DNA of 64,000 nucleotides, taken from Leisingera daeponensis (GTDB lineage: Bacteria > Pseudomonadota > Alphaproteobacteria > Rhodobacterales > Rhodobacteraceae). The translations under genes and the position numbers were made by a program. The stretch covers positions 1-64,000 of the forward strand of contig NZ_JAHVJA010000002.1 in NCBI RefSeq assembly GCF_019801465.1. The letters are read 5' to 3'. The notes under the pieces were generated by a model that did no database searches, was not told the origin of the DNA, and worked only from the letters and a program-made list of their open reading frames with translations. This document shows, in pieces, positions 1 to 64,000 of this stretch (position 1 is its first letter; every line of letters begins with the position of its first letter).

Positions 1-113
1 TGATCGACGGGCTGGCGGCCAACGGTGAAGAAGGCAACGCCGACGTGGAAGCCGCGGTGCGCGCCAAGGTTGCGGACCTCTGCGCCCGCTTCCCGCTGTA
101 CCCCAACCTGTAA
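1..113 (+). CDS. glyA: Serine hydroxymethyltransferase, C-terminal end (partial)
   Basis: The frame open at the left edge encodes the last 36 residues of a protein and stops at TAA 111-113. It ends in ARFPLYPNL, preceded by an acidic stretch and AAVRAKVADLC. This matches the C-terminus of alphaproteobacterial GlyA, the PLP enzyme that converts serine and tetrahydrofolate to glycine and methylene-tetrahydrofolate. The catalytic part lies outside the window, so the name rests only on the tail. A strong terminator follows directly, so this is the last gene of its transcript. Confidence 0.75.
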   Translation, partial: IDGLAANGEEGNADVEAAVRAKVADLCARFPLYPNL

Positions 114-137
114 GCCGTATCGGCATTGAAGAAACCG

Positions 138-174
138 AACCGCCGCGGCAGCCCAGCCGCGGCGGTTTTCTTTT
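138..174 (+). terminator. Rho-independent terminator after glyA
   Basis: A 10-bp perfect G+C stem (CCGCCGCGGC 140-149 with GCCGCGGCGG 156-165) has a 6-nt loop and is followed by TTTTCTTTT. It sits 25 nt after the glyA stop. Confidence 0.9.
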
Positions 175-314
175 GGCCCGATCAGGGGAGCGCCCGCAGA
201 GCAAGCCGCACCACACCAATTCTGTTTACTCCGGACATCCGGTCCCGGCGGTAAGCCTCCCTGGCCGTGAGGCGGGTCAGAACCTCTGCGGCGGCGGCGC
301 TGTGAAGCGGAAAT

Positions 315-680
315 TCAAACCAGGCCGCGCCAGCGCAGAACCACCACCAGCAGGATCAGCACGCAAAGGACGGAAAACGCCATGCTGCCCAGGACACCCA
401 GCCAGAATCCCTTGCGGCGGTCCGCCAGATCGATCTGTTCCAGATGCGCCTTCACTTCCCGCGCAGCACCGCGCAGCGGCTTCTCGTCGACCGTCAGCCG
501 CAGCTTCGGGTGATCCAGGAGCGGCAGGGCGGCGGCAAGCCTCATGCCCTGCTTGTAGACCCTGCGCGGCAGGCGGCGGCGGACATGCTTCAGGGCAGCG
601 GCAAGATCGCCTGACGCGTGCTCGCGCTCTTTCAGGAGGGAACGGATGTCTTCGATGTCCTGGTCCAGACTGGCGGCCAT
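315..680 (-). CDS. Small membrane-anchored hypothetical protein
   Basis: A 121-residue protein of unknown function. Residues 1-90 are hydrophilic and rich in Arg and Glu, with helical patterning. Residues 93-115 form one strong transmembrane segment (GVLGSMAFSVLCVLILLVVV), followed by a short basic tail. The likely topology is a cytoplasmic helical domain tethered to the inner membrane by its C-terminus. A GGGGAGAG ribosome site precedes the ATG at a suitable distance. It converges with glyA and is divergent from the hydrolase at 784. I recognise no named domain. Confidence 0.7.
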   Translation of the reverse strand: MAASLDQDIEDIRSLLKEREHASGDLAAALKHVRRRLPRRVYKQGMRLAAALPLLDHPKLRLTVDEKPLRGAAREVKAHLEQIDLADRRKGFWLGVLGSMAFSVLCVLILLVVVLRWRGLV

Positions 681-783
681 TCAGGCACTCTCCCCTAGCT
701 GCGGTGCCAGGCCACCCTAGCCTGCCCCTGCGGCTGCCTCAATGGGGGTGGCAAGCCTCCGCCTGCGACGCTATCAAGGCGGC

Positions 784-1542
784 ATGCTGAACACGATCAC
801 TCATGGCTCCGCCACCGGAAAAACCCCGCTTCTGATTGCCCACGGGCTTTATGGCTCGGCCCGCAACTGGGGCGTCATCGCCAAGCGCCTGTCGGATGAG
901 CGGCAGGTGGTTGCGGTGGACATGCGCAACCACGGCGACAGCCCGCGCGAGGACAGCCATACCTATCCGGAGCTGGCCGGGGACCTGGAGGAAGTGATCG
1001 GCGCCCATGGCGGCCGGATGGATGTGATCGGCCATTCGATGGGCGGCAAGGCGGCGATGATGCTAGCGCTGAACCATCCGGAGGCGGTGAGAAAGCTAGT
1101 GGTTGCCGACATCGCGCCGGTCGCCTACGGCCATACCCAGATCCAGTATATACACGCCATGAAGTCGCTGGACCTGGAGACCATCGAGCGCCGCCCCGAG
1201 GCCGCCGCAAAACTGGGCGAGGCCGGGGTGGAGCCTGCGCTGCAGAGCTTCTTCACCCAGTCGCTGGACCTGCCGAACAAGCGCTGGAAGCTGAACCTGG
1301 ACACGCTGGCGGATCAAATGCCGAACATCATGTCGTTTCCGCAGACGGACGCCGCCTGGGAGGGCCCTGCCCTGTTCCTGTCAGGCTCCGAGTCGGATTA
1401 CGTGCTGCCGGAGCACCGTGAGGAGATCCGCGCGCGGTTCCCCAATGCCCGCTTTGCCAAACTGCCCGGCGCGGGCCATTGGCTGCACGCGGAGAAGCCG
1501 CGGGAATTCGAGGCCGCCGCGCGGGTGTTCCTGAACGCCTGA
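784..1542 (+). CDS. Alpha/beta fold hydrolase (YbfF-like esterase)
   Basis: A 252-residue alpha/beta hydrolase. The oxyanion region LIAHGLYGSARNW is near residue 15, DMRNHGDSP follows near residue 45, and the nucleophile elbow GHSMGGKAAM (Ser in G-x-S-x-G) is near residue 85. The catalytic Asp is probably in the LSGSESDYV region, and the catalytic His is in GAGHWLHAEKP near the end. This is the YbfF/BioH-type esterase layout; the substrate is unknown. An upstream ATG at 742 would add 14 Arg-rich residues. I chose 784 because family members start close to the first beta strand. Confidence 0.85.
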   Translation: MLNTITHGSATGKTPLLIAHGLYGSARNWGVIAKRLSDERQVVAVDMRNHGDSPREDSHTYPELAGDLEEVIGAHGGRMDVIGHSMGGKAAMMLALNHPEAVRKLVVADIAPVAYGHTQIQYIHAMKSLDLETIERRPEAAAKLGEAGVEPALQSFFTQSLDLPNKRWKLNLDTLADQMPNIMSFPQTDAAWEGPALFLSGSESDYVLPEHREEIRARFPNARFAKLPGAGHWLHAEKPREFEAAARVFLNA

Positions 1543-1737
1543 TCCGGGGCAGGCGCCGCGGGCATAGAGCTGTTTCGCCACCAGCCAGGCCACCGGCAGG
1601 GCCAGCACCGCGCCCGCTGCGGCGGCACCGATGATGGCCTGGGTGGTGACCAGCCCGGCGGCCAGCACCGCAATCACCCCGGCCCCTGCCAGGCTGCTGC
1701 CGATCAGTGAATACAGGATGGATGCAAGGCGCAACAT
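1381..1737 (-). CDS. Small two-helix membrane protein with an extended tail
   Basis: The first 60 or so residues (MLRLASILYSLIGSSLAGAG onward) form two hydrophobic helices. They closely resemble a short conserved Rhodobacteraceae membrane protein that is often mislabelled CTP synthetase; it is not that enzyme. That family normally ends soon after the second helix. Here no stop occurs until 1381, so the frame runs about 160 nt antisense into the 3' end of the hydrolase at 784-1542 and adds an Arg/Gly-rich tail of about 55 residues. The N-terminal part is convincing. The tail is probably the result of a lost stop codon and may be unfolded or trimmed. Confidence 0.55.
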   Translation of the reverse strand: MLRLASILYSLIGSSLAGAGVIAVLAAGLVTTQAIIGAAAAGAVLALPVAWLVAKQLYARGACPGSGVQEHPRGGLEFPRLLRVQPMARAGQFGKAGIGEPRADLLTVLRQHVIRLGA

Positions 1738-1886
1738 GGGCTTTCTCCTATAGCTGCCGGGTCTCTTCGAATACAGGCATAGGGGGACCGGGCCATCGCT
1801 GCCTTGATCCGGATCAGATGGCAGCCCGCCAATATCAAACGGCCCCAAGGGGGCCGCCGGCCGCAGACTAATCCGGGAAGAGCCGG

Positions 1887-2198
1887 TCAGCCGGTATTCA
1901 CAAAAACCCGGCCGCCCTCGACCTTCACCGGATAGGTTTTGAGGTCTTCATGCACCGGTGCCGACAGCGCCTTGCCGGTGCAGATGTCGAAGCGGCCGCC
2001 GTGCAGCGGGCATTCGATGACGCAGTCGATCACCAGACCGTCCTCCAGGCTCTGCTCCTCATGCGTGCACATCAGGCCGGAGGCAAAGAAGCCCCTTTCG
2101 GTGTTATAGATCGCATAGGATTTTCCGTCATGCTCCCAGGCAATCAGGTCTTCCTCGTCGATGTCATCAGTGGCGCAGGCGTCAATCCATTGGCTCAT
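1887..2198 (-). CDS. Rieske-type ferredoxin (MocE-like)
   Basis: A 103-residue Rieske [2Fe-2S] ferredoxin. The two ligand pairs are intact: C44-x-H46 (MCTHEEQSL) and C63-x2-H66 (CPLHGGRFD). It is a soluble single-domain electron carrier of the MocE/BphF type. It lies 34 nt downstream of the desaturase at 2233-3261 on the same strand, so the pair is probably one transcript, with this protein supplying electrons to the di-iron desaturase. The upstream in-frame start at 2270 would add 24 residues of poor quality; the ATG at 2198 gives the normal family length. Confidence 0.9.
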   Translation of the reverse strand: MSQWIDACATDDIDEEDLIAWEHDGKSYAIYNTERGFFASGLMCTHEEQSLEDGLVIDCVIECPLHGGRFDICTGKALSAPVHEDLKTYPVKVEGGRVFVNTG

Positions 2199-2232
2199 TC
2201 TTGCGGCTCCTGGTCTTGGGATCGGGCGGGAA

Positions 2233-3261
2233 TTACATGGTCCGCTGCGCAACGCGCTGCATCGGACCACCGTCGGTAATCATATGCGGCGCCTGCCGGA
2301 TGGTGGCGGCCTTGGTCGGGCGGCCCAGAGTGCGGCGCAGCACCACAGACAGCACCTCGAGGTTGGTCCTGAAGAACCCCGGGTCCGGTTCGGGAAGCTG
2401 GTCCTGCACCGCCTCGGCCAGTTTTGGCAGCGCGTGGAACGGCACCTGCGGATACAGATGGTGTTCAACGTGGTTGTTCATCTTCAAATAGAGGAACTCA
2501 GCCAGCCAGTTGCTGCGGAACGAGCGGGTGCTTTCCAGGATCGAGGGCGAGTTTTCCTGCAGCTCCACATGCTGGATCAGGGTGAACAGCAGCATGACAG
2601 GCGCGCCCAGCACCCGCGGGATGGCAATCAGCCAGACCGGCCACCAGACGCCGAAGAACGGTGCTGCGGCGATCAGCGCATAGATCATCAGCATGATGCG
2701 CGCGTTGCGGGTCATCTTGGCGAACTCGCCCTCGGGCGTGACCATCTTCATCGTGTCGGTGTAATGGCCCGCCGCCAGATGCACGAAGACCTGCATGTGG
2801 AAGCGCAAGAGCGCAAAGCCGGTGATTTCGGCCAGCCAGCCGCCAAAGCCCATCGGCGTGTCGAACGGCATCTGGCTGTCCCTGCCGACCCACCAGGTGT
2901 GGGTGTGGTGGTTGGTGTGGGTGTAGCGGCGGTGCAGCGGCTCCTCCATGTAGAGGAGCGAGGTGACCCACAGCACCGTCTCGTTCAGCCAGCGGCTGCG
3001 GAAGGCGGTGCCGTGCGCGGTCTCATGGCTGAAGGAATAGGCCGGAACGGTCAGGAAGATGCCGTGCAGCAGCATCGCGGGCCACATCCAGATGGTGCCG
3101 AGCGCGGCCCACACCAGGGTGCCGGTGGCGGTCAGGAAAGCAAGCCATTGCGCCAGGTAGATCAGCCCGGGCCTGTCGCTGCGGGCGGCGATGGATTTCA
3201 GCGTCTTCTTGTCGAGCTTCACACCCGAGGACGCAGCATTGGTGGGGACGTAATCAGGCAT
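2233..3261 (-). CDS. Membrane fatty acid desaturase / MocD-like oxygenase
   Basis: A 342-residue integral membrane di-iron enzyme with all three histidine boxes: HETAH (79-83), HTNHH (115-119) and HVEHH (264-268). Hydrophobic segments near 35-75 and 185-240 fit a four-helix desaturase or alkane-hydroxylase fold in the inner membrane. The adjacent Rieske ferredoxin is the likely electron donor, an arrangement known for MocD/MocE-type pairs. The substrate (an acyl chain or a hydrocarbon-like molecule) cannot be read from sequence. The ATG at 3261 is preferred over 3345, whose extra 28 residues look non-coding. A class II aldolase lies upstream on the same strand. Confidence 0.88.
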   Translation of the reverse strand: MPDYVPTNAASSGVKLDKKTLKSIAARSDRPGLIYLAQWLAFLTATGTLVWAALGTIWMWPAMLLHGIFLTVPAYSFSHETAHGTAFRSRWLNETVLWVTSLLYMEEPLHRRYTHTNHHTHTWWVGRDSQMPFDTPMGFGGWLAEITGFALLRFHMQVFVHLAAGHYTDTMKMVTPEGEFAKMTRNARIMLMIYALIAAAPFFGVWWPVWLIAIPRVLGAPVMLLFTLIQHVELQENSPSILESTRSFRSNWLAEFLYLKMNNHVEHHLYPQVPFHALPKLAEAVQDQLPEPDPGFFRTNLEVLSVVLRRTLGRPTKAATIRQAPHMITDGGPMQRVAQRTM

Positions 3262-3365
3262 CTGGACCCTTCTGGATGGCTGAAGTGAAGTAACGATTGG
3301 ATGCAGCAAACCGCCGGCAGCTGAATCAACTGCCCGTGGCGTCACTGCCTGGATTGAAAGCCTAT

Positions 3366-4124
3366 TCAGCTGGCGTAATTGGAGCCTTCGCCGTCGAGGA
3401 TCGCCTTCAGCTCCGCCAGGTGTCGCTCCGCCTGGTCCGGATAGTCCTCAAGCTCCTGCGCGGTCTTCTCGGCGATCTCATCGCTCAGCACCCGCAGCTT
3501 CTGGCCGGTTTGCAGCGCCCGGATATAGGTCTCTGCGGCACGCTCGAAATAGTAGAGGCGGTTGAAAGTGTCCGCGACTGTGTCGCCGATCACCAGCACG
3601 CCGTGGTTGCCCATGATCATCACTTTGACCTTCGGGTCGCTCAGCATCGAGGCGCAGCGCTCGCCTTCGCTTTCAAAGGCCAGTCCGCCGAACTCGCCGT
3701 CGACCACATAGCGGTTGTAGAAGGTGGCGGTGTTCTGGTCGATCGGCGGCAGGGTGCTGTCGGCGAGGCAGGCCAGCACGGTTGCATGAATCGAATGCAC
3801 ATGCATCACGCAGCGCGCATGCGGGCACAGGCGGTGGATCGAGCCATGCAGCCCCCAAGCGGTCGGATCCGGCGCGTCGGGGCGCTGCATCGTCTTGGGG
3901 TCGTTGGCGTCCAGGAACAGGAGATCCGAGGCTTTGACGCGGGCAAAATGCACCTGATTCGGGTTCATCAGGAACTGGCTGCCATCCTCGTTCACGGCTA
4001 GGCTGAAATGATTGGCCACGGCCTCATGCATGTTGAGCCGCGCGGTCCAGCGGAAGGCCGCGGCCATGTCCACCCGTTCCTGCCAATGGGTGAGGTTCGG
4101 GCTGAGTTCCGCTTGCTTGTTCAT
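3366..4124 (-). CDS. Class II aldolase/adducin family protein
   Basis: A 252-residue class II aldolase/adducin-fold protein. Probable Zn ligands are in VMHVHSIHAT (two His near residue 110) and the later MGNHGVLVIG. Members include fuculose-phosphate aldolase, ribulose-phosphate epimerase and many uncharacterised decarboxylase-like proteins; the substrate here is not predictable. The ATG at 4124 has a GGGAGG ribosome site; an ATG at 4169 would add 15 residues upstream of that site. It is the first gene of the minus-strand set aldolase-desaturase-ferredoxin and faces the LysR regulator at 4237. Confidence 0.85.
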   Translation of the reverse strand: MNKQAELSPNLTHWQERVDMAAAFRWTARLNMHEAVANHFSLAVNEDGSQFLMNPNQVHFARVKASDLLFLDANDPKTMQRPDAPDPTAWGLHGSIHRLCPHARCVMHVHSIHATVLACLADSTLPPIDQNTATFYNRYVVDGEFGGLAFESEGERCASMLSDPKVKVMIMGNHGVLVIGDTVADTFNRLYYFERAAETYIRALQTGQKLRVLSDEIAEKTAQELEDYPDQAERHLAELKAILDGEGSNYAS

Positions 4125-4200
4125 TCTGAAGCCTCCCATAAGTTGCTGCGCCATTAGTGCCAGCTGCATTCTTAGCTGACAAATGATTGATTCAGCCGTT

Positions 4201-4223
4201 ATGCATTAAGCAAACTAATGCAT
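4201..4223. promoter_or_regulatory. Perfect inverted repeat between aldolase and lysR
   Basis: ATGCATTA (4201-4208) and TAATGCAT (4216-4223) are exact inverted copies with a 7-nt spacer. The centre lies about 25 nt before the LysR start and 88 nt before the aldolase start. This is the dyad pattern expected of a LysR recognition site in a divergent promoter. A second, weaker dyad, GCTGA (4175-4179) with TCAGC (4192-4196), is next to it and could be an activation site. No other function is evident. Confidence 0.6.
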
Positions 4224-4236
4224 AGGTCATGCGTCG

Positions 4237-5127
4237 ATGTCTTCGCCCGGTTCCCCTTCGCCCTCCCTGCCCCCGCTCACCTGGCTGCGCGCCTTTGAGG
4301 CCAGCGCCCGGCATCTTTCATGCACCCGAGCGGCAGGCGAGCTGAACCTGACCCAATCAGCGATCAGCCAGCATGTGCGCAGCCTGGAGAACTTTCTGGG
4401 CCGGGAGCTGTTCATCCGCAAAACCCGCGCGCTGGAGCTGTCGGAGGCCGGAGCGAACTATCTTCCCATCGTGCGCGAGGCCTTTGACCTGATCGCCGCC
4501 GGCACCCAGGCTTTTACCGGCGGCGATCAGGGGCGGCATTTGGTTCTCCAGTGCAACATGGCGTTTTCAGTGTTCTGGCTATCACCGCGCCTGCCCCGGC
4601 TGTACGAGAAGTACCCCTGGCTGGTGCTGAACATCGTTACGCCGATTTGGGACCCGGAGCGCCACGCCAGTTCCGCCGGGACCGAGATCCGCTTTGGCCG
4701 CCCGAATGATATGTCGGCGGCAGCGGTGCGGCTGACCCGGGACCGGTTCTATCCTGTCTGCGCACCAGGCTACCAGGGCGGCACGGTGGACTTCAGCACC
4801 GCAACACTGCTGGATTGTGCTGGGGTAACGGGATCTTGGGGGGCTTGGTTCAAGTCGCGGGAGCTGCCGTTCGAGCGCAATCACGAGATCAATCTGGCCT
4901 CGACCTACGTGATCGCCATGACCGCGGCGGTGAACGGGGCTGGAATTTCCATGTCGCACGACACCCTCGCAGGCGGGCTGCTGAAAAGCGGCCAGCTGGT
5001 GCGGGCCAGCCAGCACTCGGCGGAACTGCTGGAGAACTACTTTCTGATGCCGCCGCCCAGCCATGCCAGCACCCCGGCGTCGCGGGCGTTTCTGGAGTGG
5101 CTAAAGGGGGAACTGCCTCCCGTTTAG
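4237..5127 (+). CDS. LysR-type regulator (GcvA-like)
   Basis: A 296-residue LysR-family regulator. The winged HTH spans about residues 12-72 (LTWLRAFEASARHLSCTRAA, then LTQSAISQHVRSLE, LGRELFIRKTRALELSEAG). A periplasmic-binding-protein-like effector domain follows from about 100. The opening pattern LPPLTWLRAFEASAR is typical of the GcvA/AmpR branch. It is transcribed away from the aldolase-desaturase-ferredoxin genes and probably controls them and itself through the inverted repeat at 4201-4223. The effector is unknown. Confidence 0.9.
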   Translation: MSSPGSPSPSLPPLTWLRAFEASARHLSCTRAAGELNLTQSAISQHVRSLENFLGRELFIRKTRALELSEAGANYLPIVREAFDLIAAGTQAFTGGDQGRHLVLQCNMAFSVFWLSPRLPRLYEKYPWLVLNIVTPIWDPERHASSAGTEIRFGRPNDMSAAAVRLTRDRFYPVCAPGYQGGTVDFSTATLLDCAGVTGSWGAWFKSRELPFERNHEINLASTYVIAMTAAVNGAGISMSHDTLAGGLLKSGQLVRASQHSAELLENYFLMPPPSHASTPASRAFLEWLKGELPPV

Positions 5128-5280
5128 GAAGCCCGGCCCGGCTAATTGCCACTTTCAAATTTCCCCAACAAGTCCTGCCAAATGTTCGCAATACGCCCGC
5201 AGCTTGCACCATTCCCGCCATGCTGCTAAACGCGCGGCACCGGTCGCAGCCTACCCGGTCACCAAAACAAGGGTTCAAAA

Positions 5281-5982
5281 ATGAAAACTATCGTTATCTG
5301 CTCGGGCGGGCTGGATTCCGTTTCGCTTGCCCATATGGTCGCTGAGGAGCATCAGCTGACCCGTCTTGTCTCCTTCGATTACGGCCAACGCCACAAGAAG
5401 GAACTTGACTATGCCGCCGCCGCTGCCAAACGGCTGGGCGTGCCGCATGACATCATCGACATGAGAGGCATCGGCGCCGCGCTTTCCGGCTCGGCGCTCA
5501 CCGATGACATCGACGTGCCGGACGGCCACTACGAGGAAGAGACCATGAAGGTCACCGTGGTGCCGAACCGGAACGCGATCATGCTGACCATCGCCTATGG
5601 CATTGCCGCTGCAAACGGCGATGAGGCCGTGGCAACGGCGGTGCATGGCGGCGACCACTTCATCTATCCGGACTGCCGCCCGGCCTTTACCGAGGCGTTT
5701 GATGCGATGCAGCGGGCGGCGCTGGACGGCTATGCCAACGTGCGGCTCTACACTCCGTTTGTGCACCGCACCAAGGGCGACATCGTCACCGCGGGCGCCA
5801 GGCACAACACCCCCTTTGCCGAGACCTGGTCCTGCTACAAGGGCGGCGAGAAGCACTGCGGCCGCTGCGGCACCTGCGTGGAGCGGCGCGAGGCCTTCCA
5901 CCTGGCAGGCGTCGAAGACCCGACAGACTATGCCGACCCGGACTTCTGGAAAGCCGCCATTGCAGGCAAGGACGGCGCCTGA
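5281..5982 (+). CDS. queC: 7-cyano-7-deazaguanine synthase QueC
   Basis: A 233-residue QueC, which uses ATP and ammonia to convert 7-carboxy-7-deazaguanine to preQ0 in queuosine synthesis. The N-terminal PP-loop SGGLDS (8-13) binds ATP, and FDYGQRHKKEL follows. The C-terminal zinc site has four Cys (C185, C193, C196, C199 in CYKGGEKHCGRCGTC). It is the first gene of a que operon and overlaps queD by one base (TGATG). I looked in the 153-nt leader for a preQ1 riboswitch and found no convincing one. Confidence 0.97.
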   Translation: MKTIVICSGGLDSVSLAHMVAEEHQLTRLVSFDYGQRHKKELDYAAAAAKRLGVPHDIIDMRGIGAALSGSALTDDIDVPDGHYEEETMKVTVVPNRNAIMLTIAYGIAAANGDEAVATAVHGGDHFIYPDCRPAFTEAFDAMQRAALDGYANVRLYTPFVHRTKGDIVTAGARHNTPFAETWSCYKGGEKHCGRCGTCVERREAFHLAGVEDPTDYADPDFWKAAIAGKDGA

Positions 5983-6335
5983 TGTTCCGGATCACCAAGG
6001 AGTTTCATTTCTCCGCCTCGCATCAGCTGACTCATCTGCCATCCGACCACCAATGCGCCCGGCTGCACGGCCACAACTACATCGTGGTGGTGGAACTGGC
6101 AGCCAAGGAGCTGAACAGCGACGGGTTCGTGCGCGATTATCACGAACTGAAGCCGCTGAAGGATTACATCGACGGCACCTTCGACCACCGGCACCTGAAC
6201 GACGTGCTGGAGGGTCATTCGACGGCGGAGAACATGGCCAGGCACTTCTATGACTGGTGCCATGCGCGCTGGCCGGAAGTGACTGCTGTGAAAGTCTCGG
6301 AGACGCCCAAGACCTGGGCAGAGTACCGGCCATGA
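5982..6335 (+). CDS. queD: 6-carboxytetrahydropterin synthase QueD
   Basis: A 117-residue pterin-fold enzyme that converts dihydroneopterin triphosphate to 6-carboxy-tetrahydropterin, the step before QueE. Zinc ligands are H14 (SASHQL), H29 and H31 (HGHNY). Catalytic residues are C25 and the H70-H71 region (FDHRH), and E107 (VSETPKT) anchors the substrate. Its start overlaps the queC stop and its stop overlaps the queE start (ATGA), so the three genes are translationally coupled. Confidence 0.96.
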
Positions 6336-7039
6336 CCCTGCGCATTGCGGAAATCTTCGGCCCCACGATCCAAGGCGAAGGCGCCCTGATCGGGGAGCCC
6401 ACGGTGTTTGTGCGCGCCGGCGGCTGCGATTACCGCTGCTCCTGGTGCGACAGCATGCATGCGGTCGACAGCGCCTACCGGCACAACTGGGCGGTGATGG
6501 CGCCAGAGGAAGTTATGGCAGAGGTGCGCCGCCTGTCGGGCGGCAAGCCGTTGACGGTGTCGATTTCCGGCGGCAACCCGGCGATCCAGGACTTCGCCCC
6601 GGTGATCGCCTATGGCAAGGCCGAGGGCTACCGGTTTGCCTGCGAGACTCAAGGATCGGTGAGCAAGCCCTGGTTTGCGGATCTCGACACGCTGGTGCTG
6701 AGCCCCAAGCCGCCCTCCAGCGGCGAAACCGTGGACTGGAAGGCCTTTGACCAATGCCTTGAAGCGGCCAAGGGCTGCGGCCAGGCGGTGATGAAGATCG
6801 TGATCTTCGACGACAAAGATTACGCCTGGGCCAAGGCCGCTGCCGAACGCCACACGGAGCTGCCGCTGTACCTGCAGCCCGGCAACCCTGAGGTCGACCC
6901 GGAGCTGCCGGTCGATCTGAACCAGGCCACCGAGCGCCTCCTGTGGCTCATCGAAAAAGTGACCGGCGACGGCTGGTTCACCCCCCGCGTCCTGCCGCAG
7001 CTGCATGTGCTGGTCTGGGGCAACAAGCGCGGCGTCTGA
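6332..7039 (+). CDS. queE: 7-carboxy-7-deazaguanine synthase QueE (radical SAM)
   Basis: A 235-residue radical SAM enzyme that contracts 6-carboxy-tetrahydropterin to 7-carboxy-7-deazaguanine. The cluster motif is C32-x3-C36-x2-C39 ([12 protein letters not shown]), and a short N-terminus ([17 protein letters not shown]) precedes it as in the family. The ATG at 6332 is used because it overlaps the queD stop as ATGA; an upstream ATG at 6257 lies inside queD and adds non-homologous residues. The substrate-binding motif [10 protein letters not shown] follows near residue 75. Confidence 0.95.
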
Positions 7040-7056
7040 CAACAAGGAACCCTGAC

Positions 7057-7521
7057 ATGTCCGACAGCATCTACAGCAACCTGAAACAGCTGGGCGGCGA
7101 CACCATCGTGCCGCAAAACCCGGAAGAGGCGGAACTGGAGCGGGTGCAGAACCCGCAGTCCGACGTTGCCTACAACGTGCGTTTCACCGCGCCGGAATTC
7201 ACCTCGCTCTGCCCGATGACCGGCCAGCCGGACTTTGCCCATCTGGTGATCGACTATGTGCCGGGCGAGTGGCTGGTGGAAAGCAAATCGCTGAAGCTGT
7301 TCCTCACCTCCTTCCGGAACCACGGCGCCTTCCACGAGGACTGCACCGTCTCCATCGCCCGCCGCCTGGCGGATTTCCTGGAGCCCAAATGGCTGCGCAT
7401 CGGCGGCTACTGGTACCCGCGCGGCGGCATCCCGATCGACGTGTTCTGGCAGACCGGCCCGATGCCGGAGGGCGTCTGGATCCCGGACCAGGGCGTGCCG
7501 CCCTACCGCGGCCGCGGCTGA
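7057..7521 (+). CDS. queF: NADPH-dependent 7-cyano-7-deazaguanine reductase QueF
   Basis: A 154-residue type I (short) QueF, which reduces the preQ0 nitrile to preQ1. The catalytic Cys is C52 in [11 protein letters not shown], with D59 nearby. The QueF signature ESKSLKL starts at E75, and the His-Glu pair is H93-E94 (AFHED). It lies 17 nt after queE with an AAGGAA ribosome site and completes queC-D-E-F. The upstream in-frame start at 6943 is inside queE and is rejected. A terminator ends the operon. No folE or tgt is present in this window. Confidence 0.96.
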
Positions 7522-7551
7522 CACAACCCTAAGCCACTCTGACACGACCAG

Positions 7552-7584
7552 GCCCGGCAGCATGTCTGCCGGGCTTTTTCTTTT
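7552..7584 (+). terminator. Terminator of the queCDEF operon
   Basis: A 9-bp perfect stem (GCCCGGCAG 7552-7560 with CTGCCGGGC 7566-7574) has a 5-nt loop and runs into TTTTTCTTTT. It is 31 nt after the queF stop. Confidence 0.92.
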
Positions 7585-7757
7585 CAAAACAACCCCTACC
7601 GCGGGCGGCCTGCGGCACTTTGCGATGCCGCGCTTGCACAGAGAAGAAAGCAATTTACCGCAAAGGTGGTTAGGATTTTATTCAATCTGCGCGCCATGGC
7701 GGTGTCAGCGGACAAACCGGAATATCCCGGAATGAATTATTTGAGACGGGGGGCTTA

Positions 7758-8444
7758 ATGAACGCACTTGATTTGGGGAAGGCGCTTTCGGTCTACCTGC
7801 ACGCGCTTTCGCAGGCAGGCCTGCAGGTCGAAATGTTCACGGACTTTGAAAGAATTCCCGAAACGGCCGCCGCAACCGGGCGGCCGTTTCAAATGCCCGG
7901 CTTTGCCATTGAGCGCGCCGACCATACTCAGAACTCAGCCTTCTGGCTGTTCCTGCGGGAGGGCGGAACCTATATCGGCGGCGCTGCCTCCATGCTGCAG
8001 GACCTTGGCCGCGAAACATTGGCGGATTACCTGATGCGCACGTCCCGCCATCAGTTCCCCAACAACAAGGGCGGCGGGGTGGAAAGCGTTGCGGAACCTT
8101 TGGCCCGCGAAGTGCGCGGCCGGCTGGCATACATCGGCGAGCTGACCTTCCTTCCCGGCCATCGCGGCAGGCGGGCCGAGCGTCTGGAACCCTTCATGCG
8201 GATCTTCCAGATCCTTGCGATCCAGAAGTGGGACGTAGACTGGATCTATGCCTTCATTCCGGACCGCCACATGCAGGCCCGCCTGGACCTTGTCTACGGC
8301 TTCACACGGGCAATCCCGCGGGCCCAGAAATGGCGCGCCCCGGAACCGGAGGTGCGCAGCAGCACGGAATGGTTTGTCGGCGCTCCCAGGCTGGAGATGG
8401 AGCACATGCTGCAAAGCGATCTAGCCAAATTTGATGTCCTGTGA
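7758..8444 (+). CDS. Unidentified protein, possibly GNAT-fold acyltransferase
   Basis: A 228-residue soluble protein with no signal peptide or membrane segment. I do not recognise the family with certainty. The stretch at about 130-190 (YIGELTFLPGHRG, then FMRIFQILAIQKW, then DWIYAFIPDRH and YGF) has the order of a GNAT acetyltransferase core: a strand, an R-G acetyl-CoA loop, a helix and a strand. That is inference only. A GGGGGGC ribosome site precedes the ATG. The 236 nt upstream hold only the que terminator and AT-richer sequence suited to a promoter. Its 3' end overlaps the convergent HTH regulator by 24 nt. Confidence 0.7.
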   Translation: MNALDLGKALSVYLHALSQAGLQVEMFTDFERIPETAAATGRPFQMPGFAIERADHTQNSAFWLFLREGGTYIGGAASMLQDLGRETLADYLMRTSRHQFPNNKGGGVESVAEPLAREVRGRLAYIGELTFLPGHRGRRAERLEPFMRIFQILAIQKWDVDWIYAFIPDRHMQARLDLVYGFTRAIPRAQKWRAPEPEVRSSTEWFVGAPRLEMEHMLQSDLAKFDVL

Positions 8445-9152
8445 AAAATTGACCACCAGCAGCTTGCCGTCAGGCAGATAGACCGGGGCCAGCACCCGCC
8501 GGTACTGGCGGGTGAAGCGGCGTCCGTTCAGCAGCTTCACGTCGATGGACGGATGCGTGATCACCGGCTCGCCCCGGCTGATCGCCTCGCTGTGCGCCAT
8601 CACCAGATCGGCGTTCAGCTTGGCACTGAACCCGTTCAGCGTGCTCCGCAGCTGGTCACTGTCTGAAATTTCAAAGCAAATCGACGCCAGGCTGGCCGGG
8701 CCGGACCGGATCGGTTGGATGCGGTTTTGCTCCTGATCCGGCGGGTCGAATATGTCGACCGCGTGCTGCAAACGGTCAAACCCTTCCAGCCTGCCGCTGT
8801 TTGCAAACCACCAGTCCAGGAAGTCCTGCAGCGAAACATCGCAGCCGCTGTACTGCCGGGTCCGAGCCGCAGCCTGCAACCGGGCATCGAGTATCTCAAA
8901 CGCCTTGCGTTCCGCCAGATCGTCGTGGAGTTTCGGCAGCAGCTCCAGTTCCGCAGTATCCGAAGAGAAGTAATGGAAGGAGACGCCAAGCCCGCGCGCC
9001 AAAGCATCCAGCATGCTCCAGCCGATTTCCCGCTCATGTTTCAAGGCACTGTTGAACGTCCCATAGGGAATGCCGCACCTCAGTGCGGCCTGCCGGTTGG
9101 ACAGATTCTTGTCAGCGAGAAGAGCTGAAATTTTTTCGTGAATTAGCGCCAT
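8421..9152 (-). CDS. HTH (XRE-like) regulator with C-terminal sensor-like domain
   Basis: A 243-residue protein with an N-terminal helix-turn-helix at about residues 5-60 (IHEKISALLADKNLSNRQAA, then GIPYGTFNSALKHER, then LDALARGLGVS). A middle helical region follows. The C-terminal part from about 150 (ICFEISDSDQL to VYLPDGKLLVVNFS) has a PAS-like alternation of strands, which I infer rather than recognise. The ATG at 9152 is preferred; the frame extends upstream to 9314 but those residues are unlike a protein start. It converges on and overlaps the GNAT-like gene, so the two may be functionally paired. Confidence 0.75.
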   Translation of the reverse strand: MALIHEKISALLADKNLSNRQAALRCGIPYGTFNSALKHEREIGWSMLDALARGLGVSFHYFSSDTAELELLPKLHDDLAERKAFEILDARLQAAARTRQYSGCDVSLQDFLDWWFANSGRLEGFDRLQHAVDIFDPPDQEQNRIQPIRSGPASLASICFEISDSDQLRSTLNGFSAKLNADLVMAHSEAISRGEPVITHPSIDVKLLNGRRFTRQYRRVLAPVYLPDGKLLVVNFSQDIKFG

Positions 9153-9331
9153 ATTTGCAGGATCTTTCACATTTTGCGAAACATCTTGCACAAAACCACT
9201 ATCACAGCAACGCAGACCCTGTGAGACGGGCCAGGTTGCTATCCCATAGGACTGCCAGTATGAGGCACTGGCTTTTACCAAGGGTAAACAAATGGCCGCT
9301 GTGGCAGCCTCCATCAGCAGAATTCAGGATC

Positions 9332-9417
9332 TGGTGCGGACGGCGGGACTCGAACCCGCACGGCCATACGGCCAGGAGATTTTAAGTCTCCGGTGTCTAC
9401 CATTCCACCACGTCCGC
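9332..9417 (-). tRNA. tRNA-Leu (anticodon UAA)
   Basis: Read on the minus strand, the 7-bp acceptor stem GCGGACG pairs with CGTCCGC. The D arm contains TGGAATGGTAGACA. The anticodon stem GGAGA/TCTCC encloses loop CTTAAAA with anticodon TAA. A long class II variable arm (TGGCCGTATGGCC) and a T arm with GGTTCGAGTC follow. The 3' CCA is encoded at 9334-9332 after discriminator A. I see no integrase gene or repeated 3' end nearby, so there is no sign of an integrated element. Confidence 0.97.
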
Positions 9418-9525
9418 ACACGGCGCCGGCACAAGGCGCCCTGGCCGCAGGTCTAGCCTCCTGATTTCAGGCGGACAATCCGTTTTCGGTCAGAATGGCA
9501 AAATTTTCCCGCAGCGCAGGCTGCG

Positions 9526-10125
9526 CTACAACTTCATATCGCCGCCGCCGGGCGGCGCCAGGGGCCCGCCGGGCTCCGCCAGATAGCGCTCCGGCAGCCA
9601 TGGGTTCAGCGCCAGCGCCTCTGCCAGCGCGGAGCGCGCTTCCTCCAGCCGGGACAGGCCGTAAAGCGACAGCGCCCGACCGCTCATCGCGGCGATATGG
9701 CGGGGCGACAGTTCCAAAGCGCGGTCCAGATCGGTCAGGGCAGATGAAAAATCACGGCGCAGGTAGTGCACAAATGCGCGCTGGTTGTAGCCCTCGGCAT
9801 AGTCCGGGCAGTAGGCGATCAGCTGATCGAAGTCCTGTATCGCGCCGAGGAAATCGAAGGCGGAGCGCTTGGTCATGCCGCGGTCGAGAATAGCCTGCGC
9901 CTGCGCATTGGGGGCATCGGCCCAGTATTCCCACATGCGGTTGGCGATTTCCCGCGCCTGGGCTTCGGTTTCGGCTTCCTGCACTTCGGTTAGCAGCGCC
10001 TCCAAAGGTGTGCTGTGGTCGGGGGCGTCTGGGCAGTCCGACGCCTGCACCGGGAAAGAAGCGGCGGCGAGAACCGCAGCACAGGCGGCGGCGGGAAACG
10101 GGGCGCGAAGAAAGGCAAACAACAT
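9526..10125 (-). CDS. Secreted TPR-repeat protein
   Basis: A 199-residue protein with an N-terminal signal peptide (MLFAFLRAPFPAAACAAVLA, probable cleavage after FPVQA near residue 28). About three tetratricopeptide repeats follow from residue 75 to 185 (for example GAIQDFDQLIAYCPDYAEGY, then SALTDLDRALELSPRHIAAM, then EARSALAEALALNPWLPERY). It is probably a periplasmic protein-protein interaction module; the partner is unknown. The frame extends upstream to 10260 but lacks the signal-peptide pattern there, so the ATG at 10125 is chosen. It sits downstream of putR on the same strand, 64 nt away. Confidence 0.82.
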   Translation of the reverse strand: MLFAFLRAPFPAAACAAVLAAASFPVQASDCPDAPDHSTPLEALLTEVQEAETEAQAREIANRMWEYWADAPNAQAQAILDRGMTKRSAFDFLGAIQDFDQLIAYCPDYAEGYNQRAFVHYLRRDFSSALTDLDRALELSPRHIAAMSGRALSLYGLSRLEEARSALAEALALNPWLPERYLAEPGGPLAPPGGGDMKL

Positions 10126-10189
10126 GCCCCATGCTCGCACAATTCCGGTTTCAATCAAGTCAACTGGGCGTGCGCCGCCCGTGCCCCTC

Positions 10190-10660
10190 TTAAAGCGGAC
10201 CCAGTGCGCCGTCTTCCTTGACCGCCTGCATCGCCACGTAGGTAGAGGTGGAGGCGACATGCGGCAGCGAGGAGATCTTCTCCCCCAGCACCGCCCGGTA
10301 ATCGGTCATCGAGCGGGTGCGCACCTTCAGCAGGTAGTCGAAATGCGAGGCCATCATATGCGCCTGCTCAATCTCCGGCAGCCGCGCCACGGCGGCATTG
10401 AACTTGGCCAACGCCGCCTCGCGGGTGTCGTCCAGCTTCACCTCGACAAAGGCGACATGGTCCAGCCCCAGCCGGATCGGATCCACCAGGGCGCGGTAGC
10501 CTGTGATGACCCCTTCCGCCTCGAGCCGCTTGAGCCGGGTCTGGGTCGGGGTTTTCGACAGACCGATCCGCCGCGCGAGGTCGGCAATCGAGATGCGGCC
10601 GTCCACGCTCAGCGCATTCAGAATCGCCCGGTCGAAGCGGTCGAGATCAATGGAGTTCAT
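10190..10660 (-). CDS. putR: Lrp/AsnC-family regulator of putA
   Basis: A 156-residue Lrp/AsnC regulator. The N-terminal HTH (DRFDRAILNALSVDGRISIA, then IGLSKTPTQTRLKRLEAEG) is followed by a RAM effector domain from about 70. It is transcribed divergently from putA with a 125-nt shared region. In alphaproteobacteria such as Rhodobacter and Agrobacterium, PutR is an Lrp-type proline-responsive activator of putA, and both the position and the sequence type fit. Since the PutA here lacks a DNA-binding domain, PutR is the expected proline sensor. Confidence 0.9.
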   Translation of the reverse strand: MNSIDLDRFDRAILNALSVDGRISIADLARRIGLSKTPTQTRLKRLEAEGVITGYRALVDPIRLGLDHVAFVEVKLDDTREAALAKFNAAVARLPEIEQAHMMASHFDYLLKVRTRSMTDYRAVLGEKISSLPHVASTSTYVAMQAVKEDGALGPL

Positions 10661-10745
10661 TTGGACCTTCCTGAGTTATTTTTTCACTCATTTGACCTGT
10701 ATATATCACATCTTCAGGCGATTGTCCTTTCTGAAAGGGTGTATT

Positions 10746-10777
10746 CTCCACAAAAGCCCTGCACGCATTTTGTGGAG
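10746..10777. promoter_or_regulatory. 10-bp perfect inverted repeat in the putA leader
   Basis: CTCCACAAAA (10746-10755) and TTTTGTGGAG (10768-10777) are exact inverted copies around a 12-nt spacer, ending 8 nt before the putA ATG. It may be a PutR operator overlapping the transcript start, or an mRNA hairpin that covers the ribosome site. A smaller palindrome, CCTTTCTGAAAGG, lies at 10726-10738. Confidence 0.6.
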
Positions 10778-10785
10778 TTCCCTGC

Positions 10786-13700
10786 ATGACCGCTCAAACC
10801 AAGCTGCGCTACCGGATTGACGCCGGCACCTATGCCGATCAAACCGCGATGCGCGACCAGCTGGTGGCCCAAGCCGCCCTCACCGACGCAGACCGCGAAA
10901 AAATCTGCGCCAACGCCGCTGCGCTGGTGCGTGATATCCGGGGCCATTCGGCACCGGGGCTGATGGAGGTGTTCCTGGCCGAATACGGGTTGTCCACCGA
11001 CGAGGGCGTCGCGCTGATGTGCCTGGCCGAGGCGCTCTTGCGGGTGCCGGATGCCGATACCATTGACGCGCTGATCGAAGACAAGATCGCGCCCTCCGAC
11101 TGGGGGAAGCATCTGGGCAAATCCACCTCCTCGCTGGTCAACGCCTCCACCTGGGCGCTGATGCTGACCGGCAAGGTGCTGGATGAGGAACGCAGCCCGA
11201 TCGGCGCCCTGCGCGGCGCCATCAAACGCCTGGGCGAGCCGGTGATCCGCACCGCCGTCAGCCGCGCGATGAAGGAAATGGGCCGCCAGTTCGTGCTCGG
11301 CGAAACCATCGAAAGCGCGATGAACCGCGCCGCCGGGATGGAGGCCAAGGGTTACACCTATTCCTACGACATGCTGGGCGAGGCTGCCCGCACCGAGGCC
11401 GACGCATCGCGTTACCACCTTGCCTACTCCAAGGCGATCTCTGCAATTGCCGCCGCCTGCCACAGCGACGACATCCGCAAGAACCCCGGCATTTCGGTGA
11501 AACTGTCGGCGCTGCATCCGCGCTATGAGCTGGCTCATGAGCACAGCGTGATGGAATCGCTGGTGCCGCGCCTGAAGGCGCTGGCGCTGCTCGCCAAGGC
11601 CGCGAAGATGGGCCTGAACGTCGATGCCGAGGAGGCCGACCGTTTGTCGCTGTCGCTTGAGGTGATCGAGGCCGTGGTCTCCGACCCGGCACTGGCGGGC
11701 TGGGATGGTTTCGGCGTGGTGGTGCAGGCCTACGGACCGCGCACCGGGCTGGCGATTGATGCGCTGCACGAAATGGCCGAGAAATACGACCGCCGCTTCA
11801 TGGTGCGGCTGGTGAAGGGCGCCTATTGGGACACAGAGATCAAACGCGCGCAGGTCGAGGGCGTGGATGGCTTCCCGGTCTACACCTCCAAGCCGCTGAC
11901 CGATGTGTCTTACATCTCCAACGCCCGCAAGCTGCTGGGCATGACGGACCGGATCTATCCGCAGTTCGCCACCCACAACGCGCACACGGTTGCCGCCATC
12001 CTGCATATGGCCGAGGGCAAGGACAAAGCCGCGTATGAGTTCCAGCGCCTGCATGGCATGGGCGAAACACTGCATCAGATGGTGCTGGAGCAGAACAAGA
12101 CCAACTGCCGGATCTACGCGCCCGTCGGCGCCCACCGCGACCTGCTGGCCTACCTGGTGCGCCGCCTGCTGGAAAACGGCGCCAATTCCTCCTTCGTGAA
12201 CCAGATCGTAGACGAAAACGTGCCGCCGGAGGTGGTGGCCGCGGACCCGTTTGCTGCCGTTGCGGATGTGACCCGCAAGATCCCGACCGGGCCGGAGCTG
12301 TACGCGCCGGAGCGCCCGAATTCCAAAGGGTTCGATCTGGGCCACGCGCCGACCCTGGCAAGGATTGAAGAAGCCCGGGCGCCCTGGCGCGGTCACCAGT
12401 GGCAGGCCGCACCGTTGCTGGCCGGCGACGCCCAGCCGGAAGCTGCAAAGGACGTGACCAGCCCCACCGATCAGAGCGTGGTTGGCACCGTCAGCCAGTG
12501 CAGCCCCGAGGATATCGAGCTGGCGCTGGCGCTGGCCGATCCCTGGGACGCCTCCGCAGCGGAACGCGCCGCGATCCTGAACAAGGCCGCTGATCTTTAC
12601 GAGGAAAACTTCGGCGAGCTGTTTGCCATCCTCGCCCGCGAGGCCGGCAAAACCATCCCGGATGCGGTCGCCGAACTGCGCGAGGCGGTGGATTTCCTGC
12701 GTTACTATGCGGCACGCATTCCCAGCGATCCGCCTGCAGGCATCTTCTCCTGCATTTCGCCCTGGAACTTTCCGCTTGCGATATTCACCGGCCAGGTCTC
12801 GGCCGCATTGGCTGCAGGAAACGCGGTGCTGGCGAAACCCGCCGACCAGACCCCGCTGATTGCCCATCGCGCCGTGCAGCTGATGCATGAGGCCGGGGTG
12901 CCGCGCAGCGCAATGCAGCTGGTGCCGGGCCGCGGCAGCGTGGTTGGTGCCGCCATCACTTCCGACCCGCGGGTGAATGGCGTTGCCTTCACCGGCTCCA
13001 CCGCCACCGCCCTGCGTATCCGCAAGGCGATGGCCGAAAACCTGCAGCCGGGCGCGCCTCTGATTGCGGAAACCGGCGGGCTGAACGCGATGATCGTCGA
13101 TTCCACAGCGCTGCCGGAACAGGCCGTGCAGGCAGTGATCGAAAGCGCCTTCCAGTCGGCCGGCCAGCGCTGCTCGGCGCTGCGCTGCCTGTATCTGCAG
13201 GACGATATTGCAGACAACGTGCTGAAGATGCTGAAGGGCGCGATGGACTGCCTGAATCTGGATGATCCCTGGCACCTGTCCACCGACAGCGGCCCGGTGA
13301 TCGATGAAGGCGCCCGCGCGGGCATCCTGGCCCATATCGATAAAGCCCGCAGCGAGGGCCGGGTGCTGAAAGAAATGCGCGCCCCGCAGGGCGGCACCTT
13401 CGTCGCCCCCACGATGATCGAAGTCCCCGGCATCAGCGCGCTGGAGGAGGAAATCTTCGGGCCGGTGCTTCATGTTGCGCGGTTCAAGTCGCAGGACCTG
13501 GACAAGGTGATTTCCGATATCAACGCCACCGGCTACGGTTTGACCTTCGGACTGCACACCCGCATCGACGACCGGGTCCAGCATGTCTGCGACCGGGTCC
13601 ATGCGGGCAACATCTATGTGAACCGCAACCAGATCGGCGCCATAGTCGGCAGCCAGCCCTTCGGCGGCGAAGGGCTTTCGGGCACCGGCCCCAAGGCCGG

Positions 13701-14199
13701 CGGCCCGTTCTACCTCAGCCGCTTCTGTGCGCCGGACCGCCAGTCCAGCAGCGGCAGCTGGGAGGCGAGCATCACGGAACTCAAGGCACCCAGCGGCGTG
13801 CCTTCCGGTCCGGTCACGACCTCCCTGCCCGGCCCGACCGGCGAGTCGAACCGCCTGACGGTGTCGGCGCGCCCGCCGCTCCTGTGCATGGGACCAGGGC
13901 CGGAGGCCGCCGCTGCGCAGGCCAGAGAGGTGATCAGCCTCGGCGGCACCGCGATTGAAGCGCACGGCCTTCTGGACCTGCGCCAGCTGGAAACGATCCA
14001 GGGCATCGGCGGCGTTCTGTGGTGGGGCGGCGAGGCGACGGGGCGGGAGATCGAGCAGAGCCTGGCCAAACGGGACGGCGCAATCGTGCCGCTGATCCCG
14101 GGCAAGCCCGACCGCGCCCGCGTGCTGGCCGAGCGCCACGTCTGCGTCGACACCACAGCCTCCGGCGGCAACGCGCAGCTGCTCGGCGGCATGGCCTAA
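10786..14199 (+). CDS. putA: Bifunctional proline dehydrogenase / P5C dehydrogenase PutA
   Basis: A 1137-residue bifunctional enzyme that oxidises proline to glutamate, peripheral at the inner membrane. The FAD proline dehydrogenase domain covers roughly residues 60-480 (RLVKGAYWDTEIKRAQVEG near 337). The aldehyde dehydrogenase domain covers roughly 530-1000, with FTGSTATALRI, ETGGLNAMIVDS, catalytic C796 in GQRCSALR and EIFGPVLHVARF. A short C-terminal domain follows. There is no N-terminal ribbon-helix-helix domain, unlike the 1320-residue E. coli enzyme, so it does not repress itself; PutR upstream would regulate it. Confidence 0.97.
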   Translation: MTAQTKLRYRIDAGTYADQTAMRDQLVAQAALTDADREKICANAAALVRDIRGHSAPGLMEVFLAEYGLSTDEGVALMCLAEALLRVPDADTIDALIEDKIAPSDWGKHLGKSTSSLVNASTWALMLTGKVLDEERSPIGALRGAIKRLGEPVIRTAVSRAMKEMGRQFVLGETIESAMNRAAGMEAKGYTYSYDMLGEAARTEADASRYHLAYSKAISAIAAACHSDDIRKNPGISVKLSALHPRYELAHEHSVMESLVPRLKALALLAKAAKMGLNVDAEEADRLSLSLEVIEAVVSDPALAGWDGFGVVVQAYGPRTGLAIDALHEMAEKYDRRFMVRLVKGAYWDTEIKRAQVEGVDGFPVYTSKPLTDVSYISNARKLLGMTDRIYPQFATHNAHTVAAILHMAEGKDKAAYEFQRLHGMGETLHQMVLEQNKTNCRIYAPVGAHRDLLAYLVRRLLENGANSSFVNQIVDENVPPEVVAADPFAAVADVTRKIPTGPELYAPERPNSKGFDLGHAPTLARIEEARAPWRGHQWQAAPLLAGDAQPEAAKDVTSPTDQSVVGTVSQCSPEDIELALALADPWDASAAERAAILNKAADLYEENFGELFAILAREAGKTIPDAVAELREAVDFLRYYAARIPSDPPAGIFSCISPWNFPLAIFTGQVSAALAAGNAVLAKPADQTPLIAHRAVQLMHEAGVPRSAMQLVPGRGSVVGAAITSDPRVNGVAFTGSTATALRIRKAMAENLQPGAPLIAETGGLNAMIVDSTALPEQAVQAVIESAFQSAGQRCSALRCLYLQDDIADNVLKMLKGAMDCLNLDDPWHLSTDSGPVIDEGARAGILAHIDKARSEGRVLKEMRAPQGGTFVAPTMIEVPGISALEEEIFGPVLHVARFKSQDLDKVISDINATGYGLTFGLHTRIDDRVQHVCDRVHAGNIYVNRNQIGAIVGSQPFGGEGLSGTGPKAGGPFYLSRFCAPDRQSSSGSWEASITELKAPSGVPSGPVTTSLPGPTGESNRLTVSARPPLLCMGPGPEAAAAQAREVISLGGTAIEAHGLLDLRQLETIQGIGGVLWWGGEATGREIEQSLAKRDGAIVPLIPGKPDRARVLAERHVCVDTTASGGNAQLLGGMA

Positions 14200-14220
14200 G
14201 CTCCCGGTGCTAAGCACTTG

Positions 14221-14250
14221 ACGCTGGGCCGTTTCCGGCCCAGCGTTCCC
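14221..14250 (+). terminator. Hairpin after putA, possible weak terminator
   Basis: A 10-bp perfect stem (ACGCTGGGCC 14221-14230 with GGCCCAGCGT 14237-14246) has loop GTTTCC. Only TT then C follows, and the rhomboid ATG is 7 nt further on. It may weaken readthrough from putA or act in the rhomboid leader. Confidence 0.5.
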
Positions 14251-14252
14251 CC

Positions 14253-15023
14253 ATGTTTCCGATCCGCGACCACAACCCGTCCGGCCAGAGGCCCTATGTC
14301 GTCTATGCGCTGATTGCCGCGAATATCCTGGCCCACATCTACTATTCCGCCAGCTACGCCTCGCCCCGCGCGCTTGCCTATTTCTATGACTCTTACGCGG
14401 TGGTTCCCGCCGAGATCAGCCACGGCTACGGCTACGAAACGCTGCTCACCTCGCTGTTCATTCACGGCGGGCTGATGCACCTGGGCGGCAACATGCTGTT
14501 CCTGTGGATCTTCGGCGACAATCTGGAGGAGGAGATGGGCCGCCTCCCCTTCTTCCTGTTCTACCTCCTCAGCGGCATCGGCGCCGGGCTGATCCATGTT
14601 CTGTCGGCGCCAGGGTCGATGGTGCCCACCGTCGGGGCCTCCGGCGCCATCGCCGGTGTGATGGGCGGCTACCTCTTGATGTTCCCCAAGGCGCGGGTCG
14701 ATATCCTGCTGGTGCTGATCATCTATTTCCGCATCTTCACCATCCCCGCCTTTGTCATGCTGGGAGTCTGGCTGGCAATGCAGTTCTTCGGCGGCCTCGG
14801 CGCCGACCCCAACCAGGGCGGCGTTGCCTATTGGGCCCATGCCGGCGGTTTTGCGGTGGGGCTGGTCCTGTGCCTGCCCCTGTGGCTGCGCCGCGGCGGC
14901 CCGGCGTTCTGGGACCGGACACATGGCACCCCGCCGCATCCGCAAAGCGAGTATGAGATTTCTGCCAGCCGCATTCCGAAGCTGCCGAGGAAGAAGCGGA
15001 ATCCGGGGCCTTGGGGGAAATAG
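14253..15023 (+). CDS. Rhomboid-family intramembrane serine protease
   Basis: A 256-residue membrane protein with about six hydrophobic segments. The rhomboid dyad is complete: Ser130 in GASGAIAGVMG and His196 in YWAHAGGFAVG. The conserved LFIHGGLMHLGGNMLFL region precedes them near residue 70. It would cleave transmembrane substrates within the inner membrane; none is known. The C-terminal 35 residues are hydrophilic and Pro/Lys/Arg-rich. The start follows the hairpin after putA by a few bases. Confidence 0.93.
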   Translation: MFPIRDHNPSGQRPYVVYALIAANILAHIYYSASYASPRALAYFYDSYAVVPAEISHGYGYETLLTSLFIHGGLMHLGGNMLFLWIFGDNLEEEMGRLPFFLFYLLSGIGAGLIHVLSAPGSMVPTVGASGAIAGVMGGYLLMFPKARVDILLVLIIYFRIFTIPAFVMLGVWLAMQFFGGLGADPNQGGVAYWAHAGGFAVGLVLCLPLWLRRGGPAFWDRTHGTPPHPQSEYEISASRIPKLPRKKRNPGPWGK

Positions 15024-15045
15024 TGTTAAAACTGGAAGCCAATGA

Positions 15046-15294
15046 ATGAAGAACTATACCGCCCAGGAGGGGCATCAAAAACCTTTTCTCAGTAGGTTTT
15101 GGGCCGAGATTAAGAACGATTTTCCACTTGCGACGAGCTTGTGGGCAGTACTTTTTTACGGGGTAAATTACGTTCCCCTAAGCTCACCTGACTCCGGATA
15201 CCGTCTACCGGTATTATTCTACATTTATTACGGATTTCCGATCGTTTTGATTCAAATTGTTTTTCAAGGAATTAGGAAAACTCGACGCCAGTAG
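15046..15294 (+). CDS. AT-rich orphan small membrane protein
   Basis: An 82-residue protein of unknown function. The N-terminal 30 residues are hydrophilic, and hydrophobic stretches lie at about 30-45 (ATSLWAVLFYGVNYV) and 53-75 (RLPVLFYIYYGFPIVLIQIV). The C-terminus is basic. Base composition differs from its neighbours: by hand count 15121-15240 is about 46% G+C, with many T- or A-ending codons such as TTT, ATT and TTA. This points to recent acquisition or a remnant. The ribosome site (GGAAG) is weak, and I cannot exclude a non-coding frame. Confidence 0.5.
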   Translation: MKNYTAQEGHQKPFLSRFWAEIKNDFPLATSLWAVLFYGVNYVPLSSPDSGYRLPVLFYIYYGFPIVLIQIVFQGIRKTRRQ

Positions 15295-15347
15295 AACCAG
15301 GAAGTCCTGCAGACAACTCAGAAAAGCCAAAGATTGGTTGGAGTCCC

Positions 15348-15725
15348 ATGCCCCACTTGAAAGCCACCTGCCACTGCGGCGCCGTTGAGATCGAGGCGGA
15401 GTTCCCCGAGGGCCTCGCCTCTGCCGCGCGCTGCGACTGTTCCTTTTGCCGCCGCCGCGGGGCGGCGGCTGTCACCGCCATTGCCGCCAGCCTGAAGGTG
15501 CTCAAAGGAGCAGAGAACCTCAGCCTATACACCTGGGGTTCTCACACGGCGAAACATTACTTCTGCAAGACCTGCGGCATCTACACCCACCACCAGCGCC
15601 GCTCCGACCCCAAGGAATGCGGAGTCAACCTGGGCTGCATCGAGGGCGCCAACCCGCGGACGCATCCGGAAACCTACGGCGAGATCCCCTGGAACGACGG
15701 GGTGAACCATCCATCGGATCAGTAG
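15348..15725 (+). CDS. GFA-family zinc protein (CENP-V / glutathione-formaldehyde type)
   Basis: A 125-residue GFA-domain protein. The zinc-binding cysteines are in TCHCGAVEIE (C8, C10), RCDCSFC (C29, C31, C34) and FCKTCGIYTHH. The family includes glutathione-dependent formaldehyde-activating enzyme and the S-(hydroxymethyl)glutathione synthase fold, but most short members have no proven reaction, so I name the fold only. It stands alone, followed by a palindrome and the convergent suhB terminator. Confidence 0.88.
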   Translation: MPHLKATCHCGAVEIEAEFPEGLASAARCDCSFCRRRGAAAVTAIAASLKVLKGAENLSLYTWGSHTAKHYFCKTCGIYTHHQRRSDPKECGVNLGCIEGANPRTHPETYGEIPWNDGVNHPSDQ

Positions 15726-15774
15726 TTTTGCACGCTGAGGGCAGCACCCAATTCTCGGGGCGGGTGCAATAGCG

Positions 15775-15800
15775 CCCTCCCCGTAGGGAGGGTCGGGCGC
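15775..15800. repeat. G+C palindrome, possible extragenic repeat
   Basis: CCCTCCC (15775-15781) pairs with GGGAGGG (15786-15792) around CGTA. The flanking GCGCCC and GGGCGC give an alternative longer pairing. It has no T-run, so it is not a simple terminator. It resembles repeated intergenic palindromes of this bacterial group, which is an impression only. Confidence 0.35.
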
Positions 15801-15822
15801 TGCCCCGCCTATCGGCCATGCG

Positions 15823-15853
15823 AAACAAAAAACGCGGCACAGCGGCCGCGTTT
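15823..15853 (-). terminator. Terminator of suhB
   Basis: On the minus strand AAACGCGGC (15853-15845) pairs with GCCGCGTTT (15838-15830) around a 6-nt loop, followed by a T-rich run (TTTGTTT). It is 26 nt after the suhB stop. Confidence 0.88.
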
Positions 15854-15878
15854 CCAACACTCAAAGCTCCGCGGTGAT

Positions 15879-16664
15879 TCAGCCGCGGATCACCTTGGCA
15901 AAATTCTCGAAGATCGGCTCGTTGGAGCAAACCACGGACCCGCTGTCGATGATGCCCGCTTCCGGGTCGATCGCCTCGGCCAGGCCGCCGGCCTCCTTCA
16001 CGATGATGATGCCTGCCGCCAGGTCCCAGGGGTTCAGGCGGCGTTCCCAGAAGCCCTCGTAGCGGCCTGCGGCCACATAAGCCATGTCCAGTGCAGCAGA
16101 GCCCCAGCGGCGCACGCCGGCGCAGGCGGGCATCAGGCGCGCCAGATCCTGCAGCGTCAGCGGCAGGTCGGCCCGGCCGCCGAACGGCACGCCGGTGGCA
16201 AAGATCGATTCAATCATCCGGTGGCGGCCCGAGACGCGGATACGAGTGTCGTTCATCCAGGCGCCCGCACCCTTTTCGGCAAAGAACATCTCGTCCTTGG
16301 CGGCGTCATAGACCACGCCCGCGACGATCTTGCCCTTGTGCTCCAGCGCGATGGAGATCGCCCAGTGCGGCAGCCCGTGCAGAAAGTTGGTGGTGCCGTC
16401 CAGCGGGTCGACGATCCAGCGGCGGGTCGGGTCTTCGCCTTCGATCTCACCGCCTTCTTCGGCGATCCAGCCATAGGTCGGGCGGGCGTTGCGCAGCTCT
16501 TCCTTGATGATCTTTTCGGCGGCGATGTCGGCTTTGGAAACGAAGTCGCCCGCGCCTTTCATCGAGACCTGCAGGTTTTCCACCTCGCGGAAGTCCTTCA
16601 CCAGGGAACGGCCTGCCTTGCGGGCGGCCTTGATCATCACATTGAGGTTTGCGCTGCCAATCAT
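15879..16664 (-). CDS. suhB: Inositol monophosphatase family protein (SuhB-type)
   Basis: A 261-residue Mg2+-dependent phosphatase of the inositol monophosphatase family. Signatures are the metal-binding Glu in WIAEEGGEI (near 68), IVDPLDGTTNFLHG (about 83-96, with metal-binding Asp residues) and the C-terminal WERRLNPWDLAAGIIIVKEAGG. Bacterial SuhB proteins hydrolyse inositol-1-phosphate and related sugar phosphates and can act in rRNA transcription complexes; which role applies cannot be read here. It is a single gene with its own terminator, divergent from the CurA-type reductase. Confidence 0.9.
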   Translation of the reverse strand: MIGSANLNVMIKAARKAGRSLVKDFREVENLQVSMKGAGDFVSKADIAAEKIIKEELRNARPTYGWIAEEGGEIEGEDPTRRWIVDPLDGTTNFLHGLPHWAISIALEHKGKIVAGVVYDAAKDEMFFAEKGAGAWMNDTRIRVSGRHRMIESIFATGVPFGGRADLPLTLQDLARLMPACAGVRRWGSAALDMAYVAAGRYEGFWERRLNPWDLAAGIIIVKEAGGLAEAIDPEAGIIDSGSVVCSNEPIFENFAKVIRG

Positions 16665-16856
16665 ATCTGCAGAATCCTGTCACGTCGGGGAGATGCCGGG
16701 GTCAATGCGTGCCTATACGCGCCCTGCCCCAGAATGCCAAGGGGTTATGCCGGAAACAGCATTTCTGTGCTGACGCCGCGGCGCCAGGCATCCGGGCGGT
16801 TGAAATCCGCCCGAACGCCCCCCAGACTTTGCTGCAAACAGAACAAGGAATGCCCC

Positions 16857-17876
16857 ATGCCCGACCAGATGCAGCGTGTCGTCCTGGCCAGCCGCCCCGA
16901 AGCCCAGGCCAGCGAAGAGAACTTTCGCCTTGAAACCGTGGACCTGCCCCGGCCCGGCGCAGGGGAAGTGCTTGTAAAGGTGCACTATATGTCGCTGGAC
17001 CCCTATATGCGCGGGCGCATGAACGCAGGCAAATCCTACGCTCCTCCGGTGGAAATCGGCGAGACGATGACCGCGGGCGGCGTGGGCGAAGTGATTGCCT
17101 CCAACAGCCCGGATTACCAGCCCGGCGACTTTGCCCTTGGCATGTTCGGCTGGGCCAGCCACGCTTGTGCGCAGGCCTCTGAAATCCGCAAACTGGACCC
17201 GGAGATGGCGCCGCTCACCACCGCGCTTGGCGTTCTTGGCATGCCGGGGTTTACCGCCTGGCATGGCTTGGACGCCTATGGCCGCCCGCAAGCGGGCGAA
17301 ACCCTGGTGGTTGCCGCGGCGACCGGCCCGGTCGGCTCCTTGGTGGGGCAGCTGGCAAAACAGAAAGGCCTGCGCGTTGTCGGCATCGCGGGCGGTGCGG
17401 ACAAGTGCAAGCTGGCAGTTGACACCTTCGGCTTTGACGCCTGCCTCGATCATCGCGCCCTGAACTCGGCGGAGGCTCTCAGCGCAGCGCTGGCGGCCGC
17501 CTGCCCGGACGGCATCGACATTTATTACGAGAACGTCGGCGGCAAAGTGCTGGAAGCGGTGCTGCCGCTGATGAACAACTTTGGCCGCATCCCGGTCTGC
17601 GGCATGATCGCCTGGTACAACAGCGCCGAAACCGGGCTGACCGCCCCGGCGATCTGGCGGTCGGTGCTGACCAGGTTCCTGTCGGTCAATGGCTTCATCA
17701 TCTTTAACCATTACGACCGCTACCCGGCCTTCCTGCAGGACGTCGCGCCAAAGATTGCCAGCGGCGACATCAAGTATCTCGAGGACATCGCCGAAGGGCT
17801 GGAAAATGCCCCCAAGACCTTCCTGTCGATGATGCAGGGCGGCAATACCGGCAAGCAGATCGTCAAACTGGTCTGA
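16857..17876 (+). CDS. NADP-dependent oxidoreductase (CurA/leukotriene reductase-like MDR)
   Basis: A 339-residue zinc-free medium-chain reductase. YMSLDPYMRGRMN near residue 45 is typical of the CurA/prostaglandin reductase branch. The nucleotide-binding motif AAATGPVGSLVGQLAKQKG near 150 is the AxxGxxG Rossmann loop, and YYENVGGKVLEAVLPL comes later. These enzymes reduce alpha,beta-unsaturated carbonyls with NADPH. The ATG at 16857 follows an ACAAGGAA ribosome site; the frame is open far upstream through suhB antisense, which is not part of the gene. Confidence 0.92.
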   Translation: MPDQMQRVVLASRPEAQASEENFRLETVDLPRPGAGEVLVKVHYMSLDPYMRGRMNAGKSYAPPVEIGETMTAGGVGEVIASNSPDYQPGDFALGMFGWASHACAQASEIRKLDPEMAPLTTALGVLGMPGFTAWHGLDAYGRPQAGETLVVAAATGPVGSLVGQLAKQKGLRVVGIAGGADKCKLAVDTFGFDACLDHRALNSAEALSAALAAACPDGIDIYYENVGGKVLEAVLPLMNNFGRIPVCGMIAWYNSAETGLTAPAIWRSVLTRFLSVNGFIIFNHYDRYPAFLQDVAPKIASGDIKYLEDIAEGLENAPKTFLSMMQGGNTGKQIVKLV

Positions 17877-17925
17877 GCCGCACTCCGGCACCCGCCGGAT
17901 CACGCAACCGCGCGGAGCGGGCACT

Positions 17926-17957
17926 GGCGCCGGAACGGCGCGGGCCGTTCCGCGCCT
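17926..17957. terminator. Hairpin between convergent genes
   Basis: Arms GGCGCCGGAACGGC and GCCGTTCCGCGCC pair with a single bulge around a short loop, between the stops of the reductase and metR. No T-run follows on either strand, so it is a weak terminator at most. Confidence 0.4.
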
Positions 17958-17958
17958 G

Positions 17959-18864
17959 TCACACGTGCTGCAGCTTGCGGGCTTCGACCTTAGCCAGGCG
18001 GATCAATTCCTGCATGTACGGCTTCTCAAGATCTTCCGCCCGGATCGCCGCATAAAGCCTGCGGGTGATTCCGGACCTGGTCAGCGGCCGGGTCACATAG
18101 TCCGAAGAGTACTTCACCTCCCGCACCACCCAGTCCGGCAGCACTGACACACCGCGGTTGGAGGCAACCAGCAGCAGGATCACGGCGGTCAGCTCCACCT
18201 GCCGGATTGAGGCAGGCTCCACGCCCGCCGGAATCAGCAGCTGGCTGAATACATCCAGCCGGCTCCTTTCCACCGGGTAGGTAATGAGGTTTTGGCCGAT
18301 GAAATCCTCGGCTTCCACATAAGGCTTCTCCGCCAGCGGATGCTGCGCCGAGGCGACAAAGACGGCATTGTAATCGAACAGCTCGATGAACTCGACGCCG
18401 TTGATATCCTCCGGGTCGGAAGAAACCACCAGATCCACTTCTTCCTTCAGCAAAGCCGGCAGTGCATCGAAGGCCAGGCCGGGGCGGATATCCACATCCA
18501 CATCGCCCCAGTTCCGGCGGAAGCCCTCCAGCACCGGGAACAGCCACTCGAAACAGGCGTGGCATTCGATGGCGATATGCATCCTGCCGGTATTGCCGTC
18601 GCGCAGGGACGAGAATTCCGCTTGCGCCGCCTCCACTTGCGGCAATACCTGCTCTGCCAGCCGCAGCAGCCGAAGGCCCGCCGGCGACAGCTTCATCGGC
18701 TTGGACCGGCGGATGAACAGCTCCACGCCGGCCTGATCCTCCAGCCCCTTCACCTGATGGCTCAGCGCGCTTTGGGTGATGTTAAGCTGATCGGCAGCCC
18801 GGGCCAGACCGCCGGCCTCATGGATGGCCTTGATGGTGCGGAGATGGCGGAATTCGATATGCAT
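17959..18864 (-). CDS. metR: LysR-type regulator MetR
   Basis: A 301-residue LysR regulator. The HTH is at about residues 3-62 (MHIEFRHLRTIKAIHEAGGL, then LNITQSALSHQVKGLEDQAG), followed by an effector domain with FEWLFPVLEGFRRNWGDVDV. The sequence has the MetR character, including IEFRHLRTI and the ALSHQ recognition helix. MetR activates methionine genes with homocysteine as cofactor. It is divergent from metF across 98 nt, the classic arrangement, and a near-consensus MetR site lies in that gap. Confidence 0.9.
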   Translation of the reverse strand: MHIEFRHLRTIKAIHEAGGLARAADQLNITQSALSHQVKGLEDQAGVELFIRRSKPMKLSPAGLRLLRLAEQVLPQVEAAQAEFSSLRDGNTGRMHIAIECHACFEWLFPVLEGFRRNWGDVDVDIRPGLAFDALPALLKEEVDLVVSSDPEDINGVEFIELFDYNAVFVASAQHPLAEKPYVEAEDFIGQNLITYPVERSRLDVFSQLLIPAGVEPASIRQVELTAVILLLVASNRGVSVLPDWVVREVKYSSDYVTRPLTRSGITRRLYAAIRAEDLEKPYMQELIRLAKVEARKLQHV

Positions 18865-18898
18865 TCTATCAGATCGCTCATGTTAATCTTGAGTATTA

Positions 18899-18911
18899 TG
18901 AAATTGTCTCA
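18899..18911. promoter_or_regulatory. Candidate MetR binding site
   Basis: TGAA-ATTGT-CTCA matches the enterobacterial MetR consensus TGAA-N5-TTCA at 7 of 8 defined bases. It lies between metR and metF, 52 nt before the metF start. The consensus is from enterobacteria, so its use here is inference. Confidence 0.5.
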
Positions 18912-18962
18912 CATTGCTGCGCGTGCAACAAGAGCTGACATCAACCTAGCGAGAGACCTGAG

Positions 18963-19832
18963 ATGACGACGCCCAAGATTTCCTTTGAATTCTTCCCGCC
19001 GCAAAATCTCGAAGCCTCCTTCCGGCTTTGGGACACCGTGCAGGTACTCGCCCCGATGAGCCCGCGCTTTGTTTCGGTGACCTATGGTGCCGGCGGCACC
19101 ACCCGCACCCTGACCCGCGACGCGGTGTCGACGCTGCACAAAACCTCCGGTTTGAACGTGGCCGCGCATCTGACCTGCGTGAACGCCTCCAAGGCGGAGA
19201 CGCTGGAGATCGCGGACCAGTTCGCCGAGGCCGGTGTGACCGAAATCGTTGCCCTGCGCGGCGACCCGCCCAAGGGGGAAGGCAAGTTCACGCCGCATCC
19301 CGACGGCTTTGCCAACTCGGTTGAGCTGATCAAGGGGCTGTCGGCACGCGGCAACTTCAATATCAAGGTCGGCGCCTACCCGGACCGCCATCCGGAAGCT
19401 GCCGATCAGGCTGCGGATGTGGAATGGCTGAAACGCAAGCTGGATGCCGGCGCCGACGAAGCCCTGACCCAGTTCTTCTTCGAGGCGGAGACCTTCTTCC
19501 GCTTCCGCGATGCCTGCGAGAAGGCCGGCATCGACGGCAGCAAGCTGACCCCCGGCATCCTGCCGATCGAGAACTGGAAGGGCGCACGCAACTTCGCCAG
19601 GCGCTGCGGCACCATCATTCCCGACTGGGTCGAGGACGCCTTTGACAAGGCGCTGCGCGACGGCCGCGAGGAACTGCTGGCGACCGCGCTGTGCACCGAA
19701 CTGTGCTCGGACCTGCTGGAAGGCGGCGTTGACAAGCTGCACTTCTACACGCTGAACCGTCCGGAGCTGACCCGCGACGTCTGCTTCGCCCTGGGTGTCA
19801 CCCCCAAGGTTGCGCTTCAGAACGTGGCGTAA
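18963..19832 (+). CDS. metF: 5,10-methylenetetrahydrofolate reductase MetF
   Basis: A 289-residue FAD-dependent TIM-barrel enzyme that makes 5-methyl-tetrahydrofolate for methionine synthesis. Family motifs are ISFEFFPPQN at the N-terminus, FVSVTYGAGGTTR near 40, TEIVALRGDPP near 95 and QFFFEAETFFRFRDAC near 172. The length fits E. coli MetF. I saw no SAM riboswitch upstream; control is more likely through MetR. Confidence 0.96.
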   Translation: MTTPKISFEFFPPQNLEASFRLWDTVQVLAPMSPRFVSVTYGAGGTTRTLTRDAVSTLHKTSGLNVAAHLTCVNASKAETLEIADQFAEAGVTEIVALRGDPPKGEGKFTPHPDGFANSVELIKGLSARGNFNIKVGAYPDRHPEAADQAADVEWLKRKLDAGADEALTQFFFEAETFFRFRDACEKAGIDGSKLTPGILPIENWKGARNFARRCGTIIPDWVEDAFDKALRDGREELLATALCTELCSDLLEGGVDKLHFYTLNRPELTRDVCFALGVTPKVALQNVA

Positions 19833-19895
19833 GCGTTGCGCACACCGGCGCGCGGTTTCTAATGGCAGGGATTTCCCGCCAAGGACCCGCGCGCC

Positions 19896-20381
19896 ATGTT
19901 TTATGCCAAACAGCCCTCCGACCTTCTGACGATCGATCAGATCACCCGGATTTCCGGACTTGATTTCATGCAGGGCATTCTCGACGGCCATCTGCCCGGC
20001 CCGCCGATTGCGGAGACTCTCGGCTATCACCTGCACAGCGTCGAAGACGGTGAGGTGGTGTTCCGCGGCACTCCGGAGTTCCATGTCTGCAATCCGATGG
20101 GCACCGTGCATGGCGGCTGGTACGGCACGCTTCTGGACAGCGCCATGGCCTGTGCAGTGATGACCAAAGTACCCTTGGGTGCGGTCTACACAACGCTGGA
20201 ATACAAGATCAACATCCTTCGGCCGATTCCGCTGGGCACCACCATCGACTGCACCGGCAGCATCGACCACGTGGGCCGTTCAACAGGCGTGGCGCATGGC
20301 GAGATCCGCGGGCTGGAGGACGGCAAACTCTACGCCACCGGCTCCACCACCTGTATCGTGATGCAGATCGCTCCGCGCTGA
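19896..20381 (+). CDS. PaaI-family hotdog thioesterase
   Basis: A 161-residue hotdog-fold acyl-CoA thioesterase of the PaaI/COG2050 group. The active-site segment GTVHGGWYGTLLDSAMACAV near residue 70 carries the HGG motif and the downstream Asp. GRSTGVAHGEI and YATGSTTCIVM complete the fold. It hydrolyses acyl-CoA thioesters of unknown chain. It is 64 nt after metF with no clear terminator between them, so readthrough is possible but no functional link is evident. Confidence 0.88.
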   Translation: MFYAKQPSDLLTIDQITRISGLDFMQGILDGHLPGPPIAETLGYHLHSVEDGEVVFRGTPEFHVCNPMGTVHGGWYGTLLDSAMACAVMTKVPLGAVYTTLEYKINILRPIPLGTTIDCTGSIDHVGRSTGVAHGEIRGLEDGKLYATGSTTCIVMQIAPR

Positions 20382-20468
20382 GCACACGGCAGGCGGCCGC
20401 GGGCTTGCCACCTGCGGCTTTTCACCTAAGTCTGTGCAAGCATATGAAAAACAGCAGAAAGGCAGGCC

Positions 20469-20987
20469 ATGCCGCCAAACAGCCTCGCCCGCGCCGCAAC
20501 TGCCCGCATCCAGGTTCTGGCCCCTGTTGACAAGCTGGATTTCCTGGACACCCAATCGGCAGTTCTGCCGGTTCAGGTCACGCCGCTGGAAGCCTGGAAC
20601 ATCATGCACGCCACGCCGCTGCCCGGCCTGAAGCTGGCCTTCCGGCTGCGCGATGCCGTTTCCGCCTTGTTCGGGGTCAAGCGCATCGGAGGCTTCTCCG
20701 GCCGGGGCCGGCTGAATGTGGAGGCCGGGGAGAAACTGGATTTCTTCCTGGTTGAAGCTGTATCAGACGACGTTTTGACACTCACGGTCCGGGACAGGCA
20801 TCTGGACGTGATGACCTGCGTCACCAGCAACAGCGGCGTGCTGAGCATCACCTCTTCTGTGAAAACCCATAACCTGTTCGGCCGGATCTACATGCTGCCG
20901 GTCCGCCCGGCGCACAAGCTGATCGTCGCGCTGTCTCTGAAACGGCTGCAGAAAGAATTGCAAAGGCGCCGCGCGGGCGGCCGGTAA
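20469..20987 (+). CDS. DUF2867 family protein
   Basis: A 172-residue protein with the DUF2867 layout: TPLEAWNIMHATPLPGLKLA, then LRDAVSALFGVKRIGGF, then a C-terminal helix with RPAHKLIVALSLKRLQKEL. The family has no defined biochemical function. There is no signal peptide. It begins 87 nt after the thioesterase with an AAAGGCAGG ribosome site and converges on the DUF2235 gene. Confidence 0.8.
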   Translation: MPPNSLARAATARIQVLAPVDKLDFLDTQSAVLPVQVTPLEAWNIMHATPLPGLKLAFRLRDAVSALFGVKRIGGFSGRGRLNVEAGEKLDFFLVEAVSDDVLTLTVRDRHLDVMTCVTSNSGVLSITSSVKTHNLFGRIYMLPVRPAHKLIVALSLKRLQKELQRRRAGGR

Positions 20988-21041
20988 AACCGGCTCAGAA
21001 ATACGGTTTCAAGGTCTCCAGGCTGCCGGCGCCCCGCCCGG

Positions 21042-22118
21042 TCAGGTTTTCGAGAACCTGGCCAGCCATCCCCCGGCCGGCGAAGCGTCGGGGCGGACTG
21101 CATTTGCACTGCTGTGCAGACGCTCGCTGGGATCCAGCCCGACCCGCCTGCGGCTGCGCAGCAGAAAAATCTTGGCCCAGCCTTGCCAGGTTCCGACGGA
21201 CGGCGCGTTCGGGTCCACAGGGAACCGCATGCGCCAGTCACTGGGCAGCGGGAGGCCGCGCTCCTCTGCCTTCTCCAGCATCCAGATCAGCGAGACATTG
21301 GCCAGCGGGCGCGCGTCTTCAAAGCCGCCAAGCTGACCGCCCACATCGCCGTGCGCGCCGCGGAACCAGACCTGCTCGACATGGCCGTTCCAGCCCTTCG
21401 GGCAGTCCCAAAGAACCGGTTTGAACACATCTCGTGTCTCATCCAGAGCCAAGGCGTGATAGCCGCTCTTGATATGCGGCCCCAGTGTATGGTTGTGGAA
21501 GTTGTGCTGCTTCTCCGCCCAGCGCCACAGAAGCGGCAGGCGAAGGCCCAGCGCCTTCACCGTATCCCAGGCGCCGACCATCTCGATTCCGACCTCTTCA
21601 TGGCAATACGCCTTGCTGAACGCCGCACCCGTCTTGGACCGCCCGTTCAGCCGGTAGTGACGGTAGGCGGTGCGGATGTGGCGCACGGTGGCATGTTCGG
21701 GTTTCAGCAGGCCGATCCGGTCGATGACTCCGGCCAGTGACCGCACCGCATAGGCGCCGCGGGAATATCCGAACAAATAGATCCTGTCCCCGGGGCGGTA
21801 CCGGGAGGCAAGGTAGCCATAGGCGCGGCGGATCTGCCGGTTGATGCCGCGCCCCATCATCACATCCGGTGCGCTGCCCCACCCTTTCCACTGCACCCCG
21901 GATTCATAGAAGACAGACACCTGGCCGCCCATTTCCCGGCACAGGCGGTAAAGCTGGCCGGCATGGGTTTCACGGCCGGTTTCCAGTGTCGACATGGTGC
22001 CATCCAGGATGATCACATGGGCCTGCGGCCCGCGCAGCTTGGTTTCGCCGGAATGCTCCGACCGAAGCGGCCGTCCCAGCCATTCTAAAACCCGTCTACT
22101 CAGCTGCCTCAGTAACAT
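21042..22118 (-). CDS. DUF2235 alpha/beta hydrolase (Tle1-like phospholipase fold)
   Basis: A 358-residue DUF2235 protein. The nucleophile elbow GYSRGAYAVR (117-126, Ser119) matches the GxSxG form of this family. VIILDGTMS marks the first strand, GAWDTVKALG the following conserved block, and WFRGAHGDVGG carries the late conserved His/Asp region. Some homologues are type VI secretion phospholipase effectors, but no Hcp, VgrG or immunity gene is nearby, so a housekeeping lipase or esterase role is as likely. Its ATG overlaps the last 23 nt of the molybdenum hydroxylase gene, so the two are coupled. Confidence 0.85.
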   Translation of the reverse strand: MLLRQLSRRVLEWLGRPLRSEHSGETKLRGPQAHVIILDGTMSTLETGRETHAGQLYRLCREMGGQVSVFYESGVQWKGWGSAPDVMMGRGINRQIRRAYGYLASRYRPGDRIYLFGYSRGAYAVRSLAGVIDRIGLLKPEHATVRHIRTAYRHYRLNGRSKTGAAFSKAYCHEEVGIEMVGAWDTVKALGLRLPLLWRWAEKQHNFHNHTLGPHIKSGYHALALDETRDVFKPVLWDCPKGWNGHVEQVWFRGAHGDVGGQLGGFEDARPLANVSLIWMLEKAEERGLPLPSDWRMRFPVDPNAPSVGTWQGWAKIFLLRSRRRVGLDPSERLHSSANAVRPDASPAGGWLARFSKT

Positions 22119-24393
22119 CCTTAAGCACTTCCCAAATCCTCAGCGGGGTGAACGGCATGTCCACTTGCCGCACGCCGCGGTCCCAGACCGCGTCCTGCAC
22201 CGCGTTTGCAACTGCTGCCAGCGCGCCGACGGTGCCCGCCTCGCCGCAGCCTTTCATCCCCATCGGGTTTTGTGTCGAAGGCACCGGCTCGGAGGTGAAT
22301 CCAATCATGGGAACGCCGCTTGCCCGCGGCAAGGCATAGTCCATGAACGAAGCTGTGAGCAGCTGTCCGTCCTCATCGTAGACAACGCGCTCCAGCATGG
22401 CCTGTCCCAGCCCCTGCGCCACCCCGCCATGCACCTGGCCTTCGGCCAGCATCGGGTTGATCAGATTACCGAAATCGTCAACTACAGTGTAGCGCTCCAC
22501 ATCCGCTTGCCCAGTCTCCGGATCGATAACAATTTCGGCAATATGCGCCCCATTCGGAAACGAACGGCCCGGCAGCCGGGCCCGCGCCGCGTGACGCAGC
22601 AAATCATGCCGCCCTTGCGCGCGGGCCATCTCTGCCGCCTCCAGCATGCCGGGGGTCATGTTCGACCCGGGCGCGCGGAATGTTTCGCCATCGAATTCAA
22701 CAGCTTTCTCTTCCACCCCCATCTCCTGCGCCAGGAAGGGCTTGAAGGCCGCGATCATCTTTTCCACCGTCGCGAGGGCCGCATTGGCCTGCGTGGTGAC
22801 AGAGCGCGAGCCGCCGGTGCCGCCGCCCTGGGCGATGCGGTCGCTGTCCCCCTGGATCACCTGGATGCTTTCCGCCGGAATCCCGCTCTGGTCGGCAAGA
22901 AACTGCGCATAGACCGTCTCATGGCCCTGCCCGTTGCTTTGGGTGCCGACATAGATGTTCACCCGGCCATCCTCCAGAAACTCCACTTCCGCGCCTTCTG
23001 AAGGATCGCCCAAAATGCTTTCGATATAGTAACAGACCCCGACGCCCCGGTACTTGCCGCGTTTACCGTCCGCTGCGCGGCGGGCCGCGAATCCCCCGAG
23101 GTCCGCCTCTTCAGCCGCCCGGCTCAGCACTTTGTCGAAATCGCCCACGTCATAGGTCTCCCCGGTCACGGTGCTATAGGGAAACGCCGCAGGCCTGATG
23201 AAGTTCCGCCGCCGCAGCTCAAGCGGATCAACGCCCAGCTCCCGCGCCGCGCGGTCCATCGCCCGCTCCAGCACATAGATCGCCTCCGGCCGCCCGGCGC
23301 CGCGATAGGCGTCCACCTGGGTGGTATTGGTATAGATCCCCTCCACCTGCAGCCAGGCGGTCCGGATGTCATAGACACCGGCCAGCACCCGGCTGAACAG
23401 CTGGGTCTGGATCGGCTGCCCGAAATGGGAGTTGTAAGCGCCGAGGTTGCAACGTGTGCTGACGCGGTAGGCCGTGATCTTCAAATTCTTGTCAAAGGCC
23501 AGCTCCGCCAGCGAGGTCAGGTCCCGTCCGCCGTTGTCGCTCAACATCGCCTCCGAGCGGTCCGACATCCAGAACACCGGGCGGCTCAGCACGGTGGCGG
23601 CGTGGGCCACGGCAAAATATTCCGGGTAGGCAAAAGCCTTCATGCCGAAGCCGCCGCCGACATCCGGCGTGCTGACTTTGATGTCATCTTCATTCAGCCC
23701 CAGCTTCGCCGCCAGTTGGGACTTCATGCCCCAGACGCCCTGACCGCCGAAGGTGAAGTGCAGCCGCCCCTGCTGCCATTCGGCAAAGCAGCCGCGCGGC
23801 TCCATGGTGCTGACCATGATCCGGTTGTCCTCGACCTGCAGTGCCACGGTATGGGCAGCGGAGCGGAATGCCTCTGCCGTTGCTGCCTCATCCCCCATGC
23901 CCCAGTCAAAGGCGCGGTTGTCCGGCACGCCGTCATGCAGCGGCTCGCCGCCGGGCACCAGGTCCAGTTTGATCGGCAGATCGTCAATATTCAGTTCGAT
24001 CAGCTCACCCGCGTCGCGGGCCTGGTCCAGCGTTTCGGCCACGACAACCGCAACCGGCTCACCGACATAGCGCACCCGGTTGCGCGCCAGCATCGGGCGT
24101 TCCGGCGACGCGCCCTCCGACCCATCCCGGTTCTTCACCGTGGTGCCATCCATCGAAACATTGATGCCCGCCGCCTCAAGCTCCGCCAGGGTGATAACCG
24201 CATGGACCCCTTCGGCTTCCAGCGCATCCTCTGTGTGCAGCGCCGTAATCACCCCGTGCGCCACCGGACTGCGCAGCACCCATGCGCGCAGGGCGCCTGC
24301 CGGGGCAGCGTCTTCGATATAGTTACCCTGCCCGGTCAGGAACCGGATGTCCTCGACCCGTTTTACCGGCTGGCTTTTCCCGAACTTGTCCAT
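22096..24393 (-). CDS. Xanthine dehydrogenase-family molybdopterin subunit (CoxL-type, form II)
   Basis: A 765-residue large subunit of the molybdenum hydroxylase family. The active-site loop AYRGAGR (362-368) is the form II pattern; true CO dehydrogenase has AYxCSFR. The catalytic Glu is E718 in GCGEAGTVG, and VGGGFGMKAF and GGGTGGSRSV bind the cofactor. Enzymes of this family hydroxylate aldehydes or N-heterocycles in the cytoplasm. The FAD (CoxM) and 2Fe-2S (CoxS) subunits are not adjacent and not in this window, so it must borrow them or act differently. The ATG at 24393 gives the usual N-terminus (KRVEDIRFLTGQG). Confidence 0.9.
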   Translation of the reverse strand: MDKFGKSQPVKRVEDIRFLTGQGNYIEDAAPAGALRAWVLRSPVAHGVITALHTEDALEAEGVHAVITLAELEAAGINVSMDGTTVKNRDGSEGASPERPMLARNRVRYVGEPVAVVVAETLDQARDAGELIELNIDDLPIKLDLVPGGEPLHDGVPDNRAFDWGMGDEAATAEAFRSAAHTVALQVEDNRIMVSTMEPRGCFAEWQQGRLHFTFGGQGVWGMKSQLAAKLGLNEDDIKVSTPDVGGGFGMKAFAYPEYFAVAHAATVLSRPVFWMSDRSEAMLSDNGGRDLTSLAELAFDKNLKITAYRVSTRCNLGAYNSHFGQPIQTQLFSRVLAGVYDIRTAWLQVEGIYTNTTQVDAYRGAGRPEAIYVLERAMDRAARELGVDPLELRRRNFIRPAAFPYSTVTGETYDVGDFDKVLSRAAEEADLGGFAARRAADGKRGKYRGVGVCYYIESILGDPSEGAEVEFLEDGRVNIYVGTQSNGQGHETVYAQFLADQSGIPAESIQVIQGDSDRIAQGGGTGGSRSVTTQANAALATVEKMIAAFKPFLAQEMGVEEKAVEFDGETFRAPGSNMTPGMLEAAEMARAQGRHDLLRHAARARLPGRSFPNGAHIAEIVIDPETGQADVERYTVVDDFGNLINPMLAEGQVHGGVAQGLGQAMLERVVYDEDGQLLTASFMDYALPRASGVPMIGFTSEPVPSTQNPMGMKGCGEAGTVGALAAVANAVQDAVWDRGVRQVDMPFTPLRIWEVLKDVTEAAE

Positions 24394-24442
24394 GCTCGCC
24401 CCCCTGTCCGTGCTGACTGACCTTAAGGGGGCGAGAGTACCT

Positions 24443-25594
24443 TCAGCTGACGGCTTGTCCAGCCAGCTCAATGACCGTCGCCACGTCAGACAGGCCGTAA
24501 CCGTTGAATTGCGTGCTCATGGCGGAAGAATAGGCGCCCAGTCCCGGGAACAGAACATAGTCCCCGGTCGCCGCATCGCACGGCAGCGGCAAGCCGTCCG
24601 GCAGCCGGTCGAGGCTGTCGCAGGTCGGGCCGAACACCACCCGCGGTTTGCGCTCGCCCCGGCGGAGCTTGCCGTCAGCGCCGACAACCTCGACCCGGCC
24701 CGGCAGACCCATATCGCGGATATCAACCAGCCCGCCATAGATGCCGTCGTTGAGGAACACCACCTCGCCCGCCTTGCGCATTCCCTTGATGCGCGCCGCC
24801 AGGGTGAAGCTTTCGGAGACCATTGCCCGGCCCGGTTCGCAGATCAGCCGGGGCTTGTCCGCACCAAAGGCCGCATCTGCGGCCGCGCCGATGGCAGCAA
24901 AGACCTTCTCAAGATCCGGCGCCACGCCATCGCGGTTGGCGGCAAAGCCGCCGCCGACGTTCAGCCGGGCGATCCGGACACCGGCCATATCAATGATCCG
25001 TTTGGCGGCGTGGACATATTCAACCCAAGCGCTTTCGTCCTCGCACTGGGTGCCGGGGTGGAAGCACAGCGCCGGGGTCCAGCCGCGGGCAGCCACTTGT
25101 TTCAGCAGGTCAACGGCCTCCTCCGGCGCAGCGCCGAACTTGCTGCCGAAGTCATAGGCCGCACCCGCCACGGGCAGGGCAAAGCGCACGGCGATTTCAC
25201 AGGAGCGCGGCACCGCGTCCAGTTTTTCCAGTTCGCTCAGCTCATCCACCGACCAGCTGGCAACGCCGTATTCTATTCCGGCGGCGATCTCTGCCTCGGA
25301 GCGCATCGGGTTGTTGTAATGCATGACCGCATCGGGGCTGGCGGCGCGCACTGCCTCCATCTCAGCGGGCGAGGCCACGTCAAACGCCGTTATACCGGCA
25401 GCCACCAGATTGGACAGGACCGCCGGGTGCGGGTTTGCCTTCACCGCGTATGTCACCAGCCCCGGAAACCCCTCGCGGAACCGCCGCGCCACCTCATGCA
25501 GGACCCGCGGCGAGAAATACAGGATCGGATGATCCGGCGCGCTGCGGGAGAGGTGGGATTCAGGCGAAAGCCATAGCGGGGGAATCTGCTGCAT
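24443..25594 (-). CDS. Type III PLP-dependent ornithine/diamine decarboxylase
   Basis: A 383-residue alanine-racemase-fold decarboxylase of the eukaryotic-ODC-like group. The PLP lysine is K52 in YAVKANPHP. LNVGGGF and CEPGRAMVSE bind the PLP phosphate, and FGPTCDSLD carries the catalytic Cys and substrate-binding Asp. It converts ornithine (possibly lysine) to putrescine (cadaverine). A GAGGG ribosome site 6 nt before the ATG at 25594 decides the start over 25621. It is divergent from an Lrp-type regulator. Confidence 0.9.
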   Translation of the reverse strand: MQQIPPLWLSPESHLSRSAPDHPILYFSPRVLHEVARRFREGFPGLVTYAVKANPHPAVLSNLVAAGITAFDVASPAEMEAVRAASPDAVMHYNNPMRSEAEIAAGIEYGVASWSVDELSELEKLDAVPRSCEIAVRFALPVAGAAYDFGSKFGAAPEEAVDLLKQVAARGWTPALCFHPGTQCEDESAWVEYVHAAKRIIDMAGVRIARLNVGGGFAANRDGVAPDLEKVFAAIGAAADAAFGADKPRLICEPGRAMVSESFTLAARIKGMRKAGEVVFLNDGIYGGLVDIRDMGLPGRVEVVGADGKLRRGERKPRVVFGPTCDSLDRLPDGLPLPCDAATGDYVLFPGLGAYSSAMSTQFNGYGLSDVATVIELAGQAVS

Positions 25595-25625
25595 CGTGTA
25601 ACCCTCATTCGTTTTACACATTTTC

Positions 25626-25671
25626 CGAGAATATCTCGTCGATTCCGCCCGTCACATTGCCTATAGTGACG
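25626..25671. promoter_or_regulatory. Two dyads between decarboxylase and Lrp-type regulator
   Basis: CGAGA-ATA-TCTCG (25626-25638) is a perfect 13-nt palindrome. CGTCAC (25650-25655) and GTGACG (25666-25671) form a second perfect dyad with a 10-nt spacer. Both are in the 105-nt divergent promoter region and are candidates for Lrp-type binding. Confidence 0.5.
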
Positions 25672-25699
25672 AAATCTTTCGGCAAATCGCAGGACACAC

Positions 25700-26137
25700 A
25701 TGCAAACCGACGAAACAGATCAGCGGCTTGTCATTCTGCTGCGGGAAAACGCCCGCCGCCCGGTGGCCGAACTTGCCCGCCACCTCGGTCTCGCCCGAAC
25801 CACCGTGCAGGCACGGATAGAGCGGCTGGAAGCCACTGGGGTCATCGCGGGCTACACGCTTAAATCTTCCGCCGCGTCCCGCCCGCCTTTGCAGGCGACC
25901 GTTCTGATGTCGATCGAACCGCGTTCAGGGCCGGAGGTGCTTGCCCGCCTGCGCAGCCTGTCCGGCGTGGAAGTGGTGCACACGACGTCCGGCCGGTTCG
26001 ACCTGCTGGCGCAGGTGGTGGCGCACAGCACCGCGGAACTGGACGATACCATCGACCGCATTGCCGAGGCCCGCGGCGTGCGCTCTTCCGAAAGCCTGAT
26101 CCATCTCGCAACCAAGCTGGACCGGACCGGGCAATAG
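25700..26137 (+). CDS. Lrp/AsnC-family regulator
   Basis: A 145-residue Lrp/AsnC protein: an HTH at about residues 5-55 (DQRLVILLRENARRPVAELA, then LGLARTTVQARIERLEATG) and a RAM domain from about 65. It faces the decarboxylase gene and probably responds to ornithine or a related amino acid, by analogy with other Lrp-decarboxylase pairs. Its stop is 3 nt from the stop of the convergent LysR gene. Confidence 0.9.
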   Translation: MQTDETDQRLVILLRENARRPVAELARHLGLARTTVQARIERLEATGVIAGYTLKSSAASRPPLQATVLMSIEPRSGPEVLARLRSLSGVEVVHTTSGRFDLLAQVVAHSTAELDDTIDRIAEARGVRSSESLIHLATKLDRTGQ

Positions 26138-26140
26138 GCA

Positions 26141-27022
26141 TCAGCCGGTTCTTACGTAGTCCAGCAGCCAGTCCCGGAACAGCCTCGCGGCTGGCCGCAT
26201 GGCGCCGCGGTCCGGGTAGATCAAATGGTAAGCCTCCCGCCCCGGCACTTCGACCTCTGGCAGGCAGCGCACCAGCCCGCTGGCCCTGACCACTGCGTCT
26301 GATGCAGGCGCCCGCGCAAGCGCAATCCCCATTCCCTGAGCCGAAAGCTCAGCCGCCATCAGTGAGTTGTCGGCAAAGAAATAGCGTGCCTGCCTGTGGG
26401 ACAGCCGCAGGTTTTCGAACAGCTGCACCCAGCTGGCCCGGTGGGTGGAGACTTCGATCAGCGGAAAGCGGAACAGATCCTGCGGCGACCGGATCTGCGC
26501 AGCAATCTCCGGCGGTGCCACCGGATAGAGCACCTCGCGCAGCAGCTCGTCGCCCTCGGTTCCGAACAGCGACGGATTGCCGAAAACGATCTGCAAGTCT
26601 GTGAACTGATTGGCAAAGTCCGCTGCCATATTGCCGGTGCTGAGCGCCAGGCTGACCTGCGGATGCCCGGCTTGGAACTGCGGCAGCCCGCGCGCCAGCA
26701 CCCCGTGGGCAAACAGCAGCACCGACTGCACGAACAGCCGCTGCTCCCGGCTTTCTCCGAACAGACCGGTGGTGGCGGTCTCCAGCATCAGCAGCGACTG
26801 CTGCACCGAGGGCAGATAGGCCCGCCCGGCCTCTGTCAGCGTCACCGCATGGGCGTGACGGTGAAACAGCGGTGTGCCCAGCTGCGTCTCCAGCGCCTTC
26901 ACCTGCTGGCTGACGGCGGCAGCCGACATGTTCAGCTGCGCCGCCGCACGGGCAAAGCTCTCGGTACGCGCCGCTGCTTCGAACACGCGCAGCCAGTTCA
27001 GGGACGGGATCCGGGTCGCCAT
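26141..27022 (-). CDS. LysR-type regulator (GcvA-like)
   Basis: A 293-residue LysR regulator: an HTH at about residues 6-65 (PSLNWLRVFEAAARTESFAR, then LNMSAAAVSQQVKALETQLG) and an effector domain from about 90. It is divergent from the sterol-desaturase-family hydroxylase across 138 nt that contain a perfect LysR-type dyad, so that gene is its likely target. Confidence 0.9.
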   Translation of the reverse strand: MATRIPSLNWLRVFEAAARTESFARAAAQLNMSAAAVSQQVKALETQLGTPLFHRHAHAVTLTEAGRAYLPSVQQSLLMLETATTGLFGESREQRLFVQSVLLFAHGVLARGLPQFQAGHPQVSLALSTGNMAADFANQFTDLQIVFGNPSLFGTEGDELLREVLYPVAPPEIAAQIRSPQDLFRFPLIEVSTHRASWVQLFENLRLSHRQARYFFADNSLMAAELSAQGMGIALARAPASDAVVRASGLVRCLPEVEVPGREAYHLIYPDRGAMRPAARLFRDWLLDYVRTG

Positions 27023-27030
27023 GCAAAGCA

Positions 27031-27049
27031 GGCTAAGCAGAACTTAGCC
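27031..27049. promoter_or_regulatory. LysR-type inverted repeat before the hydroxylase
   Basis: GGCTAAG (27031-27037) and CTTAGCC (27043-27049) are exact inverted copies with spacer CAGAA, 8 nt upstream of the LysR ATG. The T-N11-A form is typical of LysR boxes and of autorepression sites. Confidence 0.6.
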
Positions 27050-27160
27050 TTACCGGCAAGACATACCGTGCTGGGAAATTCCGCCACTCGCCTAGGGTTC
27101 TCTGCAGCAAACACCCCGCCGCCACGGCGGCATATCCACCATCCAGATGAGAGACGAGAC

Positions 27161-28162
27161 ATGACAAGTCCCGCCAACACCCCGCGCCCCAAACGGAAGA
27201 TTTGGAACTTCACCCCGCATCTGCCAATCCAGACCTCCCCCTATTGGGATTGGCCGATGAAACCCCTGGCCTCGATCAGGTACCTGCTGCAAAGCTGGAA
27301 CCCGCTGGCACTACGGGCGCTCTTGCTGGTGTTTGCGACTATTACCTGGAATTTCTTCACCCCGTCACTGGACCGCATAGCCACCTTCAGCTGGCATTGG
27401 GTCGCTGAAATCTGGTTCCGCAATTTCTGCATCCTGATGGTGGTGGCCGGCGGGCTGCACCTGGCGCTGTGGAAGTTCCGGACGCAAGCGGATGAATACC
27501 GCTATGACATGCGCCCGATGATGAAGGGCGCCAAGGTCTTTACCTTCAGGAACCAGGTCTGGGACAACATGTTCTGGACCCTTGGGCCGTCGCTTACCTT
27601 CTGGACCTTCTGGGAAAGCCTGATCCTTTATGCCTATGCCAACGGATGGGTGACGATGATCTCGCTGGAAGACAACCCTGTCGCCTTCATCCTGATGACC
27701 ATCTTCATCCCGATCTGGGCAGGCTTCCACTTCTACTGGCTGCACCGTCTTCTGCATGTTGGCGTTCTCTATACAAAAGTGCATGCCTGGCATCACCGCA
27801 ACATCAACACCGGCCCCTGGTCCGGCCTGGCGATGCACCCGGTGGAGAGCTTCTTCCTGATGTTCGACACGATGATTTTCTTCCTGCTGCCCGGGCATCC
27901 GGTTCTGGCAATCTTCCTCCTGTTCCACCACGGCATCGGCGCGCCGACCTCGCATGCCGGGTTCGAGCATGTGAAAATCGGCAACACGGCCAAATTCCTG
28001 GTCGGCGATTTCTTCCACCAGCTCCACCACCGGTTCTTCGACTGCAACTACGGCACTTGGGAAACCCCGTGGGACGAATGGTTCAACACCTTCCACGACG
28101 GCACCGATGCGGGCAACGAAATGGTCAAGGAACGCCGCCGCAAGATCTGGAACACCGGCTGA
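27161..28162 (+). CDS. Sterol desaturase / fatty acid hydroxylase family protein
   Basis: A 333-residue membrane di-iron enzyme of the sterol desaturase family. Histidine clusters are HRLLH (195-199), HAWHH (208-212), HGIGAPTSH near 265 and HQLHH (286-290). Hydrophobic segments near 45-70, 85-105 and 180-190 fit an inner-membrane fold. Family members hydroxylate or desaturate sterols, hopanoid-like lipids, carotenoids or acyl chains; the bacterial substrate here is unknown. The ATG at 27161 follows AGAGACGAGAC. A long terminator hairpin ends the gene. Confidence 0.9.
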   Translation: MTSPANTPRPKRKIWNFTPHLPIQTSPYWDWPMKPLASIRYLLQSWNPLALRALLLVFATITWNFFTPSLDRIATFSWHWVAEIWFRNFCILMVVAGGLHLALWKFRTQADEYRYDMRPMMKGAKVFTFRNQVWDNMFWTLGPSLTFWTFWESLILYAYANGWVTMISLEDNPVAFILMTIFIPIWAGFHFYWLHRLLHVGVLYTKVHAWHHRNINTGPWSGLAMHPVESFFLMFDTMIFFLLPGHPVLAIFLLFHHGIGAPTSHAGFEHVKIGNTAKFLVGDFFHQLHHRFFDCNYGTWETPWDEWFNTFHDGTDAGNEMVKERRRKIWNTG

Positions 28163-28200
28163 ACCGGTCAGCTTGCCATAGCACAATGAGTAAAATCGTG

Positions 28201-28250
28201 CGCCCGGCCCCTACCGCGGAAGCCGCGTCAGCAGGGGCCGGGCGTCTTTG
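28201..28250 (+). terminator. Long hairpin after the hydroxylase gene
   Basis: A 12-bp perfect stem (CGCCCGGCCCCT 28201-28212 with AGGGGCCGGGCG 28233-28244) encloses a smaller CCGCGG/CCGCG hairpin and is followed by TCTTTG. The T-run is imperfect but the stem is very stable. Confidence 0.7.
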
Positions 28251-28468
28251 ATTGCGGCGCCGCTGCCGGACGCCTGAAACCGGATGCGCCACACCCGGCG
28301 GCGCAGCGCATAGTGCAGGGAAAACGCATCCGCCTGCATCCGGTTCCGGAAAATCACGCCCCGGCCCGCGGCGTGCCTGCCCCGGCGCGGCTGGGACTTT
28401 CCCTTTGCCGCCCCTTTCGGTAAGGGATAGCCCGACCCGAAATAACACGCACGCAGGATCGAGCGCAT
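28211..28468 (-). CDS. Possible small basic hypothetical protein
   Basis: The 304-nt gap between the hydroxylase and valS holds, besides the terminator, one minus-strand frame of 85 residues. It is Arg-rich with no recognised domain. In its second half (from about [20 protein letters not shown] onward) third codon positions are nearly all G or C, as in real genes here, while the first half is less convincing. Its start overlaps the valS start and its stop lies inside the terminator loop. A GTG at about residue 38 is an alternative start. I list it as a weak candidate. Confidence 0.3.
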
Positions 28469-31400
28469 GGCGATGGAAAAGACATTCAACGCGGCCGAAG
28501 CCGAGAGCCGGCTTTACAAGGCCTGGGAAGAGGCTGGCTGCTTCAAGGCAGGCGCAAATGCCAAGCCCGAGGCCTCCACCTACTGCATCATGATCCCGCC
28601 GCCGAACGTGACCGGCGTGCTGCACATGGGCCATGCTTTCAACAACACCCTGCAGGACATTCTGATCCGCTGGAAGCGCATGCAGGGCTATGACACCCTG
28701 TGGCAGCCGGGCACCGACCACGCGGGCATCGCCACCCAAATGGTGGTGGAGCGCGAGCTGGCCAAGACCCAGCAGCCGTCGCGCCGCGAGCTGGGCCGCG
28801 AGAAATTCCTGGAGAAGGTCTGGGAGTGGAAAGAGAAATCCGGCGGCACCATCGTTGAGCAGCTGAAGCGCCTTGGCGCCTCCTGCGATTTCTCCCGCAC
28901 CGCCTTCACCATGGCGGGCGCCCATGGCGACACCCGCGTGGGCCACGAGAACTCCCCCAATTTCCACGACGCCGTGATCAAGGTCTTCGTGGAGATGTAC
29001 AACAAGGGGCTGATCTACCGCGGCAAGCGGCTGGTCAACTGGGACCCGCATTTCGAGACCGCGATCTCCGACCTTGAGGTCGAGAACATCGAGGTTGCGG
29101 GTCACATGTGGCACTTCAAATACCCGCTCGCAGGCGGCGCGACCTACACCTATGTGGAGAAGGACGCCGACGGCAACGTGATCCTCGAGGAAGAGCGCGA
29201 TTACATCTCCATCGCCACCACCCGGCCCGAGACCATGCTGGGCGACGGCGCTGTGGCCGTGCATCCCTCGGATGAGCGCTATGCACCCATCGTCGGCAAG
29301 CTGTGCGAAATTCCGGTTGGCCCCAAGGAGCACCGCCGCCTGATCCCGATCATCACGGATGAGTACCCGGACAAGGACTTCGGCTCCGGCGCGGTGAAGA
29401 TCACCGGCGCGCATGACTTCAACGACTACCAGGTTGCCAAGCGCGGCGGCATCCCGATGTACCGCCTGATGGACACCAAGGGCCAGATGCGGGCCGACGG
29501 CGCGCCTTATGCCGAGGCCGCGGGCATTGCCATGGCCGCTGCCAAGGGCGAGCAGACCCTGAGTGAGAACGAAGCCGACGCCGTCAACCTGGTGCCGGAC
29601 GACCTGCGCGGGCTGGACCGGTTCGAGGCGCGCAAACTGGTGGTCGAGCAGATCACCAGCGAAGGCCTGGCAGTGATGGTCAGCGAGACCAAGACCGTCA
29701 AGGGCGAGGACGGCGAGGAGACGCAGGTCACCGAGACTGTGCCGTATGTCGAGAACAAGCCGATCATGCAGCCCTTTGGCGACCGCTCCAAGGTTGTGAT
29801 TGAGCCGATGCTTACAGACCAGTGGTTTGTGGACGCGGAAAAGGTGGTCGGCCCGGCGCTGGACGCTGTACGCAACGGCGATGTGAAGATCCTCCCGGAA
29901 TCCGGTGAGAAGACCTATTACCACTGGTTGGAGAACATCGAGCCCTGGTGCATCTCGCGCCAGCTGTGGTGGGGCCACCAGATCCCGGTTTGGTATGGGC
30001 CGAGCCTTAAGATCGTTCACGAACCCGGCATGGCGCAGGGCGAAGCTGAAGACTGGGATAACCCAGTAAGCTTTTGCGGTGCTACCTTCAACGAAGTAAA
30101 AGAAAGGGCTCAAGCATACTACAATGAGCATTCGCACTTCCCTCTGACAGTTGCAGGTGAAGCAGAAAGCGCTCAAGACGCCATCGCCAAGAATGATGAC
30201 GGGGATTATTCCGAAGGTGATCCCATTTATCTCTACCGCGACCCCGACGTGCTGGACACCTGGTTCTCCTCCGGTCTCTGGCCGATCGGCACGCTGGGCT
30301 GGCCGGACACCACTCCGGAAATGGAGAAGTACTTCCCGACCTCGACCCTGGTGACCGGTCAGGACATCCTGTTCTTCTGGGTCGCCCGGATGATGATGAT
30401 GCAGCTGGCGGTTCTGGATGAGAACCTGCCGGTCAAGAAGCGCATCCCCTTTGACACCGTCTATCTGCATGGCCTTGTGCGCGACGCCAAGGGCAAGAAG
30501 ATGTCTAAGTCCACCGGCAACGTGGTCGACCCGCTGGAGATCATCGAGGAATTCGGCGCCGACGCGCTGCGCTTCTCCTCCGCGGCGATGGCGGCCCTGG
30601 GCGGCGTGCTGAAGCTGGATATGGAGCGCCTGAAGGGCTACCGGAACTTTGGCACCAAACTGTGGAATGCGGTGAACTTTGCCCATTTCAACAACGTCTA
30701 TGACGAAACCGTCCCGGCCTATGCCTGCCCGGATGCCAAGGCTGCGGTGAACCAGTGGATCATCGGCGAGACCGCCAAGGTGCGGGTCGAGGTGGACGCC
30801 GCACTGGAAGCCTACCGTTTCAACGATGCCGCCAATGCGCTTTATGCCTTTGTCTGGGGCAAGGTCTGCGACTGGTACATCGAGCTTTCGAAGCCGCTGT
30901 TCGGCTCCGAGGACGAGGCGGTGATCGCAGAGACCCGCCAGACCCTGGGCTGGGTTCTGGATCAGTGCATGATCCTGCTGCATCCGATCATGCCCTTCAT
31001 CACCGAAGAGCTGTGGGGCAATACTGCCAGGCGCGAAAGCATGCTGGTGCATCAGGACTGGCCCGCCTACGGCACCGAACTGGTAAACCCAGAGGCCGAC
31101 GCCGAAATGAACTGGGTGATCACCGCAATCGAGAACATCCGCTCCACCCGCGCGCAGATGCATGTGCCGGCCGGCGCCAAGATCCCGATGGTGGTGACCG
31201 AGTTCTCCGACCAAGCGCGCAGCGCCTGGGAGAAGAACGAGGCGATGATCCGGAAACTCGCCCGCATCACCTCGCTGGAGCAGGTGGAGAGCTTCCCCAA
31301 GGGCTGCGCGTCGGTCGCCGCCCCCGGCGCCTCCTTCGGCCTGCCGCTGGCGGATGTGATCGACGTGGACGCCGAAAAGGCGCGTCTGGAGAAAACCCTG

Positions 31401-31571
31401 GGCAAGCTGGCCAAAGAGCTGGGGGGGCTGCGCGGGCGGCTGAACAACCCGAAATTCGCGGCCTCCGCGCCGGAAGAGGTGGTGGCCGAAGCCCGCGAAA
31501 ACCTCAGCCTCCGCGAGGAAGAGGAAGCTAAGGTCAAGGAAGCGCTGGCGCGGCTGGCCGAACTGGGCTGA
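28467..31571 (+). CDS. valS: Valyl-tRNA synthetase
   Basis: A 1034-residue class I tRNA synthetase that charges tRNA-Val. The HIGH-type motif is HMGH (53-56) in [15 protein letters not shown]. The KMSKS motif is at 678-682. CP1 editing-domain sequences ([10 protein letters not shown]) are near 255. A C-terminal coiled coil ([20 protein letters not shown]) is typical of ValS. It is longer than E. coli ValS (951). Codons for about residues 515-585 (roughly 30005-30230) are much more A/T-rich than the rest; by hand count 30061-30180 is about 48% G+C. This region, just before the [12 protein letters not shown] motif, looks replaced or inserted. Confidence 0.97.
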
Positions 31572-31593
31572 TCCTGCCTTTGACGATTACTGC

Positions 31594-31626
31594 AAACGCC
31601 CGCCCCTATGGCGGGCGTTTCGCTTT
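31594..31626 (+). terminator. Terminator of valS
   Basis: An 11-bp perfect stem (AAACGCCCGCC 31594-31604 with GGCGGGCGTTT 31610-31620) with a 5-nt loop ends in TTT and CGCTTT, 22 nt after the stop. Confidence 0.85.
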
Positions 31627-31756
31627 GCCCCGCAGCGCCATGAAACCATTCGGCTTTTCACGGGTACGGGAAAATTCCCGGTATCCGCCCCATTGTCTTT
31701 GCAGCGGTTTTGTATCAGCCTGCCCGCAACCATAATAAGACAGGAGGCTGCAGCCC

Positions 31757-32065
31757 ATGCCCGATGGCTCCAGACCCAAGGGATACTGGGTGGCCCATGT
31801 GGATGTGCACGACATGGAGCGCTACAAGGATTATATCAACGCAAACGGGCCTGTCTTTGCCGAATACGGGGCTAAATTCCTGATCCGCGGCGGCGGCCGC
31901 GAAGTGCGTGAAGGCCAGTTCCGTGCCCGCACAGTGGTGATCGAATTCAAGGATTTCGAAACCGCAAAAGCCTGCTATGATTCAATGGCCTATCAGGACG
32001 CCAAGGCGCTTCGCGATCCGGTCTCGGCGGGTGATATGCAAATCATTGAGGGCTATGGCGGCTGA
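31757..32065 (+). CDS. DUF1330 family protein
   Basis: A 102-residue ferredoxin-like (dimeric alpha/beta barrel) DUF1330 protein: GYWVAHVDVHDMERYKDYIN, then AKFLIRGG, then RTVVIEFKDFETAKACYDS. The family has no established reaction. It is cytoplasmic, with no signal peptide. It has an ACAGGAGG ribosome site and is followed after 36 nt by the TerB-like pair on the same strand. Confidence 0.88.
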   Translation: MPDGSRPKGYWVAHVDVHDMERYKDYINANGPVFAEYGAKFLIRGGGREVREGQFRARTVVIEFKDFETAKACYDSMAYQDAKALRDPVSAGDMQIIEGYGG

Positions 32066-32101
32066 CCCCGCCTGCCCTGCTGCTCTGCCTGAGGTCTGCC
32101 G

Positions 32102-32569
32102 ATGCCCTTGCTCAAGAAGTTTTTCCAAGCCTTCCGCCCGTCCGAGCCGCCCGCTCTGCCGGATCCGGATGCCGAACTGGCGCTGGGGGCGCTTCTGGTC
32201 CGTGTCGCGCAGTCGGACCGGGAATATCAGCTGGAGGAGATCAGCCTGATCGACCGGATCCTGGCCCGGCTCTACCAGCACAATGCGATCGAAGCCGCCA
32301 AGGTGCGCGCCACCTGCGAGAAGCTGCATGCGGCGGCGCCGGAGACCGACACCTTCGGCCGCCTGATCCGCGAGACCACCGGACTGGAGGAACGCCTGGC
32401 CGCGCTCGATGCGCTGTGGGAGGTGGTGCTGGCAGACGGCAGCGCCCATGAGGGCGAGGTCACCATCGTCGAGGATGCACGCAAGGCCATGGGGCTGTCC
32501 TACTCCGACAGCGAAAAGGCCCGCGCCCGCGCGGCAGAAAAATTCGGCGGCACAGCGGAGGGCAGCTGA
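32102..32569 (+). CDS. TerB-like helical protein (copy 1)
   Basis: A 155-residue all-helical protein of the TerB/DjlA-N fold: LGALLVRVAQSDREYQLEEI near residue 28, and a second helical motif LDALWEVVLADGSAHEGEVT near 103 with the acidic D-G-x-x-x-x-E pattern. TerB-like domains are linked to tellurite resistance and membrane-stress systems, but stand-alone copies are of unknown function. It overlaps the next gene by one base (TGATG) and is about one third identical to it by eye, so the pair arose by duplication. Confidence 0.82.
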   Translation: MPLLKKFFQAFRPSEPPALPDPDAELALGALLVRVAQSDREYQLEEISLIDRILARLYQHNAIEAAKVRATCEKLHAAAPETDTFGRLIRETTGLEERLAALDALWEVVLADGSAHEGEVTIVEDARKAMGLSYSDSEKARARAAEKFGGTAEGS

Positions 32570-33009
32570 TGTTCAAGGAACTTCTGAACCGGTTGCTGGA
32601 ACCGGCGCCCGCACAGCTGGACGATGAAGGCGCCCGGCTGGCGCTGACGGCGCTTCTGGTGCGGATCGCCCGCTCTGACCACAATTATTCCGAGGTGGAA
32701 AAGGACCGCATCGACCGCATCCTGGCCGCCCGCTACCGGCTGGATACCGGCAGCGCGCTGATCCTGCGCGAACAGGCCGAGGCGATGGAAGCCGAGGCTC
32801 CCGATACCGTGCGCTTCACCCGTGCAATCAAGGATGCCGTCGCCTATGAGGACCGCGCCGGTGTGATCGAGGCATTGTGGCAGGTCGCTCTGGCGGACGG
32901 GCACCGGGACGCCAACGAGGATGCGCTGCTGCGGCTGTCCGCCAGCCTGCTGGGCGTTTCGGACGTGGACAGCGCCATGGCGCGCAAACGGGCAGAGGCC
33001 GCAAAATGA
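32569..33009 (+). CDS. TerB-like helical protein (copy 2)
   Basis: A 146-residue paralogue of the preceding protein with the same two helical motifs: LTALLVRIARSDHNYSEVEK near 28 and IEALWQVALADGHRDANEDA near 100. It probably forms a hetero- or homo-oligomer with copy 1. It overlaps the PhnD-like gene by 4 nt (ATGA), so three genes are translationally coupled. Confidence 0.82.
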   Translation: MFKELLNRLLEPAPAQLDDEGARLALTALLVRIARSDHNYSEVEKDRIDRILAARYRLDTGSALILREQAEAMEAEAPDTVRFTRAIKDAVAYEDRAGVIEALWQVALADGHRDANEDALLRLSASLLGVSDVDSAMARKRAEAAK

Positions 33010-33779
33010 TTGCACATCTTGGAATGTACGACCGCCCGGAAACCGCGGCGGCCAACGACAGGTTCTGGGCTGAGATCCGGAAGCATCTGACCGGCGGGCC
33101 CGAACAGCTGACCAGAGGCGCCGATTTCTGGGAAGTGTGGAAATCCCCGGACCTCTTGCTGTCGCAAACCTGCGGCTGCCCCTACCGCACCCGGCTCTAT
33201 GGCGAAGTGGAGCTGGTAGGCACCCCAGATTACGGCCTGCCCGGCTGCCAGCCCGGCTATTACAACAGCGTCTTAGTTGCCCGCAGGGAAGATGCGGGCC
33301 AGCCCCTCTCAGCCTTTTCCGGACGTCGCTTTGCCTACAACGAACCGCTGTCGCAGTCGGGTTGGGCAGCGCCGATGGTTCATCTGCATGAGCGCTCCAT
33401 CCTGCCCGGCACACTGCTGGAAACCGGCGGCCACCGGCTGTCCGCGCAGGCAGTCGCGGAAGGCCGCGCCGATTTTGCCTCGCTCGATGCACTGTCCTGG
33501 GAAATGATCCGGGAACACGACGGATTTGCAGCCGGCCTCTGCGAGATCGAACGCACCGAACCCACGCCGGCCCTGCCCTATATCTCAGCCCTCGGCAGGG
33601 ACGCGGATGAACTGTTCAGCGCAATTGAAGCAGCCATCGGCGGCGTGGACGGGGACACAAGGGCGCAGCTGCACCTGAAAGGTCTGGTGCGGCTCACCCC
33701 CGGCGACTACCTGGCGGTGCCAACCCCGCCCGGACCGGTACTGACTGAACAACGCATCCGCGCCGCAGAGCTGACGTAA
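33006..33779 (+). CDS. PhnD-like binding-protein fold without signal peptide
   Basis: A 257-residue protein resembling the phosphate/phosphonate-type periplasmic binding proteins: an N-terminal LGMYDRPETAAANDRFWAEI, SQTCGCPYRTRL near 55, PGYYNSVLVARRED near 83, RFAYNEPLSQSGWAAPMV near 107 and FASLDALSWEMIREHDG near 157. Unlike transport-related members it has no signal peptide and no ABC permease or ATPase of the phosphonate type beside it. It starts inside the TerB copy 2 stop. It probably acts as a cytoplasmic ligand binder or enzyme; the ligand is unknown. Confidence 0.8.
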   Translation: MIAHLGMYDRPETAAANDRFWAEIRKHLTGGPEQLTRGADFWEVWKSPDLLLSQTCGCPYRTRLYGEVELVGTPDYGLPGCQPGYYNSVLVARREDAGQPLSAFSGRRFAYNEPLSQSGWAAPMVHLHERSILPGTLLETGGHRLSAQAVAEGRADFASLDALSWEMIREHDGFAAGLCEIERTEPTPALPYISALGRDADELFSAIEAAIGGVDGDTRAQLHLKGLVRLTPGDYLAVPTPPGPVLTEQRIRAAELT

Positions 33780-33913
33780 CACCTCTTCCGGAATGGGCCT
33801 CCGAACCCGCCGATTTGACACCTGAAGCGCCAGCTTGTGCGGTTTGAACGTTGCATTCGGTCTTTTTTTCGGTCCAATAAGAACGAATTTCCACTCACAG
33901 GGACAAAGACACC

Positions 33914-34693
33914 TTGACCGATACAACGCCCGTTCTGCAAATCCGCGGCCTGCATAAATCCTATGGCGAGCTGGAAGTGATCAAAGGCGTCGACATCACC
34001 GCCAGGAAGGGCGATGTGGTGTCGCTGATCGGGTCCTCGGGGTCGGGCAAGTCAACGTTGCTGCGCTGCTGCAATCTGCTGGAGGACAGCCAGCAGGGCG
34101 AAATCCTGTTCAAGGGCGAGCCGATCACCTGGACCGGCCAGGGGCTGGCGCGCCGCCCTGCCGACGCCAAGCAGGTGCTGCGCATCCGCACCAACCTATC
34201 GATGGTGTTCCAGCAGTTCAACCTGTGGGCCCATATGACCATCCTGCAGAACGTGATGGAGGCCCCGGTCACGGTGCTCGGCCGCGACAAGGCCGAGGTC
34301 GAGGAAAAGGCCCGCCACTATCTGGCCAAGGTCGGCATCGGCGACAAATGCGACGTCTACCCGGCGCAGCTGTCGGGCGGCCAGCAGCAGCGCGCGGCAA
34401 TCGCCCGCGGCCTCTGCATGGAGCCCGAGGCGCTGCTGTTCGACGAGCCCACCTCGGCGCTGGACCCCGAACTGGAGCAGGAAGTGGTCAAGGTGATCAA
34501 GGACCTGGCCGCCGAAGGCCGCACCATGCTGATCGTGACCCACGACATGAAAATGGCGGCGGACGTGTCCAGCCACGTGGTGTTCCTGCACCAGGGCCTG
34601 ATCGAGGAAGAAGGCTCTCCTGACGAAGTCTTTGGCGGCACCCGCTCCGAACGGCTGCGCGCGTTCTTGTCATCGACCCGCCACGAGCAATAA
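33914..34693 (+). CDS. Polar amino acid/opine ABC transporter ATP-binding protein
   Basis: A 259-residue ATPase of the HisP/OccP type. Walker A is GSSGSGKST (40-48), the Q-loop is MVFQQFNLW, the signature is LSGGQQQRAAIARG and Walker B is LLFDEPTSALDP, with the switch His in VTHDMKMA. The predicted start is TTG at 33914 behind an AGGGACA ribosome site; no ATG fits better. It is the first gene of a transporter operon: ATPase, binding protein, two permeases. The downstream gamma-glutamylation-type genes suggest the substrate is an amino acid or amine. Confidence 0.92.
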   Translation: MTDTTPVLQIRGLHKSYGELEVIKGVDITARKGDVVSLIGSSGSGKSTLLRCCNLLEDSQQGEILFKGEPITWTGQGLARRPADAKQVLRIRTNLSMVFQQFNLWAHMTILQNVMEAPVTVLGRDKAEVEEKARHYLAKVGIGDKCDVYPAQLSGGQQQRAAIARGLCMEPEALLFDEPTSALDPELEQEVVKVIKDLAAEGRTMLIVTHDMKMAADVSSHVVFLHQGLIEEEGSPDEVFGGTRSERLRAFLSSTRHEQ

Positions 34694-34731
34694 TAATGAA
34701 ATTAATAACCAACCAAAATGGGAGTAACCTG

Positions 34732-35439
34732 ATGAAATCACTGATCCTTGGCACCGCCGCCCTGGCGCTGACCGCGGGCATGGGCCTGGCGGAGACCGTT
34801 CGCCTGGGCACCGAGGGCGCCTATGCGCCGTGGAACTTCGTCAACGACGCCGGCGAAATCGACGGCTTCGAGCGCGAACTGGGCGATGAGCTGTGCAAGC
34901 GCGCCGAACTGACCTGCGAGTGGGTCAAGAACGACTGGGATTCGATCATTCCGAACCTGGTGTCCGGCAACTACGACACCATCATCGCCGGCATGTCGAT
35001 CACCGACGAGCGTGACGAAGTCATCGACTTCACCCAGCCCTACACGCCGCCGGACCCGTCCGCTTATGTGGCACAGTCGGCTGACGTGGACCTGGAGAAC
35101 GGCGTGATCGCGGCCCAGGCCACCACCATCCAGGCGGCCTTCGTGGCCGAGCAGGGCTGGACCCTGGTCGAGTTTGCGACCCCAGAAGAAACCGTCGCGG
35201 CCGTGCGCAACGGCGAAGCTGACGCGGTTCTGGCCGACAAGAGCTTCCTCGACACCGTGGTTGGCGACGGCCTGGTGATGCTGGAGAAATCCGAGTCGCT
35301 GGGCGGCGGCGTCGGCATGGGCTTCCGTGAATCGGACGCTGAACTGCGCGGCAAGTTCGACGCAGCCATCCAGTCGATGAAAGACGACGGTTCGCTGAAT
35401 GAACTGATCGCCAAGTGGGAAGTTTCCTCCCAGTGGTAA
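34732..35439 (+). CDS. Periplasmic amino acid-type substrate-binding protein
   Basis: A 235-residue solute-binding protein of the lysine/arginine/ornithine-opine family. The signal peptide is residues 1-20 (MKSLILGTAALALTAGMGLA). The mature protein has the family opening VRLGTEGAYAPWNFVNDAG, then YDTIIAGMSITDERDEVIDF near 95, with the conserved Arg and Asp that hold the ligand amino acid group. The ATG at 34732 with a GGGAG ribosome site is chosen over one at 34696. It lies 38 nt after the ATPase gene. Confidence 0.92.
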   Translation: MKSLILGTAALALTAGMGLAETVRLGTEGAYAPWNFVNDAGEIDGFERELGDELCKRAELTCEWVKNDWDSIIPNLVSGNYDTIIAGMSITDERDEVIDFTQPYTPPDPSAYVAQSADVDLENGVIAAQATTIQAAFVAEQGWTLVEFATPEETVAAVRNGEADAVLADKSFLDTVVGDGLVMLEKSESLGGGVGMGFRESDAELRGKFDAAIQSMKDDGSLNELIAKWEVSSQW

Positions 35440-35442
35440 CCT

Positions 35443-35490
35443 GATCCTGGTTCAGGATCTTGCAGGCCCGCCGCCGCGGCGCGCGGGCCT
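35443..35490 (+). terminator. Two hairpins between binding-protein and permease genes
   Basis: GATCCTG (35443-35449) pairs with CAGGATC (35453-35459), and AGGCCCGC (35464-35471) pairs with GCGGGCCT (35483-35490). No strong T-run follows. Such hairpins often protect the binding-protein mRNA and lower permease expression. Confidence 0.5.
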
Positions 35491-35550
35491 CATTCATTCT
35501 CTTCCAGCGCGCACCGCGCCGGGCACGACCGGAGAAAGACAGGCTCAAAC

Positions 35551-36435
35551 ATGTTTTCCTACTGCACGGACCCATCAACGCTTGAGGGGCTGAGCTGGCT
35601 CAGCTGCTACCTGACCACCGGCAAGCATGTGAACCTCTACATCTCGGTCTTCGTGGTCTTGACCCTGCTGGCCATCACCGCGCCGACAGCCCTGGTGTTC
35701 GGCTTTGGCGCTGCCAGTGCCGCTCGCTCTAAATTCCTGCCGCTGCGCTGGTTCGGCAAAGGCTACACCAGCATCGTGCGCGGCGTTCCCGATATCGCCT
35801 TTTTCCTCTTCTTCGTCATCGCGCTTGACCAGGCGTTTGAGTGGATGCGCCACAAGGTGAAATGCCCCGACTGGGACCAGCCGATCCGCCAGGGCATCGA
35901 CTTTGTGGTCTGCGACGCGGCCAAGCTGCCGCTCTCGACCTCGCCGCAGTGGGTGCATGAAACCTACGGCTTCTTCCTGGCGGTGCTGACCTTCTCCATC
36001 GTGTTCGGCGCCTTTGCGGCCAACGTCCTGTACGGGGCGATGCGCGCCGTGCCGCGTGCTCAGATTGAAACGGCTGAGGCCTATGGCATGACGCACCGCC
36101 AGGCGTTCTGGCGCATCCTGGTGCCGCAGATGTGGGTCTATGCCCTGCCCGGCCTGTCGAACCTGTGGATGGTGCTGATCAAATCCACGCCGCTGCTGTT
36201 CCTTTTGGGGGTTGAAGACATCGTCTATTGGGCCAAGGAACTCGGCGGCACCAAGACTGCGCGCTTCACCGACTACCCGCACCCGAACTGGCATGTTGAA
36301 TACTTCTTCGCGCTGCTGGTGTTCTACCTCTGCTTCACCAAAGTATCTGAGGTTGTACTGGACCGTGTCATGACCCGCCTGACCAAGGGCCAGGCCACCG
36401 CAGCGGGCGAAGCACAAAGAAAGGCAGCGGCATGA
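35551..36435 (+). CDS. ABC transporter permease (HisQ-like)
   Basis: A 294-residue inner-membrane permease of the polar amino acid family with about five or six membrane segments. The EAA loop is ETAEAYGMTHRQAFWRILVP near 170. There is a hydrophilic loop of about 60 residues (about 105-145) containing two Cys. It overlaps the next permease gene by 4 nt (ATGA), so the two form a heterodimer. Confidence 0.92.
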   Translation: MFSYCTDPSTLEGLSWLSCYLTTGKHVNLYISVFVVLTLLAITAPTALVFGFGAASAARSKFLPLRWFGKGYTSIVRGVPDIAFFLFFVIALDQAFEWMRHKVKCPDWDQPIRQGIDFVVCDAAKLPLSTSPQWVHETYGFFLAVLTFSIVFGAFAANVLYGAMRAVPRAQIETAEAYGMTHRQAFWRILVPQMWVYALPGLSNLWMVLIKSTPLLFLLGVEDIVYWAKELGGTKTARFTDYPHPNWHVEYFFALLVFYLCFTKVSEVVLDRVMTRLTKGQATAAGEAQRKAAA

Positions 36436-37238
36436 GTTGCGTTGAAACCATCCAGGCCTATGCCTTCCGCTCCCTCGGCTTTGGCGAACGGCTGCTGCCG
36501 CGCGGCGAATATACCCTGTGCGAGCATTTCACCCTGATCGGATCGGGTCTGATCTGGAACGTCTACTTCGGCGCACTGGCGCTGATGACCGGCTTCTTCC
36601 TCGCGGTGGCGCTGGCAGTAGGGAAATCCAGCCCGAACCCTATGTTCCGCAAGCCCGCGGAGTGGTTCATCTTTGTGTTCCGCGGCAGCCCGCTGTTCAT
36701 CCAGTTCTTCTTCGCCTACGCCTGCTTCCTCAGCCTGAAGGGCGTGTCCGGCTTCTTCGATCCATTCACCTCTGCCTGGCTGGGGGCGCTGATTGTGCTG
36801 TTCTGCAACACCGCGGCCTACTCGGGCGAGATCTTCTACGGCGCGCTGCTGTCGATTCCCAAGGGTGACATCGAGGCCGCCGACGCCTACGGCATGACCG
36901 GATGGAACCGGTTCCGCCGCATCACCTTCCCAACCATGCTGCGGCTGGCCTGGCCTGCCTATACCAACGAGGCGATCTTCCTGTTCCACGCCACCACGCT
37001 GGTGTTCTTTTCAGGCTTCCCGGCCTGGCGGCAGCAGGGCGACGCGCTCTACTATGCCAGTTATTTTGCGGACAAGACCTTCAATCCCTTCATCCCCTAC
37101 CCGATCCTGGCCTTCTACTTCATCCTGCTGACACTGGTGATCATTTCCCTGTTCGGCGCAGTGAACCGACGGCTGAACCGGCACCTGCCGCAGGAACGGC
37201 GGCAAAGATTTCGCTTGCGTCCTAATCTGATCCGGTAG
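36432..37238 (+). CDS. ABC transporter permease (HisM-like)
   Basis: A 268-residue permease partner of the preceding one. The conserved start of the family region, FVFRGSPLFIQFFFAYA near 78, and the EAA loop EAADAYGMTGWNRFRRITFP near 143 are present. The C-terminus is basic. It is the last transporter gene; 193 nt with two palindromes separate it from the first glutamine-synthetase-like gene. Confidence 0.92.
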   Translation: MSCVETIQAYAFRSLGFGERLLPRGEYTLCEHFTLIGSGLIWNVYFGALALMTGFFLAVALAVGKSSPNPMFRKPAEWFIFVFRGSPLFIQFFFAYACFLSLKGVSGFFDPFTSAWLGALIVLFCNTAAYSGEIFYGALLSIPKGDIEAADAYGMTGWNRFRRITFPTMLRLAWPAYTNEAIFLFHATTLVFFSGFPAWRQQGDALYYASYFADKTFNPFIPYPILAFYFILLTLVIISLFGAVNRRLNRHLPQERRQRFRLRPNLIR

Positions 37239-37246
37239 TATCCAAT

Positions 37247-37258
37247 ATTTGATCAAAT
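37247..37258. promoter_or_regulatory. Palindrome ATTTGATCAAAT, site 1
   Basis: A perfect 12-bp palindrome, 9 nt after the permease stop. It is the first of two TGATCA-centred sites before the glutamine-synthetase-like operon and a probable regulator binding site; the regulator is not in this window. Confidence 0.5.
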
Positions 37259-37321
37259 TCAAAACGGCCTCCTGGAAACGCAATCTCAATGCTGTTCCTG
37301 ATAAATCGGCGGCACCGAGAA

Positions 37322-37334
37322 TTTATGATCAAAT
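37322..37334. promoter_or_regulatory. TGATCA palindrome, site 2
   Basis: TTA-TGATCA-AAT matches site 1 at 10 of 12 positions, with core at 37326-37331. The two cores are 76 bp apart, close to seven helical turns, a distance that would allow DNA looping. It is 98 nt before the gene start. Confidence 0.45.
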
Positions 37335-37431
37335 AGTGGAACAGGGGGCTTGCCCTACCCTGGCCTGATGCGCAACCCTTTGCGGGACGTGTGCGCGGGC
37401 CGCCGGCGCCCCGAAACCGTCAGGTGATTGG

Positions 37432-38766
37432 ATGAAGAACTGGCTCAGGAAAAACCCGCATGTACGCACAATCCGCGTGGCAGCGGCAGACATCAACGGT
37501 CAGGCCCGGGGCAAGCGTGTCCCGGCGCGTTTCGCCGACAAGGCGGTTGAGGATGGCACAAGGTTCCCGCTGTCGGTCCTGAACCTGGACATCTGGGGCG
37601 AGGACATCGACGACAGCCCGCTGGTGTTTGAAAGCGGCGACGCCGATGGCGTGCTGAAGCCGACCGAGCGCGGCTTTGTACCGATGCCTTGGCTGGACGC
37701 GCCTTCTGCCCTGCTTCCGATCTGGATGTACCGCGAAGACGGCCGCGCCTACGAGGGCGATCCGCGGCATGCGCTGCGGGCGGTGGTGGACCGCTACAAA
37801 GCGCTGGGGCTGACCCCGGTTGTGGCGGTGGAACTGGAGTTTTTCCTGATCGACGACAGCGGCAAGAACCTGCAGGTGCCGACCTCGCCCCGTTCCGGGA
37901 AACGCCGCAAGGCGGCCGAGACCATGTCGATCCGGGCGCTCGACCAGTTCGACACCTTCTTCACGGATCTTTATGACGCCTGCGAGGAGATGGACATCCC
38001 CGCCGACACCGCCATCTCCGAGGCAGGCCTGGGCCAGTTCGAAATCAACCTGATGCACGGCCCGGACGCGCTGCGCGCTGCCGACGACGCCTGGCTGTTC
38101 AAGATGCTCGTCAAGGGCCTGGCCCGCCATCACGGTTTTGCCGCCAGCTTCATGGCAAAGCCATACGAGGATTATGCCGGCTCCGGTCTGCACACCCATT
38201 TCTCGGTGCTGGATCAGGACGGTAACAACATCTTTGACGATGGCGGCCCCAAGGGTACCGACGCGATGCGCCACGCCGTCGGCGGCTGCCTCAGCGCAAT
38301 GAACGATTCAACGCTGGTCTTTGCCCCGCACGGTAACAGCTATGACCGGATGGTGCCGGGCGCCCACGCCCCCACTGGCGTCTGCTGGGCTTATGAAAAC
38401 CGCACTGCCGCCATCCGCGTGCCCTCCGGCAGCCACAAGGCGCGCCGGATCGAACACCGCGTTGCGGGCGGCGACGTGAACCCCTACCTGATGCTGACCG
38501 CAATCCTGGGGTCCGCGCTGTACGGCATTGAGAACAAGATCGAGCCCCCGGCGCCAATCACCGGCAACGCCTACGCGCTGGACCTGCCGCAGGTTCCCAA
38601 CACCTGGAAGGATGCCATCGACGCCTTTGAGGGATCCGAGGTGGTTCCGCATTTCTTCTCGGCGGAAATGATCCGCAACATGGTCCTGACCAAGCGGCAG
38701 GAGCTGCGCTACATGGAAGAACTCACCCCGGAAGAGCGGGTGGAGATCTATCTGGACACGGTCTGA
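37432..38766 (+). CDS. Glutamine synthetase-family gamma-glutamyl ligase (first copy)
   Basis: A 444-residue glutamine-synthetase-fold ligase of the PuuA/GlnT/IpuC type. Conserved blocks are VELEFFLID (about 137), SEAGLGQFEINL (about 198), GSGLHTHFSV (about 248), NSYDRMVPGAHAPTG and ENRTAAIRVP (about 303-328), and EHRVAGGDVNPYL. Such enzymes join glutamate to an amine using ATP. The real substrate is not known. It is more likely catabolic than the housekeeping GlnA because it sits with a PuuB-like oxidase and an amino acid transporter. Confidence 0.88.
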   Translation: MKNWLRKNPHVRTIRVAAADINGQARGKRVPARFADKAVEDGTRFPLSVLNLDIWGEDIDDSPLVFESGDADGVLKPTERGFVPMPWLDAPSALLPIWMYREDGRAYEGDPRHALRAVVDRYKALGLTPVVAVELEFFLIDDSGKNLQVPTSPRSGKRRKAAETMSIRALDQFDTFFTDLYDACEEMDIPADTAISEAGLGQFEINLMHGPDALRAADDAWLFKMLVKGLARHHGFAASFMAKPYEDYAGSGLHTHFSVLDQDGNNIFDDGGPKGTDAMRHAVGGCLSAMNDSTLVFAPHGNSYDRMVPGAHAPTGVCWAYENRTAAIRVPSGSHKARRIEHRVAGGDVNPYLMLTAILGSALYGIENKIEPPAPITGNAYALDLPQVPNTWKDAIDAFEGSEVVPHFFSAEMIRNMVLTKRQELRYMEELTPEERVEIYLDTV

Positions 38767-38837
38767 CACCGGCCCTTGCCCGCCGTCCCAGCGGCGGGCT
38801 ACCTTCCGCGCAGCGAACTCTATCTATCTGGTGACTC

Positions 38838-39518
38838 ATGAAAATCGGCATCCTGCAAACCGGCCATTCCCCCGAAGACCTGTTCGGCTCCTTTGGCGAT
38901 TACGACGCCATGTTCCGCGATATGCTGGACGGCAACGGGTTCGAATTTCAGACTTGGGCCGTGGTGGACGGCATCCTTCCCGAAGGCCCTGAAGCGGCAG
39001 ACGCCTGGCTGATCACCGGCTCCAAGCATGGCGCCTATGAGGGACACGCCTGGATTCCGCCGCTGGAAGACCTGATCCGCGCCATTCACGCGCGCAAGCA
39101 GCCGCTGGCCGGCATCTGTTTCGGCCACCAGATCATCGCCCAGGCGCTTGGCGGCAAGGTCGAGAAATATGAGGGGGGCTGGGCCGTGGGGCCCGTCACC
39201 TATCAGGTGGACGGCAAGGATCTGACATTGAACGCCTGGCACCAGGATCAGGTGGTGAAACTGCCCGAAGAGGCGCGGGTGCTCGGCGGCAACGATTTCT
39301 GCCGCAACGGCATCCTCGCCTATGGCGATCACATCATCTCCTGGCAGCCCCACCCCGAATTCCCCAATGCCTTTGTCGGCGGCCTGATTGAAAAACGCGG
39401 CCGCGGCGTGGTGCCGGACGACCTGCTGGACCGTGCAGCCGCTGAGCTGGACGCCCCCGTGGACAACCAAGAAATCGCAACCTTCCTCGCAGAGTTTTAC
39501 AGGAAAGAGAGGACCTAA
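38838..39518 (+). CDS. Type 1 glutamine amidotransferase
   Basis: A 226-residue class I amidotransferase. The nucleophile Cys is in AGICFGHQIIAQALGG near residue 94, and the His and Glu of the triad are in ISWQPHPEFPN near 171. It has no synthetase domain. In this setting it probably hydrolyses a gamma-glutamyl amide (the role of PuuD in putrescine breakdown), although its sequence is closer to the GuaA-like type than to PuuD. A G+C hairpin (38778-38799) lies before it. Its stop overlaps the start of the next gene (TAATG). Confidence 0.88.
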   Translation: MKIGILQTGHSPEDLFGSFGDYDAMFRDMLDGNGFEFQTWAVVDGILPEGPEAADAWLITGSKHGAYEGHAWIPPLEDLIRAIHARKQPLAGICFGHQIIAQALGGKVEKYEGGWAVGPVTYQVDGKDLTLNAWHQDQVVKLPEEARVLGGNDFCRNGILAYGDHIISWQPHPEFPNAFVGGLIEKRGRGVVPDDLLDRAAAELDAPVDNQEIATFLAEFYRKERT

Positions 39519-40876
39519 TGTCAGCCTGGCTCGACGCCCTTCCCGAAGCAGCAAAAACCTATCTGGAGGGCCGTCGTCTCGACGAAGTTGAATGCGTTAT
39601 CTCGGACCTTCCCGGTATCGCCCGCGGCAAGGCGGTACCGGCATCGAAATTCGCAAAAACCGACTATTTTCATCTGCCTGACAGCATCTTCTACCAGACC
39701 ATCACCGGCGACTGGGCTGATGCGGCGGACGAAGACGGCTGGATCGAAAAGGACATGATCCTGCGGCCTGACATGTCCACAGCAACCGCCGCGCCCTGGA
39801 CCGGCGACTGGACCCTGCAGGTGATCCACGATGCCTATGACAGGCACGAAAAGCCGATCCCCTACAGCCCGCGCAACGTCCTGAAGCGGGTGGTGCAGCT
39901 GTACCGCGACAAGGGCTGGAAGCCGGTCGTGGCGCCGGAAATGGAGTTCTTCCTGGTTGCCCGCAACATCGACCCGGCCAAGGAAATCGAGCCGATGATG
40001 GGCCGCTCCGGCCGCCCGGCCGCCGCACGCCAGGCCTATTCCATGACCGCCGTGGACGAATTCGGCCCGGTGATCGACGACATTTACGATTTTGCCGAGC
40101 ATCAGGGCTTTGAGATCGACGGCATCACCCAGGAAGGCGGCGCCGGCCAGCTGGAGATCAACCTGCGCCACGGCGACCCTGTCAAGCTGGCGGACGAGGT
40201 GTTCTACTTCAAGCGCCTGATCCGCGAGGCAGCTCTGCGGCATGACTGCTTTGCCACCTTCATGGCCAAGCCGATCGAGGATGAGCCGGGTTCGGCCATG
40301 CACATACACCATTCGATCCTCGACATCGAAACCGGCCATAACATCTTCTCCGGCCCGCAGGGCGGCGAGACGGATGCGTTCTACAACTTCATTGCCGGTT
40401 TGCAGAACCACCTGCCTGCGGGCCTAGCGGTGATGGCGCCCTACGTGAACTCCTACCGCCGCTACGTGAAGGACCATGCCGCGCCGATCAATCTGGAATG
40501 GGCGCGCGACAACCGCACCACCGGTATCCGCGTTCCGCTGTCCGGGCCCGAGGCCCGGCGGGTGGAAAACCGCATCGCGGGCATGGACTGCAACCCCTAT
40601 CTGGGCATCGCCCTGTCGCTGGCCTGCGGCTATCTTGGCCTGATCAACGAAGAACGTCCGCGCAAGCAATTCAAGGGCGACGCCTATGAAGGCGACGGCG
40701 ATATCCCGCAAGTAATGGGCCAGGCGCTGGACCTGTTCGACGAGGCCAAGGAACTGCACGAAGTGCTTGGGCCGGACTTCGCCCGTGTCTATTCCGTCGT
40801 CAAGCGGGCGGAGTACGAGGAGTTCCTGCAGGTGATCTCCCCCTGGGAGCGCGAGCACCTGCTGATGAACGTGTAA
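39518..40876 (+). CDS. Glutamine synthetase-family gamma-glutamyl ligase (second copy)
   Basis: A 452-residue paralogue of the ligase at 37432. Conserved blocks are APEMEFFLVARN (about 140), TQEGGAGQLEINL (about 205), GSAMHIHHSI (about 258), RDNRTTGIRVPLSG (about 329) and ENRIAGMDCNPYLGIA. The substrate loops differ clearly from the first copy, so the two may take different amines or form a mixed oligomer. It is translationally coupled to the amidotransferase. Confidence 0.9.
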   Translation: MSAWLDALPEAAKTYLEGRRLDEVECVISDLPGIARGKAVPASKFAKTDYFHLPDSIFYQTITGDWADAADEDGWIEKDMILRPDMSTATAAPWTGDWTLQVIHDAYDRHEKPIPYSPRNVLKRVVQLYRDKGWKPVVAPEMEFFLVARNIDPAKEIEPMMGRSGRPAAARQAYSMTAVDEFGPVIDDIYDFAEHQGFEIDGITQEGGAGQLEINLRHGDPVKLADEVFYFKRLIREAALRHDCFATFMAKPIEDEPGSAMHIHHSILDIETGHNIFSGPQGGETDAFYNFIAGLQNHLPAGLAVMAPYVNSYRRYVKDHAAPINLEWARDNRTTGIRVPLSGPEARRVENRIAGMDCNPYLGIALSLACGYLGLINEERPRKQFKGDAYEGDGDIPQVMGQALDLFDEAKELHEVLGPDFARVYSVVKRAEYEEFLQVISPWEREHLLMNV

Positions 40877-40982
40877 GGCGTCCGGCGCTGCGCCCCGGTG
40901 CAGCGCCAGTGCAATTAGGTATTTACGGAAAGATGTAGTGCAGGCTGCCCAAGCGGGTGCCTGCAGTCAGAAGAGGTGCGTG

Positions 40983-42293
40983 ATGGGCATGAACCTGCTC
41001 TATTCCAATGACCGCAAGGGCGAATACCCGGACAGCTGGTATGCCGCGACCGCCGCGCCGCTGGAGCGGTTCCCGGCACTGGACAGCGATGCAAAGGCAG
41101 ATGTCTGCATCGTTGGCGGCGGCTACACCGGCCTGTCAGCCGCCCTGCATCTGGCGGAAGCCGGCCTGTCCGTCGTGCTGCTGGAAGCGCAGCGGGTGGG
41201 GTTCGGCGCCTCGGGCCGCAACGGCGGCCAGCTGGGCAGCGGCCAGCGGATGGAGCAGGACGGCCTGGAAAAGCTGGTCGGCCGGGATGATGCCCGCAAG
41301 CTCTGGGAGCTCGCAGAAGGTGCCAAGAACCTGGTGAAGCATTTGGTTGCCCGCCACGAGATCGACTGCCACCTGAAGCCTGGCGTCGCCCACGCCTGTT
41401 TCTCCAAGGGCGAAACGGCGCATGAGCACGCCTATGCGGAGCATCTGCAAAACCGGTACGGCTACGACCAGATCGAATTGCTGGACCGCGACGCGATGCA
41501 GGCCCTCTGCCCCTCCCCGGCCTATGTGGGCGGTTCCCTGGACATGGGGGCGGGCCATCTGCATCCGCTGGCCTATGTTCTGGGCCTGGCCCGTGCGGCT
41601 GCCGCGGCCGGTGCCAGGATCCATGAAGGCAGCGAGGTGCTGGACATCCAGGAAGGCGCCAAGCTGCGCATCCGCACCGCGGGCGGCACCGTTACCGCGG
41701 ATCACCTGATCCTGGCCTGCAACGGCTATCTCGGCGGGCTGAACGGTCAGGTCGCAGCGCGGGTGATGCCGATCAACAACTTCGTGGTGGCCACCGAACC
41801 GCTGGGTGAGGACGCCGCCCGGGTGCTGACCCGCGACGTTGCTGTTGCGGACACCAAATTCGTGGTGAACTACTTCCGTCTCAGCCATGACAAACGGCTG
41901 CTGTTCGGCGGCGGCGAGAGCTATGGCTACCGCTTCCCGGCCGATATCTCCGCGACCGTGCGCAAGCCGATGACGGAGATCTTCCCGCACTTGAAAGACG
42001 TGAAGATCGATTACGCCTGGGGCGGCACCCTGGGCATCACCATGAAGCGGATGCCGTATCTGGCGCGGCTGTCGCCCAATGTGCTGACCGCCTCCGGCTA
42101 CTCCGGCCACGGCGTCGGCACCGCCACTCATGCGGGCCAGCTGATGGCGCAGGCCATTCAGGGGCAGGCCGAGGGGTTCGAAACCCTGGCCCGCGTCCCC
42201 GCCCCGCGTTTTCCCGGCGGGCCGCGGATGCGCTCGCCGCTGCTGGTGCTGGCCATGACCTGGTTTGCCATGCGCGACCGGCTGGGGGTCTGA
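40983..42293 (+). CDS. FAD-dependent oxidoreductase (PuuB/DadA-like)
   Basis: A 436-residue flavoprotein of the D-amino-acid-oxidase superfamily. The FAD-binding motif is VGGGYTGLSAALHLAEAG near 42, and FGASGRNGGQLG follows near 78. A C-terminal FAD contact (LTASGYSGHGVGTATHAGQL) is near 372. It is of the kind that oxidises gamma-glutamyl-putrescine (PuuB, OrdL). The ATG at 40983 follows AGAAGAGG; the frame opens earlier at 40938 but without a ribosome site. It lies 106 nt after the second ligase. Confidence 0.9.
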   Translation: MGMNLLYSNDRKGEYPDSWYAATAAPLERFPALDSDAKADVCIVGGGYTGLSAALHLAEAGLSVVLLEAQRVGFGASGRNGGQLGSGQRMEQDGLEKLVGRDDARKLWELAEGAKNLVKHLVARHEIDCHLKPGVAHACFSKGETAHEHAYAEHLQNRYGYDQIELLDRDAMQALCPSPAYVGGSLDMGAGHLHPLAYVLGLARAAAAAGARIHEGSEVLDIQEGAKLRIRTAGGTVTADHLILACNGYLGGLNGQVAARVMPINNFVVATEPLGEDAARVLTRDVAVADTKFVVNYFRLSHDKRLLFGGGESYGYRFPADISATVRKPMTEIFPHLKDVKIDYAWGGTLGITMKRMPYLARLSPNVLTASGYSGHGVGTATHAGQLMAQAIQGQAEGFETLARVPAPRFPGGPRMRSPLLVLAMTWFAMRDRLGV

Positions 42294-42382
42294 CGCCCCC
42301 GCGAGGCCGGCTGGTTTCCGCGCAACTCCGCAACAGTTCTGTGAAATTTCGCCGGGCGCGGCAAATTCCGCCGCGTCCGGGC

Positions 42383-42411
42383 TTGGCATCCCGGAAAGTT
42401 AGTTTTAAATT
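42383..42411 (+). promoter_or_regulatory. Candidate sigma-70 promoter before the aminotransferase
   Basis: TTGGCA (42383-42388), a 17-nt spacer and TAAATT (42406-42411) give 5 of 6 and 4 of 6 matches. A transcript would start about 24 nt before the ATG at 42442. A dyad, TAGTTT (42400-42405) with AAACTA (42420-42425), overlaps it and could be an operator. Confidence 0.45.
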
Positions 42412-42441
42412 TCTCAAAGAAACTATTCAGGATTTTGAAAT

Positions 42442-43647
42442 ATGGCCCTGCCGCCCAACGTTCATGACGCTGAACCCATCCCCGCAGCTGCCCGCGATGC
42501 CATCGACGCCCTGATGCAATCGGGCGACCTGTTCCGCTACACCGCGCCGGAAGATGCGCCAGTGACGCTGCTGGAACAGGAATACGCGGCGCTCCTGGGC
42601 AGCAAATACGCGCTGGCGGTCTCGTCCTGCTCGGCGGCGCTGTTTTTGTCGCTGAAGGCGCTTGGCCTGCCCCGCGACGCCCGGGTTCTGATCCCCGCCT
42701 TCACCTTTGCCGCGGTGCCCTCCTCGGTGGTGCATGCAGACTGCGTGCCGGTGCTGTGCGAGGTGGGCGAGAATTACCGCATCGACATGGACGATTTCGC
42801 GGCCAAGCTGGACAGCGTGCAGGCTGTGATCATCAGCCATATGCGCGGCCATACCTCCGACATGGACGCGATCATGGCGCTGTGCGACGCCCGCGGCATC
42901 CCGGTGGTCGAAGACGCGGCGCATTCGCTGGGCACCACCTGGCACGGCCGGAACATCGGCACTATCGGCAAGGTGGGCTGCTTTTCCTTCCAGTCCTACA
43001 AGATGGTCAACGCCGGCGAAGGCGGCATCCTGATCACCGACGACGCCGACCTGATCGCCCGCGCCGTGATCATGTCCGGCGCCTATGAGCACAACTGGAA
43101 AAAGCACAAGGGCCCGCACGGTGAAAACACTCCGGACCTTGAGCAGGCCTTTGCCAAGTGGCAGAACCAGCTGCCGCTGTATAACCTGCGGATGAGCAAC
43201 CTCTCCGCCGCCGTGATCCGCCCGCAGCTGCCGGAGCTGGCGCGCCGGGTGCGAGACGGGCTCGCCAATCACGACTATGTGGGCGAACGGCTGAACGCCT
43301 CACCCTACTTTGACGTTCCAGCACCACTGGCTCCGGAACGCCGGGCGCCGGACTCGATCCAGTTCAACCTGGCGGACCTCAATGAGGCGCAGACCCGTGC
43401 TTTTGCCGCCGCGGCAGAGGCCAAGGGCGTCAAGGTGCAGGTCTTCGGACTGTCCACTGACAACGCCCGCGCCTTCTGGAACTGGCAGTTCCTGCGCGAC
43501 ATTCCCGACCTTCCGCAAACCCGCGCGATGCTGATGAAAGCCTGCGATGTGCGGCTTCCGGTGCGCCTGACCCGGGCTGAGCTGGACGTGATTGCCGACA
43601 TCCTGCTGGCTGCGGCCGAGGAAACCATGGGCCTGGCCGCGGCCTGA
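42442..43647 (+). CDS. DegT/DnrJ/EryC1/StrS-family aminotransferase
   Basis: A 401-residue PLP aminotransferase. The PLP lysine is in CFSFQSYKMVNAGEGG near 192, and VEDAAHSLG near 155 supplies the Asp that contacts the pyridine nitrogen. IPAFTFAAVPSSVV near 92 is the family active-site loop. DegT enzymes mostly make amino-sugars, but no nucleotide-sugar genes are nearby. Here it follows the gamma-glutamylation-type genes and may handle an amino-aldehyde or keto intermediate. It may have its own promoter, and a terminator ends it. Confidence 0.87.
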   Translation: MALPPNVHDAEPIPAAARDAIDALMQSGDLFRYTAPEDAPVTLLEQEYAALLGSKYALAVSSCSAALFLSLKALGLPRDARVLIPAFTFAAVPSSVVHADCVPVLCEVGENYRIDMDDFAAKLDSVQAVIISHMRGHTSDMDAIMALCDARGIPVVEDAAHSLGTTWHGRNIGTIGKVGCFSFQSYKMVNAGEGGILITDDADLIARAVIMSGAYEHNWKKHKGPHGENTPDLEQAFAKWQNQLPLYNLRMSNLSAAVIRPQLPELARRVRDGLANHDYVGERLNASPYFDVPAPLAPERRAPDSIQFNLADLNEAQTRAFAAAAEAKGVKVQVFGLSTDNARAFWNWQFLRDIPDLPQTRAMLMKACDVRLPVRLTRAELDVIADILLAAAEETMGLAAA

Positions 43648-43673
43648 GAATACCTGGCGCTTCAGAGAGACAC

Positions 43674-43701
43674 AGCCCCGGCCCTGCGCCGGGGCTTTTT
43701 C
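43674..43701 (+). terminator. Terminator after the aminotransferase
   Basis: AGCCCCGG (43674-43681) pairs with CCGGGGCT (43689-43696) around a 7-nt loop, followed by TTTTT. It is the likely end of the catabolic block. Confidence 0.88.
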
Positions 43702-43741
43702 ATGATTGCAATCCAAGCTTGTGCCATCCACGGTGCCGCGC

Positions 43742-44263
43742 ATGAAAGGCCCATTGAAATTCAAGCGGCGCCCGGCCACCGCGCTGGTTGCCATGGCAAA
43801 CTCCCTGAGCATGGGGGACGCCGTCCCCGGGGACGACCTGGGCCAGATCATCGGCGCAGTGGTGACGGACCGGGCGGAACGGGCGGCGCTGCTGGCCGCC
43901 ATCCGCGCCTCCAACGACCCGGACTGCGGCCTGGCGGTGGCCGACCTGCTGACTGCTTTTGCCGTTGAGGCAGCGGAGGCCGAGGCCCAGGCAAGCGACG
44001 CGGATCAGGTCATCGGCCAATGGGCCCAACGGCTCGCGGCCGGCGCGCTCCTGGCAAGCTTTGGCGCGGCGATTGCCGGAACGGTGACCGGCGGACTGGC
44101 CTTCGGCCTCACCCTCCTGTCGTTTTCAGGTTTTGTCTTCGCCACCGCCTCCCGGATCGGCGGCCGGGTCAAAATGCGCCACCGCGCCCAGGAACGCGAA
44201 AGCGCCGACACCCTGGCCCGCCACGTCCTGGAAGCCGGCAAACTCGGCGCTGACGGGAAGTGA
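43742..44263 (+). CDS. Hypothetical protein with hydrophobic hairpin
   Basis: A 173-residue protein of unknown function. Residues 1-95 are soluble and helical with acidic patches. Two closely spaced hydrophobic segments at about 103-145 (LAAGALLASFGAAIAGTVTG, then LAFGLTLLSFSGFVFATA) form a membrane hairpin, and a basic tail follows. The frame is also open from a TTG at 43706, but that lies against the terminator stem, so the ATG at 43742 is preferred. Confidence 0.65.
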   Translation: MKGPLKFKRRPATALVAMANSLSMGDAVPGDDLGQIIGAVVTDRAERAALLAAIRASNDPDCGLAVADLLTAFAVEAAEAEAQASDADQVIGQWAQRLAAGALLASFGAAIAGTVTGGLAFGLTLLSFSGFVFATASRIGGRVKMRHRAQERESADTLARHVLEAGKLGADGK

Positions 44264-44316
44264 TATGGAATTTTCAGCTTTCCTCCCTTATATTGCCAAT
44301 GCAACCGGAGAAACGC

Positions 44317-44511
44317 ATGTTTGAAGCCATGGGACTTGAGACTGTCATCGTCAGCACGATCATCGGCGCCTGCGCCCTGTCTTTTGGCGCCAGTGCCTAT
44401 CTGTTCATGCGCGCGCGTCCGGCGCCGGAGGCAAAGGACCTGGACAAGATCGTGAAGAACGCGCCCTATCACCGGCTGCACAATGTGCTGAAGGTCGAGG
44501 CCGGCTCCTGA
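44317..44511 (+). CDS. Small single-pass membrane protein
   Basis: A 64-residue protein: an N-terminal transmembrane helix (ETVIVSTIIGACALSFGASA at about 7-26) and a charged C-terminal region with KNAPYHRLHNVLKVE. A GGAG ribosome site sits 8 nt before the ATG at 44317. The frame opens at 44260 but the earlier residues lack a ribosome site. The function is unknown. It follows the previous gene after 53 nt. Confidence 0.65.
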   Translation: MFEAMGLETVIVSTIIGACALSFGASAYLFMRARPAPEAKDLDKIVKNAPYHRLHNVLKVEAGS

Positions 44512-44516
44512 TCTTT

Positions 44517-44542
44517 AACTGCATGCGGTAACTGCATGCGGT
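44517..44542. repeat. 13-bp perfect tandem repeat
   Basis: AACTGCATGCGGT occurs twice in tandem (44517-44529 and 44530-44542), just after the small membrane protein gene and before the phaR terminator. Each unit contains the palindrome GCATGC. Confidence 0.8.
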
Positions 44543-44550
44543 TGCGCATC

Positions 44551-44584
44551 AAAAAAAGCCCCCGCCGAACCGGACAGGGGGCTT
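44551..44584 (-). terminator. Terminator of phaR
   Basis: On the minus strand AAGCCCCC... pairs as AGCCCCC/GGGGGCT (arms 44577-44583 and 44557-44563) and runs into TTTTTTT (44557-44551). It is 38 nt after the phaR stop. Confidence 0.85.
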
Positions 44585-44621
44585 GTATGCGGGCTTCACT
44601 GCCAGCGCCAGGCGCCGGGCT

Positions 44622-45179
44622 TCACTTCATCTTCGACAGTTTTTCCTGCAGCGCAGCCAACTGTTTTTTGATGTCGTCCAGATCCTCGCCGCCGCCCTCG
44701 GACTTTTCGTCCTCCTGCGCGCCGCCGGTCCAGCCAGCAGCGCCAAAGCCGCCGGTCATCGCCTTCAGGAAAGCCTCCTGCTGCGCCTTCATCGCCTCGA
44801 AGCCCGGCATCTTGGACATCGGGTTCATCGCGTTCATGTTTTCCATCATCTTCGACTGGCTCTCGCGCAGCATGTCGAACGAAGACTGCAGGAACTGGGG
44901 CATCACCCCGCCGCCCGGCACCATGTAGCTGCGCACCAGATCATTCAGCACATTGACCGGCAGCACATTCTCGCCGCGGCTTTCGTGCTCGGCGATGATC
45001 TGCAGCAGATACTGGCGGGTCAGGTCATCGCCCGTTTTCAGGTCAACGATCTGAACTTCCCGCCCTTCCCGGATGAACCCCGCGATATCTTCCAGCGTGA
45101 CATAATCGCTGGTCTCGGTGTTATAGAGCCTGCGGCTCGCATACCGTTTGATCAGCAAGGGTTTGTCCTGTTCTGCCAT
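44622..45179 (-). CDS. phaR: Polyhydroxyalkanoate synthesis regulator PhaR
   Basis: A 185-residue PhaR. The N-terminal DNA-binding domain has the highly conserved LLIKRYASRRLYNTETSDYV (8-27) and the following ITLEDIAGFIREG-type block. A second PHB-accumulation domain contains NVLNDLVRSYMVPGGGVMPQ near 75. The C-terminus is Met/Gln-rich and ends in a coiled coil. PhaR represses phasin and its own gene when free and is titrated by PHB granules. It is separated from phaP/phaC by about 2.6 kb of unrelated genes. Confidence 0.95.
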   Translation of the reverse strand: MAEQDKPLLIKRYASRRLYNTETSDYVTLEDIAGFIREGREVQIVDLKTGDDLTRQYLLQIIAEHESRGENVLPVNVLNDLVRSYMVPGGGVMPQFLQSSFDMLRESQSKMMENMNAMNPMSKMPGFEAMKAQQEAFLKAMTGGFGAAGWTGGAQEDEKSEGGGEDLDDIKKQLAALQEKLSKMK

Positions 45180-45377
45180 GTGATCCCTCCCCGGTCATGA
45201 CGCATTGCAGCGAAGCCTATGCCACCGCAGAACAAAAGGGAAGCCTTGGCGTGTTTTCCGCAACAATTGTTCTGTACAGCCCTGCTGCATCTGCATCGGA
45301 AAGCGCTTGACCTGAACCAGGCTTGAGCTTTTATCAGTACGCCCGCACCAAAATTTGCAGCGGGAGACCCCATAGAA

Positions 45378-45812
45378 ATGAACATACTGATCCTGGGCGG
45401 CACCGGCACGATCGGCACTGCGGTCACCCAAGAACTGCTCCGCCATGGCCATGACGTGACCGGCCTCAGCCGTTCAGACGCTTCGGACCGGAAACTGGAG
45501 GCGATGGGCGCCCGCCCCTTGCGCGAGGATCTGGCGCGAGCCTACCGGCTGCTGCTTGAGGCCCCCGGCCTCACCGGCCACTTCAATGCCAGCGCCGAAG
45601 CAGGCGTGCCGGTGGCGGACATCACCCGTGAGATTGCACGCCGCCACGGCCATGATGGCGGCTACGTGGTGCGCAGCCTGAAACATGTTCTGCTCAAGTA
45701 CGGAGCTTGGGCGGAAGGCCCGGCTCTCGACCAGCAGATGGGGTCCGCAAAGCTGCGCAGCCTGACCGGCTGGCAGCCGCAATTTTCCAGCTTCCGGACC
45801 GCGCAGTTCTAA
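45378..45812 (+). pseudogene. Internally deleted NAD-dependent epimerase/SDR
   Basis: The 144-residue frame joins an intact N-terminal Rossmann start (MNILILGGTGTIGTAVTQEL, through about residue 50) directly to the C-terminal part of an extended SDR (ARAYRLLLEAPGLTGHFNAS onward, ending in the GWQP block). The middle of the protein is missing, including the catalytic Tyr-x3-Lys and the substrate site; full-length relatives are about 300 residues. The frame is preserved, and the join falls at a REDLARAY motif where full-length proteins have DDLARAY. It is probably a non-catalytic remnant. Confidence 0.75.
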
Positions 45813-45883
45813 TGCCGGAACGGAACCCATTGAGCCAAATAAATAATTTTTTGCATCTAAATTTCAGCAATAGATTCTCAATG

Positions 45884-45892
45884 TGATATAAT
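45884..45892 (+). promoter_or_regulatory. Extended -10 promoter of the cyclase gene
   Basis: TG-A-TATAAT is an exact extended -10 element (TATAAT at 45887-45892) in an unusually AT-rich stretch. The -35 is poor (TTCAGC at 45863), as is common with an extended -10. The predicted start is about 30 nt before the ATG. Confidence 0.6.
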
Positions 45893-45928
45893 GGGCGGCA
45901 AGTCTTTGAGTCTGTGGTGGCAGGAAAG

Positions 45929-47677
45929 ATGGCTGACCAAGGGGACAGACAGAGACAAGCTGCCGTTCTGATTGCCGACGTGGCCGGGTTTTCCGCGATA
46001 GTGGAGACCGGAGAGGCCGAAGCTGTAGCCGCGGTCCGCAATCTGGCCGACCAGATCATCGTGCCTGCGGCGCAGCAGTATGCGGGCCAGCTTGTCAAAA
46101 CGCTGGGGGACGGCTTTCTGCTGGAATTCCCCACAGCCGTGCAGGCGGTGAAAGCCGCCCTGCTGATTTCCAAGAAAACCGCGAACCGGAACGCCCTCCG
46201 GGCGCAACCGCGCCTGGCGCTGCGCATGGGCATCCACACAGGAAGCGTAATCTCTGCCGGTGACGATCTGTTCGGCAATTGCGTAAACATCGCGGCCCGT
46301 CTCGAAAGCCTGGCCGGGCCGGGCGAAATCTGCGTCTCGGGCACGGTGCAGGAACAGGTCAGGGGCCGGATCAATGCGGCCTTTGACGATCTAGGCCTGC
46401 AAGTCATCCGCAACATCTCGGACCCGGTGCGGATCTTCCGCATTGCCGAAAACCTCCTGCCCCGCCTGGAATCTGAAGGCCCTGCCTACGAGATCTCCGT
46501 CGCAGTCCTTCCCTTCGCCAGCAAATCCCCCGAGTCAGCGGCGGCGGCCAGCCTGGCGGAAACCCTGACTGAGGATATCACGATCGGCCTCTCCCGCTTC
46601 CGCGACCTGCGCGTCATCTCCCGCACCACCGCGCTCCGCTTTGCTGCCAGCGCGTCCGAAACATCCGTGGCGGCGGTGGAGCTGGGTGTCCGCTACCTGG
46701 TCGAAGGCACCGTGCGGCAATTGCCGGACAAGCTGCGGGTAAATCTTTCCCTGGCAGATGGCTGCAACGGCATATCGCTGATCAGCGAACAGTATGACTG
46801 GGACGACAGCGCCGGGTTTTCCCAGCAGGATGCGCTGGCCCGGCAAATCACACAAGTCCTGGCAGGGCAGCTTCAGGCCACCGCGAAACGCAAATCGGCG
46901 GAGCTTCTGGCCCGCGGCGGCCCGCTGACGTCCAAGGAGCTGGCCTTGCAAGCCAAAGCCCTCATCCTCGATACGCGGGAGACGCTGAACCAGTGCCGGG
47001 AGCTGTACCGCCAGGCCTGCGACAGCGATCCCGGCAACGCCTCTGCCTTTGCGGGACTTGCGCTCACCTATCTTGTGGAATGGATGAGCGGATGGGGCTC
47101 GTCCCCGGAGACGACCCTGGATATGGCCTTTCCGCTGCTGCGCCGCGCAGCCCGCATTGATCCGCTGGACAGCGTCGCGCAGCGCCGTCTCGCCGTCATG
47201 CATCTGTTCAAGGAGGAGTTTTCCCTGGCGGAGGAGCATTTCCAGCGCGCGCTTGCCCTGAACCCGAACGACACCGACGCCATGGCCTTCCGGGGCCTGT
47301 CATTCATCTATCAGGGGAAGCCGGAAAAGGCGCTTGCCGAGCTGCAGGAAGCCAGCGCCTGCAACCCGTTCCATCCGACCTATTTTCACTGGTTCAATGC
47401 ACTGGCGCTGTACATGTGCCGGGAATACCTGCCGGGGATCACCGAAGTGAACAAGGCCATCGGCCTGTTTCCCGGCTTTCCGGCGCCGCGCCGCCATCTG
47501 GCAGCCTGCTACGGCCAACTGGGCGACAAGAAGGCTGCAGCCCAGGAATGCGGGCGCATTCTGCAACTGGAACCCGGGTTTTCAGTCAGCCGCATCCGCG
47601 AGACGCTGCCCTTTGCCAGGGAGGATGATCTGGAGCACTACTGCGAGGGCCTGAGGCGGGCCGGGCTGCCCGACTGA
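45929..47677 (+). CDS. Class III adenylate/guanylate cyclase with TolB-like and TPR regions
   Basis: A 582-residue cytoplasmic protein. Residues 10-185 form a class III cyclase domain: metal-binding D17 (IADVAGFS) and D61 (KTLGDGFLLEF), K58 near the substrate site, and N120/R124 (VNIAARLESL) for transition-state binding. Residues about 195-300 are a TolB-like N-terminal region (ISVAVLPFASKS to YLVEGTVRQLPD). TPR-like repeats follow to the end. The catalytic set looks complete, so it should make cyclic nucleotide. The ATG at 45929 has an AGGAAAG ribosome site; a GTG 15 nt upstream is less likely. Confidence 0.9.
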   Translation: MADQGDRQRQAAVLIADVAGFSAIVETGEAEAVAAVRNLADQIIVPAAQQYAGQLVKTLGDGFLLEFPTAVQAVKAALLISKKTANRNALRAQPRLALRMGIHTGSVISAGDDLFGNCVNIAARLESLAGPGEICVSGTVQEQVRGRINAAFDDLGLQVIRNISDPVRIFRIAENLLPRLESEGPAYEISVAVLPFASKSPESAAAASLAETLTEDITIGLSRFRDLRVISRTTALRFAASASETSVAAVELGVRYLVEGTVRQLPDKLRVNLSLADGCNGISLISEQYDWDDSAGFSQQDALARQITQVLAGQLQATAKRKSAELLARGGPLTSKELALQAKALILDTRETLNQCRELYRQACDSDPGNASAFAGLALTYLVEWMSGWGSSPETTLDMAFPLLRRAARIDPLDSVAQRRLAVMHLFKEEFSLAEEHFQRALALNPNDTDAMAFRGLSFIYQGKPEKALAELQEASACNPFHPTYFHWFNALALYMCREYLPGITEVNKAIGLFPGFPAPRRHLAACYGQLGDKKAAAQECGRILQLEPGFSVSRIRETLPFAREDDLEHYCEGLRRAGLPD

Positions 47678-47689
47678 TCCCTGAAACGC

Positions 47690-47720
47690 AAAAGGACAGG
47701 CCTCGCGGCCTGCCCTTCTT
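47690..47720. terminator. Terminator between cyclase gene and phaP
   Basis: GGACAGGCC (47694-47702) pairs with GGCCTGCCC (47707-47715) with one mismatch around a 4-nt loop. TTCTT follows on the plus strand and TTTTGC on the minus strand, so it can serve both convergent genes. Confidence 0.7.
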
Positions 47721-47771
47721 CACGTACCGGCTCCGTCAGGGAGGAGAGCGAGGGCCGGTTCGTGGTCGTTC

Positions 47772-48221
47772 TTACTTGGCGGCAGCCGAAGCTTTCTTCG
47801 CTGCGGAGGTTACCTCTTCGGTGGCCTTTTTCACGGCAGCGGTTGCTTCTTCGGTTGCGTCCTTGCCGGCAGCCATCAGCAGCTCAACGGTGTCCATCTG
47901 GACTTTCTTGGCGACTTCAGCAAAGGCAGCCAGGTTTTCGGCAGCCACTTCGGCGGAAGCGGAAGCGAAATCGGTTGCGGCTTTGGCGTAGTCTGCCGGC
48001 TCAGCCTTGACTTTGGAAACGTCGCCCAGCTTGGCGATGGTTTCTTTGGTCCACTTGTTCGAGATCTCGGCGGATTTGCCGGCAGCGTCCAGCGCAACGG
48101 CGGACAGCTTCTCGTTCAGGGCTGCGGTGTTCTTGAAAACGTCTTCCATCGCTTTGGTGTCGACCGGGAAGGCGCCCATGAAGTCTTTCATCATCGCGGT
48201 GAAGTCTTGGGTCTTTGCCAT
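47772..48221 (-). CDS. phaP: Phasin, PHA granule-associated protein
   Basis: A 149-residue phasin of the PhaP family: amphipathic helices without Cys, FMGAFPVDTKAMEDVFKNTA at the N-terminus, and a C-terminal Ala/Lys-rich repeat tail (AAVKKATEEVTSAAKKASAA). It coats the surface of polyhydroxybutyrate granules and controls their size. It lies downstream of phaC on the same strand with its own regulatory gap of 133 nt holding two PhaR-type sites. Codon use is strongly biased, as expected for an abundant protein. Confidence 0.93.
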   Translation of the reverse strand: MAKTQDFTAMMKDFMGAFPVDTKAMEDVFKNTAALNEKLSAVALDAAGKSAEISNKWTKETIAKLGDVSKVKAEPADYAKAATDFASASAEVAAENLAAFAEVAKKVQMDTVELLMAAGKDATEEATAAVKKATEEVTSAAKKASAAAK

Positions 48222-48289
48222 AGTTCTAATTCCTCAGAAAGCTGCGGCAGGACCATCCTGCGCTGTTCAGCATGAGAGGAATATGCGTG

Positions 48290-48330
48290 CTGCACCGCAG
48301 CATTTCAAGAGATTTGATGCTGCGGTGCAG
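48290..48330. promoter_or_regulatory. Two inverted PhaR-type sites before phaP
   Basis: CTGCACCGCAG (48290-48300) and CTGCGGTGCAG (48320-48330) both fit CTGC-N3-GCAG. Together they are arms of a 14-bp perfect inverted repeat (48290-48303 with 48317-48330) with a 13-nt spacer. CTGC-N3-4-GCAG is, as I recall, the PhaR recognition pattern defined in Rhodobacter. There is no T-run on the minus strand, so it is not a phaC terminator. Confidence 0.75.
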
Positions 48331-48354
48331 AAAAAATTCACTCAGCCAGAAAAA

Positions 48355-50157
48355 TCAACGGCTTGCCTTCACTTTCACATAGGAACCCGGAGCCGGCATC
48401 AAAGAGGGATAGCCCGAATCTCCGACATCGCGGGCAGGAACCTGTTTGCCGGAGCGCTTCTTCAGCCAGTCGTTCCAGCGCGGCCACCAGGAGCCTTCAT
48501 GGAATTCCGCTCCTTCCAGCCAGGCTTCGCAATCGCCCTTAAGGTCATCGTTGGTGTAATGGCCGTACTTCTTTTTGCTGGGCGGGTTGACGATGCCGGC
48601 AATATGGCCGGACTCCGACACGATGAAGCACTTGCTGCGCGACCCCATCTGCTGCACCCCGCGATAACAGTCCTTCCAGCGCGCGATGTGGTCGGTCTCG
48701 CAGGTGATCGCCATCAGCGGCACATCCACATCCTTGATATGCAGCTTGTGCCCCATCAGCTCGAACCCGTCGCCGACAAACTCGTTGTTCTGGCACAGGC
48801 CCCGCAGATACTGCACCGCCATCCGGCCCGGCAGGTTGGCGCCATCGCCGTTCCAGTAGAGCAGGTCGAAGGCCGGCGGCGTCTCGCCCATCATGTAGCT
48901 TTTGACCGCTGGGCCATAGATCAGGTCCTTGGATCGCAGGAACGACATGGTGCGCGCAATCACCCAGGAGCGCAGCAGCCCCTCCTCCTCCACCTGCGCC
49001 TCGATCCCGTCGACGAAATCATTCTGCAGGAACGGTGTGAACTCACCCTGGTCGCCGAAATCTGTCAGCGTGGTGAAGAAAGTCGCCGACTTCACCGATT
49101 TGTCGCCGCGCTGTTTCAGCAGCGACAGCGTCAGGCTAAGCGTTGTGCCAGCGATGCAATAACCCACTGCATTAACCTGATCGGTCTTGCAGATCTCCTT
49201 GGCGGTCTCGATTGCGGTCAGGAAGCCCTCCTGTATGTAATCCTCCAACCCCACGTCGGCATGGCTGGCATCGGCGTTGACCCAGGAGACGACGAACAGG
49301 GTATAGCCCTGCTCGGTCACCCATTTGATCAGGCTGTTCTGCGCCTTGAGGTCGAGGATGTAGAACTTGTTGATCCAGGGCGGGAACAGAACAATCGGGG
49401 TTTCATGCACGGTTTCGGTCGCCGGCTTGTACTGGATCAGTTCCATCATCCGGTTGCGGAACACGACGTCGCCCGGCGTGGTGGCGATATTGCCGCCCAG
49501 CTCAAAGGCGCTCTCATCCGCCAGCCGCACCACCAGTTCGCCGTTGTTCGCCTCCAGATCGGTGACCAGGTTCTCCAAGCCGTCGATCAGCGACTGGCCT
49601 TCGGTCTCCACCGCCTTCTCCAGCGCGTCCGGATTGGTCGGCAGGAAATTGGTCGGCGCCATCATCTCAATGATTTGATCGGCAAAATACGTCAGCCGCT
49701 GCTTGTCCTTCCGGTCCAGATCAGCCGTTTCCTGCACGGCCTTGCGGATCGCGTCGGCGTTGGTCATGTACTGCTGCTTCACGAAGCTGAAGTAGGGGCT
49801 GCTCTCCCACAGCGGATTCGAAAAACGGCGGTCCTTGGGGCCGCCGTCATCCGTTCTTTCCTGTTTTCCAGCCATGGCTTTCTGCGCTTCGGCAAAATTC
49901 AGCACAGACTTGCTCCAGTATTCGACCTGCTGCTCCAGTATCTTGGCCGGGTTCTGCATGGCTTCCGCCCAATAGGCCGTTGCTGCACGCGCATAAAGCT
50001 CTTGATTCGGGCCGTCCAAAGCCGGGTTATGGGGCACCTTCCGGGACATGACATCGGCCAGACGCTTGCTTAGCTCTTCGACGCGGCTCATGTTTTCCTT
50101 AAGCTTTTCAATGCTCTCAGGATTGGCCGCGGCGGATAATTCGTCACTAGTTGTCAT
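48355..50157 (-). CDS. phaC: Class I poly(3-hydroxyalkanoate) synthase
   Basis: A 600-residue class I PHA synthase that polymerises 3-hydroxyacyl-CoA on granules. The lipase-like box is GYCIAGT with nucleophile C334 (G-x-C-x-G). The family N-terminal domain (YWSKSVLNFAEAQKAM), the RLTYFADQIIEMMAPTNFL block near 140 and PPWINKFYILDLKAQNSLIK near 250 are present. Asp and His of the triad are in the C-terminal third (ESGHIAGIVNPP near 510). It is divergent from phaZ, sharing 133 nt with one PhaR-type site. Confidence 0.96.
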   Translation of the reverse strand: MTTSDELSAAANPESIEKLKENMSRVEELSKRLADVMSRKVPHNPALDGPNQELYARAATAYWAEAMQNPAKILEQQVEYWSKSVLNFAEAQKAMAGKQERTDDGGPKDRRFSNPLWESSPYFSFVKQQYMTNADAIRKAVQETADLDRKDKQRLTYFADQIIEMMAPTNFLPTNPDALEKAVETEGQSLIDGLENLVTDLEANNGELVVRLADESAFELGGNIATTPGDVVFRNRMMELIQYKPATETVHETPIVLFPPWINKFYILDLKAQNSLIKWVTEQGYTLFVVSWVNADASHADVGLEDYIQEGFLTAIETAKEICKTDQVNAVGYCIAGTTLSLTLSLLKQRGDKSVKSATFFTTLTDFGDQGEFTPFLQNDFVDGIEAQVEEEGLLRSWVIARTMSFLRSKDLIYGPAVKSYMMGETPPAFDLLYWNGDGANLPGRMAVQYLRGLCQNNEFVGDGFELMGHKLHIKDVDVPLMAITCETDHIARWKDCYRGVQQMGSRSKCFIVSESGHIAGIVNPPSKKKYGHYTNDDLKGDCEAWLEGAEFHEGSWWPRWNDWLKKRSGKQVPARDVGDSGYPSLMPAPGSYVKVKASR

Positions 50158-50181
50158 ATAAAAGAATCCCTCATAGGCTTT

Positions 50182-50192
50182 CTGCTATGCAG
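50182..50192. promoter_or_regulatory. PhaR-type site between phaC and phaZ
   Basis: CTGC-TAT-GCAG is a third exact match to the CTGC-N3-GCAG pattern. It lies 25 nt before the phaC start and 99 nt before the phaZ start, so it could control both. Confidence 0.6.
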
Positions 50193-50290
50193 AATACTCT
50201 TCTGCATTTTTCAGGGCAAAGCGGCGATTGGTCCGAAAGTCCGGATCTGCTGGTCCGATGACGCTGGGGCAAAGCCCGAAGGAGACGCGC

Positions 50291-51565
50291 ATGCGATACA
50301 TGATGACCTACGACCTGATGGAGACCGTCCGCAACACCAACCAATGGTTGGGCGCCACCGCCCTCTCCATGGCATCTTACCCGGTCTTTTCCGCCTTGCC
50401 AAACCCTGCGCTCAGCTGGATGGCCGCCTGGGGCGAAGTGACGGAACGTACTTACCAGCGCATGGTGGTGAAACCCGACTGGGGCATCCCTTCCTTCACC
50501 TGCGAGGATGGCAAGGACCATCTGGTCGAAATCGCCACTGTGGTCGAGCGCCCCTTCGGCGACCTTATCCATTTCAAGGTCAGCGGCCGCGAGGAACAGC
50601 CCCGCAAAGTGCTGCTCGTTGCCCCGATGTCCGGCCATTACGCGACCCTCCTGCGCTCCACCGTGCAAAGTCTGATCAGAAACTGTGAAGTCTATGTGAC
50701 GGACTGGCACAACGCCCGCGACATCCCTGTTTCCGCTGGGAAATTCGACGTCGAGGATTACACGCTCTACCTCGTCGACTTCATGCGCGAGCTGGGCCCC
50801 GACACTCATGTGGTCGCGGTCTGCCAGCCGGTTCCGCTGACGCTGGCCGCAACCGCCTATCTGGCCGAGCAGGACCCCAAGGCACAGCCGTCGTCGCTGA
50901 CCCTGATCGGCGGCCCGGTGGACCCGGATGCCACCCCGACCGAAGTCACCGATTTCGGCCGCCGCGTGACCATGGGCCAGCTGGAGGAAACCATGATCCA
51001 GCGCGTCGGCTTCAAGTACAAGGGCGTCGGCCGCAAGGTCTACCCGGGGCTGCTGCAGCTCGCCTCCTTCATGTCGATGAACGGCGAGCGCCATTCCAAG
51101 GCCTTCATGGACCAGATCCAGCGCGTCTCCCGCGGGGAGGCCTCGGACCACGACGCCCACAACCGCTTCTATGACGAATACCTGGCGGTGATGGACATGA
51201 CCGCCGAGTTCTACCTGTCGACGGTGGAGCGCATCTTCAAGAAGCGCGAGATCGCCCGCAATGAGTTCGTCGTGAACGGCCACAGGGTTGATTTTTCCAA
51301 GATCACCGATGTGGCGGTCAAAACCGTCGAAGGCGCCAAGGACGACATCTCGGCCCCTGGCCAGTGCATTGCCGCGCTGGACCTCTGCACCGGCCTGCCT
51401 GAAGAGAAGAAAGCCAGCCATGTCGAGCCTGGCGCCGGTCATTACGGCATTTTCGCGGGCCGAAGCTGGCGCGACAATATCCGCCCTCTGGTGATCGATT
51501 TCATGAACGCCAACAGCCGCAGCAAGCCGGGCCGGAAACCGGCCAACAAGAATACGGCGGCCTGA
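50291..51565 (+). CDS. phaZ: Intracellular PHA depolymerase
   Basis: A 424-residue intracellular PHB depolymerase. The N-terminal MRYMMTYDLMETVRNTNQW is typical of the family, VLLVAPMSGHYATLLRSTVQ is near 120, and the nucleophile Cys178 is in VAVCQPVPLTLAA. A C-terminal His is in VEPGAGHYGIFAGRSWRD. It releases 3-hydroxybutyrate from native granules. The ATG at 50291 follows GGAGACGCGC; upstream codons back to 50228 are not conserved in type. It is divergent from phaC. Confidence 0.93.
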   Translation: MRYMMTYDLMETVRNTNQWLGATALSMASYPVFSALPNPALSWMAAWGEVTERTYQRMVVKPDWGIPSFTCEDGKDHLVEIATVVERPFGDLIHFKVSGREEQPRKVLLVAPMSGHYATLLRSTVQSLIRNCEVYVTDWHNARDIPVSAGKFDVEDYTLYLVDFMRELGPDTHVVAVCQPVPLTLAATAYLAEQDPKAQPSSLTLIGGPVDPDATPTEVTDFGRRVTMGQLEETMIQRVGFKYKGVGRKVYPGLLQLASFMSMNGERHSKAFMDQIQRVSRGEASDHDAHNRFYDEYLAVMDMTAEFYLSTVERIFKKREIARNEFVVNGHRVDFSKITDVAVKTVEGAKDDISAPGQCIAALDLCTGLPEEKKASHVEPGAGHYGIFAGRSWRDNIRPLVIDFMNANSRSKPGRKPANKNTAA

Positions 51566-51569
51566 TTGC

Positions 51570-52142
51570 TTGGCGGAGGGGCTGGCGTTCTCCTGCAATT
51601 GCGGGGCCTTGCGCGGCGAAGTTGCCGCGCAAGGCATCAAGACCGGCACCCGAGTGGTGTGCTTTTGCGCCGACTGCCGCGCCAATGAGCTGTACCACGG
51701 CCGGCCTGACCCGGCCCCCGATCCGGTCGACCTGTTTCACCTGTCGCCCGATGCAATATCCATTACCCAAGGCTCGGAGCACCTGAAGGCGCTCCGCCTC
51801 GGCCCCCGCGGCCCCTTGCGCTGGTATGCATGCTGCTGCGGCACGCCGATTGCCAATACGCTGGCCAAACCCGGCCTGCCCTTTGCCGGGATGCGCTCCG
51901 ATGTGTTCCTGGACAAAACCGCCCTGGGCAAGATCCGCGCCAGGGCCTTCATCCCGTCTCCTGGAAAACAGCCGCGCACCAAGGGCGGCGGTTCCATGGC
52001 GTGGAGCATCCTCAGCCGGATGATCACTGCACGGATCTCAGGGCGGTGGAAAGATACGCCGTTTTTCCTGCCCGAGACCGGCGAGCCGGTGGCAGAACCT
52101 CAGCTGATCAGCAAAACTGAGCGCGCCAGGCTTTATCCCTGA
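51570..52142 (+). CDS. GFA-like / DUF6151 cysteine-rich protein
   Basis: A 190-residue protein with paired cysteines like the GFA zinc fold: FSCNCGALRGEV (C9, C11), VVCFCADCRANE near 33, and WYACCCGTPIANTL near 88. I recognise it as the DUF6151 type, whose function is unknown. The start is a TTG 4 nt after the phaZ stop, so it is probably co-translated with phaZ. Its 3' end overlaps the convergent hydrolase by 10 nt. Confidence 0.78.
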   Translation: MAEGLAFSCNCGALRGEVAAQGIKTGTRVVCFCADCRANELYHGRPDPAPDPVDLFHLSPDAISITQGSEHLKALRLGPRGPLRWYACCCGTPIANTLAKPGLPFAGMRSDVFLDKTALGKIRARAFIPSPGKQPRTKGGGSMAWSILSRMITARISGRWKDTPFFLPETGEPVAEPQLISKTERARLYP

Positions 52143-52894
52143 GCGCAAACCGCAGGCGGAGCTTCAGGTGCCGCCGCAGGCTCCGCCAGCCAGTGCAGCA
52201 GCGCGCGGTTAACCGCGTCGGGCTGCTCCAGCACCGGGAAATGCCCGGTCTCAGGCAGTATTTTCAGCTGCGCTCCCGGGATCAACTGCGCAAGCAGGTC
52301 CAGCTTGGACGCAGGCACCAGCGTGTCGTGCTCGCCGCCCAGAACCAGTGTCGGCACCTGAACCCTCCGCATCACGGCCTGCTGATCCGGCCGCCGCTGC
52401 AGGGCGCGGGCCTGAGCGACGTACATTTCCGGCCCCAGTTCCATCCCCATCCGGCAGAACAGCTTGTGCACCTCCAGCCGCAAGGGGCCCGGCGCAAGGG
52501 CTTCCATCGGCAGCGTTTCGCGCAAAACGTCCTCCAGCCGCCCGGCACGCGCCGCAACGATCTGCGGCTCCCGCCCGGCGGCCTGGTCCGGCGTCTCAGC
52601 CAGCGGGCTGGCGCCCATGATGCATAAGCGGCTGATCCGTTCCGGTGCCCGCCGCACCAGTTCCATTGCCAGAATGCCGCCCATCGATAGCCCGGCCAAG
52701 GCAAAACGCGGCGGCAGATGGTTCAGCATCCGGGCGGCGATCTTCTCCACCGTGTCGCCGCCAGCCAGCGGCAGCACCATCACCGGCATGCTGCCGGAAA
52801 ACGTCCTGACCTGAGCATAAAATATCCGGCCGTCGCACATCATGCCCGGCAGCAGAACCAGGGGTTCGCGGCACGGTTGCTGGTCATAAGGCAT
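52133..52894 (-). CDS. Alpha/beta fold hydrolase
   Basis: A 253-residue alpha/beta hydrolase. LVLLPGMMCDGRIF forms the oxyanion region, the nucleophile is in ALAGLSMGGILAMEL (G-x-S-x-G) near 80, the acid is in LGGEHDTLVP near 200 and the His is in ETGHFPVLEQPD near 228. The substrate is unknown. The ATG at 52894 is preferred to 52960. Confidence 0.88.
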   Translation of the reverse strand: MPYDQQPCREPLVLLPGMMCDGRIFYAQVRTFSGSMPVMVLPLAGGDTVEKIAARMLNHLPPRFALAGLSMGGILAMELVRRAPERISRLCIMGASPLAETPDQAAGREPQIVAARAGRLEDVLRETLPMEALAPGPLRLEVHKLFCRMGMELGPEMYVAQARALQRRPDQQAVMRRVQVPTLVLGGEHDTLVPASKLDLLAQLIPGAQLKILPETGHFPVLEQPDAVNRALLHWLAEPAAAPEAPPAVCAQG

Positions 52895-53015
52895 GTCCTG
52901 CCCTCGCGGTTTGCCTCCCACCCGTCCCTCGACACTGAGGGCGGCATATGCCTCGATCAAGCAAAACCTCTCCGCGGCGGCGTTTTACCGAAGCCCTGCC
53001 GCCGCCGCGCCACGC

Positions 53016-53441
53016 TCAGTAGCCGTTCCAGCGGAACGCGCCGTTGTCTGCCAGCGGCGAAAACGGGTTGAAGGCAATCTCCCAAACATGCCCGTCCGGA
53101 CTGCGGAAATAGCCGTGATGGCCGCCCCAGAATGCATCCTGCGCAGGCTTCAGAACCTCCGCCCCGGCGGCTTCGGCCGCGGACAGCAGCTCCGCCACCT
53201 CTTCCCTGCTGCGGGTATTGTGGCTCAGTGTCATGGCGCCGGTTCCCAGAGTGACTTCGGGAAGGCCGATATCCTCCGCCAGCGCCGCCAGCGGAAAGAG
53301 GCCAAGCGTCTGCGAAATCAGGTCGAAGGCGATCACCCCATCGGGGCTCTCGGCCCGCGTCCAGCCCAAAGCCTCGTAAAATGCGGCTGCCTTCTCCATG
53401 TCCGGCACACCCAGTGTAATCAGGCTTACCCTTTGTTCCAT
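53016..53441 (-). CDS. VOC-family (glyoxalase-like) protein
   Basis: A 141-residue vicinal oxygen chelate protein with two beta-alpha-beta-beta-beta units: RVSLITLGVPDMEKAAAFYE at the start and GHHGYFRSPDGHVWEIAFNP near the end, with the probable metal Glu in WEIAFN. The N-terminal metal-binding residue is not clear, so it may be a non-enzymatic binding member. It starts one base inside the upstream hydrolase stop (TGATG) and is the last of three coupled minus-strand genes. Confidence 0.87.
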   Translation of the reverse strand: MEQRVSLITLGVPDMEKAAAFYEALGWTRAESPDGVIAFDLISQTLGLFPLAALAEDIGLPEVTLGTGAMTLSHNTRSREEVAELLSAAEAAGAEVLKPAQDAFWGGHHGYFRSPDGHVWEIAFNPFSPLADNGAFRWNGY

Positions 53442-54430
53442 CACTCCAACCCTTGTGTTTTCAACCAATTCAAGATGCCATCGACCGTTGCCTGCGTCTG
53501 GCTGGGCGACACCACGTCACCGGCCAGAACATGCCCGTGCGCGTCGTCCGCCAGCCCCGGCGGCACCAGGTGTACCGCCACCGTGCCGCCCCATTGCGCG
53601 GCGATCCCGGCGGTAAGGTCCGGCCGCACCACCTTATCGCCATCCGAATACCAGAACAATACAGGAACATCTGTGCGGCTAAAATCCATACCCCGGACCG
53701 TTTTCAAGAGGGCAGCCAACGGCATAACGGCCGCTGAAGGGTAACGCGTGGTCCAGAACCGCCCATACTCCTCGCTGGGCACCGGCAGCTCGATCTCCTG
53801 CCCGGCCAGCGGCGCCAGCCAGTAGCGCGCAGCAGGCCAGGTCAGCAGCGGCGCAAAAACTGTATTCAACCCGAAATTCGGCGACATCAGCACCATTGCG
53901 TCGATAGGCTTCGACAGCTCCGCATCCAACGCCGCAACAGCGGCCAGGGTTGCCCCCGTGGAGTTGGCAATCACAACAACCCGCTCCCCCACCAGGGCCG
54001 CTGCAGCCAGCGCCTCGGCGGTGTCCTGCATCCAGGCCTTGGGCGAGCCGTCCAGCATCGCTGCACCGGACCGTCCGTGCCCGGTCAGCCGGGTAAAGAC
54101 CAGATTGGCGCCCAGGGCCTGCGCCACACGGTCCGGCACCGGGCGGATTTCTTCCGAAGTCGCGGAAAACCCGTGGATGTAAAGGACGGACACAGGCGTG
54201 CGCGTTTCTGCCTGCCCGGCCCAGACCACCCGCTTCTCGACCCCAGGGGTAATGTCCTTGAACCGGCTCTCGACGCTTTCGAAATAGACCTCGACGCCTT
54301 CGCCGAACTTGCGCGCGTCGAAACTGGCGCCCAGGTCCACTTCCTCATAAGGGCCGAAGCCCCAGAGCCCTGCCGCCGTGAGGGCAAGCCCCAGCAGCCC
54401 TCGCCCCAAAGAGCGCCCGAACCGCCGCAT
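53441..54430 (-). CDS. Membrane-anchored alpha/beta hydrolase
   Basis: A 329-residue hydrolase. Residues 1-26 form a signal anchor (GRGLLGLALTAAGLWGFG). SVLYIHGFSATSEEIRPVPD near 80 is the oxyanion region. The nucleophile elbow VVIANSTGATLAAV near 150 has the form A-N-S-T-G in place of G-x-S-x-G. The acid is in WYSDGDKVV near 260 and the His in DDAHGHVLAGD near 297. It is coupled by one-base overlaps to the genes on both sides. It probably faces the periplasm; the substrate is unknown. Confidence 0.87.
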   Translation of the reverse strand: MRRFGRSLGRGLLGLALTAAGLWGFGPYEEVDLGASFDARKFGEGVEVYFESVESRFKDITPGVEKRVVWAGQAETRTPVSVLYIHGFSATSEEIRPVPDRVAQALGANLVFTRLTGHGRSGAAMLDGSPKAWMQDTAEALAAAALVGERVVVIANSTGATLAAVAALDAELSKPIDAMVLMSPNFGLNTVFAPLLTWPAARYWLAPLAGQEIELPVPSEEYGRFWTTRYPSAAVMPLAALLKTVRGMDFSRTDVPVLFWYSDGDKVVRPDLTAGIAAQWGGTVAVHLVPPGLADDAHGHVLAGDVVSPSQTQATVDGILNWLKTQGLE

Positions 54431-55179
54431 CAGGCCCCGCCAAGAACGTCCAGCACCGCGTTTTCGATCATCTTCAGACAGGCCTCATCCGAGAACCGGT
54501 GATCAGCGTCCTTCACCAGGTTCAACCGCATGTCCGGGCAGGTCGCATGGTTCAAAAGCCTCAGCGCGGTCTCGGTGGACACAGCCGTGTCTGCCGTCCC
54601 TTGCAGGCAGCGGACCTTGAACGGCAGAAACAGCGGCGAGCGCAGCACCAGCCGCTTGCGGCCGTCCTCGATCATCCGCTTGGAGATATGGTAGGGCTCC
54701 ATGTAATCGCTCGGCAGCTCCACATATCCCCTGGCGTCCAGCTCCGCCTTCTGCGCGTCCGAGAAATTGGCCCAGTAGCCGTCCTCGGTGAAATCCGGCG
54801 CCGCGGCGATGGTCACCAACCCCTTGATCCTCTCCGGCATCTCCCGCGCCAGCAAAAGCGCCTGCCAGCCGCCCATGGAGGATCCTACCGGCACGATCTC
54901 TCCTTCGGTCAGCTGCGCCACCGCCTCCAGCGTGTCCTCATGCCAGTCCCCGATGCAGCCTTCCTCAAACGTGCCGGAGCTTTCCCCGTGGCCGGAATAG
55001 TCAAACCGCAGAAACGCCTGGCCGCGGGTCTTGGCCCAGGCCTCCAGATGCACTGCCTTGGTGCCCTCCATGTCCGACTTCAGCCCGCCCAGGAACACCA
55101 CGCACGGCCCCCGCCCCTCGCTCTTGTGATAGGCAATCCGGCGGCCCTGGGCGGTCTCTAGGTAAGATGCGGCTGGCAT
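54430..55179 (-). CDS. Alpha/beta hydrolase (ABHD10-like)
   Basis: A 249-residue hydrolase resembling the ABHD10 group: VVFLGGLKSDMEGTKAVHLE near 28, FDYSGHGESSG near 57, the nucleophile in VPVGSSMGGWQALL near 93, the acid in QGTADTAVS near 195 and the His in DADHRFSDEA near 225. ABHD10 members remove acyl groups such as acyl-thioester or acyl-glucuronide; the activity here is inferred. The ATG at 55179 gives the normal length; 55245 is too early. It is first of three coupled genes. Confidence 0.88.
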   Translation of the reverse strand: MPAASYLETAQGRRIAYHKSEGRGPCVVFLGGLKSDMEGTKAVHLEAWAKTRGQAFLRFDYSGHGESSGTFEEGCIGDWHEDTLEAVAQLTEGEIVPVGSSMGGWQALLLAREMPERIKGLVTIAAAPDFTEDGYWANFSDAQKAELDARGYVELPSDYMEPYHISKRMIEDGRKRLVLRSPLFLPFKVRCLQGTADTAVSTETALRLLNHATCPDMRLNLVKDADHRFSDEACLKMIENAVLDVLGGA

Positions 55180-55311
55180 GTCTTTGCTCTCCTGTGCTTT
55201 TCCCCAGATGTGGCATGGCTCCGCCCGCCCCGCAAGCCGCAGCACAGCCTGCTTGCGACTCCCCCGCAGGCTTCCTTATGGTCCGCGAAAACTTTTATAG
55301 GGACCCGGGGC

Positions 55312-56319
55312 ATGTTCAGACTCATCAAGGGCATTTTCACAGGCGCCGCCATTCTCGCGGTCGCGCTGGCCACGGCCTGGGCTGTGCTCGCACTGTGGTA
55401 CCGGCTGCCGTTTGAGGCGCTGGGACGCGGCGCGCTGGCAGGCAGCTTTGCCTTGCTGGGCCTTGCCGTCATCGCGGGGCTGTTCCGCCGCCGGGCGCTG
55501 CGCGCGCTGACCACCTTCACCCTGGCGCTGGCCGCGGTGCTCCTGTGGTGGTCGACCCTCACCCCGCCCGCAGACCGCAACTGGGCTCCCGACGCGGCCC
55601 GCCAGGTGACCGGCACGGTCGAGGGCGACATCCTCACCCTCACAGATGTGCGCAACTTTGCTTGGGACAGCCCGGAAGAATTCACCGAAAGCTGGGAAAC
55701 CCGCAGTTACGACCTGACCAAGCTGCAATCCACCGACCTGTTCATGTCCTACTGGGCCGGCCCGCAGATGGCGCATATGATTGTCAGCTTCGGTTTTGAA
55801 AGCGGCGATCATATCGCCTGGTCGGTTGAAGTGCGGCGCCAGGCGGGCGGAGGCTTCTCACCCATTGCCGATTTGTTCAAATCCAACACCCTGGTCCTGG
55901 TCGCCGCGGATGAGCGCGACGTGGTCGGCACCCGCACCAACGCCCGCGGCGAGGATGTGCAGTTGTTCCGCATTGGCATCAGCCCCGACACCGGCCGGGA
56001 ACTGCTGCTGAAATATGTGGAGACCGCCAACAGCCTGGCCGCCCGGCCCGAGTGGTACAATTCACTGACCACCAATTGCACCACAGTAGTGATGACCCTG
56101 ATCCGCAGTTTCGCCGAAGAGGTGCCGCTGGATTGGCGCGTGCTGGCCAACGGCTACCTGCCGGAATTTGCCTGGGAACAGGGCGTGCTGGACCAAAGCC
56201 GCAGCGTTGGCGAATTGCGCGCGCTCGGCAGCATCACCCCGATCGCACAGGCGCATGGGGTCGGTCCCGACTACTCCGCGATGATCCGCGAAGGCGTACC
56301 GGCACCTGCACAAGACTGA
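55312..56319 (+). CDS. DUF4105 membrane protein
   Basis: A 335-residue protein with two or three N-terminal membrane segments (about 5-28, 38-55 and 60-80) and then a large DUF4105 domain (Lnb N-terminal periplasmic type). DVRNFAWDSPEEFTESWETR is near 128, FGFESGDHIAWSVEVR near 168 and WYNSLTTNCTTVVMTLI near 245, where the Cys is the likely catalytic residue and the His in GDHIAWS its partner. Lnb-like proteins are acyltransferases or peptidase-like thiol enzymes at the membrane. The ATG at 55312 begins the first membrane helix. Confidence 0.85.
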   Translation: MFRLIKGIFTGAAILAVALATAWAVLALWYRLPFEALGRGALAGSFALLGLAVIAGLFRRRALRALTTFTLALAAVLLWWSTLTPPADRNWAPDAARQVTGTVEGDILTLTDVRNFAWDSPEEFTESWETRSYDLTKLQSTDLFMSYWAGPQMAHMIVSFGFESGDHIAWSVEVRRQAGGGFSPIADLFKSNTLVLVAADERDVVGTRTNARGEDVQLFRIGISPDTGRELLLKYVETANSLAARPEWYNSLTTNCTTVVMTLIRSFAEEVPLDWRVLANGYLPEFAWEQGVLDQSRSVGELRALGSITPIAQAHGVGPDYSAMIREGVPAPAQD

Positions 56320-56389
56320 TCGGCTTCGTACTGGGTCAAAGCACCCCGGGGAGCGCGAAGGACAGGCCCATCGCTTACCTGATGTCGGA

Positions 56390-56638
56390 TCAGGACAGGC
56401 CGGCGGCAGGCGTCCCGCCGCCCTTCTGCATCTGCAACCGGCCCAGCAGGTTCTGGATCCGGCTCAGGGTCTCCCCGGTGCGCACCACCTTCTCCTGGTT
56501 CGCCCCGCCTTCGATATGCGCGCCATGCTCATATGAGAGGTGTCGCTGCGACAGGATCTTCTGTGACTGTGACAGCGCGGTTTCAATCAGATCCACATCT
56601 TCAACCGTCAGGTCAAAGCTCGGGTTCGGGCGGGTCAT
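56390..56638 (-). CDS. Small conserved hypothetical protein
   Basis: An 82-residue soluble, mostly helical protein of unknown function (DLTVEDVDLIETALSQSQKI, then VRTGETLSRIQNLLGRLQMQ). A CCAGGAGTG ribosome site supports the ATG at 56638. It stands alone, divergent from thrS across 278 nt. Proteins of this type are common beside housekeeping genes in Rhodobacteraceae. Confidence 0.68.
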   Translation of the reverse strand: MTRPNPSFDLTVEDVDLIETALSQSQKILSQRHLSYEHGAHIEGGANQEKVVRTGETLSRIQNLLGRLQMQKGGGTPAAGLS

Positions 56639-56916
56639 CGGAACACTCCTGGTATGTCCATCAGGCTAAAGTTCCGGCCACCCTGCCCCGGATCACCACC
56701 TAAGGCAAGATTTTTCTCGTTATTTTTCAGACGTTTACCAGTATACACATATGTGCAATCGCATGCGCAAGCACACATTCCGGTTTTCCGGCGCAATTAC
56801 AATCACATGCAAAGCCGCCTTGACACCGCTCCTTGCTGGCCGCAAAACGCGCGGACCAACACATACCCGCAACCGGGCGTTCTGTGGGCGCCAAACCGAC
56901 GAGGAGCAGCCAGACA

Positions 56917-58863
56917 ATGGCCCAAATCTCTCTCACCTTCCCCGATGGCAATGCACGATCCTATGACGCAGGCGTGACCCCTGCGCAGGTGGCGTCCAGC
57001 ATTTCCACCTCGCTGGCCAAGAAGGCCATCTCCGCCACCGTCAACGACAAGCACTGGGATCTGCAGTGGCCGATCGACGGCGACGCCACCATCGCCATCC
57101 ACACCATGAAGGACGAGGTTCAGGCCAACGAGCTGATCCGCCACGACCTGGCGCACGTGATGGCCCGCGCGGTGCAGGAAATCTGGCCCGACACCAAGGT
57201 CACCATCGGCCCGGTGATCGAAAACGGCTGGTACTACGATTTCGACCGCGCCGAACCCTTCACCCCCGAAGACCTCGGCGCCATCGAGAAAAAGATGAAG
57301 GAAATCATCAACAAGCGGGATGAGGTCCGGACCGAGGTGTGGGAGCGCGACCGCGCGATCCAGCATTACACCGACAACAACGAGCCCTATAAGGTCGAGC
57401 TGATCGAGAGCATCCCCGGCGATGAGCCGCTGCGGATGTATTGGCACGGCGACTGGCAGGACCTCTGCCGCGGTCCGCACCTGCAGCACACCGGCCAGCT
57501 GCCGGGAGACGCCTTCAAGCTGATGTCGATTGCCGGCGCCTACTGGCGCGGCGACAGCTCCCGCGCCATGCTGCAGCGGATCTACGGCGTTGCCTTCACC
57601 GGCAAGGAGAAGCTGAAGGCCCACCTCACCATGCTGGAGGAAGCTGCCAAGCGCGACCACCGCAAGCTGGGCCGCGAGATGGACCTGTTCCACATGCAGG
57701 AAGAGGCACCGGGCCAGATCTTCTGGCACCCGAACGGCTGGAAAATCTACACCCAGTTGCAGGACTATATGCGCCGCCAGCAGGAGCGCGGCGGTTATGT
57801 CGAGGTGAACACCCCGCAGGTCGTGGACCGTAAACTGTGGGAAGCCTCCGGCCACTGGGAAAAGTACCAGGAGAACATGTTCATCGTTGAGGTCGACGAG
57901 GAGCACGCCCGCGAAAAGGCCGTAAACGCGCTGAAGCCGATGAACTGCCCCTGCCACGTGCAGATTTTCAACCAGGGCCTCAAGTCCTACCGCGACCTGC
58001 CGCTGCGCATGGCCGAATTCGGCTCTTGCAACCGTTACGAGCCCTCGGGCGCCCTGCACGGCATCATGAGGGTGCGCGGCTTCACCCAGGACGACGCGCA
58101 TATCTTCTGCGCCGAAGACCAGATCGAGGCTGAAACCAAAAAGTTCATCGACTTCCTGTCGGTGATCTACAAGGACCTGGGCTTCGAGAAATTCTCGGTC
58201 AAGTTCTCCGACCGGCCGGAGAAGCGTTCCGGCTCGGATGAGGTCTGGGACAAGTCAGAGGCCGCACTGAAGGCCGCGACAGAGGCGGCAGGCTGCGCCT
58301 ATGAGCTGAACCCCGGCGAAGGCGCCTTCTACGGGCCCAAGCTGGAGTTCGTGCTGACCGACGCCATCGGCCGCGATTGGCAGTGCGGCACCCTGCAGGT
58401 GGACTTCGTGCTGCCCGAACGCCTGGATGCCACCTACATCGGCGCGGATGGCGCCAAGCACCGCCCGGTCATGCTGCACCGCGCGACGCTGGGCTCCTTC
58501 GAGCGCTTCATCGGCATCCTGATCGAGGAGCACGCGGGCAAGCTGCCGTTCTGGCTGGCGCCGCGCCAGGTCGTGGTCGCCTCGATCACCTCCGACGCGG
58601 ATGACTACGTGATGGAGGTCGTCGCCGAACTGAAGAAGGCAGGCGTGCGCGCCGAGGCCGACATCCGCAACGAGAAGATCAACTACAAGGTCCGCGAGCA
58701 TTCGGTGGGCAAGGTTCCGGTCATACTCGCCGTCGGCCACCGCGAGGTCGAGGAACGCACCGTCTCCGTCCGCCGTCTTGGCGAAAAGCAGACCAAGGTG
58801 GAAAGCCTCGAAAATGTTACAAAGGCGCTGGCGGTGGAAGCCACCCCGCCGGACCTTCTGTAA
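56917..58863 (+). CDS. thrS: Threonyl-tRNA synthetase
   Basis: A 648-residue class II synthetase. It has an N-terminal TGS domain ([20 protein letters not shown]), an editing domain with [20 protein letters not shown] near 70, a catalytic core with motif 2 ([20 protein letters not shown]), [10 protein letters not shown] (zinc Cys near 345) and motif 3 ([20 protein letters not shown]), and a C-terminal anticodon-binding domain. The ATG at 56917 follows GAGGAGC. The 278-nt leader holds a CACATATGTG palindrome at 56746-56755 but no recognised riboswitch. Confidence 0.97.
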
Positions 58864-58888
58864 CAATCCGCCCCGAAAACAGCATCAG

Positions 58889-58914
58889 CGGCCCCCATTC
58901 GGGGGCCGTTTTGT
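58889..58914 (+). terminator. Terminator of thrS
   Basis: CGGCCCCC (58889-58896) pairs with GGGGGCCG (58901-58908) around ATTC, followed by TTTTGTTT. It is 26 nt after the stop. Confidence 0.92.
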
Positions 58915-59084
58915 TTCATGAACTGGTTAGACTCCATTATTTCAGGGCTTTGCGCAGCTTTCCGCTCTCACATGCACTGACGCGGGCGTGAGACACGGCC
59001 TCGTGACTTAATTTCCCGAAAACCTCGGGTTAGTGTTTTCCTGTCAACACGACACCGCACGTTTAACCGAAAGGAATTCACGAG

Positions 59085-59390
59085 ATGTCGACCACCGCAA
59101 AATCCCTGGCCGTTGCCAGCGCCGTTGCTGCCGCTCTGACCGCTGCTTCGACCATCCCTGCTGCCGCTGCAACCAAGGAAAAATGCTACGGCGTGTCGCT
59201 GGCCGGCCAGAACGATTGCGCCGCTGGCCCCGGCACCACCTGCGCAGGCACCTCGACCGTCGATTACCAGGGCAACGCCTGGACCCTGGTGGACGCAGGC
59301 AGCTGCGAAGGCCTGGAACTGCCGGCCATGGCCGACGGCACCGAGCGCAAGGGCTCGCTGGAGCCGCTGGAACGCGACCTGCCTGCATAA
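59085..59390 (+). CDS. bufA: Bufferin-type precursor peptide (DUF2282, BufA1-like)
   Basis: A 101-residue DUF2282 protein: a long Ala-rich signal peptide (residues 1 to about 29, cleavage near AAA-TKEK) and a short mature part with exactly four Cys, C34 (KEKCYGV), C45 (NDCAA), C53 (TTCAG) and C74 (GSCEG). This matches the bufferin 1 precursors, whose Cys are modified by a DUF692 enzyme to thiooxazoles so that the exported peptide binds copper. The next genes are that enzyme and its partners. An AAAGGAA ribosome site precedes the ATG. Precursor status is inferred from family and context. Confidence 0.85.
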
Positions 59391-59406
59391 GAACGGCTTG
59401 AATTCA

Positions 59407-59437
59407 GGGGCGGGAGTGCGAGTTCCCGCCCCTTTTG
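59407..59437 (+). terminator. Attenuator-like hairpin between bufA and bufB
   Basis: GGGGCGGGA (59407-59415) pairs perfectly with TCCCGCCCC (59424-59432), followed by TTTT. It lies 16 nt after the bufA stop and 23 nt before the bufB start. It should end most transcripts after the precursor and let a minority read into the modification genes. Confidence 0.8.
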
Positions 59438-59459
59438 CACCCGGACCACAGGACCCGCC

Positions 59460-60314
59460 ATGCTTGACACCGCTGCACATAACAGGCTGCCGGCCGCCCC
59501 CGGCGTCGGCTACAAGCCGCAGCACTTTGCCCAGATCACTGCAGATCCGGGCCGCGTCAAATGGCTGGAAATCCATGCGGAAAACTACATGGGCGACGGC
59601 GGGCGGCCGCTTGCGCAGCTGCGCCACCTGTCTGAGCGCTTTGCGATATCGGTGCACGGCGTCGGCCTCTCCATCGGCGGAGAGGACCCGCTTGATGCAG
59701 ACCACCTTGCCCGGCTCAAACATCTGGTGGGATGGCTGAACCCCGCCAGCTTCTCCGAGCATCTGGCCTGGTCCACCCACGACAGCCATTTCTATAACGA
59801 CCTGCTGCCGCTGCCTTACACGGTCGCCAGCCTGCAGCGGATCTGCGATCATATTGACGAACTGCAGGACACCATCGGCCGCCGGATGCTGCTGGAAAAC
59901 CCCTCCAGCTATCTCGTCTTTGCAGAGAGCACCTGGTCCGAGCCGGAGTTCCTGGCAGAAATCTCCCGCCGCACCGGCTGCGGCCTGCTGCTGGACGTGA
60001 ACAACGTCTTTGTCTCCGCCACCAACCTCGATTTCTCGCCGCAGGGCTACATCGACGCCTTCCCGCTGGACAAGGTCGGCGAAGTCCACCTTGGCGGCCA
60101 TGACGAGGATGAGGACGACCACGGCCATCCGCTGCTGATCGACAGCCACGGGCGCGCTGTCGTGGACCCGGTCTGGGCGCTCTTGGACTATACGCTTGCC
60201 AAATCCGGCTCCAGGCCGGTGCTGATAGAATGGGACAACGACGTGCCGGACTGGCCGGTGCTGGAGGCCGAGGCCGCCCGCGCCGCAACCGCGCTGGAGC
60301 GCATTCCGGCATGA
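59460..60314 (+). CDS. bufB: DUF692 multinuclear iron oxidative enzyme (MNIO), BufB-like
   Basis: A 284-residue TIM-barrel DUF692 enzyme. Family blocks in order are GVGYKPQHF (15-23), WLEIHAENYMGDGG (about 39), SVHGVGLSIGG (about 64), FSEHLAWSTHDSHFYNDLLP (about 98), LLENPSSYLVF (about 144), GLLLDVNNVFVSATN (about 176), GEVHLGGHDED (about 208) and IEWDNDVPDWPVLEAEA near the end. His, Glu, Asp and Asn in these blocks bind a two- or three-iron centre. MNIO enzymes oxidise peptide Cys. It overlaps the next gene by 4 nt. Confidence 0.92.
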   Translation: MLDTAAHNRLPAAPGVGYKPQHFAQITADPGRVKWLEIHAENYMGDGGRPLAQLRHLSERFAISVHGVGLSIGGEDPLDADHLARLKHLVGWLNPASFSEHLAWSTHDSHFYNDLLPLPYTVASLQRICDHIDELQDTIGRRMLLENPSSYLVFAESTWSEPEFLAEISRRTGCGLLLDVNNVFVSATNLDFSPQGYIDAFPLDKVGEVHLGGHDEDEDDHGHPLLIDSHGRAVVDPVWALLDYTLAKSGSRPVLIEWDNDVPDWPVLEAEAARAATALERIPA

Positions 60315-61066
60315 GCGTGAAACAGGCAGAGTTCACCCGCGCCATGATGGATGCGGGCCAGCCGGTGCCGGACGGCCTGATCGACCACCAGGCCCGGCCC
60401 GCCGGACGCCGCTTCAGCGTCTACCGCAATAACGTCGCCGTTTCCCTGACCGAGGCCATGCACAGCGCCTTCCCGGTGATCGCCAAGCTTCTGGGCAAGC
60501 AGAACATGGACGGGCTGGCCGGCATCTATCTGCGCCGGCACCCGCCCTCCTCGCCGCTGATGATGTTCTACGGCGAACAATTCCCCGCGTTCTTGGAAGG
60601 CATGGAGCAGCTCAGGCACCTGGGCTACCTGGGCGATGTGGCACGGCTGGAGCTGGCCCTGCGCCGCGCCTACCACGCAGCGGATGCAGACCCTATCGCA
60701 CCGGAGGCGCTTGGCGCGCTGCCGCCGGACCAGCTGATGTGCACCCGCCTGGCGCTGGCGCCCGCCGTGCAGGTGCTGCGCTCGCCCTGGCCCGTTTACG
60801 CCATCTGGCGGTACAATACTGAAGACGGTGCGCCCAGGCCCCCGGCGGTGTCCCAGGATGTGCTGGTCACCCGCCTTGAATTCGACCCCATTCCCCAGGT
60901 CTTGCCGAGCGCGGGCGCCGATTGGATCCGCGCTCTGATGGCGGGCGCCACCATTGGCGAAGCCCTGGAACAGGCCGCCGCCGCAGACGAAACTTTCGAC
61001 CTGGGCGCTACGCTGGCCCTGCTGCTGCAGAGCGGCGCTATCACCGGATTGGACATCAAAGGGTAA
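60311..61066 (+). CDS. bufC: DUF2063 partner protein, BufC-like
   Basis: A 251-residue DUF2063 protein that normally accompanies DUF692 enzymes and presents the precursor peptide to them. The N-terminal DNA-binding-like helical domain (FTRAMMDAGQPVPDGLIDHQ, then RRFSVYRNNVAVSLTEAMHS, then AFPVIAKLLG) is followed by a winged C-terminal part. The ATGA overlap with bufB couples their translation. The ATG at 60311 is chosen over an upstream in-frame start at 60230 inside bufB. Confidence 0.9.
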   Translation: MSVKQAEFTRAMMDAGQPVPDGLIDHQARPAGRRFSVYRNNVAVSLTEAMHSAFPVIAKLLGKQNMDGLAGIYLRRHPPSSPLMMFYGEQFPAFLEGMEQLRHLGYLGDVARLELALRRAYHAADADPIAPEALGALPPDQLMCTRLALAPAVQVLRSPWPVYAIWRYNTEDGAPRPPAVSQDVLVTRLEFDPIPQVLPSAGADWIRALMAGATIGEALEQAAAADETFDLGATLALLLQSGAITGLDIKG

Positions 61067-61070
61067 ACCC

Positions 61071-61634
61071 ATGCACGCACTTGTCTCCCTTCACGACGCC
61101 GTTTTCCACCAGGTGGAAAGGGCCGGTAACTGGCTGCTTCCGCTGGCGGCGCGCTTCGTCTTTGCCTCCACCCTGCTGCTCTATTTCTGGAATTCCGGCC
61201 TGACCAAGCTGGGCGGCGGCTTCACGGGCCTGTTCAGCCCCTCGATCGGCGCCTACAGCCAGATCTTCCCGAAACAGCTGGAGGCCGCCGGCTATGACGT
61301 CTCCCAGTTCGGCCTGTTCCACAAACTGGTCGTGCTGGCCGGCACCTACGCCGAATTCATTCTGCCGCTGATGATCGTGATCGGCCTACTGACCCGGCTC
61401 GCCGCGCTAGGCATGATCGGCTTTGTCATCGTGCAGTCGCTGACCGACATCTACGGCCACGGCGCCACCGATGACAAAACCCTCGGCGCCCTGTTCGACC
61501 GCTTCCCCGATGCTGTGATCCTCGATCAGCGCTTGTTCTGGGTCTTCCTGCTGGCGGTCCTGGTGGTTAAAGGCGCCGGCGCCCTGTCAGTGGATGCCCT
61601 GCTGCGCCACCGGATCGAGCCCGCAATGGCCTGA
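61071..61634 (+). CDS. DoxX-family membrane protein of the buf operon
   Basis: A 187-residue DoxX-type protein with four or five membrane helices: AARFVFASTLLLYFWNSGLT (25-44), LVVLAGTYAEFILPLMIVIG, AALGMIGFVIVQSLTDIYGH and LFWVFLLAVLVVKGAGALSV. DoxX members are frequent fourth genes of bufferin operons and are thought to serve in redox or quinone-linked steps at the membrane. It starts 4 nt after bufC and ends the operon before a terminator. Confidence 0.88.
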   Translation: MHALVSLHDAVFHQVERAGNWLLPLAARFVFASTLLLYFWNSGLTKLGGGFTGLFSPSIGAYSQIFPKQLEAAGYDVSQFGLFHKLVVLAGTYAEFILPLMIVIGLLTRLAALGMIGFVIVQSLTDIYGHGATDDKTLGALFDRFPDAVILDQRLFWVFLLAVLVVKGAGALSVDALLRHRIEPAMA

Positions 61635-61654
61635 CGCGACGGCCCCGCAAAGGA

Positions 61655-61694
61655 AAAGGCGCCCTGCCCCGGCAGCGGCGCCTTTTGGTTTTGG
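61655..61694. terminator. Bidirectional terminator after the buf operon
   Basis: AAGGCGCC (61657-61664) pairs with GGCGCCTT (61678-61685), with an inner CTGCC/GGCAG stem. TTTTGGTTTT follows on plus and TTTTCC on minus, so it serves both the buf operon and the convergent gene at 61706. Confidence 0.85.
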
Positions 61695-61705
61695 CCGTTC
61701 AAGGA

Positions 61706-62074
61706 TCAGAAATGCGCTTTAGGCTCATCCGGTTTGCCGGCCGCCAGCGCCATCAGCCCGCCCGCGGCTGCAAAGCTGAGCGGAAAAATGGTGAAGACGT
61801 TGAGGCCGAACCCCGCATACATCCCCGCAGCCGACCCCAGCAGCAGGATCCCGCCCCACAAGGCCCGCGCCCGCGCCATCGCACCGCCGGCAATTGCCAA
61901 GAGCGGCGACAGCACCGCCAGCAGCCGCAGTTGTTCAACGTTCTCGACCTGCTCCGCCAGCCCTTCGACTTCGCCGAAATGCTCCACCGCGGCGGTGTAG
62001 CCATAGCCGAAGAACCCTACCACCATGCCGAAAACACCGGCGATGATCCCCAGAACAAGGGCTGCATTGCGCAT
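61706..62074 (-). CDS. Four-helix hypothetical membrane protein
   Basis: A 122-residue inner-membrane protein with about four hydrophobic segments (AALVLGIIAGVFGMVVGFFG, then LAVLSPLLAIAGGAMA, then LWGGILLLGSAAGMYAGFG, then FPLSFAAAGGLMALAAG). An acidic loop (EHFGEVEGLAEQVENVEQ) lies between the first and second segments. It resembles short DUF4064-like proteins, but I am not sure. It is 42 nt downstream of the ArsC-like gene on the same strand, probably one transcript. Confidence 0.72.
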   Translation of the reverse strand: MRNAALVLGIIAGVFGMVVGFFGYGYTAAVEHFGEVEGLAEQVENVEQLRLLAVLSPLLAIAGGAMARARALWGGILLLGSAAGMYAGFGLNVFTIFPLSFAAAGGLMALAAGKPDEPKAHF

Positions 62075-62116
62075 TATCCGTCTCCCAAAATCTGCGGTAA
62101 CGACATATGCGCCGCC

Positions 62117-62434
62117 TCAGGCTGCGCCAAGGGCCGACTTCGTGTTCTGATCCCACCCCAGGAATAATTCCCCGTCACGGTCGATGAGCGGCCGCTTCAT
62201 CAGCGCAGGATGCGCACGCAGCAGCTGCAGCGGCTCGCCAGCGCGCTCCGCCTCGCTCAAGCCCCGCCAGGTGGTGGAGCGGGTATTGACCAGCTTGTCT
62301 CCGAATTGCGCATGCGCGGCCTCCAGCAGGCCGTCCGGCATGCCGTCCGCGCGGATATCGACCAGAACCGAATCCTGAAGCTGCTTCAATGCCTTGCGGC
62401 AGGTATCGCAGTTCTTGAGCCCGTAGATTTTCAT
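62117..62434 (-). CDS. ArsC/Spx-family thioredoxin-fold protein
   Basis: A 105-residue ArsC/Spx-like protein. C9-x2-C12 (NCDTCRKAL) sits at the redox site, and the conserved RPLIDRDGELFLGWD near 80 supplies the Arg typical of the family. The YffB-like branch has no proven arsenate reductase activity, and no other ars genes are nearby, so I do not call it ArsC. It is divergent from the cold-shock gene across 190 nt. Confidence 0.87.
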   Translation of the reverse strand: MKIYGLKNCDTCRKALKQLQDSVLVDIRADGMPDGLLEAAHAQFGDKLVNTRSTTWRGLSEAERAGEPLQLLRAHPALMKRPLIDRDGELFLGWDQNTKSALGAA

Positions 62435-62624
62435 GATGCCTTGATGCTCCCTAAGCGGATTTCACACAATTTATGGTAGAATCCACCAGTTTCTCTTGAT
62501 TTTCGTTCAGCCCGTGCAAAACTCTAGGTTGTTCGGCTTCGCCGTGTTCCTTTGCGGACAGGGAACGGGCCGGATGCCCCGGGATGCCCCTGGGCAAAGT
62601 GCAAAGTAGAAGGAGACACGGGAA

Positions 62625-62831
62625 ATGCCAAGCGGCACCGTGAAGTGGTTCAACACCACCAAAGGGTACGGGTTTATTGAACCCGATGAAGGCGGCAAGG
62701 ATGTGTTTGTGCACATTTCAGCGGTGGAGCGCTCCGGCATGACCGGCCTCGCCGACAACATGAAAATCGGCTACGAGCTGGCCGAGGGCCGCGACGGCCG
62801 GAAAATGGCGGCTGACCTCAAGGCGATCTGA
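62625..62831 (+). CDS. Cold-shock protein (CspA family)
   Basis: A 68-residue single cold-shock domain with RNP1 (KGYGFIEP, 13-20) and RNP2 (VFVHISAVE, 27-35). It binds single-stranded nucleic acid and acts as an RNA chaperone. A strong AAGGAG ribosome site precedes the ATG. The 190-nt upstream gap could hold a structured 5' leader, and GGATGCCCC is repeated at about 62572-62588. Confidence 0.95.
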   Translation: MPSGTVKWFNTTKGYGFIEPDEGGKDVFVHISAVERSGMTGLADNMKIGYELAEGRDGRKMAADLKAI

Positions 62832-62846
62832 GACTTCGTTTCTGCG

Positions 62847-62872
62847 CTGCGCCCGGATCCACCTGGGCGCAG
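62847..62872. terminator. Weak hairpin between csp and folA
   Basis: CTGCGCCC (62847-62854) pairs with GGGCGCAG (62865-62872) around a 10-nt loop. No T-run follows on either strand. Confidence 0.35.
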
Positions 62873-62893
62873 GCACATGCGCAGGCGCCAGCC

Positions 62894-63373
62894 TCAGGCC
62901 CGGCGCAGGTACTCCACCATCACACAGGCCGGATCGCTTTCGCGAAGCACCGTTTCTCCGGCCTTGCTCCAGTCGTCTGCCCGGAAATCCGGGAAATAGG
63001 CATCCGCATCCTCGATAGTCAGGTCCACCTCGGTCACCAGCAGCCTGTCCGCCATTGCCAGCATGCCGCGGTAAATCCTCTCGCCGCCGATGCCGTAAAC
63101 GCGGCGGTATCCCTGCGAATAGGCCTCCTGCACCGCGGCCTCGATCGATGGCAGCACGGTCTCTGCCGCCTGCGGATTGGACGACACGACCAGGTTCAGC
63201 CGGTTTTTCAGAGGCTTTACTGGCAGGCTGTCCCAAGTGTTGCGGCCCATAATCAGGGCCCCGCCCAGGGTTTCGCGCTGAAACGCCTTCAAATCCTCCG
63301 GTGCGAACCAGGGGATATCATTGTCCTTGCCAATGGCCCCGTTGCGCGCCCGCGCAGCGATCAGCGTGATCAT
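62894..63373 (-). CDS. folA: Dihydrofolate reductase
   Basis: A 159-residue DHFR that reduces dihydrofolate with NADPH. It begins ITLIAARARNGAIGKDNDIP, has the active-site Asp in PWFAPEDLKAFQRETLGG near 27, LIMGRNTWDSLP near 40, RLNLVVSSNP near 58 and VYGIGGERIYRGML near 92 (the NADPH-binding GG). It lies 31 nt downstream of thyA on the same strand; the two enzymes form one folate cycle and are probably co-transcribed. Confidence 0.95.
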   Translation of the reverse strand: MITLIAARARNGAIGKDNDIPWFAPEDLKAFQRETLGGALIMGRNTWDSLPVKPLKNRLNLVVSSNPQAAETVLPSIEAAVQEAYSQGYRRVYGIGGERIYRGMLAMADRLLVTEVDLTIEDADAYFPDFRADDWSKAGETVLRESDPACVMVEYLRRA

Positions 63374-63404
63374 GCTTCAAATCCTTGCCTGTCATTAGTG
63401 CCTG

Positions 63405-64000
63405 TCAGACCGCAACCGGCGCTTTGATCGCCGGATCAGGGTCATAGTTCAGAATCTCGAAATCCTCGAACTTGAAGTCGAAAATCGAATTCACCTGCCG
63501 CTTGATCCGCAACTGCGGCAGCGGCTTGGGCGTGCGCGACAGCTGCAGCTGCACCTGCTCCACATGGTTGGAGTAGATATGCGCATCACCCATCGTATGC
63601 ACGAAATCCCCGGCCTCGTATCCGGTCACATGCGCCAGCATCGCCAGCAGCAGCGAATAGGAGGCGATGTTGAACGGCACCCCCAGGAACATGTCCGCCG
63701 AACGCTGGTACAGCTGCAGATGCATTTTCCCGCCGGCAACCCGCACCTGCCACAGCGTATGGCACGGCGGCAGCGCCATGTCCGGCACATCCGCAGGGTT
63801 CCAGGCCGACACGATCAGGCGGCGGCTGTCGGGGCTTTTGCGGATCATGTCGACCAGACCGGCGATCTGATCGACACTGCCCGCACGGTAGAGCGGCTCA
63901 TCCCCGGTGGTGCCTTCGGCCAGTTCCAGCTTGGGGAAGCGGCGCCACTGGTGGCCGTAGACCGGCCCAAGATCGCCATTCTCATCCGCCCATTCGTCCC
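63405..64000 (-). CDS. thyA: Thymidylate synthase (5' end beyond the window)
   Basis: The frame runs from the right edge to the stop at 63405, giving the last 198 or so residues of ThyA. It contains [13 protein letters not shown], then [19 protein letters not shown], the nucleophile Cys in [34 protein letters not shown] and [19 protein letters not shown]. It methylates dUMP to dTMP using methylene-tetrahydrofolate. The start codon lies outside the window. Confidence 0.95.

Follow-up and report, generated by a model that had tools for sequence, protein, structure and literature searches.

Of the MNIO-modified peptides, bufferins are among the most widespread (PMC12452194), and their described control is that by sigma-F and NrsF; here and below, papers are cited as far as their accessible text goes. 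The locus studied here, which lies in a window of 64 000 nt from Leisingera daeponensis (the whole stretch of DNA that was analysed, from contig NZ_JAHVJA010000002.1), raises the question of what might control such an operon when that system is missing. The operon itself is otherwise ordinary and was correctly recognised by an initial annotation of the same DNA. Its interest lies in its control, and in particular in two less ordinary parts that this annotation missed: a hairpin between bufA and bufB, and a conserved box upstream of bufA.

The ORF list and a reading of the DNA agreed on four forward-strand ORFs (Table 1), although for bufC and doxX the ORF lister's first start lay further upstream and we chose the ATGs consistent with the operon. 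The BufB-type MNIO gene directly follows the precursor gene in the order A-B-C, with an overlap of 4 nt between bufB and bufC and a gap of 4 nt between bufC and doxX. Gene positions, overlap and gap were all as the initial annotation had given them; its description of the genes as tightly packed is accurate for bufB, bufC and doxX, but not for bufA and bufB, as the 69 nt between these, with the hairpin inside, mean that the operon is not uniformly tight. In a profile search of the operon proteins, all four Pfam matches exceeded their curated cut-offs (for BufA, 82.5 bits against 22.4), so that DUF2282, DUF692 (MNIO) and DUF2063, the three families for which an HMM search had been proposed, were all recovered. 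BufB also scored 369.8 bits against NCBIfam NF050167 (MNIO_BufB; cut-off 310). Scores fell below the NCBIfam cut-offs for BufA against BufA2 of the Buf2 (6/12 Cys) bufferins (19.5 bits, cut-off 60), for BufB against HvfB (226.2 versus 360 bits) and BufC against HvfC (46.9 versus 142 bits), both of the HvfABC oxazolin type, and for DoxX against HvfX (25.1 versus 80). As profiles, synteny and the fold of BufC all agree with the bufferin-1 placement first proposed, we are highly confident that the locus is a standard bufferin-1 operon for a copper-buffering RiPP.

Table 1. Coordinates of the operon genes and putative control elements in the window
Feature	Position	Strand	Description
Putative regulator-binding tandem box	58980..59006	+	ACGN4YGTGA-N3-ACGN4YGTGA, upstream of bufA; 0 mismatches in window
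TAGTGT	59031..59036	+	-10-like TANNNT element, 24 nt after tandem box
bufA	59085..59390	+	DUF2282 (bufferin 1) precursor, 101 aa; Pfam PF10048, E 2.2e-23
bufA-bufB intercistronic GC hairpin	59406..59433	+	11-bp stem including outer A-U pair; T run 59433-59436
bufB	59460..60314	+	MNIO (DUF692) bufferin maturase, 284 aa; Pfam PF05114, E 7.3e-101
bufC	60311..61066	+	DUF2063 + RRE-like partner, 251 aa; Pfam PF09836, E 3.2e-23
doxX	61071..61634	+	DoxX-family membrane protein, 187 aa; Pfam PF07681, E 8.9e-8

The mature part of BufA contains just four cysteines (34, 45, 53 and 74), spaced C-x10-C-x7-C-x20-C. This 10-7-20 spacing recurs in 142 of 143 Rhodobacterales precursor frames (loci L062-L201, duplicates such as L122 and L074 included), and the same residues were invariant among 38 aligned precursors, in which 20 columns were invariant in all. 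The four cysteines with bufferin-1 spacing reported initially are thus borne out by comparison with the Pfam family and relatives, rather than with the Caulobacter sequence itself. By eye, the N-terminus shows a hydrophobic stretch with an A-x-A-like end, which is kept in the 38-sequence alignment. We rejected the claim that the acidic C-terminal tail makes this member special, as the feature is found family-wide: in the same 143 frames, acidic residues outnumbered basic ones in every tail (143/143), and both G(S/A)L and RD(L/I/M/V/Q)P (RD-x-P) occurred in 139. Since nearly all Rhodobacterales precursors examined carry the tail, it is the norm and not a peculiarity; outside the family the tails are often shorter, with the GSL motif kept in many. 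The predicted structure of BufA was too poor to be used (pLDDT 62) and was set aside, a result we count against our best explanation, and BufA had no match up to an E-value of 10 among the sequences of solved structures. A literature search with DUF2282 and Roseobacter returned, in the text accessible, no report of a tested Rhodobacterales DUF2282 product.

For the two modification proteins the structural comparisons were more informative. BufB matched the sequences of the MNIO 3bww (E-value 8.2e-44), the MNIO chain of 8hci (3.4e-18) and, more weakly, MbnB. In BufC, PF09836 (DUF2063) covers residues 5-95, and the predicted structure, built from 32 sequences, was confident (pLDDT 93). Its best PDB folds by Foldseek were the TglHI partner chain 8hci_A (E-value 3e-6) and 8hi7_A (5.7e-6), and NGO1945 (3dee) was found at 3.7e-4, so that the full-length fold resembles 3DEE and TglI; 3DEE is named as an MNIO partner of the DUF2063 kind in PMC12668002. 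In the same model search a separate RRE (5v1u) was reached only at an E-value of 2.8; MbnC and the RRE TbiB1 appeared only at insignificant values. At the sequence level, a single chance-level match of BufC to a solved structure (E-value 0.058) was discarded.

The genome of the window has one DUF2282 match and one MNIO match. DUF2282 was present in all 20 other genomes of the genus that were examined. At wider ranks, with the own genome counted in each sample, it occurred in 291 of 390 genomes from the order, 100 of 289 from the class and 63 of 299 from the phylum. This is a near-core bufferin-1 locus. Sixty relatives were read at length, a non-random set of 20 from the same genus and 40 hand-picked for spread, all DUF2282-positive. 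BufA, BufB and BufC were found in 60/60 and a DoxX match in 58/60 (not in L092, nor in L099, where the stretch ends inside bufC); L093, L094 and L117 gave only weak DoxX scores of 21-23 bits. ThrS was matched, with thrS upstream, in 49/60. As such, the locus looks vertically kept rather than a mobile oddity.

Sigma factor and NrsF genes are reported to occur in Buf1 clusters (PMC12452194), and the sigma-F site is given as GTAACC-N16-CGAA (PMC3511200). We found no match to NrsF in the window's own genome and no strict sigma-F site (GTAAC-N17-CGAA) within 250 nt upstream of bufA; with neither, the locus falls outside the Caulobacter-type sigma-F/NrsF group. A sigma-70 consensus scan of the region upstream of bufA found no promoter, and a search of 58800-61800 against Rfam gave one match, far below its gathering score. 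An expectation-maximisation search of 102 dereplicated upstream regions from the order yielded a 30-bp block. In the genus of the window it lies ∼105 nt ahead of bufA; across the search it scores at least 10 in 87 of these 102 regions, which are the motif's own training sequences. Its tandem core (Table 1) was then counted in 138 order upstream regions, which are the 141 entries (L062-L201 plus the window) less three without such a region (L088, L092 and L180). With up to three mismatches it was present in 128, against 0.2 expected from mononucleotide shuffles, and with at most one mismatch in 110. Five of the 48 regions counted as outside the order also carried it (L238, L243, L244, L251 and L253), yet all five come from genomes of the same family, leaving 0 of 43 truly outside.

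Whole-genome scans of 37 genomes with up to two mismatches showed how specific this box is. In the 21 genomes of the genus, a site with no more than one mismatch occurs just once per genome, 195-196 nt ahead of the match to DUF2282; a further 28 matches in these genomes all have two mismatches, compared with 22 for a reversed-pattern control. In the own genome, where a second copy would have indicated a regulon, there was none besides the same site read backwards, and in G022, from the same family but outside the genus, one of two 1-mismatch sites was at bufA. Downstream of the box, 59 of the 76 dereplicated loci that have it carry TANNNT at an offset of 22-26; three control windows gave 2, 3 and 2. 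The T after GTGAN is nearly invariant (72/76). Given the set distance, the box and the -10 element would appear to form a single promoter. No gene for the corresponding regulator was found, which we also count against our best explanation.

We next compared the box with NrsF across genomes. From the order, 67 genomes with both the locus and an NrsF result were available, a non-random choice made by DUF2282 score or by hand; removal of the NrsF-positive G026, which had no accepted start codon, left 66. With up to seven candidates scored per genome, NrsF exceeded its cut-off in 22 of the 66. The tandem box was found in one of these 22, compared with 41 of the 44 NrsF-negative genomes (Fisher p 5e-13), and a relaxed sigma-F site in 17 of 22 compared with 0 of 44 (p 1e-11), with both p-values overstating independence because the genomes are related. 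For 17 of the 44 NrsF-negative genomes the reading came from loci outside the training set, and 15 of these had the box. In the sole genome with both, G122, NrsF lies ∼52 kb from bufA. The strict sigma-F pattern was found in 15 of the 48 wider-set regions, to which the five loci from the same family did not contribute, and in 4 of the 138 regions from the order. Tandem box and NrsF thus nearly exclude one another in these 66 genomes. A possible explanation, which we put forward tentatively and at somewhat less than even odds, is that the bufferin operon of Rhodobacterales has been rewired from sigma-F/NrsF to a single-target regulator at the tandem CGTGA box, with the hairpin setting a high ratio of precursor to enzyme. 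Such a regulator would be an undescribed metal sensor, which could be found by means of its unique box site.

The hairpin is the second element shared across the order. In the window, its best local fold of -22.2 kcal/mol was below all 60 shuffles, and the whole bufA-bufB gap was unexceptional (z -0.98; 29 of 200 shuffles fold at least as well), which counts against our best explanation and against a terminator. We collected 141 such gaps, duplicates among them, from the window, from named records and from loci in genomes. Of these, 139 span at least 25 nt; the two short ones, L109 and L119, each have two tandem bufA genes. Each of the 139 contains 40 nt that fold at -15 kcal/mol or below, with a mean of -23.5 against -14.4 in shuffles; 89 lie below all 60 dinucleotide shuffles, as do 64 of 103 after dereplication and with gaps >160 nt left out. 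The stems keep a rough position, starting within ∼25 nt of the bufA stop in many loci, and change in sequence between genera. A wider sample of 56 loci comprised four without a BufB match, two in which BufA was not upstream and 50 with a gap; here, 17 gaps were <20 nt, and 12 of 28 longer gaps outside the family folded below all 40 shuffles. The hairpin is therefore general in Rhodobacterales and present in part of the rest.

As to its function, we examined the bases following the stem. With outer A-T/G-T pairs stripped, T made up 57, 49, 42 and 52 % of the first four positions versus 19 % overall; untrimmed and dereplicated, the values were 35, 32, 32 and 34 %, versus 16, 35, 17 and 17 % in shuffled gaps. 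The T excess is hence modest, the enrichment first seen having come partly from trimming and duplicates, and this control weakens the case for termination within the proposed rewiring. Moreover, in 37 of the 139 loci the 7 nt that follow the hairpin contain no more than one T, which argues against a terminator, and the mean number of T in the first 7 nt, with the same trimming, was 2.6 here, 1.9 after doxX and 3.2 after thrS. A terminator scan requiring five T in eight returned four sites, against 2.0 expected, and the bufA-bufB hairpin was not among them. Together, the T means and the shrunken enrichment led us to reject a strict terminator. With so weak a T signal, the hairpin could instead act by partial termination or by stabilisation, and as the ∼27 nt between stem and bufB leave little room for a second promoter, read-through is probably needed. 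That the RDLPA tail and the hairpin are coupled was considered and rejected, having no support outside the family. The word 'hairpin' is absent from the main text of PMC12452194, and the accessible text of the papers cited describes neither box nor hairpin. Judged by that text, both the DNA control site before the operon and the recurring RNA hairpin after its first gene look to be new.

The hairpin might alternatively switch translation in the manner of the cutF-cutO stem-loop of Rhodobacter capsulatus, which we take to belong to the same order as the host of the window, with bufB translated once the RNA is opened, either by copper on the nascent exported BufA or by a pause at its conserved RDLPA end. 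The layout is the same in cutFOG (exported Cys protein, stem-loop, enzyme gene; PMC9973294), and the proximity of many hairpins to the bufA stop and the retention of RD-x-P in the precursor tails would suit such a device. We nevertheless consider both switch and opener distinctly unlikely, as the window hairpin leaves the likely bufB ribosome site near 59450 uncovered, and outside the family hairpins occur without RDLP tails (L206, L234, L246 and L252) and RDLP-like tails with gaps too short for a hairpin (L224 and L228). It is rather unlikely, too, that the upstream box, rather than being a regulator site, belongs to a promoter read by an alternative sigma factor different from sigma-F: the nearly invariant T after GTGAN and the nearly fixed distance of TANNNT point that way, but the conserved block of 27-30 bp has two repeat units and is longer than a -35 element, and there is only one close copy per genome. 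That the operon serves another metal, or oxidative or sulphur stress, in place of copper would accord with the chromium and cadmium response of sigma-F and of the genes it targets in Caulobacter (PMC3511200), and with the other metals and DoxX stress roles raised in PMC12452194. We regard this as very unlikely, given that PMC12452194 reports Buf1 members to bind copper and that the Caulobacter operon is copper-induced (PMC8224329, where CCNA_03362-03366 are listed).

In characterised Buf1 peptides, modification falls on the central two of the four conserved cysteines and a disulphide links the first to the last, the heterocycle is a thiooxazole, and copper is bound in the periplasm; the bufABC order is kept, and DoxX is part of the core (PMC12452194). 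From these relatives we infer modification sites, heterocycle, export and copper binding for the window's peptide. BufA would be made with an export signal and presented in the cytoplasm by BufC, through its DUF2063 and RRE-like domains, to the iron oxidase BufB, which would turn central Cys 45 and 53 into 5-thiooxazoles, with outer Cys 34 and 74 forming a disulphide; the peptide would then leave via Sec and bind copper in the periplasm, DoxX having an accessory role. Transcription would start from the TANNNT -10 promoter behind the tandem box, at a predicted position near 59043, and we give about an even chance to a putative activator, replacing sigma-F, acting at that box. The hairpin may pass part of the transcripts or protect the bufA segment from decay, the outcome being much precursor and little enzyme; whether it is such a stoichiometry element we judge to be evenly balanced. 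Many genomes of the order carry the operon but lack NrsF and have a unique operator of another kind, so that the missing regulator becomes a concrete target. The recurring precursor-maturase hairpin offers a testable explanation for the production of a stoichiometric copper buffer in larger amounts than its catalytic enzyme.

Among known systems, the DUF692 RiPP cluster of Phaeobacter inhibens, from a related Roseobacter-group genus and with a DUF692 core enzyme, we infer to be the orthologous locus; in the accessible text of PMC11595833 it is only an antiSMASH-predicted RiPP family, and 'copper' is absent from the main text. The captophorins, a group with 5-thiooxazole that includes the present peptides, also comprise those with EGKCG/Lys-Cys precursors (fontiphorin, oxazolin and gonophorin), for which an MNIO and a DUF2063 partner install the 5-thiooxazole (PMC12668002), as is proposed here. 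Unlike in these, the window precursor is a DUF2282 protein and not a repeat peptide, and BufB exceeds the BufB and not the HvfB cut-off. With cutFOG, which also concerns copper (PMC9973294), the window is likened by layout alone, no relationship between the proteins being known, and the cutFOG stem-loop hides the downstream ribosome site, which the window hairpin does not. Closest is the bufferin 1 operon of Caulobacter vibrioides (CCNA_03363-03366; Leprevost et al., 2024, PNAS), with the same order DUF2282-MNIO-DUF2063-DoxX and a precursor that likewise has four conserved cysteines in the family spacing and, to judge by its N-terminus in the window, probably a signal peptide. Unlike C. vibrioides, the genome of the window is without NrsF and without a strict sigma-F site in the 250 nt before bufA, and has instead the tandem CGTGA box; its precursor also bears the long acidic tail common to Rhodobacterales.

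The last gene of the operon, doxX, was found as three divergent types among genus mates (loci L062, L064, L065 and L080 of the Rhodobacterales set being the ones named), where types are defined as the three groups obtained at a 75% link. Within the genus, pairwise identity of doxX falls as low as 49%; the corresponding floors are 89% for BufA, 83% for BufB and 76% for BufC. Judging from these sequences, doxX appears to have been swapped for another version within the genus while keeping its position at the end of the operon.

At the other end of the operon, we observed tandem bufA genes preceding one bufB in three further loci of the same set (L085, L109 and L119), with a short bufA–bufB spacer in L109 and L119. 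Within the stretch read, no BufB match was detected near the DUF2282 gene in 4/56 wider loci, which reach beyond the Rhodobacterales (L208, L215, L226 and L249); short stretches or contig ends may account for its absence in some of these.

A bufferin operon, with BufB 85% identical, was additionally present in record JAHVJD010000002.1 (L153), titled as the actinobacterium Nocardioides marinus DP1N28-1. This record and a contig of a genus mate (G007) are equally long (593153), and the title is probably wrong.

Downstream neighbours of the operon in the window
Feature	Position	Strand	Basis
Small protein (sub-threshold DUF4064 match) and ArsC-family gene, 3' of operon	61706-62434	-	Profile matches

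An ArsC match likewise adjoins the operon, on the opposite strand, in many of the 60 relatives, all of which were chosen as DUF2282-positive.
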